From NCBI GenBank assembly GCA_002841315.1, contig PHEW01000003.1, positions 1 to 64,000 on the forward strand: a stretch of 64,000 nt of DNA. The letters run 5' to 3'. Source of the stretch: Actinobacteria bacterium HGW-Actinobacteria-4. Lineage in GTDB: Bacteria; Actinomycetota; Actinomycetes; Actinomycetales; Demequinaceae. Shown here piece by piece: positions 1 through 64,000 of the stretch; within the stretch, counting starts at the first letter, position 1; each line of letters opens with the position of its first letter. The position numbers were made by a program, and so were the translations under genes. Below the pieces are notes generated by a model, which did no database searches, was not told where the DNA came from, and saw nothing but the letters and a program-made list of their open reading frames with translations.

Positions 1-90
1 CCAGCCCCGCCGCCGCGCCAGCCCCGCCCCCGCGCCAGCCCCCACCGCCGCGCCAGCCCCTACCGCCGCGCCGGCTCCACCCCCGCGCGC
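1..90. repeat. Degenerate 17-18 bp GC-rich tandem repeat (CCAGCCCCnCCGCCGCG), about 5 units, truncated by the window start
   Basis: Direct reading: ccagccccgccgccgcg / ccagccccgcccccgcg / ccagcccccaccgccgcg / ccagcccctaccgccgcg / ccggctccacccccgcgcg. Confidence 0.8.
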
Positions 91-93
91 CAG

Positions 94-240
94 TGGTCAC
101 ATTTGGCACGGTTTCCGCAGTCCCGTGACGGCACTGGTCAGATTTGTCCCGGTCCCAATGCGCGCGGACTCCGATCCAACGTGCCAAATCCGGCCAATGG
201 GTTCTGAGGAGTGCTGAAAGCGTGACAAATCTGACCAGCA
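94..240. repeat. Four copies of a TGGTCAnATTTGnCACG-like motif arranged + + - -
   Basis: tggtcacatttggcacgg (94-111), tggtcagatttgtcccgg (135-152), reverse-complement copies at 179-197 and 220-240. Confidence 0.75.
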
Positions 241-277
241 CGGCGCAGTGGAGCGAGGCTCCGGTGCGCGGTGGTGC

Positions 278-895
278 CTAGCGCAGGGTGTTGGCCCCAG
301 GCACCACGAAGTCCGCGAGCGCCGCGGCGCGGGTGGCCTCCAGGAAGTTCTCGCGGTCGTGAGAGTCGACTCGCGTGGCGGCCTCTGCAGGTGTGCGGCC
401 CTTGGCGAGTTGGCGCTCCATCAGGCGAGGCCGGCACACCTCCCAGGTCTGGTCCACATAGATGAGGACATCCAGGTGGCCGCGCACCTCGGGCCAGCCG
501 TGCGATCCAGACCCCAAGAAGTTGCATTCGGTCACGACGCCGCGCGCCTCACGCGGCACCACCCAAGCGTCGGCCCCCGCGCCGTCTTGGGTGTGGCGGT
601 AGTTGGGGACCGTGACGTCGGCGGTGCCGTAGCTTCTGCGAACGTCACGCAAGAGCGTGGCGTACCCGGCAGTGTCGAATCCAGAAACGGTGCCGCGATC
701 GCGAAAGGTGCCGTCGGCATCGGCGAAACTCGCGTCGATGATGAATCCGTCCCCGGGGGAGTGGGCGAATCCGGTTGCTTCGCAGAGTGCGCGTGCGAGC
801 GTGGTCTTACCCCCTCCCGGTGGACCGGCGATACCTACGATCGTCCGTGCGCTACCCGACGCGGAAACTGCTCGTGCCAGGTCGTCAAGGTCCAC
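278..895 (-). CDS. Nucleoside/nucleotide (uridine-kinase-like) P-loop kinase
   Basis: Walker A GIAGPPGGGKTTLARAL near the N-terminus; ORF 205 aa. Confidence 0.75.
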   Translation of the reverse strand: MDLDDLARAVSASGSARTIVGIAGPPGGGKTTLARALCEATGFAHSPGDGFIIDASFADADGTFRDRGTVSGFDTAGYATLLRDVRRSYGTADVTVPNYRHTQDGAGADAWVVPREARGVVTECNFLGSGSHGWPEVRGHLDVLIYVDQTWEVCRPRLMERQLAKGRTPAEAATRVDSHDRENFLEATRAAALADFVVPGANTLR

Positions 896-919
896 CCGCT
901 CAGGCTAGCGCGGTGATCC

Positions 920-1504
920 CTACGCGGTGGCGGCATCCATCTCTGCGGCGAGGGCACCGGCAGGTACGAACATCTCCGCATAGTGGCGCACCCATGCAAC
1001 CTCGCCGTCCTGTGTGACGAGCGCGAAACTGTGGCTGGGACGGTCGCCGTGGCCGTAGATGCCGATCATGCCGTAGAGCGACGAGACCGCAGCACCGGGA
1101 TCAATGAGGATCGCGTCCCGGACGCCAAACCGTGCTTCTTCGTTTGCGACCAGATCGGGCGGGTCAACCATGATCGACAGCATGGTCAATCCCCGTTCTT
1201 CGAGGAGCGCGTCGAGTTCCGGAATCTGGGCGAAGCAACCGTCGCAACCAAGGCCCATCGAGAAGTACAAGAGCGTGTCGCCGTCGGCCAAAGCGTCTTC
1301 AAGCGATACTCGTTCTCCATCCGTGTTGGTGAGCGTGAATGCCGGCGCGACCGGCAGTACTCGTTGTTCCTGCTCGGAGACAAGTGCCACGACGACGAGC
1401 GCGGTGAGCGCCGCAGGAATGGTCAAGAAGGCGGCCCAGCCAAGGGCGACCCTGCGTCGCTCGTTCGCCTTGTCGAAGGAGGGTACCTTGGTGCGTCGGC
1501 TCAT
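920..1504 (-). CDS. Membrane-anchored thioredoxin/TlpA-like redox protein
   Basis: N-terminal TM, then thioredoxin-like fold with CDGC; start chosen at MSRRTKVPSF, downstream of the ORF-track start. Confidence 0.75.
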   Translation of the reverse strand: MSRRTKVPSFDKANERRRVALGWAAFLTIPAALTALVVVALVSEQEQRVLPVAPAFTLTNTDGERVSLEDALADGDTLLYFSMGLGCDGCFAQIPELDALLEERGLTMLSIMVDPPDLVANEEARFGVRDAILIDPGAAVSSLYGMIGIYGHGDRPSHSFALVTQDGEVAWVRHYAEMFVPAGALAAEMDAATA

Positions 1505-1505
1505 A

Positions 1506-2474
1506 TCAGTTCCCTTCGATGGTGGAGTGGGCGTGCGCGTGATCGTCCTCGGGCGCCGTGTGGCAGTTTCCGTGCTCGTCGTTGCTCGACGTGTCGGAGT
1601 CGACATCAGTTCGTTCGGGCGCGCTGCGCGGGCGGCGCGCCGACAACCAGATTGCTCCTGCCGCGATGGCGACCAACACCATCCCAGCGACGAAGTCGGG
1701 AATGAAGGCGAGCTGCGCAAGGACCGGAGCCAGGAAGTCCTCGATCTGTCGTGACATGCCCGCAGTGGCGCTGTTGGTGAGCGAGGCTCCGGTGAACGCC
1801 ACCACAAGCAATACGGCGGCCATCAAGATGAACATGATCGATGCCGCGATTCCTGATCGAGTGGAACTGATGCGAACGCCAGCGATACGGAAGGCAACTC
1901 GACGACTCCCGAAAGCCCGGTGCTCAGGACGCAAACGGTCCCAGGCGAGCGTCATCAGCAACAGCGGGAACACCATGCCAAAGATGTAGGCCATGCCCAC
2001 ACCTGCGCTGCCGATCAAGCTCGGGTTGAGTGCTGACAACATGAGCGCGCCGGCGAGTACGGGCGCGCAGCACGCGCTGGCCGCGCCGGAGAAGACTCCC
2101 AGCGCGAAGACGCCAGCAGAGTCCGTACGGGAGACGTCGGGCGCTCCTCGCAAGAAGGGAAGGGACCAGTTCGCGCCCGTGAGAGAGATGACTGCAAGAA
2201 CAATCAACAACACCCCGCCAGCGGCGTACACCGCCGTGTGGAAGCGCAACAGGCTTTCTGTCAGCATGCTCAAGCCCAGGGTGATGGGCAGGAGTACGGT
2301 CGCCAGACCCGCAGTGAAGATGAATGTGAGCGGTACAAGCCTCCAGCGATTGTTCCGCACCGACGCCGCGAGGAACGCGGGGAACATCACCACGATGCAG
2401 CACGGCGCGAATAGGGCCACCGATCCCGCCACAAACGCCGCGAGGAGGGAGCCTCCTAGGAATAGTCCTTCCAT
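1506..2474 (-). CDS. CcdA/DsbD-type transmembrane thiol electron carrier with His-rich C-terminal tail
   Basis: Multi-TM protein with LFAPCC and SACCAP motifs; C-terminus HGNCHTAPEDDHAHAHS. Confidence 0.8.
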   Translation of the reverse strand: MEGLFLGGSLLAAFVAGSVALFAPCCIVVMFPAFLAASVRNNRWRLVPLTFIFTAGLATVLLPITLGLSMLTESLLRFHTAVYAAGGVLLIVLAVISLTGANWSLPFLRGAPDVSRTDSAGVFALGVFSGAASACCAPVLAGALMLSALNPSLIGSAGVGMAYIFGMVFPLLLMTLAWDRLRPEHRAFGSRRVAFRIAGVRISSTRSGIAASIMFILMAAVLLVVAFTGASLTNSATAGMSRQIEDFLAPVLAQLAFIPDFVAGMVLVAIAAGAIWLSARRPRSAPERTDVDSDTSSNDEHGNCHTAPEDDHAHAHSTIEGN

Positions 2475-2477
2475 GTG

Positions 2478-2756
2478 TCAGGTCACCTCCACAGTGATGT
2501 TGAGCGCGGCTAGGTGTTTCTCCAGTTTGCGTCGCGAGATCCGGCCGTACCCGAAGTACTCTCCGGCGACCATGAGTAGCGGTGGGAAGGCAATGCGGTG
2601 GGTGACGGCGAGCGAGCGGCCTTCGTCGCTAAGGAGGTCGACCTTGCGCACGGTCATGGGAATGCGCGTGCCGAGGTCGTCAAGTATCGCTTGGGCATCG
2701 TCGCAGTAGTGGCACGCTGGTGCGCCCACGAGCACGACGTCGATGGGTAGTGACAT
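2478..2756 (-). CDS. Glutaredoxin-like protein
   Basis: MSLPIDVVLVGAPACHYCDDAQ..., CxxC (CHYC) near the N-terminus. Confidence 0.75.
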   Translation of the reverse strand: MSLPIDVVLVGAPACHYCDDAQAILDDLGTRIPMTVRKVDLLSDEGRSLAVTHRIAFPPLLMVAGEYFGYGRISRRKLEKHLAALNITVEVT

Positions 2757-2757
2757 G

Positions 2758-3105
2758 TCAAACCGCCACGTGGTCAGTTGGACCGTGACCAGCGTCGCCG
2801 TGGGAGGAGTGCGACTCGCAGGCATGTGCTGTGGACTTGCGGCCGGGCACAGCACCGAACAGCGCTGCCATGAGTTCGCTCACGATGTCGTCGATTCGGC
2901 CCTCCGCGGCGGCTTCGGGCACGCAACCCTTAAGGTGCGCCTCGATAATGTCGCGCCGAACACCCTCGAGTGCACCTTGGACTGCGGAGAGCTGGTGCAG
3001 GATGTCGATGCAGTAGCGGTCGTCGTCGGCCATGCGCACTACTGCGTCGAGGTGGCCGCGAGCCGTCCTGAGACGGAACCCAGTGGAACTTGTGTCCGCC
3101 CTCAT
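2758..3105 (-). CDS. csoR: CsoR/DUF156-family metal-sensing repressor
   Basis: GHLDAVVRMADDDRYCIDILHQLSAVQGAL...HLKGCV; C-H-C metal ligand pattern of the CsoR family. Confidence 0.85.
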   Translation of the reverse strand: MRADTSSTGFRLRTARGHLDAVVRMADDDRYCIDILHQLSAVQGALEGVRRDIIEAHLKGCVPEAAAEGRIDDIVSELMAALFGAVPGRKSTAHACESHSSHGDAGHGPTDHVAV

Positions 3106-3356
3106 CGTTTTGCTCTCAATGCGCGCTTGCGTTCGACGTACTCGGCGGTGTCGATCTCCCCCCGCGCAAACCGCTCGTCCAGGATGGCGAACGCGTCATA
3201 GCGGTGGTAGGCGGTTGCCGATTGATCATTGGTGGTGAGACCGGGCAAGACCCCGCGCATCGCGAGCACGATGAGCACGATCACCGCAATCCAGAACAAC
3301 CCCATGACCGGCCAAGCCCAACCCGCCATTGCATACCCAGGTCCATGCCATCCCAT
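3102..3356 (-). CDS. SHOCT-domain small membrane protein
   Basis: One TM followed by FAILDERFARGEIDTAEYVERKRAL (SHOCT signature). Confidence 0.8.
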   Translation of the reverse strand: MGWHGPGYAMAGWAWPVMGLFWIAVIVLIVLAMRGVLPGLTTNDQSATAYHRYDAFAILDERFARGEIDTAEYVERKRALRAKR

Positions 3357-3390
3357 AATGATCGCCTCCGTCGACGTGCGTTTGACTTCA

Positions 3391-3418
3391 CGCTAACCCC
3401 ACCCCAGGTGGGGTAGGG
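3391..3418. promoter_or_regulatory. Candidate CsoR operator
   Basis: taACCCCACCCCAGGTGGGGTaggg dyad directly upstream of the SHOCT-csoR-redox operon. Confidence 0.7.
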
Positions 3419-3564
3419 CGGACGAAGGTCCCGACTGCGACGGTCAATGGTCGGCACACCACCGGTGCGTGAGGGTTGCTCGGCCCGCGCCCACGCTGCT
3501 GTCGGAAGCTCAAGGTCGAGGTGAAGCCTGCGACATACTGACATACGCGCGTTACGATGGGGGC

Positions 3565-3834
3565 ATGCGTACCACGATCCGCCTGAACGACGCCTTCTAT
3601 GACGAGGTCAAGAGGGCTGCTCAAGAGCGCGGCGAGACCTTCACCTCGTTTGTGGAGCGGGCGCTCACGGATGCCTTGGCTGGACGGCACGCGGAGATGG
3701 CTCAACCCGGCGGGTTTACCGTGCGTCCCTATCGAGGTGAAGGCGGGTTGTTGCCCGGGATTGACCTCCTGGACAAGGAGCAGATGGAGCAGCTGGCAGA
3801 ACCGCACCTCGCGCGGCAGGACTCCGCGGAGTGA
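3565..3834 (+). CDS. vapB: VapB-type ribbon-helix-helix antitoxin
   Basis: MRTTIRLNDAFYDEVKRAAQERGETFTSFVERAL; overlaps downstream PIN gene. Confidence 0.8.
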   Translation: MRTTIRLNDAFYDEVKRAAQERGETFTSFVERALTDALAGRHAEMAQPGGFTVRPYRGEGGLLPGIDLLDKEQMEQLAEPHLARQDSAE

Positions 3835-4271
3835 TCGCACCTGACGTCAACCTCCTGGTCTACGCCTATCGCGCAGAAATGCCTGAGCACGATGCTGCGG
3901 CGAGGTGGCTCGAAAACATGGGCAATGGCCGCAAGCCCCTCGCGCTATCGAGCCTGGTAGTCGCAGGCTATCTCCGACTCGTCACAAATCCCAGGATCTT
4001 CGCCCAGCCGACGCCACTGCACGAGGCCTGGGGTCACATGCGCCAGTTGAGGGCTACCGAGGTGTGCACGATGGTGTGGCCAGGGAGGCGCCATCTTGAC
4101 TTACTTGAACAACTGTCCCTGAAGTACGGCATCACGGGTGCCGGGCTGAGTCACGCAGCGCACGCCGCGGTAGCGATGGAGTGGGACGCCGTTTGGGCCA
4201 CTGCAGATCGCGGCTTCGCCCAGTTCACCGAGTTGATGGTGATCTACCCGCTCGACGATTCAGCCAGCTGA
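3831..4271 (+). CDS. vapC: VapC-type PIN-domain toxin
   Basis: APDVNLLVYAYRAEMPEHDAAARWLE...WATADRGFAQF PIN pattern; adjacent to RHH antitoxin. Confidence 0.85.
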   Translation: MIAPDVNLLVYAYRAEMPEHDAAARWLENMGNGRKPLALSSLVVAGYLRLVTNPRIFAQPTPLHEAWGHMRQLRATEVCTMVWPGRRHLDLLEQLSLKYGITGAGLSHAAHAAVAMEWDAVWATADRGFAQFTELMVIYPLDDSAS

Positions 4272-4360
4272 AGCGTCTTACATGGTGAGAACGTGAACCA
4301 CGATGTGAGATTCTCGGGAAATGGTGTGACAAACGCGCCCGAGAGGCGTACAGTCAAACC

Positions 4361-4405
4361 ATGCAGACGAACCTCGTAGTAGTTACCGGGCGCGCGGACT
4401 CTTAG
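4361..4405 (+). CDS. Leader peptide of the ilvBNC attenuator, [14 protein letters not shown]
   Basis: 15-codon ORF with L-V-V-V run, followed by hairpins and T-run before ilvB. Confidence 0.85.
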
Positions 4406-4464
4406 TCCAAGCCCAGGCATCGTCCGCGCGCATCCCCGACAGCCACCAGGCCTAGGGGTTTTTT
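4390..4464 (+). terminator. Attenuator: alternative hairpins plus intrinsic terminator upstream of ilvB
   Basis: GCGCGCGGAC (4390-4399) / GTCCGCGCGC (4422-4431); CCCAGGC (4412-4418) / GCCTAGGG (4450-4457) followed by TTTTTT. Confidence 0.8.
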
Positions 4465-4520
4465 CATGCGAGGCGGACTGCGAGATTCGCCTCCTTCATC
4501 GATCAGCACCAGGAGAGAAG

Positions 4521-6365
4521 ATGGCACAGGTTAAGGCCCCCAAGCCTTCCGCCCCGGCGCAGAATGCCCCGAGCGCACACACCACCCCAGTCTCGGGCGG
4601 CTCGGCGCAGGTCCGCGAAGAGATGAATGGCGCGCAGTCGTTGATCCGCTCACTCGAGCAGGCCGGCGCGACGGACATCTTTGGTCTACCCGGCGGAGCG
4701 ATCCTGCCCGCCTATGACCCGCTCATGGACTCCACGATCCTGCGCCACATCCTGGTGCGCCACGAGCAGGGTGCGGGCCACGCGGCCCAAGGCTACGCCC
4801 ACGCGACCGGTCGCCCCGGCGTCTGCATCGCGACCTCCGGCCCGGGCGCGACCAACCTTGTCACCCCCATTGCCGACGCGAACATGGACTCCATCCCGCT
4901 GGTGGCCATCACCGGCCAGGTGGGTGCCGCGATGATCGGCACGGACGCCTTCCAAGAGGCTGACATCGTGGGGATCACGCAGCCCATCACCAAGCACAAC
5001 ATGCTGGTCACCAACCCTGACGACATCCCACGCGCAGTCGCGGAGGCCTTCTACATCGCGACCCACGGCCGGCCCGGCCCCGTGCTGGTGGACATCGCGA
5101 AGTCCGCGCTCCAGGAGCGCACGCACTTCTCGTGGCCCACCACCATCGACTTGCCCGGATTCAACGCCGGCGCCAAGCCGCACGCCAAGACCATCCAAGA
5201 GGCGGCCCGTCTGCTCGCTACCGCAAGGCGACCCGTGCTCTACGTGGGCGGCGGCGTGATCCGGTCCGGAGCATCGGCCGGATTGAGGAAGCTCACCGAT
5301 CTGTCCGGCGCAGCCGTGGTGACCACCCTCATGGCTCGCGGCGCGCTGCCCGACAGCCACCCGCAGCACCTGGGCATGCCCGGTATGCACGGAACCGTGG
5401 CAGCGGTGGCCGCGCTTCAGAAGGCCGACCTTGTGGTCGCCCTGGGCGCGCGGTTCGACGACCGGGTGACGGGCAAGCTGGAGAGCTTCGCTCCGCTCGC
5501 GACCATCGTTCACGCCGACATTGACCCTGCGGAGATCGGCAAGAACCGGAAGGTCGACGTGCCGATCGTCGGCGACCTCAAGGATGTGTTTGCTGCGCTG
5601 GTGCCCGCCCTTAAGGAGGAGCACCTCAAGCACGGCAAGCCGGACCTCGAGGCGTGGTGGGTGCAGCTAGACGACTGGCGCGACACCTACCAGTTGGGCT
5701 TCACGCCCACCGAAGATGGCCACAGTTCGCCGCAGCACGTGATCCAGCGCCTGGGCGAGATCTCCGGCCCGGAGACCATCTTCACCGCAGGCGTGGGCCA
5801 GCACCAGATGTGGGCCAGCCAGTTCATCAAGTACGAGCGCCCCAACTCGTGGATCAACTCGGGGGGCCTGGGCACCATGGGATTCTCGGTGCCCGCCGCG
5901 ATGGGCGCCAAGGTGGGCGAGCCCGACCGCACTGTGTGGGCCATCGACGGCGACGGCTGCTTCCAGATGACCAACCAAGAGCTCGTGACCTGCGCGCTCA
6001 ACGAGATCCCCATCAAGGTGGCGATCATCAACAACAGTTCGCTGGGCATGGTTCGCCAGTGGCAGACGCTGTTCTACAACCAGCGCTACTCGTTCACCGA
6101 TCTCAACACCGGCCACGGCACGCGCCGCATCCCCGACTTCGTGAAGCTCGCGGAGTCCATGGGCTGTGCGGGCCTGCGCTGCGAGACCGACGCCGACGTG
6201 GACGCGACCATCAAGCGCGCCATGGAGATCAACGACCAGCCTGTGGTGGTGGACTTCACCGTGTCTCGCGACGCGATGGTGTGGCCCATGGTCGCGGCCG
6301 GCACGAGCAACGATGAGATTCAGTACGCCAAGGGCATCGCCCCCAAGTGGGACCGTGAGGACTAG
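4521..6365 (+). CDS. ilvB: Acetolactate synthase large subunit
   Basis: ThDP-enzyme: [28 protein letters not shown]; operon with ilvN and ilvC. Confidence 0.95.
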
Positions 6366-6368
6366 ATC

Positions 6369-7977
<1,609 letters not shown>

Positions 7978-7989
7978 CGGGGGATACAC

Positions 7990-9042
7990 GTGACCAACCA
8001 CCGCCTTGCAGTAGTAGCCGGCGACGGCATCGGCCCCGAGGTCGTTGCGGAGGGGCTCAAGTGCCTCGCCGCGGCGACCGAGGGCACCGACATCACCTTC
8101 GAGACCACCGAGTTCAACCTGGGCGCGCAGCGTTGGCACGCCACGGGGGAGACGCTCACGGATGAGGATCTCGCGGCGATCGCGGGCCACGACGTGATCC
8201 TGCTCGGTGCGATTGGAGACCCCACGGTGCCGTCGGGCGTGTTGGAGCGCGGACTGTTGCTCAAGCTGCGCTTTGCGCTAGACCAGTACGTGAACCTACG
8301 TCCCTCGCGCCTGTACCCCGGCGAGGTGTCGCCTCTGCGCGACGTCACCGAGATTGACTTCATCGTGGTCCGCGAGGGCACCGAGGGTCCGTACGTGGGC
8401 AACGGCGGCGCGCTGCGTGTCGACACGCCTCACGAGATCGCCACCGAGGTCTCTGTCAACACCCGGCACGGTGTGGAGCGCGTGGTGCGCTACGCGTTCT
8501 CCGTGGCCGCCGGGCGCGAGCGCAAGCAGCTCACTCTGGTTCACAAGCACAACGTGTTGGTCCACGCGGGTCACTTGTGGCGCCGCACGGTCGAGGCCGT
8601 CGCGCCGGAGTTCCCCGACGTCACGTGGGACTACCTGCACATTGACGCCGCGACCATCGTGATGACCACCAACCCCGCGAAGTTCGACGTCATCGTGACC
8701 GACAACCTTTTTGGTGACATCCTCACCGACCAGGCGGCTGCGGTCAGCGGCGGCATTGGACTCGCGGCATCCGGCAACATCAATGCCGACAAGACCGCGC
8801 CGTCCATGTTCGAGCCTGTTCACGGCTCCGCGCCGGATATCGCGGGCAAGGGCATCGCGGATCCGTCCGCAACGGTGCTCTCGGTCGCGATGCTGCTCGA
8901 GTTCCTGGGATACAGCGAGCTCGCACAGACGGTTGAGGCGGCAGTTGCGGCCGATGCTGCCGAGCGTGGCGCTTTGCCGTCCCGTTCCACGGTAGAAGTG
9001 GGCGACGCTTTGGCCGCCCGCATCAAGGCATCGCGGGCGTAG
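7990..9042 (+). CDS. leuB: 3-isopropylmalate dehydrogenase
   Basis: [17 protein letters not shown]...[29 protein letters not shown]. Confidence 0.93.
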
Positions 9043-9096
9043 GGCCGACACCGCCATGCTTGCCGCCGCTGCGCTTACGACGGCCCCTTGGCGCTG

Positions 9097-9145
9097 TGCG
9101 AACATGAGGGTCACTACTGGGCGGAATGTGACACTCATGTTCGCA
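9097..9145. repeat. 18-bp inverted repeat in the leuB-ilvE intergenic region
   Basis: TGCGAACATGAGGGTCAC / GTGACACTCATGTTCGCA, one mismatch, 13-nt loop. Confidence 0.85.
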
Positions 9146-9200
9146 AGGAACGCGTGGCGAGCGGCTTCACCCGACAGTTGGCACCCGAGAGAGGCCTGAC

Positions 9201-10334
9201 ATGAGCATCGCAGAGTCGCGAGGCACGTCCGCTGCCAACGCACCGTCGTCAGCCGCGTCGTTTGACGTGCGCCCCAACCCATCGGCCAAGACCGACGCCG
9301 AGCGCGCGGAACTGGTGCGCGAGCTCGCGTTCGGCAAGGTCTTCACCGATCACATGGCGCGCATGCAGTGGCGCGAGGGTGAGGGCTGGTCGGACCGGCG
9401 TGTGGAGGCGTACGGGCCGCTGCAGCTTGACCCCGCCGCTGCGGTGCTGCACTATGCGCAAGAGATCTTCGAGGGGCTGAAGGCTTACAAGCACGCCGAC
9501 GGCTCGGTGTGGCTGTTCAGGCCGGAGGCGAACGCGGAGCGGTTCAATCGGAGTGCCGTGCGCCTCGCGCTACCTGAGCTGCCGGTCGAGGACTTCATCG
9601 GTTCCATCGAGGCGCTCATCGCAACCGATGCCGCGTGGGTGCCCGGCGTCGAGGAAAGCTCGCTGTACTTGCGGCCCTTCATGTTCGCCTCGGAGGCGTT
9701 CCTGGGCGTGCGCCCCGCGCACGTGATCGACTACCTGTTGATCGCCTCTCCCGTTGGCCCGTATTTCGCGGGTGGCATCAAGCCGGTGTCCATCTGGGTG
9801 GCGCAGGGATTCCACCGCGCAGGCCCCGGCGGCACGGGCGCGGCCAAGTGTGGCGGCAACTATGCGGCGAGCTTGCTCCCGCAGCAGCAGGCCTACGCGA
9901 ACGGCTGCCAGCAGGTGCTGTTCCTGGACGCCAAGGATGACCGATTCCTCGAGGAGCTGGGCGGCATGAACGTGTTCGTGGTGCGCCGCGACGGCACCGT
10001 CGAGACCCCGCGCCTGACCGGCACCATCCTCGAAGGCATCACGCGGGACGCGGTGATGACTATCCTCGAGGACGACAACCGCAAGGTGATCGAGAAGGAC
10101 ATCACTCTGGACGAGGTGCGCTCGGGAATCGAGTCCGGCGACATCGTCGAGGTGTTCGCGTGCGGCACCGCGGCAGTGGTCACCCCGGTGGGCCGGCTCG
10201 CGTCGCCCGATTTTGACGTGACCATCAACGGCGGCGAGGCCGGCGACATCACTATGGGCATTCGCCAGAAGCTCACCGACATCCAGTACGGTCGGGCCGA
10301 GGACGCGTACGGCTGGATGCGCCAGGTTCTGTAG
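9201..10334 (+). CDS. ilvE: Branched-chain amino acid aminotransferase
   Basis: FEGLKAYKHADGSVWLFRPEANAERF; GGNYAASLLPQQQA; LGGMNVFVV. Confidence 0.93.
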   Translation: MSIAESRGTSAANAPSSAASFDVRPNPSAKTDAERAELVRELAFGKVFTDHMARMQWREGEGWSDRRVEAYGPLQLDPAAAVLHYAQEIFEGLKAYKHADGSVWLFRPEANAERFNRSAVRLALPELPVEDFIGSIEALIATDAAWVPGVEESSLYLRPFMFASEAFLGVRPAHVIDYLLIASPVGPYFAGGIKPVSIWVAQGFHRAGPGGTGAAKCGGNYAASLLPQQQAYANGCQQVLFLDAKDDRFLEELGGMNVFVVRRDGTVETPRLTGTILEGITRDAVMTILEDDNRKVIEKDITLDEVRSGIESGDIVEVFACGTAAVVTPVGRLASPDFDVTINGGEAGDITMGIRQKLTDIQYGRAEDAYGWMRQVL

Positions 10335-10368
10335 CCCCGCGCGGCGGTCCCTAAGGCCCTGTAGAGCG

Positions 10369-11565
10369 CTAGGCGGGCCGGATTAGGTTCCGCAGCGAGG
10401 ACTGGATGGCGACGGTGGCGGCACCGCGGGCCCACCCGGGAAAGCCACTGTCGTCTATGCGAATCTCGAGCGAGTGCGAGTCAGGGTCGCGGTCCTCCGC
10501 CAATTGCTGACGCATGTGAGAGCCTGCAACGTCCAGGAGGGCCAGCCCTTCGCCGCTCAGGACAACTACCTCGACCATGGCTAAGTTAGCGACCAGCGCG
10601 AGCAGCCGTCCCAGCCCGCGGGCGGCGGCCGTGACGATGTCGGAACACACCGTGTCGCCTTCCCTGGCGAGCGTGATGATCTCGCTGAAGTCGAGCTTGC
10701 GCTGGAGCGCCACACTCGCCTGAGCCTCGATGCTCGGAATCGACAGGACTGCCGTCGAACATCCGCGGTGGCCTGCGATGCACCGGGGGCCAGCGGGGTC
10801 GAGCGGGATGTGACCGGCGAGGCCAAGTCCCATGTCGCGAATCCGCACTACTTGATCGTCGCGCACCAGCCCCAAGCCAATGCCCGCGCCAATGGTCACG
10901 ACGGCGAAGTCCGATACTCCGCGTCCAAGCCCAAACCAGTGTTCGCCAGCGGTGAGGGCGGAAAGGTCGTTGTCGACAATGACAGGTAGCTGAAGGTTGT
11001 TCTCGAGGAAGTCCGCCAAAGGAACGTCGCGCCACCCCAGGAACGGGGCACGGTCAACCGTCCGCCCATCCACGGCGGAGCCTCCCAAAGAGACGCCGAC
11101 GGCGACCACGTTGGAGTCGCCAGCGAGTTCGCGCACCAGCTCGGTGACGGCCTTGACCACCACGGCTGGCTCGTGAGACTCGAGCGACCGGCGGGCCGTC
11201 GCGATTTCGCTCACCACGATGTCGGTGAGAACCGCGAAGGCTTCGTCACCGGTGAGCTTGACGCCCACGAAGCGACGGTCGCCAGGCGCGGCAACCAGCG
11301 GACGCGAAGGCCGCCCAGGGCCCTCAAGGGGTTCAGAGGTCTCCACCACGAGGCCCCGGTCAAGCAGGGGCTTGGCCGCGCGCGTCATCGTCGATTGGGA
11401 CAGCGACAATCGCGCGGCCAGTTCGGTTCGAGAGACAGGGCCACGGGCCAAGATGATTGACAGCGCGGCGAGCTCGACGTCGCCGCCGCGCACGCCAAGG
11501 GAGTCTCGTGCCGAGCTTTCCATCAGCTGATTCCTCCCGCCTTCTTCCCGTTGGAAACTCAGCAT
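10369..11565 (-). CDS. ROK-family transcriptional regulator
   Basis: N-terminal HTH plus ROK ATPase-like fold (VTIGAGIGLGLV, GHIPLDPAGPRCIAGHRGCSTAV). Confidence 0.85.
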   Translation of the reverse strand: MLSFQREEGGRNQLMESSARDSLGVRGGDVELAALSIILARGPVSRTELAARLSLSQSTMTRAAKPLLDRGLVVETSEPLEGPGRPSRPLVAAPGDRRFVGVKLTGDEAFAVLTDIVVSEIATARRSLESHEPAVVVKAVTELVRELAGDSNVVAVGVSLGGSAVDGRTVDRAPFLGWRDVPLADFLENNLQLPVIVDNDLSALTAGEHWFGLGRGVSDFAVVTIGAGIGLGLVRDDQVVRIRDMGLGLAGHIPLDPAGPRCIAGHRGCSTAVLSIPSIEAQASVALQRKLDFSEIITLAREGDTVCSDIVTAAARGLGRLLALVANLAMVEVVVLSGEGLALLDVAGSHMRQQLAEDRDPDSHSLEIRIDDSGFPGWARGAATVAIQSSLRNLIRPA

Positions 11566-11595
11566 GCCATAGCGAGGCGCGTAACGCCCTAGACC

Positions 11596-13722
11596 CTAGG
11601 TTCGCTGAGCCATGATGAGAATTGCCTCTTCAGGCCACAAGATGGGCGGGCGCAGGCCCACCGAGGCAAGCGCGGCTCCGGTGATCTCGAATCCGTCCAT
11701 CCATGAGGGCGCTCGCCTTTGGACCGACGCGGGTGCGCCGAAGGCCTGGGTCCGGACCCGGTAGGTTGCCGTGGGGTCGAGGCCGGGGACGCGAAAGGCC
11801 GCCGGGCGAGTGCCCGCGGTGGTGGTGAGTTGCACATACGCGAAGATCGCCTCGGAGCGGTCATGAGAGACCACGCCGTGAACAAGCGCGCTTGGATCCG
11901 GGTGCTCCACCCGCACCGTGCGCCCTCCGTGCAGCAGCGCGCGTTGCTCGCGGTAGAAGGCGGTCCACTCCGTGAGCACGGTGAGTTCCTCCTCGGTGGC
12001 GTCGAGCAGGTTCCATTCAATCCCGGCGTGTCCAAAGAGCGCGGTGATCACCCGCATCTGTGCGCTGTGCAACCTGCCCGTGCCGTGGGACACCGTAGGG
12101 CCCACGTGGGTACCGAGCATCTCTGGCGGGATCACCAGACTGGTCCACCGCTGGATCTCTTGGCGCTCAAGAGCGTCGTTTTGATCCGAAGTCCAGAAGC
12201 GATCGGCGTGGAATGCCATGCCGAGGTCGATCCTGCCGCCTCCCGACGCGCACGATTCGATCTCGAGTCCAGGGTTGCGGCGCCGTAGCTCGTCGAGGAT
12301 GTCGTAGAGGGCCTCGGTCTGGCGGCGAACGGCCGGGTGACCCTGATGGCCGGGGTCGGTGAGGAATCTGTTGTGGTCCCACTTGATGTAGTCCACCTGG
12401 TACTCGGCGATGACTGCGTGGACCTGTTCAAGGACGTGCTCCACCACTTCAGGGTTGGTGAGGTCGAGCACGAGTTGGTGGCGGGCAAGCGGGGGCACCC
12501 GTCCGGGCACCTGGAGAATCCAGTCCGGATGGGCCACGTACAGTTCCGAATCTGGGTTGACCATCTCGCCCTCAAACCACAGGCCAAACTGCATCCCTAG
12601 CGCGCGGACCCTGTCGACCAGCGGAGCCAGTCCGTCCGGCCACACGTCGCGAGAGACTACCCAGTCGCCCAAGCCGGACCAATCGTCGCGACGGCTTCCG
12701 AACCATCCGTCGTCAAGGACGAACCGCTCCACCCCAATGGCGGCTGCGCGATCCGCCAACCGAAGCAGGGTGTCGAGGTTGTGGTCGAAGTAGACCGCCT
12801 CCCACACGTTCAAGGTGAGCGGGCGAGGGCTCGAGGGGTGCTCAGCCCTGGCACGCAGCCACGCGTGAGAGCGAGCGCCCAGTCCGTCCAGGCCCTCGTT
12901 GGAGTAGAACGCTGCTACGGTGGGCGCGCGGTAGTGGTCGCCGGGAGCGATTTCTGCTTCGCCGGGTTCAATCAGTTCGCCCGCTCCCAACGCGGCGCGT
13001 CCGGTCACGGCACGCTCGGCGAGGTGACGTGAGTTACCGCTCCACAGCAGGCCCAGGCCCCACACCTCGCCGCGTTCGGTGCCGGCATCAGCGGTTAGTG
13101 CGCATTGCACAATCGTGTAGTCGTGACCCGAGCGGCCCTCGCGGCTCTCGCGCAGGCGTAGGCCCGGGGTCAGGGGTTGGCGCTGGGGCTGGCGTTCGCG
13201 TAGCCACCTGCCGGTGAAGTCCAGCGTGTCCGTGGCGCGGTCGGGGACCGGTAGCCAGACTGCGAGTTCATCAAGGGTGTAGGTGGTGGTTCCCTCGTTG
13301 TGAAGGGTGAAGTCGATCAGCAGCACGCCCTGATCCGTGATGATGAAGGACTGCTCGAGCCGCAGCTCGAGCGCGTCGTCCACAAGGGCCACGCGGCAGT
13401 GCTGGTCATCGTGCTCAACGTCGCGGATGGTGAACTTGGGGGAGAAGCCCAGGTCCCCGCGGTGACCACGGATCGCCGGGCGGCCGGTGAAGCCGCGGGA
13501 GGACTCGCGGAGCATCCCCGGATCGGTGGGATCGTCCAGATCGCTGTGCGGGATGCCTCCGTCAACGAGCGTCCGGAGTGTGGCGGGCGGGACTTCGCCA
13601 AGGCTCGTGCCCCAGTGCAGGACAATCGGATGGCCTGACTCCAGGTCGAGTATCAGCTCGACGCCGCCGGATCGAAGGATGACGCAGGTGTCGTCGAGCA
13701 TGTCTGGAACAGCGGTGAGCAT
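11596..13722 (-). CDS. GH36 alpha-galactosidase
   Basis: VERFVLDDGWFGSRRDD, YIKWDHNR, IESCASGGGRIDLG signatures. Confidence 0.92.
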   Translation of the reverse strand: MLTAVPDMLDDTCVILRSGGVELILDLESGHPIVLHWGTSLGEVPPATLRTLVDGGIPHSDLDDPTDPGMLRESSRGFTGRPAIRGHRGDLGFSPKFTIRDVEHDDQHCRVALVDDALELRLEQSFIITDQGVLLIDFTLHNEGTTTYTLDELAVWLPVPDRATDTLDFTGRWLRERQPQRQPLTPGLRLRESREGRSGHDYTIVQCALTADAGTERGEVWGLGLLWSGNSRHLAERAVTGRAALGAGELIEPGEAEIAPGDHYRAPTVAAFYSNEGLDGLGARSHAWLRARAEHPSSPRPLTLNVWEAVYFDHNLDTLLRLADRAAAIGVERFVLDDGWFGSRRDDWSGLGDWVVSRDVWPDGLAPLVDRVRALGMQFGLWFEGEMVNPDSELYVAHPDWILQVPGRVPPLARHQLVLDLTNPEVVEHVLEQVHAVIAEYQVDYIKWDHNRFLTDPGHQGHPAVRRQTEALYDILDELRRRNPGLEIESCASGGGRIDLGMAFHADRFWTSDQNDALERQEIQRWTSLVIPPEMLGTHVGPTVSHGTGRLHSAQMRVITALFGHAGIEWNLLDATEEELTVLTEWTAFYREQRALLHGGRTVRVEHPDPSALVHGVVSHDRSEAIFAYVQLTTTAGTRPAAFRVPGLDPTATYRVRTQAFGAPASVQRRAPSWMDGFEITGAALASVGLRPPILWPEEAILIMAQRT

Positions 13723-13743
13723 GGGGCCCTTTCACGGTGAGGG

Positions 13744-13782
13744 GCCCTTCCTCCGGGACGCTAGGTGTCCCGGAGGAAGGGC
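13744..13782 (-). terminator. Perfect 16-bp intercistronic hairpin between SBP and alpha-galactosidase genes
   Basis: GCCCTTCCTCCGGGAC - GCTAGGT - GTCCCGGAGGAAGGGC; no T-run. Confidence 0.8.
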
Positions 13783-13805
13783 GGTTGGTGGTGGAGAAGT
13801 GGTTG

Positions 13806-15167
13806 CTACTCGAACAGTTGGTTCACTTGTTCGTTGGCACGAACCAGCGAGTCAGTGCCTGCAGCTCCCGACATGATTCCTTCCATGGCGGGGGTCATGA
13901 TCGCGTTGACGTCGGACTTCTTGTCAGTGATCGGGTACAGCACGGTGGTGCCGTTCTCGACGTGCTGCGTGAAGGCGGTGACGTCCACGCCCTTGGCTTC
14001 GAAGGCCGCGATGGCCTTGTCAGTCGAGGTGGAGATGGCGGGGAACACCACGGCGGCGTCACCCACAACGTCCTGGCAGGCAGCGGAGCCGAGGTACTTG
14101 ACCCATTCCCACGCCGCGTCAGGGTTCTTGGCGGTCTTGGAGATGTTGTCCGCGAGACCGTTGAACATCGAGGCGTTGGAGCCGTTGGGTCCTACCGGAG
14201 TCGCGGCGACGCCTGGAGTGAAGGTGTCGCTCACGGCGCCAAAGACGTGCCCGGTCATCCACGAGCCGTTCGGCACGATCGCCGCGTTGCCTGCGATCAG
14301 CTGGTCGGCCCAGCTGATTCCCTGCTGAGCGGCAAAGGAAGGCATGTAGCCCTTCTCGACCAGTCCGTACCACCAGCCGATGGTCGCTGCGAAGCGCTCA
14401 TCGTCGTAGTTGTAGGACGTTGCCCACACGCCGTCGGTCTGAGTCCAGCCCAGCGTTGCCGTCAGGAAGGACCACTGCGTCTGGCCGTCGGCCCCGCCGG
14501 AGTTTTCCATCCACAAGCCGTAGGTTTCGACGTTGCGCTTGTCGAAGCCGGGCTCGTTGCCACGGACACCGTTCTTGTCGATCGTCAAGCTCGCGATGAG
14601 CTCTTCGTAGGTGCCACCGTCCTGCGGGTTCCAGGTGAGGGAGTTGAGCTCCTCGGTCGTGTAGCCTGCGGCTTCGGTCATCTGAGCGTTGTAGAACAGT
14701 GCGACGGTGTCGAAGTCCTTGGGAAGGCCGTACTGCTTGCCGTCCGGACCCTTCCACAGGTCAACGAGTCCGTCTTGGTAGATGGACATGTCGAGGCCAT
14801 CTCGCGCAATGTAGTCATCGAGCGGGAGTACCTGGCCATTGCTCTGGAACTGGGGGTAGAACGCGACGTGGCTGGTGAAGACGTCATAGTTGGCGCCGGA
14901 CACGAAGCCGGTGGTGATCTTGCTCCAGTAGTCGTCCCAGCCGATCTGCTCGACGTCTACCTTGTACTGGGGGTTCGCCGCGGCGAAGTCAGTAGCGCAC
15001 TGCTGGTAGGCGGGAAGCTGGTTCGAGTCCCAGAGTCCGTAGCTAATGGTCGTGACGTCACCGTTGGTGCCGCCAGTGGTGGCACCGTCCGGGTCTGCGG
15101 TCGAGCAGCCGGCCAGGGTGCCAAGGGCGACCGCGAGCACGGCGGCGGTAATAGGAGACTTCTTCAT
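13806..15167 (-). CDS. Sugar ABC transporter substrate-binding lipoprotein
   Basis: Lipobox LAGCS; SBP architecture; flanked by two permeases. Confidence 0.9.
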   Translation of the reverse strand: MKKSPITAAVLAVALGTLAGCSTADPDGATTGGTNGDVTTISYGLWDSNQLPAYQQCATDFAAANPQYKVDVEQIGWDDYWSKITTGFVSGANYDVFTSHVAFYPQFQSNGQVLPLDDYIARDGLDMSIYQDGLVDLWKGPDGKQYGLPKDFDTVALFYNAQMTEAAGYTTEELNSLTWNPQDGGTYEELIASLTIDKNGVRGNEPGFDKRNVETYGLWMENSGGADGQTQWSFLTATLGWTQTDGVWATSYNYDDERFAATIGWWYGLVEKGYMPSFAAQQGISWADQLIAGNAAIVPNGSWMTGHVFGAVSDTFTPGVAATPVGPNGSNASMFNGLADNISKTAKNPDAAWEWVKYLGSAACQDVVGDAAVVFPAISTSTDKAIAAFEAKGVDVTAFTQHVENGTTVLYPITDKKSDVNAIMTPAMEGIMSGAAGTDSLVRANEQVNQLFE

Positions 15168-15257
15168 CGAGGTCCTCCTCCTTCTGTTATGGGTGGTTGG
15201 TGCATGAGATGCGCTTGGTTGGCGCCTTCGAGGTGGGAGCGACGCCCGTCGGCGTCA

Positions 15258-16193
15258 TCACTTCACCCCTGAAGATTGAATGGAGCCGACGATCCGACGG
15301 CCAAAGACGAGCACGAGAATGAAGATCGGGATGGCGGCGATCAGCGCGCCCGCCATGAGGCCTGCCCAGTCGGGGCTTCCTTGGGGCGTCTGCGACCGGA
15401 AGATGCCGAGTCCGACGGTGAGCAAGGTGGACTCCTCGGTGCGGCCTACGAGTAGCGGCCACAGGTAGTCGTTCCAGTAGAAGATGAACTGGAGGATGCT
15501 GATGGTGATGATCTGCGGCCACACGATGGGTAGCGCCACCTGGGAGAAGATTCGCCATTGACCCGCGCCGTCAATCACGGCGGCCTCAATGAAGCTGCGG
15601 TTCACTCCCAGGAAGAACTGCCGCAGGAAGAACACCACGAACGGCGAGAAGAACATCGCGGGCAGCGCTATCCCCAGATACGAGTTCAGCAATCCCAGGT
15701 CGCGCACCAGCAGGAAGTTCGGCAACAGGGTGAACATGCCGGGCACCAGCAGGGCCACCAAGAAGATCGAGAACACAGTGTCGCGGCCACGCCACTCGAG
15801 CAGCGCGAAGGCGTAGGCGGCCATGGCGCTGAACATGATCTGGAACACCGTGATGAGCGTGCACACGATGATCGAGTTGATCAGGTATTGGGTGAAGTCG
15901 ATGCTGCCTACCGAACCGCCCTCCGCCATGGCCTCTTCGGTGGTAGCGAGTCCTAGGACGCGACGGATGGGCCCGAGCGTGGGCTCGACGGGCAGCAGGC
16001 TGAGCGGCTCCGAGAACATCGCGCGGTTGTTGCTGAACGCCGTGCGAATCATCCAGTAGAACGGGAACAGCGTCGCGAACACCACGAGGCCGATGGACGT
16101 CCAGCCCAGGATGCGGGGGACCGGGCGTGTCATGGACCGGAACAGGGAGTCTCCGGGGTGGCTGCGGTTCCGCATGCGTTTGGTGGCGGCCAT
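15258..16193 (-). CDS. Carbohydrate ABC transporter permease (MalG type)
   Basis: EAAVIDGAGQWRIFSQVALPIVWPQ EAA loop; multi-TM. Confidence 0.9.
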   Translation of the reverse strand: MAATKRMRNRSHPGDSLFRSMTRPVPRILGWTSIGLVVFATLFPFYWMIRTAFSNNRAMFSEPLSLLPVEPTLGPIRRVLGLATTEEAMAEGGSVGSIDFTQYLINSIIVCTLITVFQIMFSAMAAYAFALLEWRGRDTVFSIFLVALLVPGMFTLLPNFLLVRDLGLLNSYLGIALPAMFFSPFVVFFLRQFFLGVNRSFIEAAVIDGAGQWRIFSQVALPIVWPQIITISILQFIFYWNDYLWPLLVGRTEESTLLTVGLGIFRSQTPQGSPDWAGLMAGALIAAIPIFILVLVFGRRIVGSIQSSGVK

Positions 16194-16194
16194 G

Positions 16195-17127
16195 TCAGCG
16201 CTCCAAGTCAGAGTGTCCGGCGCGTAGCACGCGCATCTGGATGAGGGCTATTGAGGCGAGGATGAGCATCAGAATCACCGAGAGCGCGCTCGCGTATCCA
16301 AAGTCGAAGCGCGTGAAGGCGAGGTTGTAGATGTAGTAGGTGATCGCGTTGGTGGCGTCCACTGGTCCGCCCCTGGTCGTGACGGCGATGGTGTCAAAGA
16401 TCTGGAATGACCCCACCACGGTGACCACCAACACGAAGGCAAGCACCGGGCGTAGGAGCGGCAACGTGATGCTGCGGAACACGCGGAACTCGCCGGCACC
16501 GTCAACGTCGGCCGCCTCGTAGACGTCGTGAGGGATAGCTTGGAGTCCCGCGAAGATCAGTAGTGTGGTGTAGCCGAGGTGTCGCCACACGTTGACCATC
16601 GCGATGGTGACCATCGCCCATTGAGAGTCGCCAAAGAATCCGATGCGATCCAGACCCACGGCACTGATCGCCGAGTTGATGAGTCCCAGGTTGTAGTCCG
16701 CGAGCCAGTACCAGACAAGCGCCACAATCACGTTGGCGATCAGGTAGGGGAGCATGACAACGCCGCGGATGAACATGGACCGCGTGAAGCGGTGTAGCAG
16801 GACCGCTAGACCCAGCGCGGCGATGGTTTGAACCACGATGTTGATTGCGACGTATTGAAGCGTGACGGCCATCGACCTCCAGAACACGGGGTCGGAGATC
16901 AGCTTCTGGTAGTTGTCCCCGCCCACGAACTCGGGATCGCTCAGGAGGTTGTAGTCGGTGAAGCTTAAGTAGAGGCCGCGGACGGCCGGCCACGCGAAGA
17001 ACACGAGGAAGCCAATCAGCGCCGGAAGCAGGAACATGAGGGCCGGGGCAAGCTGGCCATAGCGTCGAGAAACCCGGACCGCGAGGGCGGGTTTCGTGGA
17101 GAGGGGCGTCGTTGCCACTCGGATCAC
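16195..17127 (-). CDS. Carbohydrate ABC transporter permease (MalF type)
   Basis: YEAADVDGAGEFRVFRSITLPLLRP EAA loop; multi-TM. Confidence 0.9.
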   Translation of the reverse strand: MIRVATTPLSTKPALAVRVSRRYGQLAPALMFLLPALIGFLVFFAWPAVRGLYLSFTDYNLLSDPEFVGGDNYQKLISDPVFWRSMAVTLQYVAINIVVQTIAALGLAVLLHRFTRSMFIRGVVMLPYLIANVIVALVWYWLADYNLGLINSAISAVGLDRIGFFGDSQWAMVTIAMVNVWRHLGYTTLLIFAGLQAIPHDVYEAADVDGAGEFRVFRSITLPLLRPVLAFVLVVTVVGSFQIFDTIAVTTRGGPVDATNAITYYIYNLAFTRFDFGYASALSVILMLILASIALIQMRVLRAGHSDLER

Positions 17128-17137
17128 CTCCGATTAA

Positions 17138-17152
17138 CTTGCGTTATGCAAG
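17138..17152. promoter_or_regulatory. Candidate operator for the alpha-galactoside operon
   Basis: CTTGC-gttat-GCAAG dyad immediately upstream of the first permease. Confidence 0.4.
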
Positions 17153-17279
17153 CAACGGTAGGGCCATGGTCCTGCTTTGTCAAGGCCCAATTGCAATCTG
17201 GGCCTGGCATTGCTCGCGTTACGGTAGCAATGAGCGTGCCGATGGCACTGGACGGCCGCCCTAGGACCTTTCGCGATGC

Positions 17280-17304
17280 AACCTACGCGACCGTAGGTTA
17301 CGAT
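17280..17304. promoter_or_regulatory. Palindromic operator overlapping the -10 of the acyl-CoA synthetase gene
   Basis: AACCTACG-CGAC-CGTAGGTT (17280-17299) abutting TACGAT (17299-17304), 6 nt before ATG. Confidence 0.65.
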
Positions 17305-17310
17305 CAAATC

Positions 17311-19107
17311 ATGCGCACCGTAGCGTCTTCGCCAACCCTCGTAGACCGTCACGAGATCACCCACCTGACGGCTCTGCTGGCAGCCCGCGCCCACGCCAAA
17401 CCCCGGGCAGTCTTCGCCGAGGTCAAGGATCGCGACGGGGCGTGGCACGAGGTCACGTTGGGCGATTTTCGCACCCGCGTCAACGCTGTCGCCAAAGGCC
17501 TGATCGCCTCTGGCGTGGAGCCCGGTGACCGTGTGGGGATTATGGGCGACACCACCTACGAGTGGTCTGTCATGGACTTCGCCATCCTTGCCGCCGGCGC
17601 GATCAGCGTGCCCGTCTACCCGTCGTCATCTGCCACACAGGTGGAATGGATGGCGGCCGACGCTGGCATCAGTGTGATTGCCGTGGACACCGGAGCGCGG
17701 GCGGGCTTGGTTGCCCACGCCGCGAGCAGCGTCGTGGCGTTGGATGCCATGGGCCTGGACGGCCTCGCAGCGAAAGGCGCTGAAGTCCTGGATGCGGAAC
17801 TCGACGCTCGCACCGAGAACCTCAGTCCAGAGGACATCGCGACCATCATCTACACGTCCGGAACAACAGGCCGTCCCAAGGGCGCGATGCTCTCTCACGG
17901 CAACTTCGTGGAGCAGGTGCTCAACATTGAGCGGGACCCCAACTTTGGGGGGTTCGTCGCGGGAGACGCGCGCCTGCTGTTGTTCCTGCCGCTTGCCCAT
18001 GTGTTTGGTCGCATCGCGATGATTCTGGCAATGTCCGCGGGGGCGGTCATTGGCTACGCTCCAACCCACACCACACTGGCCGCTGACCTGGCGTCCTTCC
18101 GCCCCACCTTCATGGTGTTGGTGCCGCGCGTCCTCGAGACCGTCTACAACAAGGCCGATGCTGCCCAGACGGGGGCGAAGAAGCGCATCTTCCGGTGGGC
18201 GGCGCGGGTGGCACGCCAGCACGCCAAGGCGTGCGAAGGTGGCACCCCAGCGCGGGGACTGCGGATCCGCCTGGCGATCGCTGACCGGCTGGTGCTATCC
18301 AAGATCCGCGCGCGCCTGGGCGGCCAGCTCCGGTATGCGCTGTCCGGCGGGGCGCGGCTCAACGAGGATGTGGGTCACTTCTTTGAAGGTGTAGGCGTCA
18401 CGGTGCTGCAGGGCTATGGGCTCACGGAGACCACCGCGGCCGCCATGGGAACCCCCGAATCCGCCAGGGTGATGGGCACCGTGGGCAGGCCCATCGCGGG
18501 CAACGAGATGGCGCTCGCGGATGACGGCGAGATCATGCTGCGCGGCGCAAGCTTGTTCCACGGTTACTGGAATGACCCCCACGCCACCGCCCAAGTCATG
18601 CATGACGGCTGGTTCGCCACCGGAGACACGGGTGTGATGGTGGACGGTGCCCTCAGCATCGTGGGCCGCAAGAAGGAAATCCTGGTGCTGTCCTCCGGCA
18701 AGAACGTCCAACCCGCAGTGCTCGAGAACTCGATGCGCTCCCACCCTGCGATTCAGGACTCGGTGGTGGTGGGCGATGGCAAGCACTTTGTGTCTGCCCT
18801 GGTCGCGCTCGATGAGGTGATGCTGCCCGCGTGGCTCAGTTCTCATGCCTTGCCGGACATGAGTGTAGAAGAGGCGGCCGCGAACTCGACGGTACGGGAG
18901 TTGATTTCGAGGGCGATAGCGCTCGCGAACGCGCAGGTGTCCCGCGCGGAGTCGATTCGCGAGTTCCGGATTCTGCCTGCCTCGTTTACGGAGGCCCGCG
19001 AGGAACTCACGGCGTCCCTCAAGACCCGGCGCGCGGTGATCATGGAGCACTACGCCAAGGTGGTCGACGAGATCTACTCGAAGGCGATGCCCACCTCGCA
19101 GCCCTGA
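17311..19107 (+). CDS. Long-chain fatty acid-CoA ligase (AMP-binding)
   Basis: IIYTSGTTGRPKGAMLSH; GYGLTETTAAAMG; GRKKEILVLSSGKNVQP; start set at MRTVASSPTL. Confidence 0.9.
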   Translation: MRTVASSPTLVDRHEITHLTALLAARAHAKPRAVFAEVKDRDGAWHEVTLGDFRTRVNAVAKGLIASGVEPGDRVGIMGDTTYEWSVMDFAILAAGAISVPVYPSSSATQVEWMAADAGISVIAVDTGARAGLVAHAASSVVALDAMGLDGLAAKGAEVLDAELDARTENLSPEDIATIIYTSGTTGRPKGAMLSHGNFVEQVLNIERDPNFGGFVAGDARLLLFLPLAHVFGRIAMILAMSAGAVIGYAPTHTTLAADLASFRPTFMVLVPRVLETVYNKADAAQTGAKKRIFRWAARVARQHAKACEGGTPARGLRIRLAIADRLVLSKIRARLGGQLRYALSGGARLNEDVGHFFEGVGVTVLQGYGLTETTAAAMGTPESARVMGTVGRPIAGNEMALADDGEIMLRGASLFHGYWNDPHATAQVMHDGWFATGDTGVMVDGALSIVGRKKEILVLSSGKNVQPAVLENSMRSHPAIQDSVVVGDGKHFVSALVALDEVMLPAWLSSHALPDMSVEEAAANSTVRELISRAIALANAQVSRAESIREFRILPASFTEAREELTASLKTRRAVIMEHYAKVVDEIYSKAMPTSQP

Positions 19108-19138
19108 CGCTCCCGCCGCCACTGATTAGGCTGGCGAC

Positions 19139-20005
19139 ATGACCGAACCCGCCTCCGTGGCGCCCTCAACCATGACGCTCGCCGACGGCCGCACGCTCGA
19201 GTACTACGACGCGCGCCGTAAGGACAGCGATCTTGTGGTCGTGTATCACCACGGGACCCCCAACATCGGCGAGCCTCCGCTGCCGGTCTTGGAAGCATCG
19301 GCCGCACGGGGGATTAGCTGGGTGTCGTTCAGCCGCCCCGGCTACGCTAACTCGACGCGGGTGAAGGGGCGCGCTGTCTCGCACGTCGCTGAGGATGTGG
19401 CGCAGGTAACCGATGCTCTGGGCGTGGAGCGCTTTGCGGTTCTGGGGCACTCGGGTGGAGGGCCGCACGCACTTGCTTGCGCGGCGTTGCTGCCTGACCG
19501 CGTGAGTGCCGTGGTGTCGATCGCGGGGCTCGCGCCGCTCTTGGTTGACGGGTTCGAGCGCGAGGGAGACGCTTGGTTTGAGGGCATGTACGCGGGAGGC
19601 AAGCTGGAGTTGAAGGCCGCCGTTGCAGGAGCGAAAGCGCTGCGCGCCCTGCTCTCGGAAGTGGAGTGGGATCCCGACATGTTCACGGCTGGGGACGTTG
19701 AAGCGTTTGGAGGGCCGTGGGGGTGGCTTCACCATGTGGTCGAGATGGCGAACGCGGGCGGCGTGAGCGGCATGATCGACGACAACCTCGCCTTTGTGCA
19801 CCCATGGGGGTTTGAGTTGGCGGACGTTGCGGCGCCTACGTTGCTAATGCACGGCGACCGCGACCGGATTGTGCCCGTGCGGCACAGCGAGTGGATCGCG
19901 GAGCGGCTGCCAGATGTAGAGGTGTGGCGCGAGGAGGAGCACAGTCATATCTCGGTGCTGATGCGCGCCGAGGACGCGCTGGACTGGATCGTGGCGCACC
20001 GCTGA
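19139..20005 (+). CDS. Alpha/beta hydrolase
   Basis: VLGHSGGGPHALA nucleophile elbow; C-terminal D...H pattern. Confidence 0.85.
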   Translation: MTEPASVAPSTMTLADGRTLEYYDARRKDSDLVVVYHHGTPNIGEPPLPVLEASAARGISWVSFSRPGYANSTRVKGRAVSHVAEDVAQVTDALGVERFAVLGHSGGGPHALACAALLPDRVSAVVSIAGLAPLLVDGFEREGDAWFEGMYAGGKLELKAAVAGAKALRALLSEVEWDPDMFTAGDVEAFGGPWGWLHHVVEMANAGGVSGMIDDNLAFVHPWGFELADVAAPTLLMHGDRDRIVPVRHSEWIAERLPDVEVWREEEHSHISVLMRAEDALDWIVAHR

Positions 20006-20009
20006 CTGG

Positions 20010-21041
20010 TTGGCAAGCCCCTTCGGCGAGATTCGGCAAGCCCTAGCGCTCCAGGGAACGTTGCGAGACACTTGCACTGTGGCACCGGATGGCGTCGTCG
20101 AATGGTTGCTCGCGGGCGATCCGTCCGTCGAGTACCAGACGCGGTCGCGCCTGCTGAGAGAGCCGCCGGAGGCGCTTCGACCACTGCGGGCACGCATCGC
20201 CACAGAAGGTTGGGGCGCACGTTTCCTGGCCGCGCGAGACCCCGCCACCGGGATGTGGGGCGGCGGCCTTTACTCGCCCAAGTGGATCTCGACGCACTAC
20301 ACGCTGCTTGACCTCATCGCGTTGGGCATCGATCCCCAGGCGCCAGGATTCCAGGAGTCGGCGGCGATCCTCGTTGACGGATTGTGGCCCGATGCTGCTG
20401 GGATGGCAGCGCGCCGCAGGCCCGTCGACACCTGCATCGCGGGGATGCTGGTGACCATCGGGGTTTACGCAGCGCTGGGTTCGCGTGCACTGCCCGGCGG
20501 GCGCGCGGCGGACGCGACCTTGCGCGAGATCGTGGACCACCTCTTGGATGTCCGGTTGGCAGACGGCGGATGGAACTGCCAGAGCTGGATGGGCGACAGT
20601 CACAGTTCTCTGCACACAACGGTCTCTGTGGCCGAGGCGATGCGGGACTGGGCCGCCGGTGAAGACACGTATCGAGCGGCCGATGCTCGTGCCACGGGGC
20701 CGGGCGTGTGGGAGTTCTTGTGGCGGCATCGGATGTCGCGTTCGGAGCGGACCGGCGAGGTGATTGACCCTCGCATGGAGCGGATGCCGTTTCCAAGCCG
20801 GTGGTACTACGACACGCTACGCGGGTTGGTGTACCTCGCGTCAGTGGGTGCGCCGTGGGATGACAGGATGGCCGATGCCGTGGCCGGGCTAGTCTCTAGG
20901 CGCGACGCGGACGGTCGCTGGCCGCTCAATGCCGGCTACTCGAACAAGACTCACTTCTCGATGGAGCGAGTGGGTTCGCCCAGCAGGTGGAACACCTTGC
21001 GCGCGTTGCTGGTGCTTGACGCCTACGGAGGGTACGCCTAA
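20010..21041 (+). CDS. Squalene-cyclase/prenyltransferase-like alpha-toroid protein, function unknown
   Basis: LLDVRLADGGWNCQSW, DADGRWPLNAGYSN repeats; true start may be internal (near VVEWLLAGD). Confidence 0.55.
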   Translation: MASPFGEIRQALALQGTLRDTCTVAPDGVVEWLLAGDPSVEYQTRSRLLREPPEALRPLRARIATEGWGARFLAARDPATGMWGGGLYSPKWISTHYTLLDLIALGIDPQAPGFQESAAILVDGLWPDAAGMAARRRPVDTCIAGMLVTIGVYAALGSRALPGGRAADATLREIVDHLLDVRLADGGWNCQSWMGDSHSSLHTTVSVAEAMRDWAAGEDTYRAADARATGPGVWEFLWRHRMSRSERTGEVIDPRMERMPFPSRWYYDTLRGLVYLASVGAPWDDRMADAVAGLVSRRDADGRWPLNAGYSNKTHFSMERVGSPSRWNTLRALLVLDAYGGYA

Positions 21042-21257
21042 CGACCAGGGCGGGCGCGCGATCTCGATCGCCACCAGCGCATCAATCGCATATCTCATGG
21101 GACGCTCCTCGCCGCGCACGCTCCTGGGCACGACCATACCCCTCGCCGCACGCGATGTCTGGTCGCGTGGCGGTTGGCACGCCGGGCTCCGTCACGGTTG
21201 AGTCACGGTTCCCAGACAACCCCGAGAGGGCGGCCCCCGCCTGGAAGCCTGATCCAC

Positions 21258-21860
21258 ATGAACTCACTGACCCCGCAGTCCGCATCCACCTTGACCACTT
21301 CTGCACGCCGCGTGATCGCGGCGGCGTTCGCCTCGCTCGCGGCATCGGCGCTCGTCGCGGGCTGCTCGGGAACGTCGGCGGAGCCCGCCACGTCCGCCCC
21401 CGCCTCCGCAGCACCAACGACCGCCGCGGCAGACCCCTTCTGCGACAGCTTTGGGGATTTCGCCACGGCGATCGCGGCTCGCAACGCCGTCGAGGCCACA
21501 AGCGGAGGCTACTGGCGCGCGTACGGCAGCAACCCGGACCCCGAGCCCGCCGGCGCGCTCGAGGAGATCAACGCCCTCGGTGCGGGGGAGTACCAGAGCG
21601 CTGTTGACGACGTCGAGGCTGCGTTGCTCGCGATGGCGGAGGCCATAGACGACGCCGACATCGACGCGCACCTCACGGCACTGATGGACTTCAACGAGAA
21701 CCTCTTTGGCCGCATGGCGGCAGTCTCCGCAAACTCGACGAGCCTCGAACAGTACGGCGCCGATGCTGCAGTCGCCGTTCCGGAAGGCGAGCAGGGCCGG
21801 GCGGCGGCTACAGCGGCAAACGCGGCGATCAACGCGTACGCCAGCGAGCGCTGCTCTTGA
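21258..21860 (+). CDS. Hypothetical lipoprotein
   Basis: Signal peptide with lipobox LVAGCSG. Confidence 0.6.
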   Translation: MNSLTPQSASTLTTSARRVIAAAFASLAASALVAGCSGTSAEPATSAPASAAPTTAAADPFCDSFGDFATAIAARNAVEATSGGYWRAYGSNPDPEPAGALEEINALGAGEYQSAVDDVEAALLAMAEAIDDADIDAHLTALMDFNENLFGRMAAVSANSTSLEQYGADAAVAVPEGEQGRAAATAANAAINAYASERCS

Positions 21861-21942
21861 GGCAGACTCCCCGCCGATATGTCAGTCACCTCGCATAGCA
21901 TGTGGGAAGTGGCAGGACCACAACAGCGGGGAGGCTGCATAG

Positions 21943-22911
21943 ATGAGTGACTTAGCAATCGAGACCCACGGCCTGGTCAAGGTGTTCGGCAAGGAACGCG
22001 CCGTCGACGGCGTCGATCTCGCGATTGAACGTGGAGGCATTCACGGCTTCCTAGGACCCAACGGCGCAGGCAAGACCACCTGCATCCGCATGCTCGCCAC
22101 GCTGCTCCGGCCGGACGCAGGCACAGCCACTGTGCTTGGACATGATGTGGTTCATGCGGCCGACGAGGTCCGCTCCTTGGTCAGCCTGACCGGCCAGTTC
22201 GCGTCCGTGGACGGGGACCTCACCGGCCGCGAGAACCTGCGTCTGATCGGCAAGCTCTTCGGCTATTCCGGCCCTCAGGCTCTGAAGCGCGCCGACGAAC
22301 TCCTGGGTGCGTTCGGCCTCGAGGGCGCCGCCGACCGCCAGGTGAAGAAGTACTCCGGGGGCATGCGCCGGCGCATCGATATCGCCGCGAGCATCGTCGT
22401 CACGCCCGAACTGTTGTTCCTGGATGAGCCCACCACGGGCCTGGACCCGCGCAGCCGCAACGAGGTGTGGGACATCATCCGCGCGATGGTGGGCACCGGC
22501 ACCACCGTGATGCTGACCACCCAGTACTTGGACGAGGCCGACCAGCTCGCGGACCGCATCTCCGTGATTGACCGCGGCACGATCATCGCCGAGGGCACGT
22601 CGAGCGAGCTCAAGGCGTCCGTGGGGAGTGGGTCGCTGCACGTGCGCGTCATGCACCGTGCTGACCGGGCCGCCGCGAAGGCGATCCTGGAGAAGGAGCT
22701 GGGAGTCGAGATCTCGGAGCCGGTGGACCCCCAAGCGCTCACCGCCGCGATCGAGAAGTCCGGCCCCGTGACTCGCGCGCTCACCGCGCTCGAGGCCGCG
22801 AACATCGACCTCGCTCAGTTCTCACTGGGCCAGCCCACGCTTGACGAGGTGTTCCTCGCGCTGACCGGTCATCCCGCTGAAGATTCCACCGACGAGGAGG
22901 CCGCAGCATGA
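21943..22911 (+). CDS. DrrA-like ABC transporter ATP-binding protein
   Basis: [45 protein letters not shown]. Confidence 0.93.
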
Positions 22912-23783
22912 GCGCGTCCACTGATACCAAAGCCACCGACGCGACGGCCCCCGCGACCACCGAGGCCAAGGCGCCCCAAGCATCAGCCATCGTTTCCGCA
23001 CTGGCAAGTACGGAACGTCCTCAGCGACCAGGTCCGCTGTCCACATCGCTGACGTTCGGGTGGCGCGCGCTGCTCAAGATCAAGCATGTGCCCGAGCAAC
23101 TCTTTGACGTGACCGCGTTCCCGATCATCATGACGCTGATGTTCACGGTGCTCTTTGGTGGGGCGCTGGCTGGAAGCACGGACCAGTACGTGCAGTTCTT
23201 CCTGCCGGGGATCATGGTGCAGTCGCTGATCATGATCACCATGTACACCGGCCACACGCTGCGCACGGACATCGAGAAGGGCGTATTCGACCGGTTCAGG
23301 TCGCTGCCCATCTGGCGGCCTTCGGCGCTGGTGGGGATGCTGCTGGGCGACACGGTGAGGTTCACCATCGCGGCCATCGTGACGTCAGTGGTGGGGCTGT
23401 TCCTGGGCTGGCGTCCGGGCGGCGGGTTCCTGGGTGTGACTCAGGGAGTGCTGCTAATCCTGGTGTTCGCGTTCTCGCTGGGCTGGATCTGGACGTTCCT
23501 GAGCCTGCTGTTGCGCTCCGCGAACTCCATCATGGGTGTCGCGATGTTGATCATCACGCCGCTGACCTTTGGCTCCAACATCTTCGTGGACCCGGCCACC
23601 ATGCCGGGCTGGCTGCAGGTGTGGGTGGGGGTCAACCCGGTGTCGCACCTCGTCACCGCAGTGCGCGAACTGATGGGCGGCATGCCATTGGGCTCGAGCC
23701 TCGCGCTCACGCTGCTGTGGTCGGCCGGTTTGGTCGCCGTGTTTGGCACGTTGACGATGTGGAAGTACCGCGACCCAAGGTAG
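22908..23783 (+). CDS. DrrB-like ABC transporter permease
   Basis: Six-TM ABC-2 type permease; overlaps the ATPase gene by 4 nt. Confidence 0.88.
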
Positions 23784-23803
23784 GCGGCGCGGCCCGCGGC
23801 GAC

Positions 23804-24421
23804 TCAGTCTTCGAGGACTCTGGCGACCATCGCCTCGATTGACGCAATGTCCTCGGGGTCGAGGCTCACGCAGTCGGGGTGGATCAGGTGATAGGCCTCC
23901 AGCGATGCCTGCGCTGCAGATACCGCGGCGAAGGCGCGCAACCGGTGATCTGGCTTGGCGTCGCGGACGTCGGCCACTCTCGATAGCCCCTTCGCGAAGG
24001 CATCAGCAATTTCTTGAACGAGGCCCGACGAGGTCGCCTCGCCGCTCATGTCCTGGACCGCGCGCATGTCGCGGAGCACGGCCTTGACCTCGGGGGGGCA
24101 CTGCGCGAGCGTCTCCAACAACTGATGGACCAGGATTGCGCGACCTTCCCGCGTGGTGAGGTCGTGAGGCTGCATCGCGAGTGCCCGTAGCTGCGCGATG
24201 GGGAGGGAGACTATCTCGCGGTATATCTCGTCCTTGGATGTGAAGTGGTAGTACAGGGCGGCCTTGGTCACGCCGAGCGCCTCCGCGACGTCACGAATGG
24301 AGGTCTCCGCGAAGCCCTTCTCGCCAAAGAGTTGCGCTGCCGTCACGAGGATGCGCTCGCGAGTATCGGTGCGGCGCGCGTCCGCAACGCTGGCGCCTGC
24401 TTTTGCACTGTCTTGCGCCAT
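23804..24421 (-). CDS. TetR-family regulator
   Basis: TRERILVTAAQLFGEKGFAETSIRDVAEALGVTKAALYYHFTSKDEI. Confidence 0.93.
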   Translation of the reverse strand: MAQDSAKAGASVADARRTDTRERILVTAAQLFGEKGFAETSIRDVAEALGVTKAALYYHFTSKDEIYREIVSLPIAQLRALAMQPHDLTTREGRAILVHQLLETLAQCPPEVKAVLRDMRAVQDMSGEATSSGLVQEIADAFAKGLSRVADVRDAKPDHRLRAFAAVSAAQASLEAYHLIHPDCVSLDPEDIASIEAMVARVLED

Positions 24422-24453
24422 CGGTGGACCTCCTCAAACTCGGTGCGTCAATT

Positions 24454-24475
24454 TAACTTGACGAACGGTTAGTTA
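24454..24475. promoter_or_regulatory. Candidate TetR operator 1
   Basis: TAACTTGACGAACGGTTAGTTA partial dyad in the tetR/mmpL divergent region. Confidence 0.5.
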
Positions 24476-24504
24476 GCGTGCGATGCTCACTCTGACAGTT
24501 TATC

Positions 24505-24522
24505 TTACCGATCGTTCAGTAA
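24505..24522. promoter_or_regulatory. Candidate TetR operator 2
   Basis: TTACCGATCGTTCAGTAA, imperfect 18-bp palindrome. Confidence 0.6.
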
Positions 24523-24539
24523 CTCCGAAAGGGTCCCTA

Positions 24540-26816
24540 ATGCGCTCGATTGCCCGCCTCGCCGTTCGTGCTCCTGTAGCCGTCATTATTGCCTGGATTG
24601 CCGCGGTGATCGGGCTCCAGGCCGTCAACATCGCCGCCGGACCCGACATGCGGGATGCGTTCTCGCTCGACGGCGCCGACTCCCAGGCGGCGTACGACCT
24701 GCTTGGGGAGTCGTTCCCGGAACTCGCGGGCGATGTGGACCTTCTGGCATGGAGCGTGAGCGACGGTGACGTGCGCGATCCCGCGTTGCGCGACGCCGCG
24801 CAAGAGTGGCTCGCCGAGATTGCCGCAGTCGATGCTGTCGCCACCGTGGTGAGTCCGTTCTCGCCGCAAGGCGCGCACCAGATCAGCGCCGACGGCACCA
24901 TCGCGTACTCGCAGATCGGTTACGTCGACACTGCCTACAACCTCGACATCGACGGCCTTGAGGCGGTGGGTGAGGTGGTCCACGCAGCGCACGGCTCGCA
25001 GGTCAACGACACTGTCATGACGGTGGGCCTTGTGGGGTCGGGCGCGAGCCGGCTCACGGACCCTGAGGTGGGCGTGGGGGAGCTGCTCGGCGTCGCGATC
25101 GCCGCTGTCATCTTGTACTTCGCATTCGGCACGGTGCGCGCGGCGACGGTGCCATTGGTCTCCGCGATCGTGGCGCTCGGGGGTTCGCTCGCGGCGCTCG
25201 GGCTGTTCTCGCAGCTCACGCCCATCGCGCTGACCGCGCCGCTGCTCTCGGTCCTGCTCGGTATGGGTATCGGCATCGACTACGCGCTGTTCATCGTAAA
25301 CAGGCACCGCACGGCCCTGCGCGGCGGAATGGAAGTGCGCCGCAGCATCGTCGCGTCCATCACGACGTCGGGCCGGGCAGTGGTGTTCGCGGGCATGACG
25401 GTGTTCATCTCGCTTACCGGGATGTTGGTGCCGCAGGTCCAGTTCCTGTCGAGCTTGGCCATCGCGGCGGCCATCACCGTGGTGTTCTCAGTAGCGGCGT
25501 CGGTGACCTTGGTGCCCGCGATGCTGACGTTGCTGGGCATGCGGGTGCTGTCCAAGCGCGAGCGGGAAGTCCTCGCCGCCAGCGGGGACGCGAGCGGGTC
25601 CGGGACCGCTTCCCAAGAGAGGGCGTGGTCGCAAGAGGCACAGTCGGGGCGGTTCGCCTCTCTGGTGGAGCGCCGGCCGTTGTGGGCCAGCGTTGCCGCG
25701 CTCGCGCTCTTGCTGGTCTTGGCAATCCCCACGCTGAGCATGCGGTTGGGTTCGACCGACGCTGGGAACGACCCCGCTGGCTCGTCCACCAGGATCGCCT
25801 ACGACTTGGTTGCAGAAGGATTCGGCGAGGGCTCCAATGCCGCGATGGTGGTGACGGTGGATCTGTCCTCGGCGGCGCCCGTGACCCAGGACGCGCCGCC
25901 GCAAGCGCTGATGGAACTGACCGGAGCGCTGGGAGACGATAACTCGGTGGCCGCAGCCATGGGGCCGCTCGTCAACGCGGCGGGTGACGCCGCGGTGATT
26001 CACGTGATCCCGGTAGGGGGTTCTCAGGAACTCGACACCGAGCAGTTGCTCGAGCGCATCCGCGGGGACTACGCCGTGACCGCGGACACCGCAGGCTTCC
26101 CCACCCACGTGGGCGGAGCGGTGGCCACGTGGTCCGACTTCACGGACCGCATTGCCGATTCGTTGCCGGTGTTCTTCGCGCTCGTAGTGGGGCTGTCGAT
26201 GCTGGTGCTACTGGTCGCGTTCCGGTCCTTGATGTTGCCGCTCATTGGCGCGGCCATGAATATGCTGTCTGCGGCGGCGGCTTTCGGTGTGGTGGTGGCG
26301 GTGTTCCAGTGGGGCTGGGGACGCGAGCTGATCGGCACCGGCGATGGCGCGCCCATCGAGCCGTTCGCCCCGCTGATTCTGTTTGCGCTGCTCTTTGGGC
26401 TGTCGATGGATTACCAGGTGTTCCTGGTCTCGCGCATGGCCGAACTGTGGCACGCGACCGGGGACAACGCGCTCGCGGTGAGGCGCGGCCTCGCGGAGGT
26501 CTCGCGAGTGATCATTGCGGCTGCGTCCATCATGGTGGTGGTGTTTGGCTCGTTCGTGACGTCGGACGCCCGGGTCATGAAGCTGCTGGGCCTCGGCCTT
26601 GCCGTAGCGATTCTGATCGACGCGTTCGTGATCCGCGTGTTCCTCATGCCCGCGGTGATGCGGCTCCTGGGCCCGCGCGTGTGGTGGATCCCCGCGTGGC
26701 TGGACCGAGTTCTGCCGCACATCGACATCGATGGGACGGCGCACACGGCTGAAGCGCCGGGCGGTGCCGCAACACATGCACGCGCTCCGGAACTGGTGGG
26801 TGCTGCTCGGCAATAG
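24540..26816 (+). CDS. MMPL/RND-family transporter
   Basis: MRSIARLAVRAPVAVIIAWIAAV; GMGIGIDYALFIVNRHR; LLFGLSMDYQVFLVSRM. Confidence 0.92.
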   Translation: MRSIARLAVRAPVAVIIAWIAAVIGLQAVNIAAGPDMRDAFSLDGADSQAAYDLLGESFPELAGDVDLLAWSVSDGDVRDPALRDAAQEWLAEIAAVDAVATVVSPFSPQGAHQISADGTIAYSQIGYVDTAYNLDIDGLEAVGEVVHAAHGSQVNDTVMTVGLVGSGASRLTDPEVGVGELLGVAIAAVILYFAFGTVRAATVPLVSAIVALGGSLAALGLFSQLTPIALTAPLLSVLLGMGIGIDYALFIVNRHRTALRGGMEVRRSIVASITTSGRAVVFAGMTVFISLTGMLVPQVQFLSSLAIAAAITVVFSVAASVTLVPAMLTLLGMRVLSKREREVLAASGDASGSGTASQERAWSQEAQSGRFASLVERRPLWASVAALALLLVLAIPTLSMRLGSTDAGNDPAGSSTRIAYDLVAEGFGEGSNAAMVVTVDLSSAAPVTQDAPPQALMELTGALGDDNSVAAAMGPLVNAAGDAAVIHVIPVGGSQELDTEQLLERIRGDYAVTADTAGFPTHVGGAVATWSDFTDRIADSLPVFFALVVGLSMLVLLVAFRSLMLPLIGAAMNMLSAAAAFGVVVAVFQWGWGRELIGTGDGAPIEPFAPLILFALLFGLSMDYQVFLVSRMAELWHATGDNALAVRRGLAEVSRVIIAAASIMVVVFGSFVTSDARVMKLLGLGLAVAILIDAFVIRVFLMPAVMRLLGPRVWWIPAWLDRVLPHIDIDGTAHTAEAPGGAATHARAPELVGAARQ

Positions 26817-26822
26817 TCTCCA

Positions 26823-26866
26823 GGGAGCCGATGCTGGGTCGAGTTTGTCGCCCGGCATCGGCTCCC
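26823..26866 (+). terminator. 12-bp perfect hairpin downstream of the MMPL gene
   Basis: GGGAGCCGATGC ... GCATCGGCTCCC; no clear T-run. Confidence 0.6.
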
Positions 26867-26891
26867 GCGTCGGGGCACTGACTTCTGTCGG

Positions 26892-26912
26892 TGTCCGGAC
26901 AATGTCCGGACA
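26892..26912. promoter_or_regulatory. Two tandem TGTCCGGACA palindromes, 11 bp periodicity
   Basis: gTGTCCGGACAaTGTCCGGACAat. Confidence 0.6.
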
Positions 26913-27116
26913 ATTTGCGCGCCGGTTCGCCCTCTTATTGGGCGCAGCGGTTGGCGAAGGCGAACGATCGCTCGCGTCGAGTGCCTGACTGCGGGATGTT
27001 CTTGGCGCGCCGGAGCCTGATACTGGAACTCACCGTGAGAAGTGCGATCCTTCAAGACACAGGCGCTGTGCCCGATGCGGCGATGCAAACCGGGTCCGCT
27101 TCGGAAGGATCACATC

Positions 27117-28262
27117 ATGCACGATCGCACGGGAGTCGCCGATACTCTCGTTTGGCCCCATGTAGTAAGGCCGCAGGCCGCGCTCGTCTACCTTGATCTG
27201 AATCACTTCATCAATCTCGCCAAAGCCGGCGTCGGGCAGAACACGCCGCCTGGCTACACGGTGTTGCTGGATGCCGTGCGACGAGCCGTGGGTTCGCGAC
27301 GAGCGCACTTTCCATTGTCGGCGGAGCACCTGATTGAGTTGTCGATGGTCAAGGATCCTCGGCAGCGGCGAGATGTCGCTCACATCATGGAAGAACTTAG
27401 TGACTTCTTCTACTTGCTCGGTCGCCCCGAGTTGGGAGAACTTGAGATCCACGCGGGCATTCACGCGAGGCAATCTGAAGCACCCATGGGGCTCCCGCTT
27501 GAACTTGTTGGCAAAGGCTTTGGTCGAGCTCTCGGCATCGCGGGTCGCTTGCGAATAGTCGACTCAGATGGCAATGACGCTTCGGGCAGCGCCAAGCGGT
27601 CCATGGGTGCCGAGAGTTTTGAGGCACTCATGACTTCATCGAACACGGCAATGGAGCGCATGATGCTCGCCGGACCAGAGGACTCCGAAATTGCCGAACT
27701 TCGATCAAATGGGTACGCGCCTGAGTTAGCCCAGGACGCTCACAAGTCCCGCCTCGGATTCGAACATGACCTCTCTGCCAAGCTTGCGCTAGACGGACGT
27801 TGGCGCCGGGGGCGGCTTCGGGATGTGGTGGCTGGTCGCGAGGTCCATCACGAATGGCTCGACGCGTTCAACCGGCAGTACTCGCTGATCGGCCGCAAAC
27901 AGCTCGCGGTAGGCGATGAGACAGTACTCGGCGTCTTTTGTGCCGCGCCGCACATACAGGTAGCAATCAGTCTCAAGACGGTCATGCATCGCGACGCGAA
28001 CCACAGGTGGAGTGTGAACGACATCACTGACATCGACGCGGCTTCCGTAGCATTTGCCTACTGTGACGCACTGTATACAGATAAGGCCGTGCGAAACAGG
28101 TTGACCTCAAGTACCGAACTGAGGCGCTTCCGGACCTTCCTCCCGCGTGAACCGCATGAACTCGCGGAGTGGCTTGACGAGCTCCCGGAGCGGCCTGGTC
28201 ACGAGTTGTTGGTGCCCGTTTCGACGGGCGCTACGACCCCGACCCAGCGGCGGCCTCGATGA
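27117..28262 (+). CDS. Hypothetical protein, possible PIN-like domain (YLDLNHFINLAK)
   Basis: Start at MHDRTGVADT preceded by GGAAGGA; weak motif-level evidence only. Confidence 0.5.
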   Translation: MHDRTGVADTLVWPHVVRPQAALVYLDLNHFINLAKAGVGQNTPPGYTVLLDAVRRAVGSRRAHFPLSAEHLIELSMVKDPRQRRDVAHIMEELSDFFYLLGRPELGELEIHAGIHARQSEAPMGLPLELVGKGFGRALGIAGRLRIVDSDGNDASGSAKRSMGAESFEALMTSSNTAMERMMLAGPEDSEIAELRSNGYAPELAQDAHKSRLGFEHDLSAKLALDGRWRRGRLRDVVAGREVHHEWLDAFNRQYSLIGRKQLAVGDETVLGVFCAAPHIQVAISLKTVMHRDANHRWSVNDITDIDAASVAFAYCDALYTDKAVRNRLTSSTELRRFRTFLPREPHELAEWLDELPERPGHELLVPVSTGATTPTQRRPR

Positions 28263-28899
28263 TCTCGCGTGCGCGGTTCGATTCTCGCCAGGATCCCCAT
28301 TCCGCGAGATCCGCAGCGAGCGCCAAGCGTGGCGCTGGTCCCGAAGGCATGTGGGCAGGTTCGTCCACCACGTGGAGCACCAGGTTTGCATCGGCGACGT
28401 TGGCGGGAACGAGCAGGTGGTCGAGTTGCAGGTCGTTGACATCAGCGGTGTGGACGTAGGCCTCGAGCAACTGCGCCGCGGCCATCTGCGAGCGCGGATC
28501 GGACACGCCCGTGGGAACCAAGCGGGGATCGTCACGCAGGCGAGCCAGGTCGCTCGCCGCCCGGAGAACACGGTCCGCGCGCTTGCGCAGCCATGCCTCG
28601 AGCACTTGCTCGGGGTTGTCGCGGTGAACCAGTGCGTTTCGCATCTCGCGCAGGCGCCACCGTTCACTGGGGGACAGGTGTTCGAGACTCGCACCCTCAA
28701 CTAGTTGAGCGAGCGCCCAAGCATTGCGAGCACTCATGGGGCGCGGCAACCGTCCGCGAGTCGGCCTCACGCCGCCAGCATCAACCAGCCACGCTCCGCC
28801 TACACGACGGCCCGGAATGCGCTGCTCCCGTACGAGCTCACGAACACGCCGGGGAGACACGTTCATGATCGCGGCAGCTTCCAGCACACTGACTTCCAT
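28231..28899 (-). CDS. Excisionase-type HTH protein, antitoxin-like
   Basis: MEVSVLEAAAIMNVSPRRVRELVREQRIPGRRVGGAWLV; start set at MEVSVLEAA. Confidence 0.6.
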   Translation of the reverse strand: MEVSVLEAAAIMNVSPRRVRELVREQRIPGRRVGGAWLVDAGGVRPTRGRLPRPMSARNAWALAQLVEGASLEHLSPSERWRLREMRNALVHRDNPEQVLEAWLRKRADRVLRAASDLARLRDDPRLVPTGVSDPRSQMAAAQLLEAYVHTADVNDLQLDHLLVPANVADANLVLHVVDEPAHMPSGPAPRLALAADLAEWGSWRESNRAREIIEAAAGSGS

Positions 28900-28910
28900 A
28901 TACACATATA

Positions 28911-28924
28911 TACCGTAGTCGGTA
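28911..28924. promoter_or_regulatory. Candidate autoregulatory operator upstream of the HTH gene
   Basis: TACCG-TAGT-CGGTA in an AT-rich promoter. Confidence 0.45.
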
Positions 28925-29005
28925 GATAAGTGTAAAGCGGAGTGACCAAGGTCCACGGCGCACCAAGCCCGCATCCAGGTAGGGTGACGGAATGAGGATT
29001 CAGCC

Positions 29006-30106
29006 GTGACCGCGACTCCCGCCACCGCCCAGTTTGAGGTCCGCCCGCACCCCGCGCCCGCCTCCGCGGAGCAGCGCGCGGCGCTCATGGACAAGCCAGC
29101 GTTCGGCATGGTGTTCACCGATCACCTGGCCCGCGCCACCTGGCGCACCGGCGAGGGCTGGGGTGACCGGCGCATCGAACCGTTCGCGGAACTCACGCTT
29201 CACCCCGGCGCCACGGTGCTGCACTACGGGCAGCAAGCGTTCGAGGGGCTCAAGGCCTACAAGCACGCCGACGGCTCCATCTGGCTCTTCCGCCCGGAGG
29301 CAAACGCGGCCCGGCTGGCAGCATCGGCCGCACGAATGTCCCTGCCCGCAGTGACGGAGGCTGACTTTCTGGGTTCCATCGAGGCGCTCGTGACGGTGGA
29401 TGCGGCGTGGGTGCCCGACGCTTCGGAGAGCAGTCTGTACCTGCGGCCGTTGTTGCTGGGCACCGAGGCATGCCTGGGGGTGCGGCCGTCGACCACGGTG
29501 GAGTACGTGCTGATGGCCTCGCCGGTGGGCGGGTACTTTCCGCATGGCGTGAAGCCGGTGTCGATCTGGGTGGCGCAAGGGTTCCACCGCGCGGGGCCGG
29601 GCGGCACGGGCACCGCAAAGAGTGCCGGCAACTATGCGGCGAGTCTGTTGCCGCAGCAGCAGGCCTCCGACAACGGCTGCGAGCAGGTGCTGTTCCTGGA
29701 CGCGCGCGAGGACCGGTTCATCGAGGAGCTCGGCGGCATGAACGTCTTTGTGGTGATGCGGGACGGGTCGGTGCTGACGCCGCGCCTCACGGGAACCATC
29801 TTGGAGGGCGTCACGCGTGCTTCGGTGCTCGAATTGCTAGCGGCCGACGGGCGATCTGTGGTGGAGCGGGACATCACGTTGGAGGAACTGCGTGAGGGGA
29901 TCTCCGACGGTGAGGTCGCCGAGGTGTTCGCGTGTGGAACCGCCGCGGTGGTGACGCCGCTGGCGAGGCTCGTGGCCCCGGACTTTGACGTGACCGTTGG
30001 CGATGGCGAAGCCGGCGAGGTGACCATGGCCCTGCGCGGCGCGCTGACTGACATTCAGTACGGGCGCGCTGAGGACCGCTTTGGGTGGATGCGGCGGATC
30101 GGTTAG
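29006..30106 (+). CDS. ilvE: Branched-chain amino acid aminotransferase, second paralogue
   Basis: Co-linear with the 9201-10334 product throughout, e.g. FEGLKAYKHADGSIWLFRPEANAARL; GTG start. Confidence 0.85.
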   Translation: MTATPATAQFEVRPHPAPASAEQRAALMDKPAFGMVFTDHLARATWRTGEGWGDRRIEPFAELTLHPGATVLHYGQQAFEGLKAYKHADGSIWLFRPEANAARLAASAARMSLPAVTEADFLGSIEALVTVDAAWVPDASESSLYLRPLLLGTEACLGVRPSTTVEYVLMASPVGGYFPHGVKPVSIWVAQGFHRAGPGGTGTAKSAGNYAASLLPQQQASDNGCEQVLFLDAREDRFIEELGGMNVFVVMRDGSVLTPRLTGTILEGVTRASVLELLAADGRSVVERDITLEELREGISDGEVAEVFACGTAAVVTPLARLVAPDFDVTVGDGEAGEVTMALRGALTDIQYGRAEDRFGWMRRIG

Positions 30107-30109
30107 TGG

Positions 30110-30925
30110 CTAGTCCGAGACCTGATTGACTTCGCGGTCGCTGAGGCCGTGGTCCTCTGGGTACTCGGCGGCTCCTGGTAGGTAGACCCAGTGCCAGGGT
30201 TCGTCGGCTGCCGTTGACTGCGGTTGGATCCATCCCCAGGCAGGGGCGTTGTCCTCGAGCCAGGCGATGGGATCTTGGCCCTGAGACGTCTCGCACAGGT
30301 CAATGGCGAGTCCGTAGCCGTGTGCGCTGGCCCCGGCTGGAACGCCGCGACGGCGTTGGACCTCGGCTTGCTTGTTGGCGTCACGGTAGCCCTCGAGGAC
30401 GCAGATGTCCTTCCCCAGCTCCGTCTTGAACTGCTCGTTGAGGTGCGCCAAGGAGACCGCGGCGTCGGCGCGCAGTTGGCTCTGAAGGTCCTTGAGGAGG
30501 CAGAGTTCGCCTTCGGGCACGTAGCCGTTCGCGACTCCAGTCGTGAAACCGATACGCGGGACTTCACAGCCCAGCGCGAACTCTGGCACAAAGTCGGCGC
30601 CAGGGGACGGGCTGGGTGCCGGGCTGGGCCCCACACTGGGCGCAATGTACGGCGTAGGGCTAGGCGCTGGGCTGGGTGAGGGGTCAAAGGTGGGGCTCGG
30701 GCTGGTGGTTCCTGGCTGGATAGGGTTCGCAGTGAACGCCTGCGCCGCGAGGGTTGCGCCGCCCGCTAGCCCCAAGGCCGCGACGGCGGTCACGCCCCCG
30801 CGAACCGCGCGGTGGCGGCGCACGGTGCGGGTGACGGCGGAGTGGTCGGTGGCGAGGCGGCGCTCGGCGAACTGGGCGGCTCCCAGGCGGTTCAAGGTGT
30901 TGAGGTGGGCGAATGCGGTGTTCAT
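30110..30925 (-). CDS. ECF-partner membrane protein with M15 D,D-carboxypeptidase ectodomain
   Basis: N-terminal module LNTLNRLGAAQFAERRLA...RRHRAVR + TM; M15 motifs SAHGYGLAIDL and EPWHW. Confidence 0.85.
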   Translation of the reverse strand: MNTAFAHLNTLNRLGAAQFAERRLATDHSAVTRTVRRHRAVRGGVTAVAALGLAGGATLAAQAFTANPIQPGTTSPSPTFDPSPSPAPSPTPYIAPSVGPSPAPSPSPGADFVPEFALGCEVPRIGFTTGVANGYVPEGELCLLKDLQSQLRADAAVSLAHLNEQFKTELGKDICVLEGYRDANKQAEVQRRRGVPAGASAHGYGLAIDLCETSQGQDPIAWLEDNAPAWGWIQPQSTAADEPWHWVYLPGAAEYPEDHGLSDREVNQVSD

Positions 30926-31536
30926 GCTGGTCCTCCTTGAGGGGTGCTGCGGGAGACGACTCGGACGTTCAGGTGCTCGTGGGGTTCCTCGGCCGGGTCG
31001 TGCGGCGGTGAGAAGTCAACGTCGGCGCAACGGGTACGCAAGGTGGCGACGGCATCGGACAGATAGCGCTTGACGGTGCCGGTGGCGAGGCCCAGTTGTG
31101 CGGCGACGCCGGCCACGGGGAGATCCTCGAGGTAGCGGAGGACCACGCAGGCTCGCTCGCGCGGGGGGAGCGTGAGGATCGCGGCGTGGAGGTCCAGGGC
31201 TTGCGCGACGTCATGGGCGTGGTCGCTGTGGACGGTCTTGAGGTGCGCGTGCGCGGTGGGGGAGTGGATGTCGCCTGGGTCGCCGTCGGCGCGTTGGGGG
31301 CGCACGGCTTTGCGGCGGGTGCCGTCGATGAACGCGGTGGTGATGGCGCGCTTGACGTAGGCGTGCGTGGCGTCCAGGCCGTCGTGGCGGCGGGTGCGGC
31401 GGAAGGCGCGGACCAGGGCGTCTTGGAGGAGGTCCTCGGCGGCGTCGGCGTCCCCGGTGAGCACGTACGCGTACCCGAAGAGGGCCGCGCCGCGCTCGCG
31501 GACCAGCGCGTCCAGCGCGCTCTTCCAACTGCTCAT
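30922..31536 (-). CDS. ECF RNA polymerase sigma factor (SigE-like), module 1
   Basis: LFGYAYVLTGDADAAEDLLQDALVRAF; LPPRERACVVLRYLEDLPVAGVAAQLGLATGTVKRYLSDA. Confidence 0.9.
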   Translation of the reverse strand: MSSWKSALDALVRERGAALFGYAYVLTGDADAAEDLLQDALVRAFRRTRRHDGLDATHAYVKRAITTAFIDGTRRKAVRPQRADGDPGDIHSPTAHAHLKTVHSDHAHDVAQALDLHAAILTLPPRERACVVLRYLEDLPVAGVAAQLGLATGTVKRYLSDAVATLRTRCADVDFSPPHDPAEEPHEHLNVRVVSRSTPQGGPA

Positions 31537-31674
31537 TGCTCTATGGTCCCGTAGGTCATGAATGCTAGAACGCAGTTGGGTGGGGTTGGGTTGGGTGAGT
31601 CGCGAGGCGCGCGATGAAGCGCTTGGGGTCAGAGACGCGCGCGTATAGCCTGAGCGCGTTGCTCGGGAGGCCCT

Positions 31675-31752
31675 TTGAGTAAGCAGATCAACGTAGTCGG
31701 AGCCGTCGTCATTGGAGACGGGGTCGTACGTCGCGCCCAGCTCGACGGGTGA
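31675..31752 (+). pseudogene. Truncated N-terminus of a MutT/Nudix gene (remnant)
   Basis: TTG-start LSKQINVVGAVVIGDGVVRRAQLDG*; resembles the first strand of MutT-like proteins, no Nudix box follows. Confidence 0.45.
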
Positions 31753-31847
31753 CCCGAGCGCTCGGAACGATGGCGTCTACGAGGCATTTCTCAAGTTTGC
31801 AGGCGTCGGGCACGTTAGATTAGTCCTGACAAGAGAGCGAGGGCACG

Positions 31848-33167
31848 ATGGCCGAGATCTCCGGTGCGAAAGTGAAGAACTCCTCGCGGCTAGAACTCAT
31901 GCAGGCTGTTGCCGCTGAGTTCGGCATTTCCGACTCGCCGAATGGTACGCAGCGGGCGAACGTCAACGCTCTACTGGACCGGGTCTGCGAATCGAGACTT
32001 CCGCCTCAATCCCGAGACGACGATGTAGCGCGCAAGACCGAGGCCCTGCTAGAACATGTTGGCTTGGTCTACGATCCGTTCTGGGACACCAACGAGGGAG
32101 CAGGGGGCGATCCTCTCGAGATCTCAGAGCGCGCCCTCTCGAGGATTCTGTGTTCCTTGCGCGCTTACCCGCGTTGCTTTCTACTAAACGTTTCCGACGC
32201 CGCTGTGGGCGCGAAGTGGGAAGTTGACCCAGAAACTCGTTACAGGTATGACAGCAACGTGACGGGTAGAGTTCCGTTCAACCAGGCGGGGCCGGGCAGT
32301 CGGATCATCTACTACTCGACAAGCAACTCCTCGACTCACCCGATGCACTTCACGGCGTCCGCCAGAGTACGCTACATCGCACCCTCGAAGGAGGGGACGT
32401 GGGAGGCGCAACTGACGGGATACACGCCGTTCACAAAGCCGGTTGCGAAGGGTCGTCTGGAGTTACCGGGCTGGAACGTTCAACACGCGATCACCGAGAT
32501 CTCGGCCGAGACCTTTGACCGCTTGGTTGAAGCGGGTGGGGGAGTTCCCGCGGTTGATACGCCTCCCTCGGCGGTCCCGGACCCGGGGCCTCGCGTGGTG
32601 CTCACTGATGAGCGCGAAGAGGGACTCATTGAAGCGCGACTTCATGAATTGTTTCCAGTCGGCGATACTGCACCGCGACTCGAAGTACCTCAACAGTTAC
32701 CCGGGGGTGAACTGCTTGGCAGCGCCCCCATCGAGCCGCAGTACATCAAGGACGGCGCCCGCCTGCGCAACGCGAGTGCGGGCCCGGTGTTCAAGAGGTC
32801 CGCGAAACCGGCACTCGATCGAATCGCCGAGAAGCGCGCGATCGACATCGTTCGAGCGTCACTCGCACTAGACGGTTGGGAATTGGTGCGCGACTGCCAG
32901 GCCGACGGGGTCGGGTATGACCTCGAATTCGCTCGTGAGGACCGTAGTCTTCATGTCGAGGTCAAGGGCATTCAAGGGATGCGCCTCGACTTCAATCTCA
33001 CGCCAAAGGAACTCTGGTGTGCGCAGAATGACAACAACTGGGTCCTGGTCGCGGTCACGAGTGTGTTGTCGCCGGAGAACTTCGCGCCGGTGCTCCTAAC
33101 GAGAGATCGCGTAGTCAACGCGAGGATGGTGGTCACCGGGTACCGCCTATCGGTCGGTAGTGGTTGA
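31848..33167 (+). CDS. DUF3883-type nuclease-like protein of the R-M island
   Basis: C-terminal GYDLEFAREDRSLHVEVKGIQG (PD-(D/E)XK-like D...ExK) as in DUF3883; central GSRIIYYSTSN... region of unknown fold. Confidence 0.65.
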   Translation: MAEISGAKVKNSSRLELMQAVAAEFGISDSPNGTQRANVNALLDRVCESRLPPQSRDDDVARKTEALLEHVGLVYDPFWDTNEGAGGDPLEISERALSRILCSLRAYPRCFLLNVSDAAVGAKWEVDPETRYRYDSNVTGRVPFNQAGPGSRIIYYSTSNSSTHPMHFTASARVRYIAPSKEGTWEAQLTGYTPFTKPVAKGRLELPGWNVQHAITEISAETFDRLVEAGGGVPAVDTPPSAVPDPGPRVVLTDEREEGLIEARLHELFPVGDTAPRLEVPQQLPGGELLGSAPIEPQYIKDGARLRNASAGPVFKRSAKPALDRIAEKRAIDIVRASLALDGWELVRDCQADGVGYDLEFAREDRSLHVEVKGIQGMRLDFNLTPKELWCAQNDNNWVLVAVTSVLSPENFAPVLLTRDRVVNARMVVTGYRLSVGSG

Positions 33168-33281
33168 CGAAAGTGAGAGCCTCGCTCAGTCGACAACGGG
33201 CGAGCGGGCGGCGTTGGCTTTGGTGGAGTACCTGTAGCTAGCCTCCCGTCATTGTCAGCACCGTGCGGTAGCTTAGGTTGC

Positions 33282-34754
33282 ATGGGATTCAGCTTCGTGG
33301 ACCTCTTCGCGGGTATCGGTGGCTTTCACGGGGCGCTATCCGCGCTCGGCGGCACCGGGGTGCTTGCATCTGAGATCGACCCGAAGCCTGCGGCGGTGTA
33401 CCGGCGGATGTGGGGTCTCGAGCCGGCTGGTGACATTCGCCGATTGGCGACTGACGTGCAAACCAACGTTCCCGAGCATGCGGTGCTGGTGGGCGGATTT
33501 CCTTGTCAGCCGTTCAGCAAATCGGGTCGTCAACTCGGCATGACCGAGATCCGCGGGCAAATGTTCAACGAGATACTCAAGATCCTCGAGGTGCGCAAGC
33601 CTCCCGTTGTGATGTTCGAGAATGTCCGGAACATCGCAGGGCCAAGGCAGCGCCCCGTTTGGGACGCTATCGTCCGCGGCCTACGGGAGGCGGGCTACCG
33701 TACTCCCTCAGAACCGTGTGTTTATTCGCCTCACCTGTTGTCGAGAGATCTCGGGGGTGCACCACAGACCCGGGACCGCGTCTACATCCTCGGGACCTAT
33801 GTGGGCCGGGACCGTGCGTTGCGGGAAACCGACGTTGCCCCGATAATCGGCCGAACTCCCTCAAATGGCTGGGACCCAACTACTTGGGACCTCGAAGCCG
33901 ACGTTCTGGAAGTGGATGCGGCGATTCGCGACCCGTTCTTGTATTCCCTTAGCCCAGATGAAACTGCGTGGATCGAAACGTGGAACGACTTCCTCGCGAG
34001 AACTGAAGGAGCCGCGTTGCCGGGGCATCCGTTGTGGAGTCAGTACTGGCGCGCGGACGCAATCGTCGATCGGCGCGCGCCATCGTGGAAGCAGCAGTTC
34101 GAACGGCAAAATATGGCCTTCTATGCGCGGAACAGAGGTGCGATAGACGGTTGGTTCCAGGCGAACCCTCAGGTCAGGGCGTTCCCACTGTCAAGGCAGA
34201 AGTTTGAGTGGCAAGCAGGGGACTATCCACGCGACCTAACTAAGTGCTTGATCCAACTGCGACCTTCGGGTGTGCGCGTGAAGAAGCCAAACTATGCTCC
34301 CGCACTCGTGGCGATGGGGCAAACGCCCATCGTGGGCTCGAGAATGCGGCGGCTAACCATTCGTGAATCGGCGAGGCTACAGGGCTTCCCTGATTGGTTC
34401 GACTTTGGTGACCAGCGGGTTGCCCTGAGCTACCGACAACTCGGCAACGCCGTCCACCCAGGGGTGGTCTATCTTCTGCTTCGTCAGCACATCCTCCAAG
34501 ACCGTGAGGACATTTCGGCATCTTCGCGATGGGGCGCTGACCTCGTGCGCTCGGCGGTCGCTGCACCGGCGGCGCTAGACCCGAACCACGGAGTGGTTCG
34601 TCGGATGATTGCCGTGGGCGAGGCTAGCTCGCCGAACGGGCAATCTCAAGGCGCGAGCCTGGGTCCTCGCCGTTACGTTGCGGAAGCCAAAGAGTCCGAC
34701 GCTCACGGAGTTTTCGACTGTTCCATCGGGACCAACGCACAGTTGGTCTCGTAG
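33282..34754 (+). CDS. DNA (cytosine-5-)-methyltransferase
   Basis: FVDLFAGIGGFHGAL, GGFPCQPFSKSG, FENVRNI, RESARLQGFPDWF, YRQLGNAVHP. Confidence 0.95.
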   Translation: MGFSFVDLFAGIGGFHGALSALGGTGVLASEIDPKPAAVYRRMWGLEPAGDIRRLATDVQTNVPEHAVLVGGFPCQPFSKSGRQLGMTEIRGQMFNEILKILEVRKPPVVMFENVRNIAGPRQRPVWDAIVRGLREAGYRTPSEPCVYSPHLLSRDLGGAPQTRDRVYILGTYVGRDRALRETDVAPIIGRTPSNGWDPTTWDLEADVLEVDAAIRDPFLYSLSPDETAWIETWNDFLARTEGAALPGHPLWSQYWRADAIVDRRAPSWKQQFERQNMAFYARNRGAIDGWFQANPQVRAFPLSRQKFEWQAGDYPRDLTKCLIQLRPSGVRVKKPNYAPALVAMGQTPIVGSRMRRLTIRESARLQGFPDWFDFGDQRVALSYRQLGNAVHPGVVYLLLRQHILQDREDISASSRWGADLVRSAVAAPAALDPNHGVVRRMIAVGEASSPNGQSQGASLGPRRYVAEAKESDAHGVFDCSIGTNAQLVS

Positions 34755-34763
34755 AGTTCTGCG

Positions 34764-35954
34764 ATGGCACTTTCCGCCCGAATGCCCCCGCTGCGCGAGT
34801 GGCAGTTGGTTGCGCTCGAGCGATGGAGCGAACATGGCCGCGGTGTAGCGAGTGTCGTCACTGGCGGCGGAAAGACAACATTCGCGATCTCCTGCGTAGC
34901 TCAACAGCTGTCACTGGACGCACGCCTCAGAGTCCTCGTTGTGGTGCCAACTCGCGCGTTGCAGGATCAATGGACTGTTGAGTTGGCGAGAGCCTTTGGA
35001 CTAGCCCACGGTGACATCGGTACCAGTGGCTCAGCGGTCCTCTCTTCTGATGAGCAAGTAGTGGTGCTCGTGGCGAATACTGCTCGCAAGGTCGTTCCAG
35101 CAATGGTCAGTAAGGACCGATGGATGGTTGTCGCCGACGAGTGTCACCGGTATGGCTCGCCGCTCAACCGGCTTGCGGTGCGCGGCGAATGGCGCTCGAC
35201 ATTGGGACTGTCCGCGACTCCAACTCGCGAGTACGACAATTGGTTCGAAGAGTTTGTTGCGTCCGAGCTGGGGCCGGTCATTTTCGAGTACGACCATGCC
35301 GACGCGCTTGCCGACGGCGTGCTGACACCGTTCGCGGTAGTCAACTACAAGGTCCCGCTGACGGAGTCGGAAGGCGCTGAGGTGGCGCGACTGACCCGCC
35401 GGATTGCGGCGTTGATGAGTGGCGCATCCGCGGAGACTGATGGTTCTCTGGAGAGAGTGCTTCAGGCGCGTGCGCGAGTTGTCCAGCGCGCGCGAGCGAG
35501 ATTGCCAGCCGCGGTGAAGATCATGGAGTACCACCGTGGCGAGAAGGCCATTGTCTTTCACGAATCCATAGATGCTGCCGATAGTTTGGCCTCGCTGTTA
35601 CGGGATGCGGGTCATCGTGTCGGAACATATCACTCCCGAATGGACAGCGCTGCAAGACTCCGCGACCTTTTTCTTTATCGCAACGGGCAGTCAGACGTAT
35701 TAGTCACCTGTCGAGCGCTCGACGAAGGCTTCGACGTGCCAGATGCAACGTTTGGGTTGATCTGCGCTTCGACTGCGAGCACTCGGCAGCGCATCCAGCG
35801 AATGGGGCGAGTACTCCGAAGCGCCACTGGAAAGTCGGCCGCGGTCGTAGCAACTATCTACGCGGGTGATGGAGAGCAAGGCAGGCTCGAAGACGAAGAA
35901 CTCGAACTTCAGGGAGTGGCAGAAGTTAAGTGGCTCGAGGTGGCATTCGGTTGA
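34764..35954 (+). CDS. SF2 DEAD/DEAH-type helicase
   Basis: VTGGGKTTFA, VVADECHRYGS, GLSATPTR, TCRALDEGFDVPDA, RIQRMGRVLRS. Confidence 0.92.
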   Translation: MALSARMPPLREWQLVALERWSEHGRGVASVVTGGGKTTFAISCVAQQLSLDARLRVLVVVPTRALQDQWTVELARAFGLAHGDIGTSGSAVLSSDEQVVVLVANTARKVVPAMVSKDRWMVVADECHRYGSPLNRLAVRGEWRSTLGLSATPTREYDNWFEEFVASELGPVIFEYDHADALADGVLTPFAVVNYKVPLTESEGAEVARLTRRIAALMSGASAETDGSLERVLQARARVVQRARARLPAAVKIMEYHRGEKAIVFHESIDAADSLASLLRDAGHRVGTYHSRMDSAARLRDLFLYRNGQSDVLVTCRALDEGFDVPDATFGLICASTASTRQRIQRMGRVLRSATGKSAAVVATIYAGDGEQGRLEDEELELQGVAEVKWLEVAFG

Positions 35955-36739
35955 GCAATTTCATCACGGAGACAGAGACCTACGAGCCAGTCCGCTTGCG
36001 CGAAGACGAGTTCGAGTCGTTGCTGGCTACCATGTTTGGTAAGTACGCCGTTGGGTGGCACTGGTTCGACTGCAAACCTCTTCTCGACAGTGAGTACGGC
36101 CGTGTGCGACCAGACGCAATTCTGCTCCATGAGACTGCTCGACGCTGGTGGGTGGTTGAGGTCGAGTTGGCCAGTCATCCTGAATCGCACTTCGATACTC
36201 AGTTCCGACAACTGGCTGCAGCCCGGTATGGTGCCGCTGTTGTCGAAGCGGTGAAGGCACCCATCCCGGCGGACCTGCTCGCCCACGCGCTCAAGCTTGC
36301 CGAGGATCTTCCTCCGGAGTTGCTCTGTGTAGCCGACGCTGCGACCGCGAACCTCACAAGGAGTTGTCGGACTCATGGATTCCGTCTCGCGACGATGACG
36401 CCGGCGCGGAGCAAGAATGGTGGCTATGGTTTGGCCGTAGACACATTTCCGGACGAACTGATTTCAAGCGACCGGAGAACTGAATACCCCTTGGTGCTTC
36501 AAGACGACCTTTGGGGCGGGCGGCTGTTCGCGCAGTTACCGAGGAATTTCCCCAACAAGCAGAGGGTTCGCCTCCGGCACAGGGGCCTGGTGCATGACAT
36601 CCGGATTTTTGCGATGGCAACCTCGCGCAGGGCGCTGCTGCCGCCAGATGTCGACGTCAAAGCACGTCAGTACCCTATGTTGGTTTCAGTGGATCCAGTT
36701 AACGACCTGTTTGAACTAGAGATGAGGAGCACGAAGTGA
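35930..36739 (+). CDS. Putative PD-(D/E)XK-like nuclease of the R-M island
   Basis: RVRPDAILLHETARRWWVVEVEL D-x(n)-ExE pattern; TTG start at about 35951 also possible. Confidence 0.55.
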   Translation: MARGGIRLSNFITETETYEPVRLREDEFESLLATMFGKYAVGWHWFDCKPLLDSEYGRVRPDAILLHETARRWWVVEVELASHPESHFDTQFRQLAAARYGAAVVEAVKAPIPADLLAHALKLAEDLPPELLCVADAATANLTRSCRTHGFRLATMTPARSKNGGYGLAVDTFPDELISSDRRTEYPLVLQDDLWGGRLFAQLPRNFPNKQRVRLRHRGLVHDIRIFAMATSRRALLPPDVDVKARQYPMLVSVDPVNDLFELEMRSTK

Positions 36740-38271
36740 CTGAGACGCTGGACACCTACGTTGAGATACGACCCGAGTCTGACATTTTGGAAACCTACCG
36801 CCGACTCTCGTATCTGCCGTGGTATGCGATCGCGGAGTTTGTTGACAATGCGACTTGGAACTTTGAGCAACACAAGGAAGCGATGTCTGAAGTATTGGGT
36901 GCTCCGGCAGAGTTGACAGTTGCGATCTTCTACGACCGAGACAAAGGAACCCTCAGTATCGCAGATGACTCTAATGGCATGGGTCTAGACGAGTTCAAGC
37001 GCGCAATGCAACTTGCGAAGCCGCCGACGAACACGAGTGGGCGATCTGAGTTCGGAATGGGCCTCAAGACCGCAGCGTGCTGGATGGGCCCTCGTTGGGA
37101 GGTCACGAGCAAGCGACTTGGTGACACGCTCGAGTTTCACTGTGGCGTCGACTTGGCGAGGCTGAAGGCCGACCGTCCTGAGAGCTTGAACATCGGAGTA
37201 CGTGGTGGGATCGACGAAGCAGCCCACTACACGAGAGTCGACATTGAAGGCATGCACGAGTACGACCGCGTCTTTGTGGGAAGAACTATCGGCAAGATTA
37301 AGAGTGAGCTCGCCTCGATCTACAGGCGGGACCTCCAAACAGGCCAGGTTCGCATCACCTTTAACGGGGAGACCTTGTCGTGGGATACGCCTTCCCTGCT
37401 AGACGAGCAGTTCGGGTCTGAGACTCGTGCTTGGCGAAAGCCAGTGAACTTCGAGGTTCATGGGCTCAGGGTGACTGGCTGGATCGGGCTGCTGGCCAAA
37501 GGTCGAGCTGCCGATGCGGGCTTCCATCTGTTTCGACGGGGGAGACTGATTCAAGGTGGACCGAGCCAGGGCTGGAAGCCCTGGGAGATATTCAAGGCGG
37601 TTAACAGCTTTCAGTCGCAACGACTGATCGGCGAACTTGACTTCGACGACTGGCGTGTAAGTCACACAAAGGACAGTCTGGACATGTCTGGCGCCGCCCA
37701 TGAAGAGTTGGTGGATCAGCTCGAAGCATTGTGCTCTGACTACATTGCAAAGGCGAAAGAGTCTCGCAAAGACGAGGGCCGCCCGGGCTTGAGCCGGGCG
37801 GCTGCGGAGTCCGTGGTCGAAGACACTCGTGACGACCTGGTCGATAGCGAAGAACTTGGTGCGGCTCTGGCAGTGATCGAGCAAGGAGTGTTCCCGAGTG
37901 ATGATCCCGACGAAACCGCGAGTGTTGAGGCTGTCAAGGAAGCGCTGGGAGACCCGGTAGAGATCAGGTTCGGTGGCACCGCATACCCGACGCTCAGCCT
38001 GGTGCTGAGTGACCTCAGCAGCGACTCGGAACCTCTCGCGCGCGTTGGCTTCCCAGCAGACGATGCTGTCACTCTCGTGCTCAATCTCAGACACCCGTTC
38101 GTCACACGCTTTGTCGGTGACGACGAACGAGCGATGAAACTCCTTGCGCATTCGCTGTATGTCGATGCGCTCGTCGAGCGGATCTCGAGAAAGCATCGGA
38201 ATCTTTCGCCGGCGCAATTGCGACTTGTGAAGGACAGTTTGCTCCGGGAACTCCGCTCGCACGAAGCCTAG
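36736..38271 (+). CDS. GHKL (HSP90/MutL/MORC-like) ATPase
   Basis: N-box AEFVDNATWN, G1 DDSNGMG, G2 GRSEFGMGLKTA; GTG start, 4-nt overlap with the upstream gene. Confidence 0.8.
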   Translation: MTETLDTYVEIRPESDILETYRRLSYLPWYAIAEFVDNATWNFEQHKEAMSEVLGAPAELTVAIFYDRDKGTLSIADDSNGMGLDEFKRAMQLAKPPTNTSGRSEFGMGLKTAACWMGPRWEVTSKRLGDTLEFHCGVDLARLKADRPESLNIGVRGGIDEAAHYTRVDIEGMHEYDRVFVGRTIGKIKSELASIYRRDLQTGQVRITFNGETLSWDTPSLLDEQFGSETRAWRKPVNFEVHGLRVTGWIGLLAKGRAADAGFHLFRRGRLIQGGPSQGWKPWEIFKAVNSFQSQRLIGELDFDDWRVSHTKDSLDMSGAAHEELVDQLEALCSDYIAKAKESRKDEGRPGLSRAAAESVVEDTRDDLVDSEELGAALAVIEQGVFPSDDPDETASVEAVKEALGDPVEIRFGGTAYPTLSLVLSDLSSDSEPLARVGFPADDAVTLVLNLRHPFVTRFVGDDERAMKLLAHSLYVDALVERISRKHRNLSPAQLRLVKDSLLRELRSHEA

Positions 38272-38585
38272 GAAAGATCTCTTCGTCACGAAACGGGTGC
38301 GTGCGACGGGAGTTGCGCCCGTCACTCGAATTGCCGCGCGGTGGTCTGGATTCTAGGAGACAGGATTTCGTTGTCGCCCGTGAAGTCACGCGAACAGCGC
38401 GGCACCTCAACGAGGCGATCGCTCGTCAGCGCATCGGACGTGCAATGGCTTGATGTCCTCGCCACCTCCGAAGTAAGGGTGCGGCTGAGTCGCGACTCCT
38501 TGACCTCTTAGGCAATAGACTCCATTACCTAGCGCGCCCACCATGGGAGCGGGCACCAACGCCCGCAACCAGGAAGGCAAACCCC

Positions 38586-39050
38586 ATGACCACGCAAACC
38601 ACCAGGCCGGCCGCAGCAACAACCACCACCACTCTCACCGCCCCCTCACACATCTACCCCGCCACGCTCCTCCAGCGCTCCATCACAGCCGACTACCTCC
38701 TAGCCATCCCCATGGCCCTCAACTTCACCGCCCTCGCATCACCGGCAGGCACCCTCCTAGGTCTCCCCACCAGCTTCACCCTGGGCCTGGGCATCTTCCT
38801 AATCTTCTGGGCCACCTTCATGTGGCGCGTGAGTCGCACCTCGCCCACCCCGCTCGCCGGCACGGTCACCATCCTCGCGGTCAACGTCGCATGGGTCGCG
38901 CTCAGCGTCGCCATCGCCGCCGGCGCCTGGTTCGAGCTCACCACCACCGGCATCGCCTTCGTGGCCGCCCAAGCAGTCGCCGTCACCGCGGTCACCACAC
39001 TCGAGGTGCTCGCCGCCCGCCACGTCTACCGGCCAGCCACCACCGCATGA
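38586..39050 (+). CDS. Hypothetical four-TM membrane protein
   Basis: Hydrophobic segments; ATGA overlap with downstream regulator. Confidence 0.6.
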   Translation: MTTQTTRPAAATTTTTLTAPSHIYPATLLQRSITADYLLAIPMALNFTALASPAGTLLGLPTSFTLGLGIFLIFWATFMWRVSRTSPTPLAGTVTILAVNVAWVALSVAIAAGAWFELTTTGIAFVAAQAVAVTAVTTLEVLAARHVYRPATTA

Positions 39051-39913
39051 CCACAACCGCCGGTCCCGCCGAGCACCTCGCCCCAGTGGGCGAGGTGCTG
39101 CGGCACTGGCGCGGCATTCGCCGGGTGAGCCAGATGGACACCGCGCACATGGTGCACGTCTCGCCCCGGCACCTCAGCTTTGTGGAGAACGGCCACGCCC
39201 GGGCCAGCCGCGAGCTGCTGCAGCGCCTGGGCCACGCCCTCGACATCCCGTTACGCGACCGCAACCGGTTGCTGCTCGCCACCGGCTACGCGCCCGAGTT
39301 TCGCGACCTCCACGCCGCGCCACACCACGACCCCGCGATGCTCGCCACCCTCCAACAGATCATGCAAGCCGCCGAGCCACTCCCCGCCATCGTGTTCGAC
39401 CGCCACTGGAACGTGGTGGCCCTCAACTCCGGCGCCGCGATCTTTGCCGAAGACGCCGCCCCACATCTGCTGACACCACCCCTGTCCACGCTCCGCCTGC
39501 TCGTGCACCCCCAGGGAATCGGCCACCGCATCGAGGACCGCGACCGCCTGTGCCGCAGCATGATCCACCGCCTGGAACGCCAGATCGCCGCCACCGGCGA
39601 CCCCACGCTCGCCGCCCTCCACGCCGAACTTGGCCAGCACCTCCCGGAAGCCACAGCAAAACCAGCCCCAGCATCGGCTGCCCACCACGCGAGCGATCTC
39701 GCGGAGTCCTTCCGCATCGCCTACCGGGGCCACGCGCTGTCCTTCATCAGCACGCTCGCGGTGATCGGTTCGCCGCGCGACGTGCTCGCGTCAGAGCTCG
39801 CCATCGAGACCTTCTATCCGGCCGATGCTCCCACGCGCGCCTTTCTCGCTCGCCCCGACGCCATCGCGCCCGAGCACCTCGCGATAGTCCGCGCGCTCAC
39901 GCCAGCGGGTTAG
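39047..39913 (+). CDS. XRE-family regulator with MmyB-like ligand-binding domain
   Basis: LRHWRGIRRVSQMDTAHMVHVSPRHLSFVENGHARASRELLQRLGHAL. Confidence 0.85.
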   Translation: MTTTAGPAEHLAPVGEVLRHWRGIRRVSQMDTAHMVHVSPRHLSFVENGHARASRELLQRLGHALDIPLRDRNRLLLATGYAPEFRDLHAAPHHDPAMLATLQQIMQAAEPLPAIVFDRHWNVVALNSGAAIFAEDAAPHLLTPPLSTLRLLVHPQGIGHRIEDRDRLCRSMIHRLERQIAATGDPTLAALHAELGQHLPEATAKPAPASAAHHASDLAESFRIAYRGHALSFISTLAVIGSPRDVLASELAIETFYPADAPTRAFLARPDAIAPEHLAIVRALTPAG

Positions 39914-39952
39914 CGGCCGAACAGGAATACCCGCACCCACTACCCTGAAAAC

Positions 39953-40600
39953 ATGACACACATAGGAATCCTCGGCGCCGGCAACATCGGCTCCAACGTG
40001 GCACGCGCGGCCGTCGCCGCAGGCCACACCGTGACCATCTCCAACTCCCGCGGCCCAGAGTCTCTCGCAGACCTCATCGCCGAGCTAGGCCCCGGCGCCG
40101 CCGCAGGCACCACCCACGAAGCCGCGACCGCAGGTGAACTGGTGTTGGTCGCGATACCCTTGGGGCGTATCGGCGAGATCGACGACGCCCCTCTCGAGGG
40201 CAAGATCGTCATGGACGCGAACAACTACTACCCCCAGCGCGACGGCCGCATCGCGGCGCTAGACCGCAACGAGTCCACCACCTCCGAGCTACTCCAAGCC
40301 CGTCACCCTGGGGCCCACGTGGTCAAGACGTTCAACAACATCGTCGCCGCCGAGATCCCCACGGACGGAACCCCGCCCGGCACACTGGTCCGCCGCGCGC
40401 TACCCATTGCAGGCAATGACGCCGACGCCAAGGTTGCCGTCACTGACTTCCTGGACTCCTTGGGCTACGACGCGGTGGACATGGGGCCACTGTCCGAGAG
40501 CTGGCGAAGCGAGCGCGACACCTCCGCGTATGGCGTGCGCACCAACGCCGACGAGTTGCGCGAACTCCTCGCCACTACTGCCCGGACGGTTCAGGAGTAG
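39953..40600 (+). CDS. NADPH-dependent F420 reductase-like NAD(P)-binding protein
   Basis: IGILGAGNIGSNVARAAVAAGHTVTISNSRGPESL. Confidence 0.8.
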   Translation: MTHIGILGAGNIGSNVARAAVAAGHTVTISNSRGPESLADLIAELGPGAAAGTTHEAATAGELVLVAIPLGRIGEIDDAPLEGKIVMDANNYYPQRDGRIAALDRNESTTSELLQARHPGAHVVKTFNNIVAAEIPTDGTPPGTLVRRALPIAGNDADAKVAVTDFLDSLGYDAVDMGPLSESWRSERDTSAYGVRTNADELRELLATTARTVQE

Positions 40601-40622
40601 AACCGGTCAGGAGTAGCGCCTG

Positions 40623-41570
40623 CTACGCCTCGTTCTCGGCGTACCACTCCTGAAGCAACCGCACATTGGCTTGGTGGCCCTCGAAGTCTTCCGCAAAGCG
40701 CGTCTCGCCGGTAGTGAGGTTCACCGTCACAAAGAACATCCAGTCGCCTTCGGCCGGGTTCACGGCCGCGTCGATGTCCGCCACCGACGGCGAAGCGATC
40801 GGCCCCGGAGGCAGACCCACGTTCCTGTAGGTGTTGTAGGGGGACTCGGTTGCACGTTCCTCCGCGGTGGTGAACACTCCCTCCGTGACGGCGAGGTACT
40901 TGACCGTGGAATCCAACTCGAGTTGCTGATCGATCTCCAGGCGGTTGTAGATCACCCTCGCCACCAAGGGCCGGTCCTCGTCGAGCCTGGCCTCCATCGC
41001 AATGAGCGACGCCACGGTCAGCACCCGCCGGTAGTCGTCGGGCGCCACGCCAGCGGCATCCAGTGTCGCGATGGTCCGCGCTACCGCCTGCCGCGCGAGG
41101 TCCTCTGGCCCTGTCACCGAGTACTCGCCGGGTGCCACCCAGCCGTCGGCGTCGCCCTCAGCCTCAGGAGGCAATGCCGCCTGAAGCGCAGTCACGAAGT
41201 CGCGGTCAGACATGTTGGCGTTCGCGACTTCGTCGACGACCTTATGCATCGTCTTGCCCTCGTGCAGCGTGAGCTCGAACGTCTCCACGGGCGCAGTCTC
41301 GCTGGGCTCTGGGGAAGGACTTGCGCTCACCGACTCACTCGGCGTCACACCCGGCAACACCGCAGTGCCCCGGCTCTGCACAGCCCAGGCTCCAGCAGCA
41401 ACAGCCCCCACCAGCACAGCGCTCGCGGCTCCGGTTCCCACGGCACGGATGGTGCGCCGTCGGCCGATGCGCGAAATCACCCCAGCGGAGTCCTCACCCA
41501 GGCGGGAGTCACCAAAGGCGGCGAGCCCGTCGCGTTCCATGTCAGTAAGCGTCGCTAGCAGAGTGCTCAT
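40623..41570 (-). CDS. ECF-partner membrane protein with MltG/YceG-like endolytic transglycosylase ectodomain
   Basis: N-terminal module LTDMERDGLAAFGDSRLG...RRRTIR + TM; VASLIAMEARLDEDRPLVARVIYNRLEIDQQLELDSTVKYL and SPYNTYRNVGLPPGPIASPS are YceG signatures. Confidence 0.85.
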   Translation of the reverse strand: MSTLLATLTDMERDGLAAFGDSRLGEDSAGVISRIGRRRTIRAVGTGAASAVLVGAVAAGAWAVQSRGTAVLPGVTPSESVSASPSPEPSETAPVETFELTLHEGKTMHKVVDEVANANMSDRDFVTALQAALPPEAEGDADGWVAPGEYSVTGPEDLARQAVARTIATLDAAGVAPDDYRRVLTVASLIAMEARLDEDRPLVARVIYNRLEIDQQLELDSTVKYLAVTEGVFTTAEERATESPYNTYRNVGLPPGPIASPSVADIDAAVNPAEGDWMFFVTVNLTTGETRFAEDFEGHQANVRLLQEWYAENEA

Positions 41571-42121
41571 GAGCGGTTCTCCTTGTCGATGACGGCAACA
41601 CGGTGAGTGCCGCCGGACAGCATGTCGTTGAGGTCTTCAAGATCGGGGTGGCTCTCGCGCAGGCGGGCCAGCGCATCTGAGAGGTAGCGCTTGACGGTGC
41701 CCGGCGCGATGTTCAGCTCGCGTGCCACGCCCTCGACGGGGAGGTCATCCAAGTAGCGCAGCACGATGCACGCGCGCTCGCGGGGAGGCAGGGACAGGAT
41801 GGCCCGGCGGAGTGCGACCTGGGCGGTGACGGCGTCGGCATGGTCGCCCACCGCGCCGGAGGCCTCCACGCCAGCGAGCTCCGGCCGTGCCTTGGCCCGC
41901 CGCTTCCCGTCGATGAACGCGCTCAACATGGCGCGCTTCACGTACACGTGGGCTTGGTCAATCGAATACCCACCGCGACCACGCTGGAAGGTGCGGACTA
42001 GGGCGTCCTGGACCAGGTCATCGGCCGCATGTTTGTCCCCCGTGAGGACGTAGGCGTAGCCGAACAAGGCGGGGCCGCGCTCGCGGAGCAGCGACTCGAC
42101 CAAGGGCTTCCAGGTGTTCAT
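41567..42121 (-). CDS. ECF RNA polymerase sigma factor (SigE-like), module 2
   Basis: LFGYAYVLTGDKHAADDLVQDALVRTF; LPPRERACIVLRYLDDLPVEGVARELNIAPGTVKRYLSDAL. Confidence 0.9.
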   Translation of the reverse strand: MNTWKPLVESLLRERGPALFGYAYVLTGDKHAADDLVQDALVRTFQRGRGGYSIDQAHVYVKRAMLSAFIDGKRRAKARPELAGVEASGAVGDHADAVTAQVALRRAILSLPPRERACIVLRYLDDLPVEGVARELNIAPGTVKRYLSDALARLRESHPDLEDLNDMLSGGTHRVAVIDKENRS

Positions 42122-42184
42122 GAGGCCAGCTCAAAGGTAGTCATGATGGCTAGTACGCCGCGGGGGCGTGTTTGGGTGGGTGAA

Positions 42185-43138
42185 TTATGGGTGGAACGTC
42201 TGGTCGCGTAGCTGCTGGGCGTAAATCTGCTCGGGGGTGAGAGCCGGCGCCTCCACAGTGGGCTCGCCCCAGGCGGGATTGCGCGGCGTCCCGAACTGGC
42301 TGTAGAGGGACGCGGGGATGAGGTCCGTGAGTTCGTCGAGCACGTCCAGATGCCGCATGGCCGTGTCCACCGGCGTGAGCCCCGGCCACCAACTCAGCAA
42401 CGTGCCGCCGTCCACGGAGATCGCCATGCCCTCGACGTCCGGCTGTAACAGGCGTTCCATCATGCGCGGGTGCAAGAACGCGTGCGCGCCGGCAGGGTTG
42501 TCCGTGACCACGCGCCAGCGAGCGTTGAACGCTGCGGACTCTACGTGGAGGTCTTGACCGCCCAGCGAGGTCATGAGCTTGTCGTAGCCGCCCTGGGGCA
42601 GCAGCATCACGGGCGGAAGCACGGCGGGGAGCTCGAGCTGCTCCACCGAATACCGATACTTGTGTGACGTCCAGACGGTGTAGATCGCGGCCACGCGCGT
42701 GCCGATCGATCCCCACGCGAGCGCGCTGACCCGCTGGTTGGCCTTCACTCCCACGGGGAAGGTGTGGAAGCGGCCCGCGGCTCGGGGTGCCTTGCCGGGC
42801 CGGTAGTGCCAGCCGCGGTGTGTCAGGTCCGAGCGGTTCAGATCCAGCCCGCGCCACAGCAACAGTGCGCCGGCAATGCCCGGCAACCACGTCGCGATGG
42901 CCCACGTCCAGAAGAAGCCCTCGCCGCTAGCGAGCCCGCCGGCATCGTCGCTGTTGAACTCGCCCTGGAAGGAGATGGCTTCGGCGTCAAAGTCAAAGAC
43001 ACCGAACACGGTCACGAACGCAATCGGCGTGAGCACAAAGCCCATGAAGCCCACCACCAGCCATGGCCACAGCACCGGCCTGCGCGCGCGGCGGCGCTCA
43101 ATGGGATTGCGGCGCTTACGCATGATGCCCCCTTGCAT
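42185..43138 (-). CDS. Hypothetical membrane protein
   Basis: Two hydrophobic segments, long soluble C-terminus. Confidence 0.6.
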   Translation of the reverse strand: MQGGIMRKRRNPIERRRARRPVLWPWLVVGFMGFVLTPIAFVTVFGVFDFDAEAISFQGEFNSDDAGGLASGEGFFWTWAIATWLPGIAGALLLWRGLDLNRSDLTHRGWHYRPGKAPRAAGRFHTFPVGVKANQRVSALAWGSIGTRVAAIYTVWTSHKYRYSVEQLELPAVLPPVMLLPQGGYDKLMTSLGGQDLHVESAAFNARWRVVTDNPAGAHAFLHPRMMERLLQPDVEGMAISVDGGTLLSWWPGLTPVDTAMRHLDVLDELTDLIPASLYSQFGTPRNPAWGEPTVEAPALTPEQIYAQQLRDQTFHP

Positions 43139-43231
43139 TCGGCCGATGCCGGCCGGGCTTGCGCTTCAGTTTTCCACAGTTGCGCGGGTTGAGGGGGCGA
43201 TGTCGCTGGCGAGACTTACGCTGGTCTCACC

Positions 43232-43765
43232 ATGAACGAGTCGCTCCCCGCCTACCGGATCGCGCGCAAGCGTGTGAAGTACATGCGGATCAACGTTAAG
43301 GCACCCCACGGTGAGGTGGTGGTGAGCGCGCCCACGTTTGTGAGCGAGCGCGCCGTGCGCGACTTTGTGGCGTCCAAGGCGGCGTGGATCGCGAAGACTC
43401 AGGAGCGCATCGGCCGCATGCCCGCGCCGCTCCAAGCCGGGCCGGAAGCCGAGCGCCTGCGCCGAGAACTCCGCGCCACCGTGCCCGGGCTGCTCGAGTA
43501 CTGGGCGGACTTCATGGGGCTTGAGGTGCCCGAGTTCACGTTGCGCCGCATGACCACGCGCTGGGGCACATGCAACACGCAGACCAGGCGCATCGCGCTG
43601 AGCCTCGAGCTGGGCCGGCGGGACATGGAGCTGCTCGAGTACGTGATTGTGCACGAGCTCTGCCACCTGCTGGAGCGCAGCCACAATGCGCGCTTCTACG
43701 CCATCATGGACCGGACCTTGCCGGACTGGAAAGACAAGCGCAAGTTGCTGAATGGGCGGGTGTAG
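43232..43765 (+). CDS. YgjP/SprT-like (DUF45) metallopeptidase
   Basis: RRMTTRWGTCNTQTRRIALS ... VIVHELCHLLERSHNARFYAIMDRTLPDWKDKRKLLN. Confidence 0.88.
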   Translation: MNESLPAYRIARKRVKYMRINVKAPHGEVVVSAPTFVSERAVRDFVASKAAWIAKTQERIGRMPAPLQAGPEAERLRRELRATVPGLLEYWADFMGLEVPEFTLRRMTTRWGTCNTQTRRIALSLELGRRDMELLEYVIVHELCHLLERSHNARFYAIMDRTLPDWKDKRKLLNGRV

Positions 43766-43774
43766 AGCGCGGCG

Positions 43775-44713
43775 TTAGTTGGGCGCCTGGTACATGAGCT
43801 CGCCGTCCAGGTACACGTTTCCTACGTCCACGGTGTAGAGCGTGACCTCGTCTGCCACCGCGAGTTCGCTTCGCGCGACTCGCACGTAGACCGACACTCG
43901 CACAGACTCGGGGTACGCGATCACGTCCGGCACCCACGACTGGCTTTCGGGGGTCACGCCCATGGTCACCGCGATGTCGTAGTAGTCGGAGACGGCGTGG
44001 GTGCTCGCGCCTCGCCGTGTGGCTCCTGCCGGGAACGGCTCTGAAGCGGAACTCAACATGCCGGGTTCAAAGATCTCCCACCTGCCGCGCGGTTGTTCCG
44101 CTGCCCACACGCTCGTCGTGTACTCGCCGTTGGGCCCTGTCTCGGTGGCTATCGGGCCGTCTGTGGTCCACGTGAGTTCGGTTCCCACTGCCAGGATGTC
44201 GAAGTCCCCGCCGCTGATGTTCGTGACCTCGTAGGTCACTGTTGATGTCTGCGCGGTCGAATCCAGATGCAGGTCCGCGCGAATCTCCAACAGTTCTGTG
44301 CCAGGTAGCACCATGTGGTCGCACTCCAAACTCATGGTGTGTTCGAACTGAATCGGGCTACCCGGGTAAATCGCGGGTTCCGTCACGCGTCCCAAATCCT
44401 CCCAGTTGCACCACGCGAACTGCTGCCCCTCGACACCGCCGCTCCACTGCACGCCTTCCCGGCTCAGCGCCTGCTCAAGCGAAGCGTCAGCCAGCGGTCC
44501 GGCGGGGGAGTCGATTGCGCCGATGCCATACGCGGTCATCGCGCCCAGCCCCACCACACCAGCAGTTCCCACGCCGGTCGCCACCGCGCGCGTGGCACGT
44601 CGGCGCTTAACCGGGCCCCGCAAGTGAGCAGTCCCTTGCGCCAGGCGTGACTCATCGAAGTGGGCCTCGCCCACGCGAACCAGGTCATCGAGTTCAAGAA
44701 GTCCCATGGTCAT
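43775..44713 (-). CDS. ECF-partner membrane protein with uncharacterised ectodomain
   Basis: N-terminal module LDDLVRVGEAHFDESRLA...RRRATR + TM. Confidence 0.75.
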   Translation of the reverse strand: MTMGLLELDDLVRVGEAHFDESRLAQGTAHLRGPVKRRRATRAVATGVGTAGVVGLGAMTAYGIGAIDSPAGPLADASLEQALSREGVQWSGGVEGQQFAWCNWEDLGRVTEPAIYPGSPIQFEHTMSLECDHMVLPGTELLEIRADLHLDSTAQTSTVTYEVTNISGGDFDILAVGTELTWTTDGPIATETGPNGEYTTSVWAAEQPRGRWEIFEPGMLSSASEPFPAGATRRGASTHAVSDYYDIAVTMGVTPESQSWVPDVIAYPESVRVSVYVRVARSELAVADEVTLYTVDVGNVYLDGELMYQAPN

Positions 44714-45267
44714 GCTTCCTTTCTGGTCACGACGGTCACGGAGATGTGGTCGTCGTCAGCGATGTCTTCTGCGCTGAGTCCAAGGTGGGCGGCGGCCTCG
44801 CCCAAGCGCGCCAGCCCGCTGTGGACGTACTTGCGGACCGTGCCGGGCGCGAGGCCAAGGTCATGGGCGATCTGCACCATGGACATGTCGTCGTAGAAGC
44901 GGAGCACCACGCACAGGCGCTCACGGGGTGGCAGTGAGAGCAGGGCGCGCTGGATGGCGAGGCGGGTGTCGATGGCGGCCGATGCATCGGGCAAGGCCGC
45001 GTCGGCGCTTACGTTGGTGTTTTCGCGGGTGTGGCGGGCCAGGCGGCGGTCGTCGAGGAACAGGGTGCGGATGGTCTTGTAGGTATAGGACTCGGCGGCT
45101 TCGATGCTGGTGAGGTTGCGCGAGCGCGAGAAGACCTTGATCAGGGCGGACTGGACCAGGTCGTCGGCGTCTTGCGTGGAGCCGGTGAGCATGTAGGCGT
45201 AACCAAAGAGGCGGCGGCCGCGTTCGCGGACAAGCGTCTCCATCAGGTGGGGCCAAGTGGCTGCCAT
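44710..45267 (-). CDS. ECF RNA polymerase sigma factor (SigE-like), module 3
   Basis: LFGYAYMLTGSTQDADDLVQSALIKVF; LPPRERLCVVLRFYDDMSMVQIAHDLGLAPGTVRKYV; start set at MAATWPHL. Confidence 0.88.
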   Translation of the reverse strand: MAATWPHLMETLVRERGRRLFGYAYMLTGSTQDADDLVQSALIKVFSRSRNLTSIEAAESYTYKTIRTLFLDDRRLARHTRENTNVSADAALPDASAAIDTRLAIQRALLSLPPRERLCVVLRFYDDMSMVQIAHDLGLAPGTVRKYVHSGLARLGEAAAHLGLSAEDIADDDHISVTVVTRKEA

Positions 45268-45407
45268 GCGCGTCCCTTCCGGTGCAAGCGTGTCATGAGA
45301 GAGGACGTGGTGGGGTGGCCGGAACGTGGGGGCGGGCTGCGGCGAGTTTTCCACAGATTGCGTGCTGGAGGTGCAAAAGGGATGTAATGCCCGGTAACCT
45401 CGTGCGC

Positions 45408-46016
45408 ATGCAAACGCGACGAGTGCTTTCTTTGGTGTTAGCGGCGGCCGGTGCAATGGTCATGACGGGGTGCACGGGGGAGCCCGCGCCGATTGTGACC
45501 GAGACGCCCGTGCCTACCTTGAGCCCTGGGGCTACGGTGGCGCCGAGCCCCTCGCCCGGTGAAGGCGGGCCGCTCAGGGATGAGGAACTGTTGGCGATCC
45601 TGCCGCCTGGCGCCGAGCGTGACGATGTTCAAGGTGCCGTCGTGACGGCGCACTTTTTTGTTGAGCTGTTTCCGGAAGTGGCTCGGACTGCTGAGTTTGA
45701 GGTGTGGGATGCGCTGTCGTTGCCGGGGTGCGATTTCTGCGCGAACGTACGCTCGCGCGCATTGTCCGACGTCGAACTTGGAATTGCGGTGCGCGGTGGC
45801 GACGTGGAACTCGTCGAAGGTACTACCGAGACGGTCCCGCAGGACGACGAAGCGCTACTTGTAGCTGTAGTGGTTTCTGAAGCGGACCTGTTTGTTACGG
45901 AGCCCGGCCAGGCGGAACGCCTCGCTGTCGCGGGCGCTGACGTTCGCTTCTTGGTGCTGGTGCGGTACGACGGGTCTGCATGGCGAGTCGTCGATGTTGA
46001 GGCGAACAGGATCTAG
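45408..46016 (+). CDS. DUF6318-like lipoprotein
   Basis: Lipobox MTGCTG; AHFFVELFPEVARTAEFEVWDALSLPGCDFCANV. Confidence 0.65.
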   Translation: MQTRRVLSLVLAAAGAMVMTGCTGEPAPIVTETPVPTLSPGATVAPSPSPGEGGPLRDEELLAILPPGAERDDVQGAVVTAHFFVELFPEVARTAEFEVWDALSLPGCDFCANVRSRALSDVELGIAVRGGDVELVEGTTETVPQDDEALLVAVVVSEADLFVTEPGQAERLAVAGADVRFLVLVRYDGSAWRVVDVEANRI

Positions 46017-46019
46017 CGA

Positions 46020-46913
46020 ATGACCAGCCTTCGCCCAGCCCTCGTTCTCGCGGTTGCATTCACGATTATCACTGTAGGCGCTCAGGAGGCTACCGCGCAC
46101 GACCATGATCGAGGTGCCGTTGGGTCAACCAGCGGCAACTCCTACCTCGTCGATGTGTATCAAGGTGCAATCGGCCCCGGTTCCGGCTTGCCGGCCGGAG
46201 GCTCCGGCGACGGCATCCAGCGCGAGTTCGTTCAAGCCCCCTTCTGCCACTCAGGCCAGTACCGCTACGACATCACGCCCGTGTGCCTGTGGGGAGACCC
46301 CATCGTGGAGACATGCATTGACGGCAGCCAGGCGCTCGATCCTCTCTGGATGCGCCAGCGCCAGGCGAGCGGCGCCTGGGGTACATGGCGCGCGATTACC
46401 TGGTACTACTGCCCCAATGATTCCGCGCTCGAGGCCGCGATCCTCAACGCCTGGACCAGCCTCACCCCCACACCGCCGGAGATCAACGTCAATCCCGACC
46501 AAGGCTGGGTTTACGCGTCCGTGCCCACTGTGTTCTACGTGGAGCGCAGTCCGATCATCCACCAGACCACGCTGTTGGGCGCCAACGTGCGCATCCGCGC
46601 CACCCATCACAACTACAGCTGGACCTGGGGCAATGGCACCAGCACGGTCACCAGCAACCCCGGCAGGCCGTACCCCAACCAGACACTCACCCACACGTAC
46701 CTCCACTTCGAAGGCGACGTCGTGGTGCGCCTCACCACCTCCTGGAATGGCGAGTACTCCATTAACGGCGGCAACTGGGTCGCGATATCGGGCAACATCT
46801 TCACCCCATCCACCCCGCTACCGCTCACCGTCCACAACCCTCACTCGCACCTGGTGGACTGCGACATCAACGGCAACTGCACCTCCGGTCACGCCGGCCC
46901 AGCCTCGAACTGA
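46020..46913 (+). CDS. Hypothetical secreted protein
   Basis: N-terminal signal peptide; Cys pairs; PKD-like C-terminal half (weak). Confidence 0.6.
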   Translation: MTSLRPALVLAVAFTIITVGAQEATAHDHDRGAVGSTSGNSYLVDVYQGAIGPGSGLPAGGSGDGIQREFVQAPFCHSGQYRYDITPVCLWGDPIVETCIDGSQALDPLWMRQRQASGAWGTWRAITWYYCPNDSALEAAILNAWTSLTPTPPEINVNPDQGWVYASVPTVFYVERSPIIHQTTLLGANVRIRATHHNYSWTWGNGTSTVTSNPGRPYPNQTLTHTYLHFEGDVVVRLTTSWNGEYSINGGNWVAISGNIFTPSTPLPLTVHNPHSHLVDCDINGNCTSGHAGPASN

Positions 46914-46929
46914 TACCACATTGGTATCA
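46911..46929. promoter_or_regulatory. Perfect palindromic operator of the doc-like TA module
   Basis: TGATACCA-CAT-TGGTATCA, overlaps putative -10 TATCAT. Confidence 0.75.
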
Positions 46930-46936
46930 TCGAGGA

Positions 46937-47143
46937 ATGGCTATGACACTACGCACTACTCCTGAGGCAGAGGCGGCGCTCGCGGACCTGGCGCGCGCAC
47001 AAGGCATCTCCAAGAACGAGGCAGTCCTGCGCGCGATCATCCGCGATCGCGAACGGATTCAGTTGGATGCTGACGTCGAGACCGCCTACCAAGAAGTCAG
47101 CACCGAATACCGCGAAGCGCTTGACCGCCTCGGCTCGGTCTGA
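46937..47143 (+). CDS. RHH-type antitoxin
   Basis: MAMTLRTTPEAEAALADLARAQGISKNEAVLRAIIRDRE; 1-nt overlap with downstream Fic gene. Confidence 0.8.
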   Translation: MAMTLRTTPEAEAALADLARAQGISKNEAVLRAIIRDRERIQLDADVETAYQEVSTEYREALDRLGSV

Positions 47144-47532
47144 TGGCACCAAGCATTCGGTACCTCGAGATGAGGCACGTCGAGTTCGTCATGGAACGCG
47201 AGGGAACTGGCCCCATCCGGGACGCGGGCCTGGTCGAGTCCGCGCTCTTTCGCCCCAGCACCACTGTCATGGGCGCCGACGCCTACCCGAGCATCGGTGA
47301 GAAAGCCGCCGCGCTCCTCCACTCGCTCTGTCTCAACCACCCACTGGTGGACGGGAACAAACGCCTGGCCGCAGCATCGGCGCTCATCCTTCTTCAGATC
47401 AACGGCCACCGCGCGAGCCTCACCAACGATGAGCTTTTCGCGCTGACCATGGGCGTGGCAAGCGGCACGATGCGCGATGTGCCCACTATCGCGACCCGAC
47501 TGAACGTGGTCCCGCGCGCCAGCGCACCTTGA
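47143..47532 (+). CDS. doc: Fic/Doc-family toxin
   Basis: HPLVDGNKRLAAASAL (Doc-type Fic motif). Confidence 0.88.
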   Translation: MAPSIRYLEMRHVEFVMEREGTGPIRDAGLVESALFRPSTTVMGADAYPSIGEKAAALLHSLCLNHPLVDGNKRLAAASALILLQINGHRASLTNDELFALTMGVASGTMRDVPTIATRLNVVPRASAP

Positions 47533-47578
47533 GGTCTACGATTTGCGTAGAGCGCAGCGAGGTGCGGGGAGGCATGAG

Positions 47579-48433
47579 ATGCGAGTTCACCACAGCGGTC
47601 GTACAGCCCTGGTAAGGATTGCCTACACCGCCGCCATTGCCACGCTGCTCGCCTCCTGCGGACTGGTCAGCCAGCTGGACCCCGCCTTCGAGGGTGCCAA
47701 GGAAGATGCCGACGCCCTCGGAAACGCAATTGCGGAGCACGTCGAGAGAGCCGGCGCGCTACCAAGGATTGCGTCCACCGTCATCGAAGACGCGGACGGC
47801 TGGCCCGTGTGGGGTCCCGAGTGGCGCGTCGAGCTCACCACGTTCCCGCGCTCCGAGCCCAGCGAGGGCCGCCTGTTCAATCTGGTTGGCACTGCCGACG
47901 CCTGGTGCGTGGAGACCGCCTACTTCCCGGCATCACGGCCGGACGACGCGGCACCGACTGCGTGGGTGTCCGTCTCCGGCACGGGCGCAGATCATCAAGA
48001 CCCCAAGGCTGGCCGCTGCGACAGCTCGTTGTCGATCATGCTCACGCCGGCACCCACCGGGGTCTACGCCCCAGGCACCGTCATTGACGTCCTTGAAGCT
48101 TCAGCGGGAACGTGCGTGGTCGATCCTTTCGAGGGCAACGCCGCAGCAGGTGTGGTCGATGAAACGGGGCGAGTCGAAGTCCTGGAATGCAACGAGCCGC
48201 ACCGATTCGAGATCTATGCCCTGGGCGCGGACCTCGTCACGGACCTCGAGGATCCAAGGAGCGATCCTTGTGGTGTGGCGTTCACGAGTTATGTAGGCGT
48301 CCCGCCATCCTTGTCGAGCTTCACCCAAGAGTCCATCCGCCCTGGCCCTGGAGAATCTGACTTCGCTTGCATCCTTTACCACTACGGCGAGGACTATCCG
48401 CTAGTGGGAACCGCCCGCGAAAGCTGGCGGTAA
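47579..48433 (+). CDS. Lipoprotein with septum-formation-like C-terminal domain
   Basis: Lipobox LLASCG; GTCVVDP...VEVLECNEPHRFEIY...DPCGVAFTSYVG. Confidence 0.6.
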   Translation: MRVHHSGRTALVRIAYTAAIATLLASCGLVSQLDPAFEGAKEDADALGNAIAEHVERAGALPRIASTVIEDADGWPVWGPEWRVELTTFPRSEPSEGRLFNLVGTADAWCVETAYFPASRPDDAAPTAWVSVSGTGADHQDPKAGRCDSSLSIMLTPAPTGVYAPGTVIDVLEASAGTCVVDPFEGNAAAGVVDETGRVEVLECNEPHRFEIYALGADLVTDLEDPRSDPCGVAFTSYVGVPPSLSSFTQESIRPGPGESDFACILYHYGEDYPLVGTARESWR

Positions 48434-48482
48434 ACGCCTGCGACGTAGCCACAGCATCGGCGCTTATGCCACAATGTTCCCA

Positions 48483-48509
48483 ATGAGCACCGCAATCATC
48501 ATTCTGTAG
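48483..48509 (+). CDS. Leader peptide MSTAIIIL (or MFPMSTAIIIL from 48474) upstream of cimA
   Basis: Short ORF with Ile-Ile-Ile-Leu, followed by hairpin and intrinsic terminator. Confidence 0.8.
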   Translation: MSTAIIIL

Positions 48510-48565
48510 CGCGTCGCACGCACCACCGCCGACGCGCAGCCTCCCGCACCCTGGGGGGCTTTTTT
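48509..48565 (+). terminator. cimA attenuator: GCGCGTCG/CGACGCGC stem plus terminator with T6
   Basis: 48509-48516 / 48530-48537 perfect 8-bp stem; AGCCTCCC (48538-48545) / GGGGGGCT (48553-48560) + TTTTTT. Confidence 0.85.
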
Positions 48566-48605
48566 GTTGGAACAATGGATTCGGCCCCCGCCCTTGGAGG
48601 AGAAC

Positions 48606-50201
48606 ATGACCGATCTCACCGTTGAGGTCTACGACACCACCCTGCGCGACGGCGCGCAACAAGAAGGCATGAACCTTTCTGTTGCGGACAAGATGGCCAT
48701 TGCGCCCCTGCTTGACGAGCTGGGCGTGGGCATCATCGAGGGCGGCTGGCCCGGCGCCGTCCCCAAGGACACCGAGTTCTTCCAGTTGGTCCACAAGGAG
48801 CTCAGCTTCAAGAACGCTCAGTTCGCAGCGTTTGGCATGAGCCGGCGCGGCGACACCGCCGCCGCAGCGGACCCCCAGGTGCGGGCGCTGCTTGACTCCG
48901 AGGCGCCCATCATCACGCTGGTCTGCAAGACCGACATTCGCCACGTTGAGCGGGCCCTACGCGTCAGTGGCGACGAGAACCTCGCCATGATCGAAGAGAC
49001 CGTCGCGTTCCTGGTGGGCGAGGGGCGCCGCGTGATCCTGGACGCCGAGCACTTCTTTGACGGCTACAACTTTGACCCCGAGTACGCGGTCAGGGCGCTC
49101 CTGGCGGCCGAGGCCGGGGGAGCGGACACCCTGGTGCTGTGCGACACGAACGGCGGCATGCTGCCCGACGACGTCGCCACGATCGTCACCGCGGTGGGCG
49201 CGCGCACCACCTCGCAGTTGGGAATGCACGCCCACAACGATTCGGGCTGCGCAGTCGCCAACTCCATGGCTGCGGTGGCCGCAGGCGCGACCCACCTGCA
49301 GGGCTGCGTCAACGGCTATGGCGAGCGCACCGGCAACGCGGACCTCATCGCGGTGGTCGCTAACCTCGAGATCAAGAAGGGCATGCGCGCGCTCAAGAAC
49401 CACGGTCTCCAAGAGGCCACGCGCATCGCGCATGCGATCGCGGAAATCACCAACATCGCGCCCTTCGCGCGTCAGCCATACGTTGGCGCCTCCGCGTTCG
49501 CGCACAAGGCCGGCCTGCACGCCTCCGCGATCAAGGTGGACCCGGATCTCTACCAGCACACCGACCCCTCCCTGGTGGGCAACGACATGCGCATGCTGGT
49601 CTCGGAAATGGCCGGGCGCGCGTCCATCGAGCTCAAGGGCAAGGAGTTGGGCTTTGACCTGTCCGGCCAGGGCGAACTGCTGGGCCGCGTGACCGAACGC
49701 GTCAAGCACGCCGAGGCCGCTGGCTACACCTTCGATGCGGCCGATGCTTCGTTTGACTTGCTCTTGCGCGACGAGTTGGGCGAGGCGCCCAAGTTCTGGC
49801 ACACCGAGAGCTGGCGCGTCATGGTCGAGACCGAGCCCGGGGACGTCACCAAGGCCGACGCCGAGGCGATCGTCAAGCTTGAGGTGGGCGGAGAGCGGCT
49901 GGTCTTCACTGGGGAGGGCAACGGACCCGTCAACGCGCTTGACCACGCACTGCGTCAGGCGCTCGTCTCTGTCTATCCGGAAATCGAGCAGTTCGAGCTC
50001 ACCGACTTCAAGGTGCGAATTGTGGACGCGAGCCACGGCACCGACGCCGTGACGCGCGTGCTGATCACCACCACCAACATGGAGCACGGCGGCATGTGGC
50101 GCACGGTGGGAGTAGGCCCGAACATCATCGAGGCCTCGTGGGAGGCACTCGTGGATGCCCTGGTCTACGGCCTGCTGAAGGCTGGCGTCACCGCGAAGTA
50201 G
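48606..50201 (+). CDS. cimA: Citramalate synthase
   Basis: VEVYDTTLRDGAQQEGMNLSVADKMAIAPLLDELGVGIIEGGWPGAVPKD; DAEHFFDGYN. Confidence 0.88.
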   Translation: MTDLTVEVYDTTLRDGAQQEGMNLSVADKMAIAPLLDELGVGIIEGGWPGAVPKDTEFFQLVHKELSFKNAQFAAFGMSRRGDTAAAADPQVRALLDSEAPIITLVCKTDIRHVERALRVSGDENLAMIEETVAFLVGEGRRVILDAEHFFDGYNFDPEYAVRALLAAEAGGADTLVLCDTNGGMLPDDVATIVTAVGARTTSQLGMHAHNDSGCAVANSMAAVAAGATHLQGCVNGYGERTGNADLIAVVANLEIKKGMRALKNHGLQEATRIAHAIAEITNIAPFARQPYVGASAFAHKAGLHASAIKVDPDLYQHTDPSLVGNDMRMLVSEMAGRASIELKGKELGFDLSGQGELLGRVTERVKHAEAAGYTFDAADASFDLLLRDELGEAPKFWHTESWRVMVETEPGDVTKADAEAIVKLEVGGERLVFTGEGNGPVNALDHALRQALVSVYPEIEQFELTDFKVRIVDASHGTDAVTRVLITTTNMEHGGMWRTVGVGPNIIEASWEALVDALVYGLLKAGVTAK

Positions 50202-50233
50202 CGTTCCGCCACCAGTGCGCGGTCTTGCATGAG

Positions 50234-50262
50234 TTGTGTACACAAGGTAATATTTGTACACG
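50234..50262. promoter_or_regulatory. Operator/promoter of the phd-relE-like module
   Basis: TTGTGTACACAA palindrome, TAATAT, then TTTGTACACG. Confidence 0.65.
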
Positions 50263-50522
50263 TGAGCACCATCGACGTCTACATGCCCGCGCGTGAGTTC
50301 CGGATCGAACTCGCGGACGTTGTCAACCGTGTGGGCTACTCTCACCAACGCGTGGCCATCACGCGCCACGGTAAGGTCGCAGCGGTCTTGATCGGCCCAG
50401 ACGACCTGGCTCTACTCGAGCAACTCGAGATGGCGCGGGATGTCGAGGAGTATCGTGCCGCAAAGGCCGCCGACGATGGGGACCGGATCCCCCTCGAGGA
50501 CCTCGAGAAGGAACTCGCTTAG
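50262..50522 (+). CDS. Phd/YefM-family antitoxin
   Basis: AREFRIELADVVNRVGYSHQRVAITRHGKVAAVLIGPDDLALLE; GTG start. Confidence 0.85.
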   Translation: MSTIDVYMPAREFRIELADVVNRVGYSHQRVAITRHGKVAAVLIGPDDLALLEQLEMARDVEEYRAAKAADDGDRIPLEDLEKELA

Positions 50523-50525
50523 CGC

Positions 50526-50783
50526 GTGTACCGGGTCGAGTTCACGCGGGCAGCCGCAAAGCAGCTGCGAAAGCTGCCCGTTGCCGATGCCTCGCGCGTC
50601 TTGGAGGCATTCCGCAAACTTGCGACGGTTCCCAGGCCGCGCGGGTCAACAAGACTCGCGGGCGAGCAATCCGCTTGGCGGATCCGAGTCGGCAACTACA
50701 GGGTGATCTATGACGTTCTCGACGTTCACTTGGTGGTGACAATTGTCCGCATCGGCCACCGCCGAGACGTCTACAGGCGCTAG
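50526..50783 (+). CDS. RelE/ParE-family toxin
   Basis: YRVEFTRAAAKQLRKLP...AWRIRVGNYRVIYDV...VRIGHRRDVYRR; GTG start. Confidence 0.88.
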   Translation: MYRVEFTRAAAKQLRKLPVADASRVLEAFRKLATVPRPRGSTRLAGEQSAWRIRVGNYRVIYDVLDVHLVVTIVRIGHRRDVYRR

Positions 50784-51499
50784 AGGTGCATGCCCACCAG
50801 GGTGCCGATGCCGTAGGTGATCGACATGGCGAGCGAGCCACCAATGAGGTTGCGCGCGATCGCCCGGAGCTTGCCAGCGTGACCCAACCGCGCGGACGCC
50901 CACCCGGTGAGTGCGAGCGCGATCAGCACGGTGACGAACGTCAGGGGCACCCGCACGGTCGCTGAGGTGTACAGGATGGTAACCACGGGCGCGAGACCGC
51001 CAAGCGTGAACGCGACCATCGACGCGAATCCGGCTTGTACAGGACTCACAAGTTCCTCGGGGTCAATCCCCAAGTGAGCTCGTGCATGAGCCGCCAACGG
51101 ATCGTGCGCCGTCTGCTGCTTCGCCGCAGCCATCGCCGTCTTCTTGTCCATGCCGGTTTCCATGTGGAGAGCGGCGAGTTGCTCAAGCTCCCAGTCTGGC
51201 CGGTCCGCGTGCCACTTGCGCTCGCGAGCCAACTGGGCCTCTTCAGCGTCGCGCTGGCTCGACACCGATACATACTCGCCCACAGCCATCGAGAGAGCGC
51301 CTGCGGCAAGGCCAGCGAGGCCAGCGACCAAGATCTCGGGCCGGTCCGCTGCGGCTGCCACACCGATCACCAGCGCAGCCATCGAGACGATGCCGTCGTT
51401 CGCTCCCAGCACACCGGCGCGGAGCCAGTTCTTGCGGCTTGTGACCTTGGCCTCGTCGGGACCCTCCTCCCAAGGAGGGGTCTCGCTGAATTCGCTCAT
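50780..51499 (-). CDS. VIT1/CCC1-family transporter
   Basis: GANDGIVSMAALVIGVAAA; GEYVSVSSQRD. Confidence 0.9.
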   Translation of the reverse strand: MSEFSETPPWEEGPDEAKVTSRKNWLRAGVLGANDGIVSMAALVIGVAAAADRPEILVAGLAGLAAGALSMAVGEYVSVSSQRDAEEAQLARERKWHADRPDWELEQLAALHMETGMDKKTAMAAAKQQTAHDPLAAHARAHLGIDPEELVSPVQAGFASMVAFTLGGLAPVVTILYTSATVRVPLTFVTVLIALALTGWASARLGHAGKLRAIARNLIGGSLAMSITYGIGTLVGMHL

Positions 51500-51545
51500 G
51501 CGCTCAGGCTAGACGGCGCAGGTCCCGCTCGCTAGCAAGGCGACC

Positions 51546-52271
51546 CTACGCTTGTGTGCGCTCGCCCATGATCGCGCTGCCCACGCGCACGATGGTCGCG
51601 CCTTCCGCAATCGCCCACTCGAGGTCGCTCGACATCCCCATCGACAAGTGATGCGCGCGGGCAAGGTCCGCGCCGCCCCACAGCTTGACGGTGTCGCGCA
51701 GGTCTCGCAGCGCCGAGTATCCGTCGCGCACCTCGGCCTCGTTACGAGAGTTCGCGCCAATAGTCATGAAGCCGGTCACGGTGAGGTGCTCCAGGGCGGC
51801 GACCTGTGCGGCGGCATCGGCCGCTTCCCAGAGGGCAAAGCCTCCCTTGGTCTCTTCACCAGAGACGTTGACCTGCACCATGACGTCCAGCGTCCGCTCG
51901 CGCATGGCGGCAACGCGATCCAGGCGCTCGGCGAGTTCGATGGTCGCCACAGACTCAACGCAATCCACCAGGTCAATCACATAGTTGGCCTTGTTGCGCT
52001 GCAGATGTCCAATGAAGTGCATATGGGCTCCGGCCGCCCGGACTGGGTCCGCCTTCACCGCGATCTCCTGCGCCGTGCTCTCGCCAATGAGAAGCCCACC
52101 CGCCTTGACCACGGCGACCGCGGCATCGGCGTCAAAGTTCTTGGTCGCGACCAGGAGCTGCACCTCGCCGGTATTGCGGCCAGCGGCCGCGCACGCGGCG
52201 TCCGCGCGCTCGCGCACCTCAGCGAGCCGCTCGGCGTAGTCCCAACCCGGGGGAGTGGGAAGCAGGTCCAT
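51546..52271 (-). CDS. YggS-family PLP-binding protein
   Basis: LLVATKNFDADAA; FIGHLQRNKANYVID; LSMGMSSDLEWAIAEGATIVRVGSAIMG. Confidence 0.92.
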   Translation of the reverse strand: MDLLPTPPGWDYAERLAEVRERADAACAAAGRNTGEVQLLVATKNFDADAAVAVVKAGGLLIGESTAQEIAVKADPVRAAGAHMHFIGHLQRNKANYVIDLVDCVESVATIELAERLDRVAAMRERTLDVMVQVNVSGEETKGGFALWEAADAAAQVAALEHLTVTGFMTIGANSRNEAEVRDGYSALRDLRDTVKLWGGADLARAHHLSMGMSSDLEWAIAEGATIVRVGSAIMGERTQA

Positions 52272-52275
52272 GCGC

Positions 52276-52776
52276 CTAGTCTGCCCTAGCGATGGGCGCA
52301 GTAACAGCCTTCGTGACGGTGATCAGGTCCGCGGGCGTAAGCCCCACGTCGAGTCCGCGCCGGCCGCCGCTCACGTAGATGACGTCGAACGCCAGGGCGC
52401 TGTCGTCGAGCGCCGTGGGAGCGAGCGTCTTCTGCCCGATGGGCGAGATCCCACCCGCCACATAGCCGGTGGCCCGCTCGGCATCAGCAAGCTGTGCCAT
52501 GACAGCCTTCTTGCCGCCCAATGCGGACGCCAGTGCCTTCAGGTTCAGCATCCCGTTCACGGGCACGATCCCCACGCAGAGCCTCCCGTCGACGTGCGCG
52601 CAGAGAGTCTTGAATACTTGCGCGGGATCCACGCCCAGCGCGGTGGCAGCCTCAAGTCCGTAACTCATCCCTGACGCAGGATTGTGCTCATACGGGTGTA
52701 GCGTGTGCTCGATTCCCGCCTGCGTCAACGCCCTCACTGCAGGGGTCGCTCCGGTCGCGTGCTCCTTCTTAGCCAT
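52276..52776 (-). CDS. ybaK: YbaK-type aminoacyl-tRNA deacylase
   Basis: KTLCAHVDGRLCVGIVPVNGMLNLKALASALGGKKA; GYVAGGISPIGQK. Confidence 0.9.
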   Translation of the reverse strand: MAKKEHATGATPAVRALTQAGIEHTLHPYEHNPASGMSYGLEAATALGVDPAQVFKTLCAHVDGRLCVGIVPVNGMLNLKALASALGGKKAVMAQLADAERATGYVAGGISPIGQKTLAPTALDDSALAFDVIYVSGGRRGLDVGLTPADLITVTKAVTAPIARAD

Positions 52777-52801
52777 GCCCCCATTGTCGCCGATGCCGCC
52801 T

Positions 52802-53776
52802 TCACACCTCACCGCGTTGGTATTCGCGCCTTGCATCGAGAAATGGTCTCACTTGGCTGCCAAGTGTGACTGAATCTAGATGCAGCGCGCGGGTTGCCAA
52901 GGCGCGCACCCTGGCGCACTCGTCGAGCAGGCGTTGGCGAAGCACGGCGCCCCGCGCGGCGAAGTCGCGTTGCGCCTGCGCGTAGGCGCGCTTGCCCACC
53001 ACAGTCTCAATGGGAATCGCCTCGAGGCCATAGCGACTGACGTCGTAGGGCGACGCCCTCATGTCCACACGCCGCACCTCAACGGCAAGCTCAAAGCAGT
53101 CCTGCTGGAGCTCGCTCGAGATCGCAGGGGACAGCTTGGCGCACCACTTGTACAGGTCCATGGTGGCGTGCAGGCAGCCCGGTTGCTCCGTGGTGGCCTG
53201 TTCCGCGCGCGTCAGTTGGGTCGCATTGCGAGGTACCGCCTCCGGAGTGAAGAACCGGAACGCGTCAAAATGGGTGCACGTCACGGGGTGGGCTTCCACC
53301 ACCGCGTCCGTGCCCTCGGCTCCAAGGCGCAGTGGCAGGGCGTGACGCAGCCCCGTTCCGCCCGTCCGGTAGACCATGGCCCACTCATGTAGCCCAAAAC
53401 ACCCCAGGTGCAGTGGCTTGGCGGCGCTCGCCTCAAGCAGTTGTGTCACAAAGGCCACGGCCTCACCTCGCGCCGCCCAGAAGGCGGGAGTGTCGACGTA
53501 GCTGCCCACAGCATCGGCCGCGTACCAGCGCCATCCAGCGTGGTCGGCGGCTCCTTCGAGGACCACCCCAGCGCCCGGGTGCCAGCGGCGCAGAGTGGAC
53601 AACGTGACGGAGTAGTAGTCGTAGAGGAAGTCGTCCACCGCGTGGGGTTCACCGCGGCCAGCACGCTCCCGGCGCCCCGCCGTGACCGTGTCCACCCGCG
53701 CGGCGTGCGCGGCGGCCAGCGGCTCCCATTCGGCGCGCGGGAGCACAGTAACGGTGAGCGCGTTCACGTACGCCAT
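52802..53776 (-). CDS. Conserved actinobacterial protein often annotated 3-methyladenine DNA glycosylase
   Basis: PRAEWEPLAAAHAARVD...HAVDDFLYDYYS; name from recalled annotations, function unverified. Confidence 0.55.
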   Translation of the reverse strand: MAYVNALTVTVLPRAEWEPLAAAHAARVDTVTAGRRERAGRGEPHAVDDFLYDYYSVTLSTLRRWHPGAGVVLEGAADHAGWRWYAADAVGSYVDTPAFWAARGEAVAFVTQLLEASAAKPLHLGCFGLHEWAMVYRTGGTGLRHALPLRLGAEGTDAVVEAHPVTCTHFDAFRFFTPEAVPRNATQLTRAEQATTEQPGCLHATMDLYKWCAKLSPAISSELQQDCFELAVEVRRVDMRASPYDVSRYGLEAIPIETVVGKRAYAQAQRDFAARGAVLRQRLLDECARVRALATRALHLDSVTLGSQVRPFLDARREYQRGEV

Positions 53777-53831
53777 TGTTGCAGGCCCAGAGGTGCATAC
53801 AAGAGACGTCTCGAGGCCCCATAATGTGCGC

Positions 53832-55373
53832 ATGACACCACCAAAGCTCCAGACCACCACCCACCAGGGAATTCCCTTGGTGTGGTCTGACATTCGCACC
53901 ACATACACGGGAACGTTGGCGTTTGCCGTGGGGATGAGAGACGAGGCTCCGCGCAACGCCGGGATCTCGCACCTCGTCGAGCATCTGGTCATGAGTCAGG
54001 TGGGCAAGGTCAGCATTATGCACAACGCCCACACGGAGGACGACCGCATCTCGTTCTGGGCACAAGGCCCCGAAGCGCTCGTGGCGGACTTCCTGCAGCG
54101 AGTCGCGGAGTCCATCCGACACTTGGATCGCGTGACCGAGGACGTCGTGGCGGAACAGCGCGCCGTGATCTCCGCCGAGCTTGGCGAAGGCGACGAACTC
54201 ACCGGGTCCGGCCCGCTCCTTGAACGCTTTGGCGCACACACGCTGGGCATGCTTGACCTGGGCGCGCCGGCGCACCGCTCTCACACGCGTGAGGCCGCGC
54301 TCGCGCATGCGCGCACCTGGCTGCACTCTGGCAATGCGGTACTCAGCTTCACCGCTGAACCGCCGCCCACGCTCGATGTCACTCTTCCCACCGCCACACC
54401 CATGCCCGCACGAGCCGTAATCGAGCCCCTTGCGTATCGCCGTCATGGGTGGATCGCTGGCGGGATGCTGCCCGTGGTGCTGTCGATGACCCTCGACACC
54501 AGCGACAGCGAAGCTCGATTCGTGTCGCAGGGGGTGCTGTTCCGCGCCATGCTTGACGAACTCCGCACTCGCCTCCACCTCATCTACAGCGTGGACGGCT
54601 TTGCCGCGCGCACGGGCACTGACTCCGCCTACATCGCCCTCGTTCTGGACCCCAAGCAACCTGACATCGTGCCTACGGCTCAAGCGGCACTCGCGATACT
54701 GAGATCCCTCGCGAGCGACGGTCCTTCCGCTGACCTGCTTGCCGAGGTGGCGACGGAGTCTCGCCACCAGTCGGCCAACTCTGAGGTGCAAGCCTCCTAC
54801 CTGCTCGACGCGGCCCACAACTGGGTGCGCTACGGGTCCACCCCTGTAGGCCTGGACATCGAGAATCCGGAATCGGTGACCCCCGAGGCAGTCAGGAAGG
54901 TGCTGGCCGACGCACTGCAAACCCTGTTGGTGTCCTTGGGTGACGTGGACACGGATCTTGACGTCGACGGGATGAGCGAAGCGCTGGGGCTTCCCGCAGC
55001 AAAGGAGCCAGAGGGTCATTACGCGGCGATGAGCGGCCCGGCAATGTTCAAGGCCATGATGCACCCCGACGTCAAAGTCTTTGACCCCAAGTGGTTCAAG
55101 GGACTCAAGGGCTCACAGCTGATACTTGACCCCACGCGACTGATGTTCATTGTCCCGGACCAGGGCCTCCTGGAGATCGACTGGAGTCACCTGGCTCTCG
55201 CGGGAGTCTGCAAGGACTGCGGGCACTGGGACCTGACTGACCACGACGGTCGCGGACTGATCATTGAGCCCGCGAACTGGCGAGGAGGCGACTCCATTGC
55301 GCGCGCACTCCACGAGAAGGTGCCAGCTGGGGCTAGGTACCAGGTCAATCACCCCGGACCGCCGGCGAAGTGA
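53832..55373 (+). CDS. M16-like zinc peptidase family protein
   Basis: NAGISHLVEHLVM (HxxEH). Confidence 0.75.
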   Translation: MTPPKLQTTTHQGIPLVWSDIRTTYTGTLAFAVGMRDEAPRNAGISHLVEHLVMSQVGKVSIMHNAHTEDDRISFWAQGPEALVADFLQRVAESIRHLDRVTEDVVAEQRAVISAELGEGDELTGSGPLLERFGAHTLGMLDLGAPAHRSHTREAALAHARTWLHSGNAVLSFTAEPPPTLDVTLPTATPMPARAVIEPLAYRRHGWIAGGMLPVVLSMTLDTSDSEARFVSQGVLFRAMLDELRTRLHLIYSVDGFAARTGTDSAYIALVLDPKQPDIVPTAQAALAILRSLASDGPSADLLAEVATESRHQSANSEVQASYLLDAAHNWVRYGSTPVGLDIENPESVTPEAVRKVLADALQTLLVSLGDVDTDLDVDGMSEALGLPAAKEPEGHYAAMSGPAMFKAMMHPDVKVFDPKWFKGLKGSQLILDPTRLMFIVPDQGLLEIDWSHLALAGVCKDCGHWDLTDHDGRGLIIEPANWRGGDSIARALHEKVPAGARYQVNHPGPPAK

Positions 55374-56424
55374 CGGCGTCGGCCGCTGCGGAAGACGCTC
55401 GGGTCATCGCTCGCTCCAGCGGACCCTGCCCGGCATGCCAGCGCCACAGGCTCGCGAACCCCACCAGCGCCGCGCACAGCACCACCATGGTGATGTTGGA
55501 GGGGATGTAGACAACCTCGTAGCCAGCAGCCGCGATCACCAGAATCTGGATCACGTACACCGTGAAGGCCATCGAGCCGGTCGCGAGCAGCGGCCACAGC
55601 GAGGGTCGCAAGTACGGTGTCACGGCCACGCACATGGCGATCACCGCCATGGCGACCCCAAGGTTCCCGAACATCTCGAACGGCGTGTAGGAGTGAGCCT
55701 CGACAGAGGCCCACTCGACCATTCCTGGCATGTTGGCGGGGTCCAGGCCCGTCCCGTCGAGCATCGGCCCAAGCGAGTACGCCACGGCGGCTAGCGAGAG
55801 CCCTGCGGTCGCCACCAGTGCCTGGATGCGCCGTGAGGTGAGCGCGAGCCTCCCCATTGCCATCCCCGCGAGCACATAGCTCATCCACGATGTCACTGGG
55901 TAGCCTTCGCTCCACAGCACGCCCACCACGGGAACGTGAGGCCAGGTCTGCGCTCCCGTCGTCTCCATCACGAACCACCCCGCGGTCAACGGAACTACCG
56001 CCGCCAGCGCGAGCGAGCGCGCACGCCAGCCCAGCACGGTGCTTCCCAGCACGAACATCACGCCCAGGTTCGCGAGGATGATCAGCACCGGGGTGTCGAG
56101 CGCAGTCAGCAGGTAGCCCACCACGATCAGGATCAGCCCTCGCGCAATGATGCGGATCCGGGTGTGGCGGAGCGCCTCGACACGGTGAGCCGCGCCTACT
56201 CGGTGCACCGCACGCACCGCCATCAGCGACATCGAGACCCCTGCCAGCACCGCGAACAACGCGGATGGGCGGCCGTCGGCGATCCATAGCCAGCCCCACC
56301 CATGAGCCGGACCGCGCCGCCCACTGTTGCCGATGTGCGCGGCCACCATCCCTAGGACTGCCAGCGCGCGGGCTACGTCGAGGCCGTCGATGCGGGAGGC
56401 ACCAAATCGAGGGCTCGCAGTCAT
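55345..56424 (-). CDS. DUF418 / acyltransferase-like multi-TM membrane protein
   Basis: RIDGLDVARALAVLGMVAAHIG; many TMs; start set at MTASPRFG. Confidence 0.75.
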   Translation of the reverse strand: MTASPRFGASRIDGLDVARALAVLGMVAAHIGNSGRRGPAHGWGWLWIADGRPSALFAVLAGVSMSLMAVRAVHRVGAAHRVEALRHTRIRIIARGLILIVVGYLLTALDTPVLIILANLGVMFVLGSTVLGWRARSLALAAVVPLTAGWFVMETTGAQTWPHVPVVGVLWSEGYPVTSWMSYVLAGMAMGRLALTSRRIQALVATAGLSLAAVAYSLGPMLDGTGLDPANMPGMVEWASVEAHSYTPFEMFGNLGVAMAVIAMCVAVTPYLRPSLWPLLATGSMAFTVYVIQILVIAAAGYEVVYIPSNITMVVLCAALVGFASLWRWHAGQGPLERAMTRASSAAADAVTSPAVRGD

Positions 56425-56514
56425 GTGCTCATCGTAGAGCTGGCCCGGCGGGCGCGCGTGAGCGGGCACCGAGCACCGGTCCATGGCCAGCGACAAGCGA
56501 CTAGGCTGGAGCCC

Positions 56515-57300
56515 ATGCGCATTGCGAGATTCACGAACGGCGGCGACCCCCGGTACGCGATTGTCGACGGCGAGCCCGGCGCTGAAGAGCTGGTGGTCTT
56601 GACCGGAGACCCGATGTACACGCCGGGCACCATGACAGGGGAGCGGGTGAAGCTCACCGACGAGGTCCGGCTCCTGGCCCCCGTCATCCCACGCTCCAAG
56701 GCCATCTGTCTGGGCAAGAACTACGCCGCGCACGCCGCAGAGATCCCCGCCCGTGGGCCGGACTCTGATGTGCCGATCTTCTTCCTCAAGCCCAACACCG
56801 CGGTGATTGGCCCGGATGACCCCATTGTGCTGCCGCCCTACAGCCAGGATGTGCAGCTCGAGGCAGAGCTCGCCGTCGTGATTGGCCGCGTGGCGCGGGA
56901 CATCAGCCCCGAGAACGCCGCGCAATACATCTACGGCTACACGTGCGCGAACGACGTCACGGCGCGTGACCTGCAGCGTCTCGAGGACCAGTGGTTCCGG
57001 GCCAAGGCCTTTGACACCTCGCTGCCGCTGGGCCCGTGGATCGAGACCGATCTGGACGGTGACGACCTCCAGATCACCTCGCGCATCAACGGGGTGCAGA
57101 CGCAGTCGGGCCACTCGAGCGACATGATCACCGACGTTATGCACGCGGTCGCGATGGCCAGCGAGATCACCACCCTGCTCCCAGGTGACATCATTCTTAC
57201 CGGCACGCCGTCTGGCGTGACGACCATCAACCACGGCGACGTGGTCGAGATCGACATCGAGGGAATCGGCGTGCTCCGCAACCCCGTGATCCGTCGATAA
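56515..57300 (+). CDS. Fumarylacetoacetate hydrolase family protein
   Basis: [41 protein letters not shown]. Confidence 0.92.
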
Positions 57301-57313
57301 CAAGGAAGACTTC

Positions 57314-58795
57314 ATGACCAAGGTTCGCGTTCGCTTCTGCCCGTCACCTACCGGAACCCCCCACGTGGGGCTGATCCGCACCGCGCTGTTCAACTGGGCG
57401 TACGCCCGCCACACCGGCGGCGACTTCGTGTTCCGCATCGAGGACACCGACGCCGAGCGCGACTCGCAGGAGAGTTACGAGCAACTCCTCGACGCGTTGC
57501 GCTGGCTGGGCATCACGTGGGACGAGGGGCCCGAGGTGGGCGGCAACTACGGTCCTTACCGCCAGAGCGAACGCCGGGGCACCCACGCGGAGGTGGCGCG
57601 CCAGCTCCTTGATGGCGGCTTTGCCTACGAAAGCTTCTCCACCCCAGAAGAGGTCGAGGCCCGCCACCTGGCCGAAGGCCGCGACCCCAAGCGCGGCTAT
57701 GACAACTTTGACCGCCACCTTACCGACGAGCAGAAGGCCGACTACCGCGCCGAGGGCCGTGAGCCCGTGATCCGCATGCGCATGCCCGACGAGGACATCC
57801 GCTTCACGGACCTGATCCGCGGCGAGGTCACGTTCCCCGCAGGCACCATTCCTGACTACGTGATTGTGCGGGGCAACGGCGACCCGCTCTACACGCTGGT
57901 CAACCCGGTAGATGACGCCCTCATGAAGATCACGCACGTGCTACGCGGCGAGGATCTGCTCAGTTCCACGCCACGGCAGATCGTGCTGTTCCGCGCCCTC
58001 GAGCAACTGGGCCTCGCGGACCAGGTGCCCGACTTTGGCCACATGCCCATGGTCACCGGCGAGGGCAACAAGAAGCTCTCCAAGCGCGCGCCCGAGTCCA
58101 ACCTCTTTGTGCACCGCGAGCGTGGCTTCTTGCCCGAAGGCCTCCTGAACTATTTGGCGCTCCTGGGATGGAGCATCGGCCCCGATCGCGACATCTTCAC
58201 CGTCGATGAGATGATCGCGGCCTTCGATATCGCCGACGTCAACCCCAACCCTGCGCGCTTCGATGTCCAGAAGGCGGAGGCTATCAACGCTGAGCACATG
58301 CGCCTGCTGCCGGTGGGCGAGTTCGTGAAGCGCCTGGTGCCGTACCTCTATGGCGCAGGACTGCTCAGCACGCCCGACGTCCAGAGCCTGACCCCGCATG
58401 AGGAGGCCACCCTCGCGGAGGCCGCCCCGCTGGTCCAAACGCGCATGACCCTGCTGGGCGAGGCAGCCGCGATGCTGGGATTCCTCTTTCTTGCGGACGA
58501 TGCCGTGGTGGCCGAGGAATCCGCACTCGCCAAGCTCCCCGAGAACGCAGGCGAGATCCTCGATGCTGCGATCACCGTGCTGGAGGGACTTGAGGACTTC
58601 AGCCCCGAGTCGCAGCAAGAGGCGCTCAAGGCGGTGCTGGTGGAGCAGATGGAGATCAAGCCGCGCTTTGCGTTTGGTCCGCTGCGGGTGGGAGTCACCG
58701 GGCGGCAGGTCTCGCCTCCGCTGTTCGAGTCCATGGAGATCTTGGGCAAGGACAGTTCGCTGGCCCGCTTGCGGCGCTTGCGCGCCGCCCTCTAG
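57314..58795 (+). CDS. gltX: Glutamate-tRNA ligase
   Basis: [31 protein letters not shown]. Confidence 0.97.
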
Positions 58796-58825
58796 TTGAA
58801 CTGACGCAGCGTAGCGCGACGAGAA

Positions 58826-58863
58826 CTGCCCACCGCGGTGTCTCTCGACAGCGCGATGGGCAG
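58826..58863. terminator. Bidirectional hairpin between convergent gltX and the aztD-like gene
   Basis: CTGCCCAcCGCGgTGTC-tctc-GACAgCGCGaTGGGCAG. Confidence 0.65.
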
Positions 58864-58880
58864 CTGAGTTCTATCTCCCG

Positions 58881-60224
58881 CTAGTGGTCGTGGTCATCGT
58901 CGTGGTCGTCGTGGTCGTCGTGGTCGTCGTGGTGGTCTTCGTCGTGATCGTGGTCGTGAGGCTCGATCACGAGTGCCGCGGTAGCGGTCGCCACAACCTG
59001 GGTGGGAACGTAGGCGAGATCGTAGGAGCCCATCACTTCCCAGGTCTCGAGGTTGACAACGACGATGCGCTCGCCGTCCTTGTCGGTGATGAAGGCCCAG
59101 TCGCCCACCACGGCGATGGAGGGCCGCACGGACCCGTGGCCCGGCTCCACCTCGAACGGCTCAAGAGCGTCCACATGGCCGGTCTCGGTACCAGAGTGAA
59201 CGTCGAAGCCCATCAGTTCGCCGTCGAGCGTGAGCACTAGGAAGTCGCCGCGCGCGTCGCGTGCCCCTGCGCCCAGCGGCTCACCCATCACCACGGGCGT
59301 GATGGTCTGGGACTCAATGTTGACGAGGCTGAATGCCTCGGACCCCCAGTTGCCTACCACCACCTCAGACGCGTTGGAGGGGTAGAACGTGCCTACTCGC
59401 ACACCGTCGGTGCCGGCTGGGTTGGGAATGAAGGTGCTGGACTGGTCGTGGGTGTCGATCGCGAGTACGCCATCAGCACATCCAAAGAAGGCAGTGTCGC
59501 GAACGGTGACCTCACCGTGCAGGGATGCGCAGGCGTTGTCCCAGCGCGCGAGCTCCTGGCCGTCGGCTCCCACCATCACCACGGTGCTGGGCGAGCCCTC
59601 CGGTGGGGCTTCAGTGACCAAGTAACCCTGGTCCAGAGGCACGGCGACGCCATGGTGGGCCGTGTTAGTCGCGACAGTCTCGATGATCAACCCGCCGGCG
59701 ATCAGGCCGTTGTCGGTGAAGATGTTCACCGAACCGTCGCCGTCGTTGAAGATGGCGGTGCGGCCGTGGCTGCCAACCACGTGGACGGGGCGGTCGCCGC
59801 GAATCACATCCACTCGCAGCGCGGGTTCGCGGAAGTAATGGTGGAAGTGGTCTCCGTGCCCATTGGAGTAGGAGCCTGCGTCGAGTATTTCGGTAAGGCC
59901 GATGCTTCCTTGGGTGAGGAACACGTGGCGGTCGTCGGTCGCGACGGTCAGCCGGGGCTGCGCTTCGGTCGCGAACTTACCCACCGGCTCAAGGGTGCCG
60001 TCGTTGAGCACGTCGAAGACCTGGATGCCAGCTTCATGGGCGACCACAAGGCGCGGCTGCGCGACGTCGCTCTCGACGCTTGCGACGGCATCTACGGTCG
60101 GTTCAGGCGACGATCTGGGCGTCGAGGCGGGTTCAATCGCCTGTCCGCACGCCGCTAGCGTGAGTGCCGTGGCACCGGCGAGTAGGGTCAAGGGTAGTTC
60201 TTTGAGTTTGATAATCGTTTTCAT
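58881..60224 (-). CDS. AztD-like zinc metallochaperone lipoprotein with His/Asp-rich tail
   Basis: Lipobox LAACG; beta-propeller-like repeats; NGHGDHFHHYF; tail HDHDHDEDHHDDHDDHDDHDDDHDH. Confidence 0.8.
   Translation of the reverse strand: MKTIIKLKELPLTLLAGATALTLAACGQAIEPASTPRSSPEPTVDAVASVESDVAQPRLVVAHEAGIQVFDVLNDGTLEPVGKFATEAQPRLTVATDDRHVFLTQGSIGLTEILDAGSYSNGHGDHFHHYFREPALRVDVIRGDRPVHVVGSHGRTAIFNDGDGSVNIFTDNGLIAGGLIIETVATNTAHHGVAVPLDQGYLVTEAPPEGSPSTVVMVGADGQELARWDNACASLHGEVTVRDTAFFGCADGVLAIDTHDQSSTFIPNPAGTDGVRVGTFYPSNASEVVVGNWGSEAFSLVNIESQTITPVVMGEPLGAGARDARGDFLVLTLDGELMGFDVHSGTETGHVDALEPFEVEPGHGSVRPSIAVVGDWAFITDKDGERIVVVNLETWEVMGSYDLAYVPTQVVATATAALVIEPHDHDHDEDHHDDHDDHDDHDDDHDH
58884..58958. 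repeat. GTCGTGGTC/GTCGTG-type tandem microsatellite encoding the His/Asp tail
   Basis: gtggtcgtggtcatcgtcgtggtcgtcgtggtcgtcgtggtcgtcgtggtgg. Confidence 0.85.
60209..60223. promoter_or_regulatory. Candidate Zur box overlapping the aztD-like start codon
   Basis: TGATAATCGTTTTCA (reverse complement TGAAAACGATTATCA). Confidence 0.7.
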
Positions 60225-60334
60225 GTAGCACAGTAAACCACGAGTCCGCGGATGAGCAAAATCGAGGGATCCAAGGCCGGAGAAGGCGGCTTCGCCGGCG
60301 GCCGAGCGCCGCGCCAACCGGTACCGTGTGATGC

Positions 60335-61114
60335 GTGCGCAAACCCAATCAAGCTGGCCTTCTGCACGCCGAATCAGTCGCGCGCGCATCCGAGCGGCCT
60401 GACGGCGTGCTCCTTGATGTCGATGACACGCTGGTAGACACCCGCGGGGCATTCCGCCACGCGCTCGCGAAGATCGCAACCGAACACCTCCGCGCCGGCG
60501 TGGACCCCGAGGAGGTCGCGGACTTCTGGCGCCACGATCGTCACGACTGGTACCGAGCCCACACGCGCGGGGAGATCGACTACCGCGAGCAGCGCATGCG
60601 CCGCGCCAATGATCTCCACGCCGTGTTTGGCGGCCCCGCGATGGACGATGACGCCTACGACCTCTGGAACGAGGACTTCGAGCGCCACTTCCAAGAGGGC
60701 TGGCGTGCGCACCGCGACGCCGCGTCCTTCCTCGACGAACTCGAGGCATGCGGGATTCCCTACGCAGCGGTCTCGAATGCCGCGGTTGCGTACCAGACGC
60801 TGAAACTCGAGCGCTGCGGCCTGAGCCGTGTGCCCATGCTTGTTGGCGTTGACACCTTTGGCGTCGGGAAGCCTGATCCGCGTGTCTTCCTCGAAGGCGC
60901 CGCGCGCCTGGGAACCGACCCCCGTCGCACCGTCTACGTAGGCGACGAGTACGACATTGACGCCGTAGCATCGGCCGCTGCAGGACTGGTAGCGGTGTGG
61001 TTGGACCGTCCAGGCGCTCGCCGTTCAGACGTACCTGCGGACGCTGAGAGCAACCCCAACGTCACCAGGGTGAGTTCGCTTGCCCACATCCTGGAGGCGC
61101 TGACCTCCCGCTGA
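60335..61114 (+). CDS. HAD-family hydrolase
   Basis: LLDVDDTLVDTRG; AVSNAA; GKPDPRVF; YVGDEYDIDAVASAAAG. Confidence 0.88.
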   Translation: MRKPNQAGLLHAESVARASERPDGVLLDVDDTLVDTRGAFRHALAKIATEHLRAGVDPEEVADFWRHDRHDWYRAHTRGEIDYREQRMRRANDLHAVFGGPAMDDDAYDLWNEDFERHFQEGWRAHRDAASFLDELEACGIPYAAVSNAAVAYQTLKLERCGLSRVPMLVGVDTFGVGKPDPRVFLEGAARLGTDPRRTVYVGDEYDIDAVASAAAGLVAVWLDRPGARRSDVPADAESNPNVTRVSSLAHILEALTSR

Positions 61115-61196
61115 CAGGGCCGTGCGCGCGCCGGTTTGGGCAGGGCCCTGGGACGCGCTAAAGTAGTGCGTCGGCCCCGACTTCGGTCTGGGCCAT

Positions 61197-61268
61197 TGGG
61201 GTATGGTGTAATTGGCAGCACGAGTGATTCTGGTTCATTTAGTCTAGGTTCGAGTCCTGGTACCCCAG
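61197..61268 (+). tRNA. tRNA-Gln (CUG anticodon)
   Basis: TGGGGTA...TACCCCA acceptor stem; anticodon arm AGTGA-TTCTGGT-TCATT; GGTTCGAGTCC T-arm; CCA not encoded. Confidence 0.9.
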
Positions 61269-61276
61269 CAGTACGT

Positions 61277-61300
61277 AAGGCCCGCTACGGCGGGCCTTTT
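61277..61300 (+). terminator. Intrinsic terminator after tRNA-Gln
   Basis: AAGGCCCGC-TACG-GCGGGCCTTTT. Confidence 0.85.
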
Positions 61301-61406
61301 GCGTTGGAGGACGGCCAAGGGTCACAGAACAGTAACGATGCCGGAAACGTCCACCGGTGCTTGCTCGTTCGGCCGATGCTGGGGTCACCACTACCGAGAG
61401 GTCACC

Positions 61407-62141
61407 ATGAAGCGCATCACCACGTGGGGCGCCGCGGCACTCGCGGCAGCCGTCTTGCTTACCGGCTGTGCTGGCAACGCGGAGGCGCCCGCGGCATCGG
61501 GCGTTGTTCCGAGCGATTCCCTCGCTAGCGCCGCTCCCGTCATTGACGACCGCCCCCTCGAAGACCAACTGCGCACCGCTATCAACGCTCACGATGCCGC
61601 CCTTGTGGAAGCGCTCATCGCCGCGGGCGCGGATCTCGCCCACGACTACGGCCGGCGCATGAACCCCCTCCACCTCGCTGTCAACGCCCAGGACGCGGCT
61701 GTGGTCGAGGCGCTCGTGCGCGGCGGAGCTGACGTCAATGCGCCGATGGCCGGTGGCGACACCCCGCTCCTTCAGGCGGCCAACTTCAATGGCGGCGCGG
61801 TGGCGCGGGTGCTGGTCAGGGCAGGCGCTGACCCCACGGTGATGTCGGCCATGCCCTTCCCCGCGAGCCCGCTGCACCGTGCCGCGGGTCTCGACAACGT
61901 GGACGTGGTGGCGGCGCTGCTCGACGAAGGCGTTGCCGTTGACCTCGATCCCGAAGGCAACGGCGCCACCCCGCTGGTATTTGCGGTGTTCTGGGGTTCC
62001 GCGCAGAGCGCCGAGGTGTTGATCCTCGCCGGTGCCGATGTCACCTGGACCGATGACGAGGGCTACACCTTGCGAGCGATGGCTCGTGCAAACGGCTTCC
62101 CTGAGGTCGCTGCGATGCTCGAGTCTGTAGGCGCACCCTAA
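61407..62141 (+). CDS. Ankyrin-repeat lipoprotein
   Basis: Lipobox LLTGCAG; ANK repeats (NPLHLAVNAQDAAVVEALVRGGADVNAPMAGGDTPLLQA). Confidence 0.88.
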   Translation: MKRITTWGAAALAAAVLLTGCAGNAEAPAASGVVPSDSLASAAPVIDDRPLEDQLRTAINAHDAALVEALIAAGADLAHDYGRRMNPLHLAVNAQDAAVVEALVRGGADVNAPMAGGDTPLLQAANFNGGAVARVLVRAGADPTVMSAMPFPASPLHRAAGLDNVDVVAALLDEGVAVDLDPEGNGATPLVFAVFWGSAQSAEVLILAGADVTWTDDEGYTLRAMARANGFPEVAAMLESVGAP

Positions 62142-62158
62142 TAGCGTGCGCGGTCGGA

Positions 62159-64000
<1,842 letters not shown>

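Follow-up and report, generated by a model that had tools for sequence, protein, structure and literature searches.

Paired ECF sigma factor and membrane partner genes of Demequina share a short zinc-free N-terminal module and differ in their ectodomains

The window analysed here, a 64,000-nt stretch of Demequina DNA, contains three gene pairs, each composed of an ECF sigma factor and a membrane protein. These are probably autoregulated ECF sigma factors with their own membrane anti-sigma factors, which would combine a short, zinc-free, class II-like segment with exchangeable ectodomains. The open reading frames proved to be as a sequence-only reading had described them: all three pairs lie on the minus strand, and in each (3/3) the sigma gene overlaps the partner gene by 4 nt (ATGA). 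Sigma 1 (30922..31536), sigma 2 (41567..42121) and sigma 3 (44710..45267) are of the SigE type, and sigma 3 is the most divergent among them. The SigE-family ECF model TIGR02983 matched them best, with scores of 117, 121 and 115 bits, respectively, all of which are under its curated cut-off of 141.55 bits. The partners are encoded on the same strand at 30110..30925, 40623..41570 and 43775..44713. Each begins with an N-terminal module (N-module) and a transmembrane segment, followed by a Pro/Ser linker and a VanY/M15 D,D-carboxypeptidase ectodomain in partner 1, a linker and a YceG/MltG ectodomain in partner 2, and a beta-rich ectodomain without a Pfam family in partner 3.

Using pairwise alignments and a profile, we placed the N-module at approximately residues 1-44 of partner 1 (30794..30925, minus strand), partner 2 (41439..41570, minus strand) and partner 3 (44582..44713, minus strand). 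The N-termini of the three partners are homologous, with pairwise BLASTP E values of 5e-9, 1e-8 and 1e-7. They had been read as aligning without gaps, which applies to two of the pairwise alignments, over 64-66 aa, whereas the third has a 2-residue gap after residue 42. Among 228 related partners, the N-module is 39-51 aa long (median 44), with large hydrophobic residues in column 8 (100%) and column 4 (89%) and Arg/Lys in column 37 (98%); L4 and L8 are located about 25 residues upstream of the transmembrane segment. The AF2 model of a paralogue (L007) predicted helices at residues 2-15 and 19-62, with a pLDDT of about 65-76 over the N-module. The HxxxCxxC motif, already reported as missing, is absent from the three window partners and from the first 80 aa of 228/228 related partners, and just one of these 228 N-modules contains a cysteine. 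The proposal of a new sigma-binding module stands as far as the segment itself is concerned, which is real, widespread and zinc-free and has no family of its own in Pfam, NCBIfam or PDB; that it binds the sigma factor is a well-supported inference. Mean-field DCA between sigma factor and partner found no enrichment of couplings in the N-module helices over the transmembrane columns, either with 228 pairs (Neff 173) or among the top inter-protein couplings with 301 pairs (Neff 233).

The pairing extends far beyond the window. The same genome carries 13 sigma/partner pairs, compared with the three that were first seen, and sigma matches were found in 47/47 Demequinaceae genomes searched, at 2-17 per genome. 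The 13 paralogues sit in a genome of 2.5 Mb. In close relatives, a partner with the two-helix N-module of about 44 aa and a transmembrane segment comes after 254 of the 255 sigma genes. When the search started from the N-module, an ECF sigma gene was located immediately upstream in 48 of the 50 sampled matches elsewhere in the class (29/30 strong and 19/20 weaker ones). In the genome of the window, the number of N-module matches equals that of sigma pairs (13), and 12/12 among the matches listed adjoin a sigma gene. The searches from both sides clearly show that the ECF linkage is not sporadic. More distant SigE-type sigma factors (100-130 bits) often lack the module, which was found next to 34/71 of them. 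The pairs are partly clustered, with three in the window and six on contig 1, as expected of local tandem duplication, so that adjacency might have arisen by duplication or by chance without any functional coupling. The 254/255 linkage contradicts this explanation, and the same linkage occurs in scattered single copies across many families of the class; we regard it as scarcely credible.

The Pfam scan agreed with the earlier view that the three window ectodomains are unrelated to each other (VanY/M15, YceG/MltG and one unrecognised). Across the related partners, the ectodomains fall into 53 BLAST clusters, throughout which the N-module is retained. They are mostly beta-rich, and the majority have no recognisable enzyme domain or sign of peptidoglycan activity. 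The description of the window ectodomains as cell-wall active holds for partners 1 and 2 and was rejected for partner 3, which has no Pfam match. A beta-rich, Demequina-specific domain in which two cysteines are conserved is no more than a distant relative of the partner 3 ectodomain (E = 4e-4), for which AF2 prediction with six relatives gave a pLDDT of 38 and no usable fold. For L007, the predicted ectodomain has a beta-rich core, and its comparison with PDB folds gave query-normalised TM-scores of about 0.2 and no assignment.

The peptidoglycan-enzyme ectodomains are confined to one sigma clade. In partner 2, YceG (PF02618) was matched with E = 1e-49 and 169.5 bits (gathering cut-off 32.4); its catalytic region, PF02618 positions 68-274, lies at 40659..41282 on the minus strand and contains the nearly invariant Glu193. 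MltG ectodomains occur in at least 18 distinct pairs and keep the catalytic Glu193 in 17/18; the relative L109 has lost it, so the pairs do not all need an active enzyme. In partner 1, VanY (PF02557) was matched with E = 6e-8 and 33 bits (gathering cut-off 25), and the domain (residues 150-250; 30176..30478, minus strand) contains the zinc/catalytic motifs SxHxxGxAxD and ExWH, here SAHGYGLAID and EPWH. The conserved motifs suggest that the MltG and M15 ectodomains are catalytically active. Among the pairs, a VanY/M15 ectodomain is found only in this window copy. The N-module of partner 1 is 60-62% identical to those of some MltG-type partners, and the nearest relative of sigma 1 beyond its own genome (about 70-72% identical) has an MltG-type partner. 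Judged by sequence, partner 1 is chimeric, with an N-module of MltG type joined to a Demequina M15 peptidase. The nesting in the sigma tree favoured a swap from MltG to M15 (lnL +12 to +25), and the AU test did not formally reject MltG monophyly (p = 0.055 and 0.11); the chimera reading is independent of this nesting. The genome also encodes a separate full-length MltG and a conserved free-standing M15 protein, so the ones in the window are additional, dedicated copies.

Upstream of 196/228 sigma genes we found a CAAC-N16/18-CGT motif (consensus CCCAAC), compared with 16 in reversed controls. With a spacing of 17 alone, it was present upstream of 168/228 sigma genes and in 0/228 sigma coding sequences. 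Sigma 1 is preceded by a CCCAAC-N17-CGT promoter of ECF type (31570..31595, minus strand), and no clear copy was found upstream of sigmas 2 and 3. Since most of the sigma/partner operons have such a promoter, they look autoregulated. The genome contains 46 matches to CCCAAC-N17-CGT, whereas the reversed pattern gave 23. Of the 30 matches that were examined, most lie in coding sequence, and those well placed between genes belong mostly to the sigma operons, so that no wider regulon can be claimed.

This type of promoter, together with the catalytic residues conserved in M15 and in 17/18 MltG ectodomains, would also suit a partner that is mainly an output, that is, a membrane-anchored effector (here peptidoglycan enzymes) under sigma control, with the N-module as a mere anchor. 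However, a plain anchor would not stay linked to a sigma gene or persist over 53 unrelated ectodomain clusters, its conserved features (L4 and L8) would not be expected so far upstream of the transmembrane segment, and no enzyme domain can be recognised in most partners, which makes this explanation unlikely. Control of the enzymes in cis by the sigma factor, the alternative offered in the sequence-only reading, is compatible with the autoregulatory-type promoter of the operons. ECF membrane partners usually inhibit their sigma factors; the translational coupling and autoregulation suit either sign of control, and the present data do not tell the two apart. In our view it is highly unlikely that the partner binds the sigma factor but acts as a co-activator, or both positively and negatively as reported for RskA, a dual-function activator-inhibitor (PMC7509140).

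The architecture of the pairs matches that of clostridial RsgI, which favours the anti-sigma reading. Class I anti-sigma factors (ASDI/ZAS) have an N-terminal four-helix domain, usually of about 100 aa and in curated sets no shorter than 50 aa (PMC7406223); with a median of 44 aa and HxxxCxxC in 0/228, the N-module does not fit this class or a zinc-binding type, and this assignment was rejected. It resembles class II of the CnrY type as a zinc-free cytoplasmic segment of fewer than about 50 aa with two helices before the transmembrane segment, encoded next to an ECF sigma gene, but it is actinobacterial, carries large, variable ectodomains and has no sequence match to CnrY. In the CnrY type, the helices clasp sigma2 and sigma4 and prevent RNAP from binding. 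The N-module profile, searched against PDB chains to E = 10, matched no anti-sigma chain, CnrY included, and nothing else relevant; known anti-sigma classes share little sequence among themselves (PMC7406223). The RsgI/SigI systems of Clostridium thermocellum likewise comprise many paralogous sigma/membrane anti-sigma pairs per genome, with a conserved short N-terminal domain, a transmembrane segment and swapped ectodomains, which include a catalytic GH10 and a peptidase-like one (PMC12203970). In contrast, the Demequina sigma factors match ECF/SigE models rather than SigI, the N-module is unrelated in sequence, and the ectodomains are peptidoglycan enzymes or beta-rich instead of plant-polysaccharide binders; domain scans of the partners found no RsgI domain and no autocleaving periplasmic domain. 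Neighbours of the CU044_5270 family show a weak N-terminal match to some distant partners, but the scores of individually scanned partners are 16.7-20.8 bits against a cut-off of 100. ECF52/53 proteins such as SCO4117 also couple an actinobacterial ECF sigma factor to a transmembrane segment and an outer wall- or carbohydrate-related domain, but as one fused protein with a zinc-finger anti-sigma domain and a carbohydrate-binding ectodomain (PMC8999054), whereas Demequina has two genes and no zinc motif. By description, the neighbour of Streptomyces RS00060 is also a one-transmembrane ECF neighbour, proposed as an anti-sigma factor of unknown family, but it has 102 aa and no ectodomain enzyme (PMC11256431).

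In the favoured anti-sigma reading, the partner would hold the sigma factor inactive through its N-module, while the ectodomain outside the membrane would serve as an exchangeable input. An outside signal would release the sigma factor, most likely through proteolysis of the partner (the genome encodes a site-2-type protease), and the freed sigma factor would fire its own operon from the CCCAAC-N17-CGT promoter. For two of the window partners, which belong to one sigma clade, the input is likely the binding or turnover of peptidoglycan substrate, because their ectodomains would act on nascent peptidoglycan and keep the catalytic residues; induction of the operon would then yield more peptidoglycan enzyme as well. 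The suggested coupling of peptidoglycan state to transcription is reasonable for this clade, but does not extend to the beta-rich ectodomains that prevail elsewhere. A genus-wide sensor array is conceivable but rather unlikely: up to 17 ECF sigma factors would use about one promoter consensus and the same restraint of about 44 aa with different ectodomain triggers, active MltG and M15 domains would act as sensors, and wall turnover would gate the transcription of shared targets.

If the anti-sigma reading is correct, regulators that are recognisable through a simple 44-residue signature would become known for a large and so far uncharacterised class of actinobacterial ECF sigma factors, and one sub-clade would connect peptidoglycan enzymes with sigma control directly and in a way open to testing. 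Given the common promoter, one may ask by what means 13 paralogues avoid crosstalk, or whether they exploit it. The exchanged ectodomains are natural chimeras for engineering sensor inputs, and the pairs with cell-wall enzymes may be a transcriptional route by which the cell senses or adjusts its wall.

Three sigma/partner pairs were found at exactly the coordinates proposed in the sequence-only reading, all on the minus strand: sigma 1 at 30922-31536 with its partner, a putative anti-sigma factor, at 30110-30925; sigma 2 at 41567-42121 with its partner at 40623-41570; and sigma 3 at 44710-45267 with its partner at 43775-44713. In each pair the two genes overlap by 4 nt (ATGA), and BLASTP confirmed that the partners' N-termini are homologous over the first ~64 residues (E 5e-9, 1e-8, and 1e-7). 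The best model for the sigmas was SigE-family TIGR02983, at 115-121 bits, under the 141.55 cut-off. The ectodomains also agreed with that reading: VanY/M15 in partner 1 (PF02557, E 6e-8), YceG/MltG in partner 2 (PF02618, E 1e-49), and no match in Pfam or NCBIfam in partner 3, whose ectodomain is distant kin of a beta-rich Demequina domain in which two cysteines are conserved. In many sigmas, region 4 is followed by a tail whose end carries a loosely conserved V.V..R motif (for example at 30922-31000, 41567-41640, and 44710-44790 in the window). A lower-GC island between pairs 1 and 2 (31848-38271) probably specifies a Druantia-like or related defence system: its products are a NO VEIN-domain protein, a PbeA-like helicase, an HATPase_c_3 protein, and a C5-cytosine methylase that PADLOC places near Druantia DruM (E 4e-151).

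The 2.52 Mb Demequina-type host genome encodes 13 such pairs, found by SigE-model search and inspection of downstream genes. Six of them cluster in a ~25-kb stretch (C1:91-118 kb; loci L261, L262), two on the minus and four on the plus strand, with differing ectodomains. A profile of the 13 sigmas found matches in every one of the 47 Demequinaceae genomes, 2 to 17 per genome at E<=1e-20, counts that outside the host genome may include ordinary ECF sigmas. Among sigma genes of at least 180 bits with enough downstream sequence in the fetched loci, 254/255 were followed by a partner with the N-terminal segment (N-module), 155 of the 254 with the exact -4 overlap; only L139 lacked a matching downstream reading frame. 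The N-module accompanied distant SigE-type sigmas (100-130 bits) less often (34/71). The linkage thus delimits a sigma subfamily. In reverse, a profile of N-module plus TM (61 sequences) matched 157 of the 247 genomes of the class. It gave 13 matches in the host genome, the number of its sigma pairs, and 12/12 of those listed adjoin a sigma. An ECF sigma lay directly upstream of 29/30 fetched top matches and 19/20 weaker ones, chosen by rank or score, not at random. The proposed ECF linkage is thus not sporadic. At L230 (G192) the order is reversed: the gene for an N-module protein, without an upstream sigma, closely precedes that of a SigE-type sigma, and both are on the same strand.

The N-module is 39-51 aa long (median 44) and, as previously noted for the window, lacks the zinc motif (0/228 partners). 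Large hydrophobic residues occupy columns 4 (89%), 8 (100%), 29 (72%), and 33 (69%), and a basic block ends at the membrane, with Arg/Lys at column 37 in 98%. AF2 modelling of a paralogue (L007, 24 sequences) predicted a helix at 2-15 and a continuous helix at 19-62 into the membrane. In class II anti-sigma CnrY, two helices embrace the sigma (PMC4598750, PMC7406223); the N-module resembles it in size and predicted two-helix form, although a PDB search found no sequence relation. The architecture of the pairs has a known precedent in RsgI/SigI of C. thermocellum, where sigma/anti-sigma paralogues are likewise numerous and the swapped ectodomains are in some cases catalytic (PMC12203970). The N-module has no convincing family match in Pfam, NCBIfam, or PDB. 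A literature search, with the 2021 ECF reclassification outside its coverage, found no description of it; a Streptomyces study (PMC11256431) gave the one-TM neighbour of an ECF the label of an anti-sigma "of an unknown family".

The ectodomains of 228 unique pairs formed 53 BLAST clusters, many of which merged by profile comparison into one beta-rich superfamily common to Demequina, Cellulomonas, and Microbacteriaceae. Pfam gave only single matches among 50 representatives (YceG, VanY, PQQ/BamB propeller, BNR, cupredoxin, DUF4232, aRib, and a few weaker), so the description "cell-wall-active ectodomains" fits one sub-clade and not the family, nor partner 3. All 18 MltG-type ectodomains matched PF02618, and 17/18 kept the catalytic Glu. 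In the L109 partner (G045, 835-2001), from another Demequinaceae genus, both the YNTY motif and this Glu have been lost, as though the protein were retained for sensing only. The host genome has a separate full-length MltG besides the window copy, which matched only profile positions 68-274.

Partner 1 is, by its matches, chimeric. Its first ~92 residues align with the N-terminal parts of MltG-type partners from other Demequina (49% identity, E to 1e-15). Its residues ~128-254 align with M15 proteins that stand alone and occur genus-wide, the likely source of its ectodomain. This conserved family (C16:6798-7520 in the host; L244, L248, L258, L263) has a different basic N-terminus (THRRRK) ahead of one TM. 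Sigma 1 shares about 70-72% identity with a sigma whose partner is of the MltG type, and trees placed it among such sigmas, as they did those of the cluster 4 ectodomain type; a single clade of MltG-type sigmas was not formally rejected by the AU test (p 0.055, 0.11).

Unbiased dyad counting found CAAC-N17-CGT in 140/207 non-redundant regions upstream of sigma genes (maximum 22 for any dyad after shuffling). With spacing 16-18, CAAC...CGT occurred in 196/228 upstream regions versus 16 reversed controls, and with spacing 17 in 168/228 versus 0/228 in sigma coding sequence. The consensus CCCAAC(G/C)...CGT(C/T) lies about 40 bp ahead of the start codon, is typical of ECF promoters, and is common to nearly all ectodomain clusters. 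Pair 1 carries it at 31570-31595, and no clear copy was found upstream of pairs 2 and 3. Among 30 matches examined in the host genome, the well-placed intergenic ones were mainly at sigma operons, which suggests self-activation as the main output among promoters that match the consensus.

In the simplest account, each pair is an ECF sigma that regulates its own operon and a membrane anti-sigma factor translated along with it. We infer sigma binding, inhibition, and a signal: the N-module would hold the sigma, the ectodomain would take in the signal, and proteolysis of the partner would free the sigma; the host genome encodes one canonical site-2 protease. In a covariation analysis of sigma and partner (mean-field DCA, 301 pairs), N-module helices were not enriched over TM columns among the top couplings between the two proteins. 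MltG cuts glycan strands and VanY removes terminal D-Ala. The enzyme ectodomains of the window clade keep their catalytic motifs intact and are, judged by family, enzymes of nascent peptidoglycan, so that a loop in which substrate or turnover is sensed and more enzyme is supplied would be likely in this clade.
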